Notes under the pieces: model-generated | Told to the model about the DNA's origin: nothing | What the model saw: the letters and a program-made list of their open reading frames with translations, nothing else | The model's database searches: none | Assembly: GCA_027051265.1 (NCBI GenBank) | Contig: JALTZH010000176.1 | Coordinates: 1-11,533, forward strand | Source of the DNA: an archaeon | Lineage (GTDB): Archaea; Hydrothermarchaeota; Hydrothermarchaeia; JALTZZ01; JALUTC01 | Length of the DNA: 11,533 nucleotides | Direction: 5' to 3' | Position numbers and translations under genes: made by a program | Shown here: one piece after another, positions 1 through 11,533 of the stretch | Numbering within the stretch: the first letter of the stretch is position 1 | How the letters are laid out: the number at the start of each line of letters is the position of its first letter

Positions 1-126
1 CAGCGAGGTGAGACACCCACCACCTTTAAGCCGGGGCTGCAGGTGCGCAAGCTCAAGGGCACCGAGCACCCGAAGGACATACTCCGCCTGGGATTTACGC
101 GGGACGGAATAAGGGTGCTGGAGTAG
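1..126 (+). CDS. C-terminal end of a possible KaiC/RecA-superfamily ATPase (partial)
   Basis: An open frame enters from the left edge of the window and runs 41 codons to a TAG at 124-126. The visible tail contains FKPGLQVRKLKGTEHPKD followed by a short beta-rich end, GFTRDGIRVLE. A basic V-R-K-[LM]-[KR]-G-[TS]-x-H segment followed by a GI-x-V ending is what the C-termini of archaeal KaiC-like/RecA-superfamily signalling ATPases look like, so that is the best guess. No Walker motif is in view to confirm it. Codon use is GC-rich, like the methyltransferase gene and unlike the island. Its stop codon directly abuts the stop codon of the convergent methyltransferase gene, with no intergenic base. 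It appears to be native chromosomal context rather than part of the defence island. The family call is weak; that a coding end is present is fairly sure. Confidence 0.45.
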   Translation, partial: QRGETPTTFKPGLQVRKLKGTEHPKDILRLGFTRDGIRVLE

Positions 127-1014
127 CTACCGTCTCGCACTCGCTTTGTATCTGCTCGCCTTTTCCCCTTCTGCCAGCTTTCTGAAGATGTAGAGGTGCT
201 CGTGGGCGATGAGAAGGAAGTCGTACCTGCCACGCCACCTTTCGCGGGTGGTTTTCATCTTCCACTGGAGCTTTACCACCTCCTCGCGCAGCACAAAGCC
301 GGCGTCGAGGAAGGCTTGCAGTACCCTCTCGGCTATGGGCACGTAGTGCCTGTGCCTCCGCGTATCTCCAATCAGCACGGCGCAGTGCTTCCCCGGCTTG
401 AGCACGCGGTAGCACTCCTCAGCAACCCTGCGCATCTCTTCTATGCAGTCCTCCAGCTTGAGCGAGGATAAATCCCCGGGAACGCGCTTCGCGGAGTAGG
501 CGATTATTCCGGCGTAGGGCGGGTGCGTGGCGATTAGGTCAACGCTTTCGTCGGGAATCAGATTCAGGTTGCGCGCGTCTCCGACGTAGGTTCTTATCTC
601 AGGCTCCTCCTCGTCGAGAGGCATGAAGGAGAAGTCCAGGCGGTTCCTCGTGACCATTATTGCGTCGGGATTTATGTCCACAGCTATGCAGCGCCGCTGC
701 AGAAGCCTGCACTCAACCGCAGTTGTGCCAGAGCCAACCATCTGGTCCAGCACGAGGTCGCCCTTCTCGGTGTAGCGCAGAATTAGGTTTCTGGGAATGT
801 AGGGCGACCAGTTGCCCCGGTAGTTTCCTCTATGCGTGGCCCAGTCCCCGCGCTCCGGAAAGCTCCAAACCGTCGTGGTCTCAAGCTTAAAATTCTTCGG
901 GGCGAATTTTTTTATAACGTGCCTCTCGGGAAGCGCGACCTTCACATTTTCGATGACGACATAAGGGTGAGTTTTGCGGAATTTGAGGTAGTCTTCATGG
1001 GTTATTTCGCACAT
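127..1014 (-). CDS. DNA (N4-cytosine/N6-adenine) methyltransferase, amino-MTase fold
   Basis: Predicted S-adenosylmethionine-dependent DNA amino-methyltransferase. Numbering from the ATG at 1014 (295 aa), a SAM-binding motif I, DQMVGSGTT, lies at residues 90-98, followed by a motif II-like acidic end of strand 2 in AVDINPDA (about 111-118) and a catalytic motif IV, THPPY, at 163-167. Motif I precedes motif IV with no large domain between them, a gamma-like order. The segment RGNYRGNWSPYIPRNLI just before motif I is typical of the M.MvaI-like/archaeal N4-C methylase group. An upstream in-frame TTG at 1053 would add 13 residues but sits inside the inverted repeat, so the ATG (MCEITHEDY) is preferred. 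A TATA-like TTAATAAAAA about 25 bases upstream would make the transcript nearly leaderless. It is divergent from a restriction-like gene, suggesting an R-M pair whose effector partner has been split by the island. Target sequence unknown. RNA methylation by a Trm11-like relative is the alternative. Confidence 0.8.
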   Translation of the reverse strand: MCEITHEDYLKFRKTHPYVVIENVKVALPERHVIKKFAPKNFKLETTTVWSFPERGDWATHRGNYRGNWSPYIPRNLILRYTEKGDLVLDQMVGSGTTAVECRLLQRRCIAVDINPDAIMVTRNRLDFSFMPLDEEEPEIRTYVGDARNLNLIPDESVDLIATHPPYAGIIAYSAKRVPGDLSSLKLEDCIEEMRRVAEECYRVLKPGKHCAVLIGDTRRHRHYVPIAERVLQAFLDAGFVLREEVVKLQWKMKTTRERWRGRYDFLLIAHEHLYIFRKLAEGEKASRYKASARR

Positions 1015-1142
1015 TTTTCGTGATTCTGGATCATAATTTTTATTAAGATCCAATCAGATCACTTTACGTAAATTTGTGATCTGATCGATCCAACATATGG
1101 TATTTAAGCTTAATTATGGATTTTTGTAATTAAGTTGTAACA
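1015..1142. promoter_or_regulatory. Divergent promoter region between the methyltransferase and the PUA/EVE-nuclease gene
   Basis: This AT-rich stretch separates two outward-facing genes. For the + strand, TATTTAAG at 1101-1108 is a plausible archaeal TATA box, putting the transcript start near 1130 and a short leader before ATG 1143. The same element lies in a perfect palindrome (TTAAGCTTAA, 1104-1113), so it could also serve the - strand. A second - strand candidate is the AT-rich TTAATAAAAA complementary to about 1036-1045, which would give a nearly leaderless methyltransferase message from ATG 1014. No Shine-Dalgarno sequence is seen for either gene. The box assignments come from reading the sequence by eye and are approximate. 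Confidence 0.5.
1053..1085. repeat. 10-bp perfect inverted repeat with a palindromic core (candidate operator)
   Basis: ATCAGATCAC (1053-1062) is matched exactly in inverted orientation by GTGATCTGAT (1076-1085). The 13-base spacer itself begins with the palindrome TTTACGTAAA (1063-1072). It lies between the two divergent genes and just upstream of the candidate methyltransferase promoter, the position expected of an operator for a dimeric regulator or for autoregulation by the methyltransferase. The region 1029-1090 also holds six GATC sites, two of them within the arms. As RNA the arms could form a stem, but there is no T-run making it a terminator. The repeat is directly visible; its regulatory role is inference. 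Confidence 0.65.
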
Positions 1143-1841
1143 ATGCAACCAAAAGGTTTAGATCCCAGAACCTTCAACTCTCATATTATGCCTTCATACT
1201 TCTTCGTGGCTGTCTCAAATCAGGAGAACCTCAAGCTGTGCAAGCGTTATGCATTAGCCGGGTTTACCAGCAACATAAATGGAGCGTGGGCTTTTTCGGA
1301 AATTGAAGCGGGTGACTACATCTCCTTTCTCTACGGCGCCAGAGCCCACAATCTCTATCAGGTGGTGCACAAGGAGGCGATAAAGAATGCCGAGCACCTC
1401 CCGCCCTGGAAGCCGCTGACGTTTAAGGAGAGCGGGAAAACCTACCACTTCCCCTTTCGCCTCTATCTCAGGCAGGTGCGAACCTTTGAAGAGCCCATCG
1501 TTAGGGCGGAATTCTCCTACATCGTCGAGAACCTACTGCTGCGCGGTGGATACAGGAAAACCCACTTTCAGGCGGACCTCACAACGCTTCAGAACGTTTC
1601 CCAGATGGGCGAGGTTTTCAATGGCGAGGCGGAAGCGCTGGAAATGCCGCCCTATGAAACCTTTACGCCAATGTTTGTGAGGAGCAGGAAGGTTTCACCG
1701 CCCTACATCCTGCCCTTCCGCGAGGTGATACTCCAGGCGCTGGTTAGGCGTTATTTGATGAAGGAAGTAAATCTTAAGGCTCTATTCAATAACCTTTTTA
1801 TCTATTACTCTAATTATGTCAATATTTTCTGCAATATCTGA
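1143..1841 (+). CDS. PUA/EVE-like domain protein, N-terminal part of a split nuclease gene with a chimeric tail
   Basis: The open frame encodes 232 residues, but only about the first 205 (to Leu at 1755-1757) have the GC-rich codon use of the flank. The last 20 or so (ending in [14 protein letters not shown]) are translated from island DNA antisense to the end of the drmE-like gene, which the frame overlaps by 60 bases. Met16 at 1188 ([14 protein letters not shown]) may be the true start, because the fold begins there. The first ~100 residues (strand, [17 protein letters not shown] turn, strands) resemble PUA-superfamily EVE/YTH-type domains, which bind modified bases. The later part ends in an amphipathic helix, [14 protein letters not shown], of the kind that leads into a nuclease domain. 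That nuclease domain appears in the right flank from 11332. Interruption by the island is the best explanation, so the product is probably non-functional as an effector. The EVE call is moderate. Confidence 0.6.
1768..1778 (+). repeat. Left copy of the 11-bp direct repeat bracketing the island
   Basis: TAAATCTTAAG is repeated exactly at 11304-11314, with 9,525 bases between the two copies. The left copy lies 3 bases beyond the stop codon of the last island gene, at the GC-to-AT composition switch. Its CTTAAG core is palindromic, so the two edges also match partly in inverted orientation (GAAG...ATCTTAAG when the right edge is reverse-complemented). It may be a target duplication, an att-like core, or a subterminal part of the element. 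Confidence 0.55.
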
Positions 1842-4061
1842 GATGGTTATACCCAAATTTTTATCTATTTCAATTTCGGAAAAATTTTCCAAATATCCTT
1901 CATAAAGTTTTCTTATAGTATTTGATAATATTCTACCCGTTTTTATGTTTAATCCACGAATTTTTTTCAATGAAGTTGCTATATTTTTCCAAAAAGTTAG
2001 TAAAACGCTGTCGTTAAATATCTTTGCTATTCTGTATATGTCTCTATAATCACGTGGACCCATAACATATCCCATTTTCCAAGCATAGATAGTAGTAGGC
2101 TCTGTGATTTCACTTCCCATTTTCTTCAATCTTTCAAGTACATGATAATAATCCGCGTTTTCTAAATTTTCTGCTATTCTATATCTCCATATATCTATAA
2201 ACTTTGTATACTCTTTATATTTAGGATTATCTTTCATTTTGTCTAATAAAATTTCTAGTCTAGTTTTTTTAAATTCATTATCATATACTATCACATGTTC
2301 TCCAACATTTACCTCGCTCGCTTTTTTTCTAACTATTTTATAATCAGGAGTTAGAATATCAATATTTTCATTTTCGTAGTAACACATAATTTCTTCATTT
2401 TCAAATTTAAACTGGTATTTTTTAATTTTTAATTGAAATTGCTTTTCTGTAATTGATTTCACTTTGTTTATACCGGAGGATATTTCAAAATCTTCTTCAC
2501 CATTTAGTATCTCGTGTATAATGTCATCCCACAATTCAAATACCTTTTTGGCAGCTTTATCATAACTGAGTTTCCTATATGAAGTAGGATACCTTTCTTC
2601 ATACTTTTTCAAGTTTTTAGTTTTTTCAAAATTTTTTAAAGATTGTACAACCGTTAATTTGTTATATTCACTTAATATTTTTGAAAAAACCTTATTATAA
2701 TAGTTATATTCTGGTACATAAAAAATAAATACAACATTATCGATAATTGGGGAAGTTATTAGAGAAAATGCTTTTCTGGTATAATTATGATGTGTTAGAA
2801 AGGATGGAAATAAACCCCATTTGTAAATATCATTAACTTTGAATATAGATGACGTTGTATAAACATCTATCCAATCTAACCATGATGGAAGAATTTCCAT
2901 TAAAAATTCTTCTAATGCTAATTTTTCTTGTTGGGATGATGTCAATATTAACATTTTATCTCCTGATTTACTAATTTCTTTGATAATATTTTTAAAAATT
3001 TCAACTTTTCCAGATGATTCTGACATTTCATTAAGTTTTTCTAAGTCTAATATAAATTTAAAAAGATATTCATTTCCAATAGAAATTGCCAAATTTCTGA
3101 GTCTCTCGAAAATTTTATCTAAATTGGCAATATAGGTATAAGGAGAGATATATTTTTTTAAAATTCTTGAGGGTAAATATCTCCATTCAAAATAGTTTAT
3201 TGCGAATTTATAAATATAAGCGAAATTAATTGCTGATTCTAAATCTCTCATTTGATTTTTAACATAGTAATAATTTTCCCAGCATTTTTTTAGTTGATCG
3301 TTTAAATATTCATCTTTAACAATTTCTATTTTTTTAATTTTTTCAGCAATTGTTTTTGCTAACAATGAGTTTGGAATTTCGAAAGATCTTTCCCTTAAAA
3401 TTATATTTTCTCTACCTTCTAGATTAATATGTTCTTTTAATGTTTTGTTATTAATCCCAAAGAATTCTACTTTTAAATTTTTGGCTTTGGCATCGCTAAA
3501 AATTAAGTTATAAGCATCTAAATTAAAGAAAGATGATACAAACAAAATATATTTATCATCATTAATTTTAGAAAGAACTTTTTTAAGCTGTTGTAATGAA
3601 AAGTTGGCAACATCAATAATAATACCCGCAAAATCTTTATCTAAATCTGATAAGTTATTAGAAAAACTTATAAAAGCAAATTTCTTTACTTTTTCTTTGT
3701 TTAGTTTTCTTTTTCTTACTATATTTTTATATACGTTTTCTAAAATTTTATTACGTGTTGAAAGGACTAAAACATGTGATTTATTCCTATTTTTTGTTTT
3801 TCCAAGGAAGTAATAATACATAGAAAGTGCAAATAGTGGTATATAATAGAAATTCTGGATTGGTAGGAGGACAATTAAATTATTTCCTGCAAATAAATGG
3901 CTGATGATTGCCGTATTATATACTTTAAATATTTTCCCCGGAGTATAAATTTTTTGGTTTTCTGATTCAGAGTTATATATTATCTCAACATTTTTAAATT
4001 CATTCTCCACATCTTTTATAATATTTTTAGGGATTTCTATAGCAATTTTGCCTCCCTCCAT
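1782..4061 (-). CDS. drmE: DrmE-like DISARM protein (degenerate helicase fold)
   Basis: A 759-residue protein with no intact catalytic motif that I recognise. Residues 55-180 follow an SF2 RecA-like plan with eroded motifs: [11 protein letters not shown] (58-67) where Walker A should be, [10 protein letters not shown] (95-104) at motif Ia, [12 protein letters not shown] (144-155) in place of a DExx box, and [10 protein letters not shown] (170-179) at motif III. A second RecA-like region starts near 367 ([11 protein letters not shown]). The C-terminal ~180 residues contain [12 protein letters not shown] and [22 protein letters not shown], matching my recollection of the C-terminal region of DISARM DrmE. 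Class 2 DISARM pairs drmE with drmA-drmB-drmC, which fits, although there drmE is usually first and here it is last. Its start overlaps drmC by 25 bases, and the first codons (ATGGAGGGAGG) contain the only ribosome-binding-like sequence, so a slightly later start cannot be excluded. Function within DISARM is unknown. Confidence 0.55.
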
Positions 4062-4888
4062 ATAATATCAAAGTATTGAGAGTATGTTTCCACAATAGGA
4101 CCTCTTAGATAAACACCAGCTTCGCACAGAAATCCAAAAAGACTGTTTTTTCTTATTTCACCACTACCGACATAGGCTTTAGAATCATCAACAATTATTA
4201 ATTTTGTATGTAGCGAATAAATTATACCGTAATTATCATATTTATGGAAATATCTAATTTCTACTTTATTATTGCATGCATTGATAAGATTATTTTTTAG
4301 AAAATCCGCTAATCTTTTTCTATTTTCGTCATATCTTATTAAAATCTTTATTTTAATACCAGCTTTACATTTCTTTAGCAGTTCATATATGTAATTTGAT
4401 AACCCTGTTTCATCCATAAATGGTGATATTATTTTAATCTCTCTATTAGCCTCCTTGATCAGTTTTTTAAATAGCTCTTTCTGACGAGTAAACGTTCCTG
4501 TTATTTCACTCATGATAGTTATGGGAGCCTCAAAAACAGGTATGATATCATTATTATCATTCTCATGTGTAGTTAAATTCTCAATTTCTAGCTTTTCTTC
4601 GGGTTCCTCTAATTGGACTATATACCTATAATTGTCAATTTTATCAGTAATGGTGAAGAAATCACTATAGATGTCTTTTAGAGTTTTATTGGCGTGTTCT
4701 AACACCCCTTCTCCTATCAATATCTTCAAAGCTTCTTCTGCTAAATCATGAGGTAAATTAGCTTTACTGATTAATGCTTGTATAATTTCTGATCCTTTTA
4801 TATATCTCATTTCTCTTTTTTTAAATAGCTTTTTAATTTCTGGAATTACGATATCATTGAATATCTGTGGAGTTAGTTCATAAATCAT
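4037..4888 (-). CDS. drmC: DrmC-like phospholipase-D-fold protein
   Basis: A 283-residue protein with a PLD-superfamily domain in its second half. The single HxKx4D motif is H227-T-K229 through D234, followed by YVGSGEIRKNS, the glycine/serine turn that normally completes an HKD active site. One HKD per chain implies dimerisation to form the site. The strand-helix unit FTRQKELFKKLIKEANREI-KIISPFMD (133-159) is the usual entry to the PLD fold. Residues 1-80 look like a winged-helix domain (ISKANLPHDLAEEALKILIGEGVLEHANK), and an acidic linker follows (93-120). In DISARM, DrmC is the PLD component; it is often dispensable and its substrate is not settled, though a nuclease role is presumed. The gene overlaps the end of drmB by 11 bases, with AAGAGGTTATT upstream as a weak Shine-Dalgarno, consistent with coupled translation. 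A free-standing PLD nuclease is the alternative, but the gene order argues for DrmC. Confidence 0.75.
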   Translation of the reverse strand: MIYELTPQIFNDIVIPEIKKLFKKREMRYIKGSEIIQALISKANLPHDLAEEALKILIGEGVLEHANKTLKDIYSDFFTITDKIDNYRYIVQLEEPEEKLEIENLTTHENDNNDIIPVFEAPITIMSEITGTFTRQKELFKKLIKEANREIKIISPFMDETGLSNYIYELLKKCKAGIKIKILIRYDENRKRLADFLKNNLINACNNKVEIRYFHKYDNYGIIYSLHTKLIIVDDSKAYVGSGEIRKNSLFGFLCEAGVYLRGPIVETYSQYFDIIWREAKLL

Positions 4889-6428
4889 CCCAATAACCTC
4901 TTATTTTCTTATTTTCAAAGATATCAAATACATATCTCCTATCTAAGTATTTATTAAAGTCGCTACAGACGACCTCACTTATCATCAAGCAACCAGAACA
5001 AGCATGATCTTCTAAATAGCAAAATGGATCATGAACGCATTCTCTAATTGTATCCTTGGTTTTTTCTATCCAATCTTCTAACATATTTATAAAAAGGCTC
5101 TCTAAATGCCCAAGGGAAGTAGTATAATTTGTATAAATTAAAACTGCTGGTATTTCGGGGAAAAGTAGCTCACTAACAGAATCCACACTAACCCCACTTA
5201 GTACTTGTATGCTTACCAATAGACCATGGGAGATGGTATGAATTAAAGTATATATCCATTCTCTAATTTTACCTTCAGAGAGCAATACATTCCTTATAAA
5301 CCATTCATTTATATTTTCTTGTGGGATAGAATCTATTACACCATTATTTTTCAACCATTTTAATATTCTACTCTTATCGAATTCTATAAGAATGCCTTCA
5401 GTATCTTCAATCTTGTTAGATAAAATCCTATATTTACCATCTTGGATGAAGAAAACGACGTTGGTGGTTCCTTTCTCCATTCTAAACGAATTTACTACAT
5501 ATCCGTATACTCCTTTTATGAGGTTTATACCATCAACACGAGAAAATCTCAACCCTAAGTTTCGAAAATCTTTAGCATCTTCTCGAATAGTATTTGAATA
5601 TATTGAAGCATAATCTGCTAATCTTTCAAATACATATTCATAATTATCCTTAAACTTTTCTTCCACGACATCTTTAATTCTATTTTTTAGATATTCTGAC
5701 TTAACATCATTGGTGAGATATTTTTCTAACTCTTTAAGTTTTTCTAAATCATTACTTACGTCTATCTCCAAATAGTTTGTTATCCAGCTATAATTAGGTT
5801 CATCAAAAGAAGGTGCTGTAAAGCTTAAAGGCGTCGTTAGTCCACTACCCTCTGTAGATTTTAAGCTCATTCTGTTTCTACAACTACTACAGAACATCTG
5901 TAAAGGCTCTTCATACCCACATTTTCTACACTTAAATTTCCATTTTGATACATCATATATTGAAGGTCTTATAAAATCCATTTTTTCATTTTTGTGATAT
6001 TTACAGTATTTTTCTTTAATATCACTTATATTTGAACACTTACAAGCAAAAACGTGGCCAGACTGGACCAACATTTTTCCGCATCTTTCACATTTTAGTT
6101 TTCCTTTTTTAACTATGTAATTTTTCATTTCGTTCATATCTTTAAACCTGATATTCCATCCGCATTTATCATCTGAGCAATAGAAAAACAATGGTCTAAT
6201 TTCATATTCAATGTATCTCGGTTCTACTAACTCCAATAAATCGGGGTCTATATCTATATCCGTAGATCTTTTTATCTCTCTCGAAAATTTTTTTCTAATA
6301 GATTCATCATTATCAATTCTCAAAGACTTTTCTTCCCATTTTAAGACTCTACCTCTTACATTTTCTGCAGAGAAAAAAGCCCCCTCATGGTAATAAAACA
6401 TAGCACTTGTGATATTTCTTCTTATCAT
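4878..6428 (-). CDS. drmB: DrmB-like DUF1998 protein with multiple zinc-binding cysteine pairs
   Basis: A 516-residue protein. The C-terminal region (about 393-500) is a DUF1998 domain: an IHTISHGL helix, strands through PAVLIYTNYTTSLG, then the cysteine set C464, C470, C477, C480 and C488 (HDPFC, DHACSGC, CSDFNKYLDRR) that is the hallmark of the domain. The N-terminal half is unusually rich in paired cysteines: C84/C89, C113/C116, C129/C131/C142, C167/C170 and C180/C183, suggesting two or three zinc ribbons. In DISARM, DrmB partners the DrmA helicase; DrmAB binds DNA ends and is the core of the system. Here the start codon overlaps the drmA stop as ATGA and is preceded by a strong GGGGGGAGATGA Shine-Dalgarno, so the two proteins are probably made in matched amounts. 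DUF1998 proteins also occur outside DISARM next to other helicases, but the full gene set supports DrmB. Confidence 0.85.
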   Translation of the reverse strand: MIRRNITSAMFYYHEGAFFSAENVRGRVLKWEEKSLRIDNDESIRKKFSREIKRSTDIDIDPDLLELVEPRYIEYEIRPLFFYCSDDKCGWNIRFKDMNEMKNYIVKKGKLKCERCGKMLVQSGHVFACKCSNISDIKEKYCKYHKNEKMDFIRPSIYDVSKWKFKCRKCGYEEPLQMFCSSCRNRMSLKSTEGSGLTTPLSFTAPSFDEPNYSWITNYLEIDVSNDLEKLKELEKYLTNDVKSEYLKNRIKDVVEEKFKDNYEYVFERLADYASIYSNTIREDAKDFRNLGLRFSRVDGINLIKGVYGYVVNSFRMEKGTTNVVFFIQDGKYRILSNKIEDTEGILIEFDKSRILKWLKNNGVIDSIPQENINEWFIRNVLLSEGKIREWIYTLIHTISHGLLVSIQVLSGVSVDSVSELLFPEIPAVLIYTNYTTSLGHLESLFINMLEDWIEKTKDTIRECVHDPFCYLEDHACSGCLMISEVVCSDFNKYLDRRYVFDIFENKKIRGYWDDL

Positions 6429-9400
6429 TCTTCATCTCCCCCCTCAGAAATATCTTCTATTTCTTCATATGCGGAAGATAATCGCGCATCATAGGAGGCT
6501 TCTTTTTCAAAATTTGCCTTTGATTCTATGAATTGAGCATTTTTAGCAGGATAAATTTCTATCTCCTTTTCAACATTCTTTAGATTATAAATTGGAAGTT
6601 TTTGTTCATCACAGATCTTTGCAATTTGCTTATTTTGTTGTGATAAACATGTATTCATAATAATATCCACCATATTCTTCACATCTTTCTGGAATTTGTT
6701 TAAAAATTTTGAGGGAGCCCCATATTTCAAGTATAGATATTCTACAGCTTTATTTATGAGATCCATCTTTTCTATTTTATCTTTGCTTATATAATAGTTA
6801 AACTCACTACATTTCATCAAACTACTATTTATCTCTACAATGTCTATATAATAGGAATGAAGAATTGAAAGTACAGCAGATGGAGACATTAACTCTATAG
6901 ATTTAGAAGCCCATCTGTAGAGTGGTATATTTTCTATATATTCGTTAACATTTTCGTGAAATTGGCTGAAATATTTATAAAAACTCTGATCTCTAATCAA
7001 ATTTCCATGATGGATCACAAAAATTAGAGATGGAAACTTCCTACCAACTCTACTTCTTGCCTGTTCATATTCTGATACACTTCTGGGCATACCCCTAAAT
7101 ACCATAATATTAAGTTCGTCAAAATCAATACCATGTGAGATTATTAGAGTAGAACTTATTAACTTTATCTTCTTCTTATCGTCTTTACTTGTTATTTTAT
7201 CCATTAACTCTCTTAATTGATCAAGACTTCGTTCACCAGTTACGAGCTCAGTTTTATTTATAGGGATTGGTTTATACTTCTCTTTTTGGAGCTCTTCATT
7301 TATTATCCCGCCTAAACCGCTTTTTAATTCATTAGCGTCCCTTTTGGATCTATGATATGCAAGGATTATACTATAAAGCTCCAAAAGTTTATTTAATTTA
7401 TCTTTATCGTTTTTATATTCTTCAGTTAACTCTTGTATGGCTTTTTCTATTTCTTTTATTACGTGCCATGTGGCCCAATTTATTGCTCTCCTTACAGGGA
7501 GTATCCCAACAGAAATTCTATGTATTTCATCTTTTTCTCCAAAATAGAATTTTTTAAATGATGGAAAAATTCTATCAGATTTTCCAAAATATAGATTTTG
7601 AATCTGTCTCTCTACACCAGCGGCGGTTGCGGTTGGTGCTATGACTTTTAGCCCTCTTCCACCATATTCTTTTATAACATTTTCTATAATTCCCTCAAGA
7701 TGACTGTTTAAACATCCATCTAACTCTCTTATCATGTGAAGTTCATCTTGAATTAACAATATTGGAGGATTCCCCTTAATATACTTATTCAATTTACATT
7801 TACTTTTATCAAAATACGTACAATCAACATTATCTTTATTTTTCCAATTAATATCACCATATATACACCAATTTTCTCCAAAATATCGATATCCATAACC
7901 TTTTATACATTCTGCAACTTTTCCACCAAATAAGTTTTTAGCTCTATAATTATAATTTAAGATGGCTGCCTTATCGATTGTAGATACAATTACCGAAGGT
8001 ATAAATCTAAATATTTCATTGTCAACCACCAATATTGGTAATATTTCATTACATTTTTCACATTTATGATATATTCGCCCTATATTTTTATCTGCGATTA
8101 ATCTCACTTCTCCAGAACAAAATGGACATTGTGTTACAACTCTAAAATCTCGACCGCTTTTTAACCAATCTAAACCTTTATCGAATCTATTTGGTGTATT
8201 CTTACTTCCGACTAAATATCCCACTGAGATGGGATCTCCTGGGATATTGTGCTCCTCTTTAACTTTATTAGCATAAGACATAAATTTCGATACGATTTCT
8301 AGCTGTTGGAGAGAGAGCATTCTAAGTGGAAATTTAATCCAGGCTACACATCCAAATTTTTCCCCTATTAATCTCTTATAAAAAACACTAAAAAGAACCA
8401 ATCCTAAATACGTCCAAGTTTTTCCTCCTCCAGTAGGCACTCTTATAACTTCTACTTTATCAAACTCTTCACCAACAACCGCTTTTAAGTTTGAAACAAT
8501 AAAAACTATCTGAAATAAATACCATGAACCATCTCTATTTGCTGCTCTTAACATTGTTTTATTAACGAGTTTGAAAGCCTTAAGGGCATCTTTATCTCTT
8601 TTAATAAAGTTGATTCCATCTAAAAATCTATTTATCTCATTTTTTATCTCGTCAGACTTTTTTTCGTCTATATCATGCTTACATTTGTCATACAATTCTT
8701 CCATTTTTGAATGTATACCCTCCAAAATAGGAATTGGGTCTACTGATAAATCCCTAAAAGTGGGCATGTAACCGTATACAGTTATTGATGGCTTAAGTCT
8801 TTTTTGCTTATGAATAGGGATTATCTCAGTTTCTATAGTATTTTGCTCGTAATTAAACTTTGCAGAACAGTTTATTCCGCGTGCTGGTATTTTTATTTTC
8901 GCTCCTGCTTCTGTTTTCATAAATTCAAGTTCTTGATATTTTATGTTATTTCCCATTAAATATGTTTTAATTTTTGGATCAAATATTACAGGAGAAAAAA
9001 CAGAGAAACGTTTAGAATAATTTATTGTGTCATTAGTTAGTTCTATTTTAACTTTAAATTCATTATTTTTTAATCTCTTTATTCCAACTTTTAGTCGTAT
9101 ATCCCAAATTAAATTTTTATGATACTCCTTACCGTTTCTACTATTTAAATATTCTTGATAATCTTTCTCAGACCTTAAATGTACTTCAGGATTAAATTTT
9201 TTATTTCCCGAACCTCTATATAGTCTATCATAATATTTACCATTCAAAAAATCGTGTATTAATTCTTTTGTCATATTATTCATCAATTCATCACTAAAGT
9301 CATAATTACCTTCTTTTAATTCACATACAAATTTTAATTTCAAATTTTTTCTCTTCCACACCTCTCTTACATCTGAATTATGCACAATTTTATATTTTTG

Positions 9401-9676
9401 CTCATTAAATGTTGGATAGACTCTATAATACACAGAGAAGTCAACATCTATTTGAATAGCTTCGGCTCTCTTAATTAAGACAAAATCTAAACCTATAGAA
9501 TTTGGATTAATAATGCTCTTATAATTTCTTTCAGAGTTTTTTGGCTGTAACATTCCAACAAAAAACACACTTTCTGGTTTGTTATCTAATATACGTCGAA
9601 ATTCATCGGACCTTCCAAGTAGTCTATTAACCACTCTAGAACAGATATCCTCTACAATTTTCTCCTCGACTAACAT
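6425..9676 (-). CDS. drmA: DrmA-like SF2 helicase
   Basis: A 1083-residue DNA helicase/translocase. SF2 motifs are in order: Walker A VPTGGGKT (413-420), Ia KFPLRMLSLQQ (448-458), VIVSTIDKAAIL (562-573), motif II DELH (644-647), motif III PTATAAG (681-687), HGIDFDELNIMVFRGMP (848-864), and motif VI QARSRVGR (872-879), all apparently catalytic. An insertion between Ia and II carries a zinc ribbon (C517/C520, C539/C542) and further cysteines (C590, C604, C619, C627). The N-terminal ~390 residues have no recognised motif and presumably correspond to the DrmA N-terminal region. The C-terminus is a short acidic tail (EEIEDISEGGDEE). This layout and size match DISARM DrmA, which with DrmB recognises and moves along unmodified foreign DNA. 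It begins 3 bases after the preceding stop, with AGGGGGAT as ribosome-binding site. Identity to DrmA rather than another DUF1998-linked helicase rests on the neighbourhood. Confidence 0.85.
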   Translation of the reverse strand: MLVEEKIVEDICSRVVNRLLGRSDEFRRILDNKPESVFFVGMLQPKNSERNYKSIINPNSIGLDFVLIKRAEAIQIDVDFSVYYRVYPTFNEQKYKIVHNSDVREVWKRKNLKLKFVCELKEGNYDFSDELMNNMTKELIHDFLNGKYYDRLYRGSGNKKFNPEVHLRSEKDYQEYLNSRNGKEYHKNLIWDIRLKVGIKRLKNNEFKVKIELTNDTINYSKRFSVFSPVIFDPKIKTYLMGNNIKYQELEFMKTEAGAKIKIPARGINCSAKFNYEQNTIETEIIPIHKQKRLKPSITVYGYMPTFRDLSVDPIPILEGIHSKMEELYDKCKHDIDEKKSDEIKNEINRFLDGINFIKRDKDALKAFKLVNKTMLRAANRDGSWYLFQIVFIVSNLKAVVGEEFDKVEVIRVPTGGGKTWTYLGLVLFSVFYKRLIGEKFGCVAWIKFPLRMLSLQQLEIVSKFMSYANKVKEEHNIPGDPISVGYLVGSKNTPNRFDKGLDWLKSGRDFRVVTQCPFCSGEVRLIADKNIGRIYHKCEKCNEILPILVVDNEIFRFIPSVIVSTIDKAAILNYNYRAKNLFGGKVAECIKGYGYRYFGENWCIYGDINWKNKDNVDCTYFDKSKCKLNKYIKGNPPILLIQDELHMIRELDGCLNSHLEGIIENVIKEYGGRGLKVIAPTATAAGVERQIQNLYFGKSDRIFPSFKKFYFGEKDEIHRISVGILPVRRAINWATWHVIKEIEKAIQELTEEYKNDKDKLNKLLELYSIILAYHRSKRDANELKSGLGGIINEELQKEKYKPIPINKTELVTGERSLDQLRELMDKITSKDDKKKIKLISSTLIISHGIDFDELNIMVFRGMPRSVSEYEQARSRVGRKFPSLIFVIHHGNLIRDQSFYKYFSQFHENVNEYIENIPLYRWASKSIELMSPSAVLSILHSYYIDIVEINSSLMKCSEFNYYISKDKIEKMDLINKAVEYLYLKYGAPSKFLNKFQKDVKNMVDIIMNTCLSQQNKQIAKICDEQKLPIYNLKNVEKEIEIYPAKNAQFIESKANFEKEASYDARLSSAYEEIEDISEGGDEE

Positions 9677-9679
9677 TCT

Positions 9680-11260
9680 TTATCCCCCTACTATTGTTAT
9701 CTTCTTAATCCTATAATTCAACGATACACAAGGTGCTTTAAGACATTTTCGGCATTTAACGCACTTTGAGTCGTCAACAGCCAGTTTGCCTCCCTTAATA
9801 TATAATGCATTGTTAGGGCAGTATCCAATACAACCACCGCATCCGACACAGTTTATGGCTTTAAGTAGCTGCTTCTCAAAACTCTTTAACTCATCAATTT
9901 TTGTAGTCTGGACTTTTATCACTCTGTCTTTTACAAAACCTTCAATATAAATAGGATTTCCCGATCCAATTTCTATTGCTTTGATTTCTGGATTTTCCGG
10001 ACAAGATGTAGATATAATTCTTTCTTTATACTCGCCTAAAGGCTTTAAAAACTCAAATATATTTCCATCAACAGGATCATCAAAAATATAAGAATATGTT
10101 TTGTTTATTTTTTTCTTTTTAACTTTTGGAAAAACATCTTTTTTAGGCCTCCTTAATCTCCAGTAGTTTTCAATAACCCAATTTTTATCTCTTCCATGAC
10201 TATATGCATAATCTAATAATATTTCTTCAAATTGCTTCCATTTTTCTGGATGGGTTTTTTTCCTAATAAAACAGTTAAAAGGACTTGCATTTGGGCAAAT
10301 CCAACATCCCACTCTCCTATGCCCATAATTGTAGATGGGATTGTAAATTAAATCATTAAAGAAAATATAAAACCAAACATCTAATTCTTTCCAGTAAAAA
10401 ATTGGATACGCTGCTATTTGGTTAGAAATTTTTTTAATTCTAGATATTTGTTCATATTTTTTTCTTCTTAAGGATTCATATTTTCGTATACCATCAAATG
10501 CTAATGTTTTTACACCCTCTTTTTTATGAAATAAATTTACGGGATAGGCTTTAAATACTGAACAGCACCATCTATAGGGAATTGATGGGGGTCCTAATTC
10601 TTCAATCATGTCCCAGATATTTCTTTCGTTGCGGTAGAAATTACCATTTTCATCAAAAATCAGACGATAATTATATTTATTTGCAAATTCTTTTATAAAT
10701 TCTATAGTTTCATCATATTCAAGCGTTGTATCAGCAAAAAATAGTGGAATATTGCCTATAGCTTTTTTAACCAAATCAGCAGTAACTGTGCTATCTTTGC
10801 CACCGCTAAATGAAATGACTTTATATCTGTCATTATATTTTGATGAAACTTCCCTAATAAACTTAATAGCTTCTGTTGCCTTTTCATTTAAAGTATTATT
10901 GTTTGCTGCTTTAGTTTTATCCATAAATATTTTTTTATTTATCAATTCAGCATCCTTTAGTCTACTTTTAACTTTTTTTTGATCTGTGACTAAGTGTAAT
11001 TTCATTTTATGGAAATCCATTTTAAAAGTCAGCAGTGTTTTTCCATCTAAAATTATTCTGTTTCGTGAAATAAATAGGTTGTCCGGAAGTTCCAAATTAA
11101 AAAATCCTTCATATATCTTTTTTTCTTCTGCAAATACAGGCTTCATATCTATTGCAGTATAAAAACCACGGGACCCACATTTATTACATATCTCAGAAAT
11201 GAGAGGTACATTACATTCATTGCACCAATATACCCCCAAACCACTTTTGCAGTTTTCCAT
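9680..11260 (-). CDS. Zinc-ribbon / PAPS-reductase-like PP-loop / 2x[4Fe-4S] ferredoxin protein
   Basis: A 526-residue protein with four visible parts. (1) N-terminal zinc ribbon: C13, C16, C25, C28. (2) A ~100-residue spacer of unclear fold. (3) A PAPS-reductase (PP-loop ATP pyrophosphatase) domain, about 130-375, with SGGKDST at 152-158, DTTLEYDET at 177-185, and a CC (232-233) followed after 85 residues by CxxC (319-322). CC-X~80-CxxC is the [4Fe-4S] signature of assimilatory APS reductases and is also expected in DndC-type proteins. (4) A C-terminal bacterial-type ferredoxin domain with CxxCxxCx3CP (471-482) and CxxCxxCx4C (500-511). Related fusions in methanogens and Archaeoglobus are annotated as PAPS reductases of unproven function. 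Here it is the first gene of a DISARM operon, so a sulfur-transfer or redox role in defence is proposed. A passenger sulfur-assimilation gene is the alternative. The ATG follows a GGGGTAG ribosome-binding sequence. Confidence 0.85.
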   Translation of the reverse strand: MENCKSGLGVYWCNECNVPLISEICNKCGSRGFYTAIDMKPVFAEEKKIYEGFFNLELPDNLFISRNRIILDGKTLLTFKMDFHKMKLHLVTDQKKVKSRLKDAELINKKIFMDKTKAANNNTLNEKATEAIKFIREVSSKYNDRYKVISFSGGKDSTVTADLVKKAIGNIPLFFADTTLEYDETIEFIKEFANKYNYRLIFDENGNFYRNERNIWDMIEELGPPSIPYRWCCSVFKAYPVNLFHKKEGVKTLAFDGIRKYESLRRKKYEQISRIKKISNQIAAYPIFYWKELDVWFYIFFNDLIYNPIYNYGHRRVGCWICPNASPFNCFIRKKTHPEKWKQFEEILLDYAYSHGRDKNWVIENYWRLRRPKKDVFPKVKKKKINKTYSYIFDDPVDGNIFEFLKPLGEYKERIISTSCPENPEIKAIEIGSGNPIYIEGFVKDRVIKVQTTKIDELKSFEKQLLKAINCVGCGGCIGYCPNNALYIKGGKLAVDDSKCVKCRKCLKAPCVSLNYRIKKITIVGG

Positions 11261-11265
11261 TATTA

Positions 11266-11314
11266 CTACCCCAATTAAAACTCAAATATGGATTGATAAT
11301 ATATAAATCTTAAG
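11266..11314 (-). promoter_or_regulatory. Promoter and ribosome-binding site of the DISARM operon
   Basis: On the - strand, TTTATATATT (complement of 11298-11307) is a near-consensus archaeal TATA box, preceded by purine-bearing TTAAGA in the BRE position. Transcription would start near 11277, leaving a leader of about 17 bases with GGGGTAG (complement of 11266-11272) before ATG 11260. The TATA/BRE overlaps the right copy of the 11-bp repeat, so the promoter travels with the element. No other promoter-like gap exists before 1782, so one transcript probably covers all five genes. Confidence 0.6.
11304..11314 (+). repeat. Right copy of the 11-bp direct repeat bracketing the island
   Basis: TAAATCTTAAG is identical to 1768-1778. 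It overlaps the BRE/TATA of the operon promoter and lies 17 bases inside the point (11332) where flank-type coding sequence resumes. Collapsing the two copies into one does not restore a common reading frame between the left and right gene fragments, so a simple target duplication is not proven. Confidence 0.55.
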
Positions 11315-11331
11315 ATCATTATCTTCTTTGA

Positions 11332-11533
11332 CACAACAACTTTGAAATCCTCAGCGAGAAGGCCCTGCCTCAGGGGCATGTGGACATCCTGATAAAAGAG
11401 GCTGTGCCCATTGGCATGGCCAAAAAGATTGTGGTGGAGGTGAAGCTCGGCAGGGCGAGCAAAGCCAGCATAGAGCAGCTCAAAAGCTACATGGCAGAGC
11501 TCGGCGAGGAGTGCGTTGCGGGCGTGCTTATAG
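11332..11533 (+). pseudogene. PD-(D/E)XK nuclease domain, C-terminal part of the gene split by the island (partial)
   Basis: An open frame runs from 11332 to the right edge with GC-rich codons, immediately after an in-frame TGA (11329-11331), and its first ATG is internal (11416). The translation contains ALPQGHVDILIKE, then KKIVVEVKLGRASKASIEQL, then a strand VAGVLI. This is a PD-(D/E)XK core: Asp at 11383-11385 and E-x-K at 11437-11445, with the QLKSYM helix seen in NucS-like and restriction nucleases. The domain starts too abruptly to be a complete gene. Joining Leu 1755-1757 directly to His 11332 gives RRYLHNNFEILSEK, a natural-looking helix-to-strand passage, so this is read as the missing nuclease half of the PUA/EVE gene at 1143. 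It continues beyond the window. A separate nuclease gene that lost its own start is the alternative. Confidence 0.6.

Follow-up and report, generated by a model that had tools for sequence, protein, structure and literature searches.

DISARM defense systems of the class 2 type, such as those on the Halobacterium and Halorhabdus plasmids (L038 and L039), are arranged as drmE-drmA-drmB-drmC-drmMII and carry a C5 cytosine methyltransferase. In the Serratia DISARM, DrmAB prefers single-stranded DNA with 5' overhangs and remains active when the DNA is methylated (PMC9142583). In BREX type 4 (BrxP-BrxC-PglZ-BrxL), an enzyme of the PAPS reductase plus ferredoxin type sits in the place of the methyltransferase, and a 2026 survey describes this as a swap of the methyltransferase for a PAPS reductase, for phosphorothioation (PMC12839542). 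According to the same survey, an additional alpha+beta domain and a ferredoxin-like region are features that BrxP shares with some SspD proteins (PMC12839542), and the brxPCZL genes have been counted as the third phosphorothioate gene family (PMC11931770). Sulfur-based DNA defense in archaea is represented by the DndCDEA-PbeABCD systems of haloarchaea (PMC6459918), and a defense of that kind is what we propose for the cassette described here. PbeABCD was also considered as a DISARM-like precedent and was rejected, as it is a CxC ABC-ATPase/HKD-helicase system.

The cassette combines DISARM genes with a PAPS reductase/ferredoxin protein (PAPSR-Fd), and the case bears on self-versus-invader discrimination by DISARM. 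In the open-access literature searched, no DISARM system with a PAPS reductase was found to be described, and a 2025 preprint on the YprA family is silent on one, in line with the remark in the original prediction that the combination was apparently uncharacterized.

Gene content of the cassette

The window, that is, the whole stretch of DNA analyzed, is one entire contig (C176; 11,533 bp) from a metagenome-assembled genome of 1.46 Mb, whose close relatives have archaeal genes, such as a RadA gene identified by eye in G016. A minus-strand operon at positions 1782 to 11260 is filled by five open reading frames encoding PAPSR-Fd, DrmA, DrmB, DrmC, and DrmE (Table 1). PAPSR-Fd and drmA are separated by a 3-bp gap, and the remaining junctions overlap by 4, 11, and 25 bp. 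The locus had been described from its letters as a five-gene operon lacking an internal methyltransferase, and this holds: all of the reading frames are in place, the profile matches agree with their naming, and profile searches gave no methyltransferase match among the open reading frames inside 1782 to 11260.

DrmA matches the PADLOC profile at 5e-98, the NCBIfam DrmAS profile at 6e-76, and the DrmA structure PDB 7s9v at 1.3e-32, and its helicase motifs (PTGGGKT, QDELH, and QARSRVGR) are intact. DrmB has a profile match of 3e-35, and DrmC has one of 2e-17 in addition to PLDc_2, with an intact PLD motif. The drmA, drmB (DUF1998), and drmC (PLD) core of DISARM is present in one operon. DISARM is further recognized by a drmMI or drmMII gene in the operon, and neither is found in this one. 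Since an operon methyltransferase is lacking both here and around the second copy discussed below, we have filed the cassette as DISARM-like and not as DISARM proper.

The last gene product scores 100 bits (1e-28) against NCBIfam DrmE_fam (NF038316; cutoff, 80), which marks it as the class 2 accessory protein, and 92.9 bits (2.5e-26) against DrmE_C (cutoff, 27), and its 61 bits against the DISARM_DrmE equivalog lie below the cutoff of 250. In a structure model with a mean pLDDT of 66, residues 12 to 447 match SF2 helicases, and the first lobe of the predicted model aligns to them with Z scores up to 13.8 and an rmsd of 3.4 over 159 residues. Neither Walker A nor DExH motifs were found in this helicase-like region. 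Given the helicase fold without these motifs, DrmE is read as a degenerate helicase, which according to this medium-confidence model would have two RecA-like lobes and a C-terminal domain of its own.

As in the class 2-type plasmid systems, homologs of DrmA, DrmB, DrmC, and DrmE are encoded in one operon. However, the cassette has PAPSR-Fd first, drmE last, and no methyltransferase, and the identity of its DrmA to those of L038 and L039 is only about 26 to 31%. It shares with BREX type 4 the kind of enzyme that takes the methyltransferase's place, but it lacks DUF4007, none of its five proteins matches PglZ, BrxC, or BrxL, and the effector module is that of DISARM. Compared with Ssp systems, SspA, SspB, and SspC are absent, and where those systems have SspE, PbeA, or others as the restriction module, the cassette has DrmABCE.

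Table 1. Positions of the cassette genes, the insertion, and the compared genes in other loci
Feature	Sequence	Positions	Strand	Remarks
PAPSR-Fd	Window	9680-11260	-	526 aa; first gene
DrmA-like helicase	Window	6425-9676	-	1083 aa
DrmB-like protein	Window	4878-6428	-	516 aa; C-terminal MrfA Zn-binding/DUF1998-type region
DrmC-like phospholipase-D-fold nuclease	Window	4037-4888	-	283 aa; HTK...D motif
DrmE-like protein	Window	1782-4061	-	759 aa
TATA-like element TTTATATA	Window	11300-11307	-	~40 nt upstream of PAPSR-Fd start codon; read by eye
Inserted cassette	Window	1787-11339	none	9.55 kb; bounds good to ~10 bp; set by the empty site in G005
5' part of split gene	Window	1143-1786	+	Domain of unknown family; EVE-domain likeness only by eye
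3' part of split gene	Window	11340-11533	+	NucS_C-type nuclease domain, ended by contig edge
N6/N4-type methyltransferase	Window	127-1053		Profile match; nearest one to the cassette; left, high-GC flank outside the insertion
PAPSR-Fd	L043	8410-9993
DrmA	L043	9995-13267
DrmB	L043	13264-14823
DrmC	L043	14814-15665
DrmE	L043	15565-17868
Radical-SAM gene	L143	9365-10660
Radical-SAM gene	L144	1998-3230
Radical-SAM gene	L044	5849-7171
Radical-SAM gene	L052	8386-9579
Radical-SAM gene	L081	7801-9297

A second copy in another phylum

The identical set of five genes, in identical order and between unrelated flanks, is present in a member of Candidatus Thermoplasmatota (L043), where a tyrosine integrase gene lies directly upstream and a second one downstream. 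Identity between the two copies is 57% for DrmB, 54% for DrmC, about 55 to 56% for DrmA, and 42% for DrmE; the top value is the 71% of PAPSR-Fd, which makes the sulfur enzyme the slowest-changing member of the cassette. Because the five genes have kept their order across two phyla with differing flanks, the neighborhood is not due to chance. The original prediction had been staked on PAPSR-Fd being conserved beside drmAB in relatives, and conserved it is, with all five genes carried by L043. These findings suggest that DISARM may mark or sense DNA with sulfur in place of methyl groups.

In a scan of DrmA against about 85,000 species genomes, L043 was the one near relative among the matches listed, the next full-length match listed had 31% identity, and no PAPSR was detected near the other 79 DrmA relatives listed; the intact five-gene examples among these matches are two, the window and L043. 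Among the genomes compared, which are fragmented assemblies, no further copies were found beyond L043's own genome in the 389 sampled from its phylum, in the phyla of L052 (392 genomes) and L082 (227 genomes), in 151 genomes from the phylum of L044 (a search run without a positive control), or in 23 searchable genomes of the window's own phylum. IMG/VR likewise yielded none. Near the radA gene in G016 (L150, 2-343) there is also a truncated PAPSR-Fd of the cassette type, with 60% identity over 114 residues, which is possibly a remnant or a contig-end artifact.

Insertion of the cassette as a unit

Positions 857 to 1786 of the window correspond to positions 1 to 928 of L195, from a genome of the same class (G005), with 90% identity, and positions 11340 to 11533 correspond to positions 965 to 1158 with 94% identity. 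In G005, the two halves form one intact reading frame of 327 amino acids with a NucS-type nuclease domain. The insertion in the window consists of the five genes and little else, no recombinase or transposase was found inside it, and 36 bp of the target are gone. The GC content is 0.29 inside the insertion versus 0.53 and 0.56 on its two sides. As both flanks match a genome of the same lineage, a chimeric assembly is unlikely, and as the empty site indicates that all five genes arrived in a single insertion, the sulfur gene moves together with its drm neighbors. Close to each end of the insertion there is a 10-bp direct repeat (AAATCTTAAG), which was considered as a target duplication and was rejected, as it does not behave as one.

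PAPS_reduct domains are frequent in sulfate assimilation, and PAPSR-Fd could in principle be a hitchhiking sulfur-assimilation gene beside a DISARM operon. We consider this extremely improbable in view of a five-gene unit that is kept across phyla with different flanks, a spacing of 1 to 3 bp between PAPSR-Fd and its neighbor, the entry of the unit in one piece, and the placement of the protein in a defense-type group (see below). A somewhat less improbable alternative is that self DNA is marked by a methyltransferase acting in trans, for example, the one encoded at 127 to 1053, with PAPSR-Fd as an accessory. An N6/N4 methyltransferase gene does adjoin the insertion, and DISARM methyltransferases may work from elsewhere in the genome. 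However, G005 has methyltransferase-homologous sequence beside the intact nuclease gene, so that gene of the window belongs to an older locus that existed before the cassette came in, and no methyltransferase match was found in L043, L148, and L149, which cover about 40 kb of contig surrounding the second copy. The in-trans explanation is therefore one that we doubt. The NucS-type nuclease gene (L195, 312-1292), broken in the window and intact in G005, is divergent to the N6/N4 methyltransferase gene, and the two likely form a restriction-modification pair.

Family placement of PAPSR-Fd

The PAPSR-Fd protein matches PAPS_reduct at 1.9e-40 and Fer4 at its C terminus, and its best PADLOC model is BrxP, at 1e-74. 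An N-terminal zinc ribbon (Cys 13/16/25/28) precedes an intact PP-loop (SGGKDS), a CC...CxxC iron-sulfur motif, and a C-terminal 2x[4Fe-4S] ferredoxin, and both zinc ribbon and ferredoxin are conserved between the homologs compared. The structure model of the protein (pLDDT, 39; shallow alignment) was left out of interpretation.

PAPSR-ferredoxin homologs bearing a PUA domain are common in archaeal genomes; the genome of the second copy (G023) encodes a separate one (L123) besides its cassette protein. The cassette proteins have no PUA domain. A maximum-likelihood tree unites the PUA-type proteins in a clade supported at 100/99, which also includes two rows that are split or cut by contig ends, and puts the cassette pair on the opposite side of that branch. 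On the cassette's side are BrxP of BREX type 4 (L152), the long SspDs (L151, L154, L155, and L186), and PAPSR-Fd genes adjoining PbeA, SMC-ATPase, or HerA-like genes; the node uniting the cassette pair with the rest of this defense group has moderate support (89/81). The long SspDs come from complete SspD-SspB-SspC-SspA operons and are full-length homologs with zinc ribbon, PP-loop, and ferredoxin, at about 30% identity. Three SspDs score 240, 227, and 211 bits versus at most 185 for PUA-type proteins of the window's phylum, but scores of up to 234 bits occur for this type in another phylum, and the family argument is therefore carried by the tree and the architecture and not by the scores. 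The best relatives outside the cassette are headed by a protein of genome G811 and then include SspDs of the complete operons. The proposed kinship to the sulfur enzymes of phosphorothioation systems is thus borne out by a placement with BrxP and the long SspDs, not with the archaeal housekeeping family.

PP-loop enzymes include RNA thiolases. Together with the homology to PUA-domain PAPSR-Fd proteins, this raises the alternative that tRNA or another RNA is what the cassette enzyme thiolates, or that the enzyme has a part in tRNA-based immunity, as could be guessed for the PUA homologs. Such a role seems very unlikely for proteins that have no PUA domain, lie outside the PUA clade, and are encoded with four other genes that are DNA directed.

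Several loci with related genes were seen along the way. The G811 protein, 38% identical to that of the window and the top match outside the cassette, is encoded on a short contig from the phylum of L082 (L184, 505-3793 and 3771-5339), where PAPSR-Fd is followed by an unknown gene and then by a HerA/HAS-barrel ATPase gene; this is possibly another sulfur-linked defense operon without SspB/SspC. PAPSR-Fd adjoins a DndD/PbeC-like SMC ATPase gene in G859 (L188, 5296-8909) and is convergent with a PbeA-type helicase-nuclease gene in G818 (L189, 3-3668). In G840 (L186, 11272-15039), a second large ATPase gene, weakly SspC-like, lies downstream of the complete SspD-B-C-A operon. Genes with PAPS reductase domains also recur in phage and archaeal virus genomes (L156, 5831-6625; L159; an Altiarchaeum virus; and Bacteroides and Rhizobium phages).

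Phosphorothioation partners and a possible mechanism

Characterized phosphorothioation systems have partners of the SspB/SspC type, which counts against a sulfur mark in the present case. SspB/DUF4007, SspC/BrxC, DndD, and DndE are absent from the operon, which also has no cysteine desulfurase gene, and no profile similarity was found to SspB for DrmE, DrmC, or DrmB or to SspC for DrmE. The SspB (DUF4007) and SspC profiles gave no match in the genomes of the window (G000) and of the second copy (G023), which are incomplete or fragmented, in a search in which 14 controls were also empty; L151 is recognized by both models. As SspB and SspC were not found, either their roles have passed to DrmA, DrmB, and DrmE or PAPSR-Fd has some other function.

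On the strength of the gene content and the parallel with BREX type 4, we infer that PAPSR-Fd would stand in for the methyltransferase. That the cassette is a mobile five-gene archaeal defense unit, with a DISARM core and a BrxP/SspD-family sulfurtransferase as the modification enzyme that marks self DNA, is a proposal for which we see evenly balanced chances, and we regard the sulfur mark as a plausible, though unproven, interpretation. PAPSR-Fd would activate DNA phosphates with ATP and deliver sulfur to make a self mark, most likely a phosphorothioate, with electrons coming from its own ferredoxin and sulfur by way of a host cysteine desulfurase. DrmA-DrmB would load on unmarked invading DNA and unwind it, DrmC, the PLD nuclease, may cut this unmarked DNA, and DrmE, the putative degenerate helicase, would have a structural or DNA-binding function alongside them. 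The ATPase and DNA recognition roles played elsewhere by SspC and SspB would thereby fall to DrmAB and DrmE. Only tentatively do we go on to suggest that a BrxP-type sulfurtransferase is partnered by DrmA, DrmB, and DrmE in place of SspB and SspC, which would make a DISARM that depends on phosphorothioates or thio-bases and in which the attacking translocase also places the self mark. If true, this would be a fourth sulfur-marking machine, and DNA thiolation without SspB and SspC would change the view of what is required for making phosphorothioate DNA. The cassette would also be a direct test of whether the DISARM core reads a mark at all.

There is also an alternative in which PAPSR-Fd is a co-effector or a sensor and not a self-marker, altering or attacking the invader's nucleic acid or nucleotides or sensing the redox or nucleotide state, and in which DrmAB reads the invader by its 5' overhangs. 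The preference of DISARM DrmAB for 5'-overhang single-stranded DNA and its action on methylated DNA (PMC9142583) mean that a self mark may be dispensable, which leaves room for such a role; the missing phosphorothioation partners and the conserved ferredoxin and zinc ribbon point the same way. Against it, the relatives of PAPSR-Fd sit in DNA-marking systems, and modification enzymes accompany DrmA in other clades, as described next. We hold a co-effector or sensor function to be unlikely, if worth keeping in mind.

Partner enzymes across the DrmA tree

When the DrmA tree is labeled with the modification enzymes encoded nearby, the labels change 10 times, compared to a mean of 32.4 when shuffled; partner enzymes track the DrmA phylogeny much more closely than by chance. 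Some parts of the tree are dominated by C5 methyltransferases and others by N6 methyltransferases. In several other DrmA clades, the operon includes a modification enzyme or has one close by, in a methyltransferase survey that used few query sequences and in which "none" means none found. The closest DrmA relatives mostly occur with a radical-SAM protein and the more distant ones with methyltransferases. In the archaeal clade that is sister to the cassette (SH-aLRT, 99), most members have the radical-SAM protein (L044, L052, L143, and L144; L081 is outside the tree), and these DISARM-like operons, which are archaeal and from Omnitrophota, have the drmA-B core and in most cases drmC and a drmE-type gene. 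They differ from the cassette in having the radical-SAM protein where the cassette has PAPSR-Fd. A B12-binding domain was detected in two of the five radical-SAM proteins (L143 and L044). Possibly, these operons represent a second case of an exchanged modification enzyme; as L044 encodes a C5 methyltransferase in addition, a radical-SAM protein and a methyltransferase are not mutually exclusive there. A replacement of the methyltransferase by a sulfur enzyme, beside radical-SAM sisters, would show that the DISARM core, like BREX, can be combined with modification modules of unrelated chemistry.

In gut Clostridia and on a viral contig, DISARM-like loci encode a longer and distant radical-SAM protein (L045, 12911-14989; L087, 16979-19021; and L197, 14859-16991), and these loci also have genes, read by eye, for a NERD-like nuclease and an HSP90-like ATPase.
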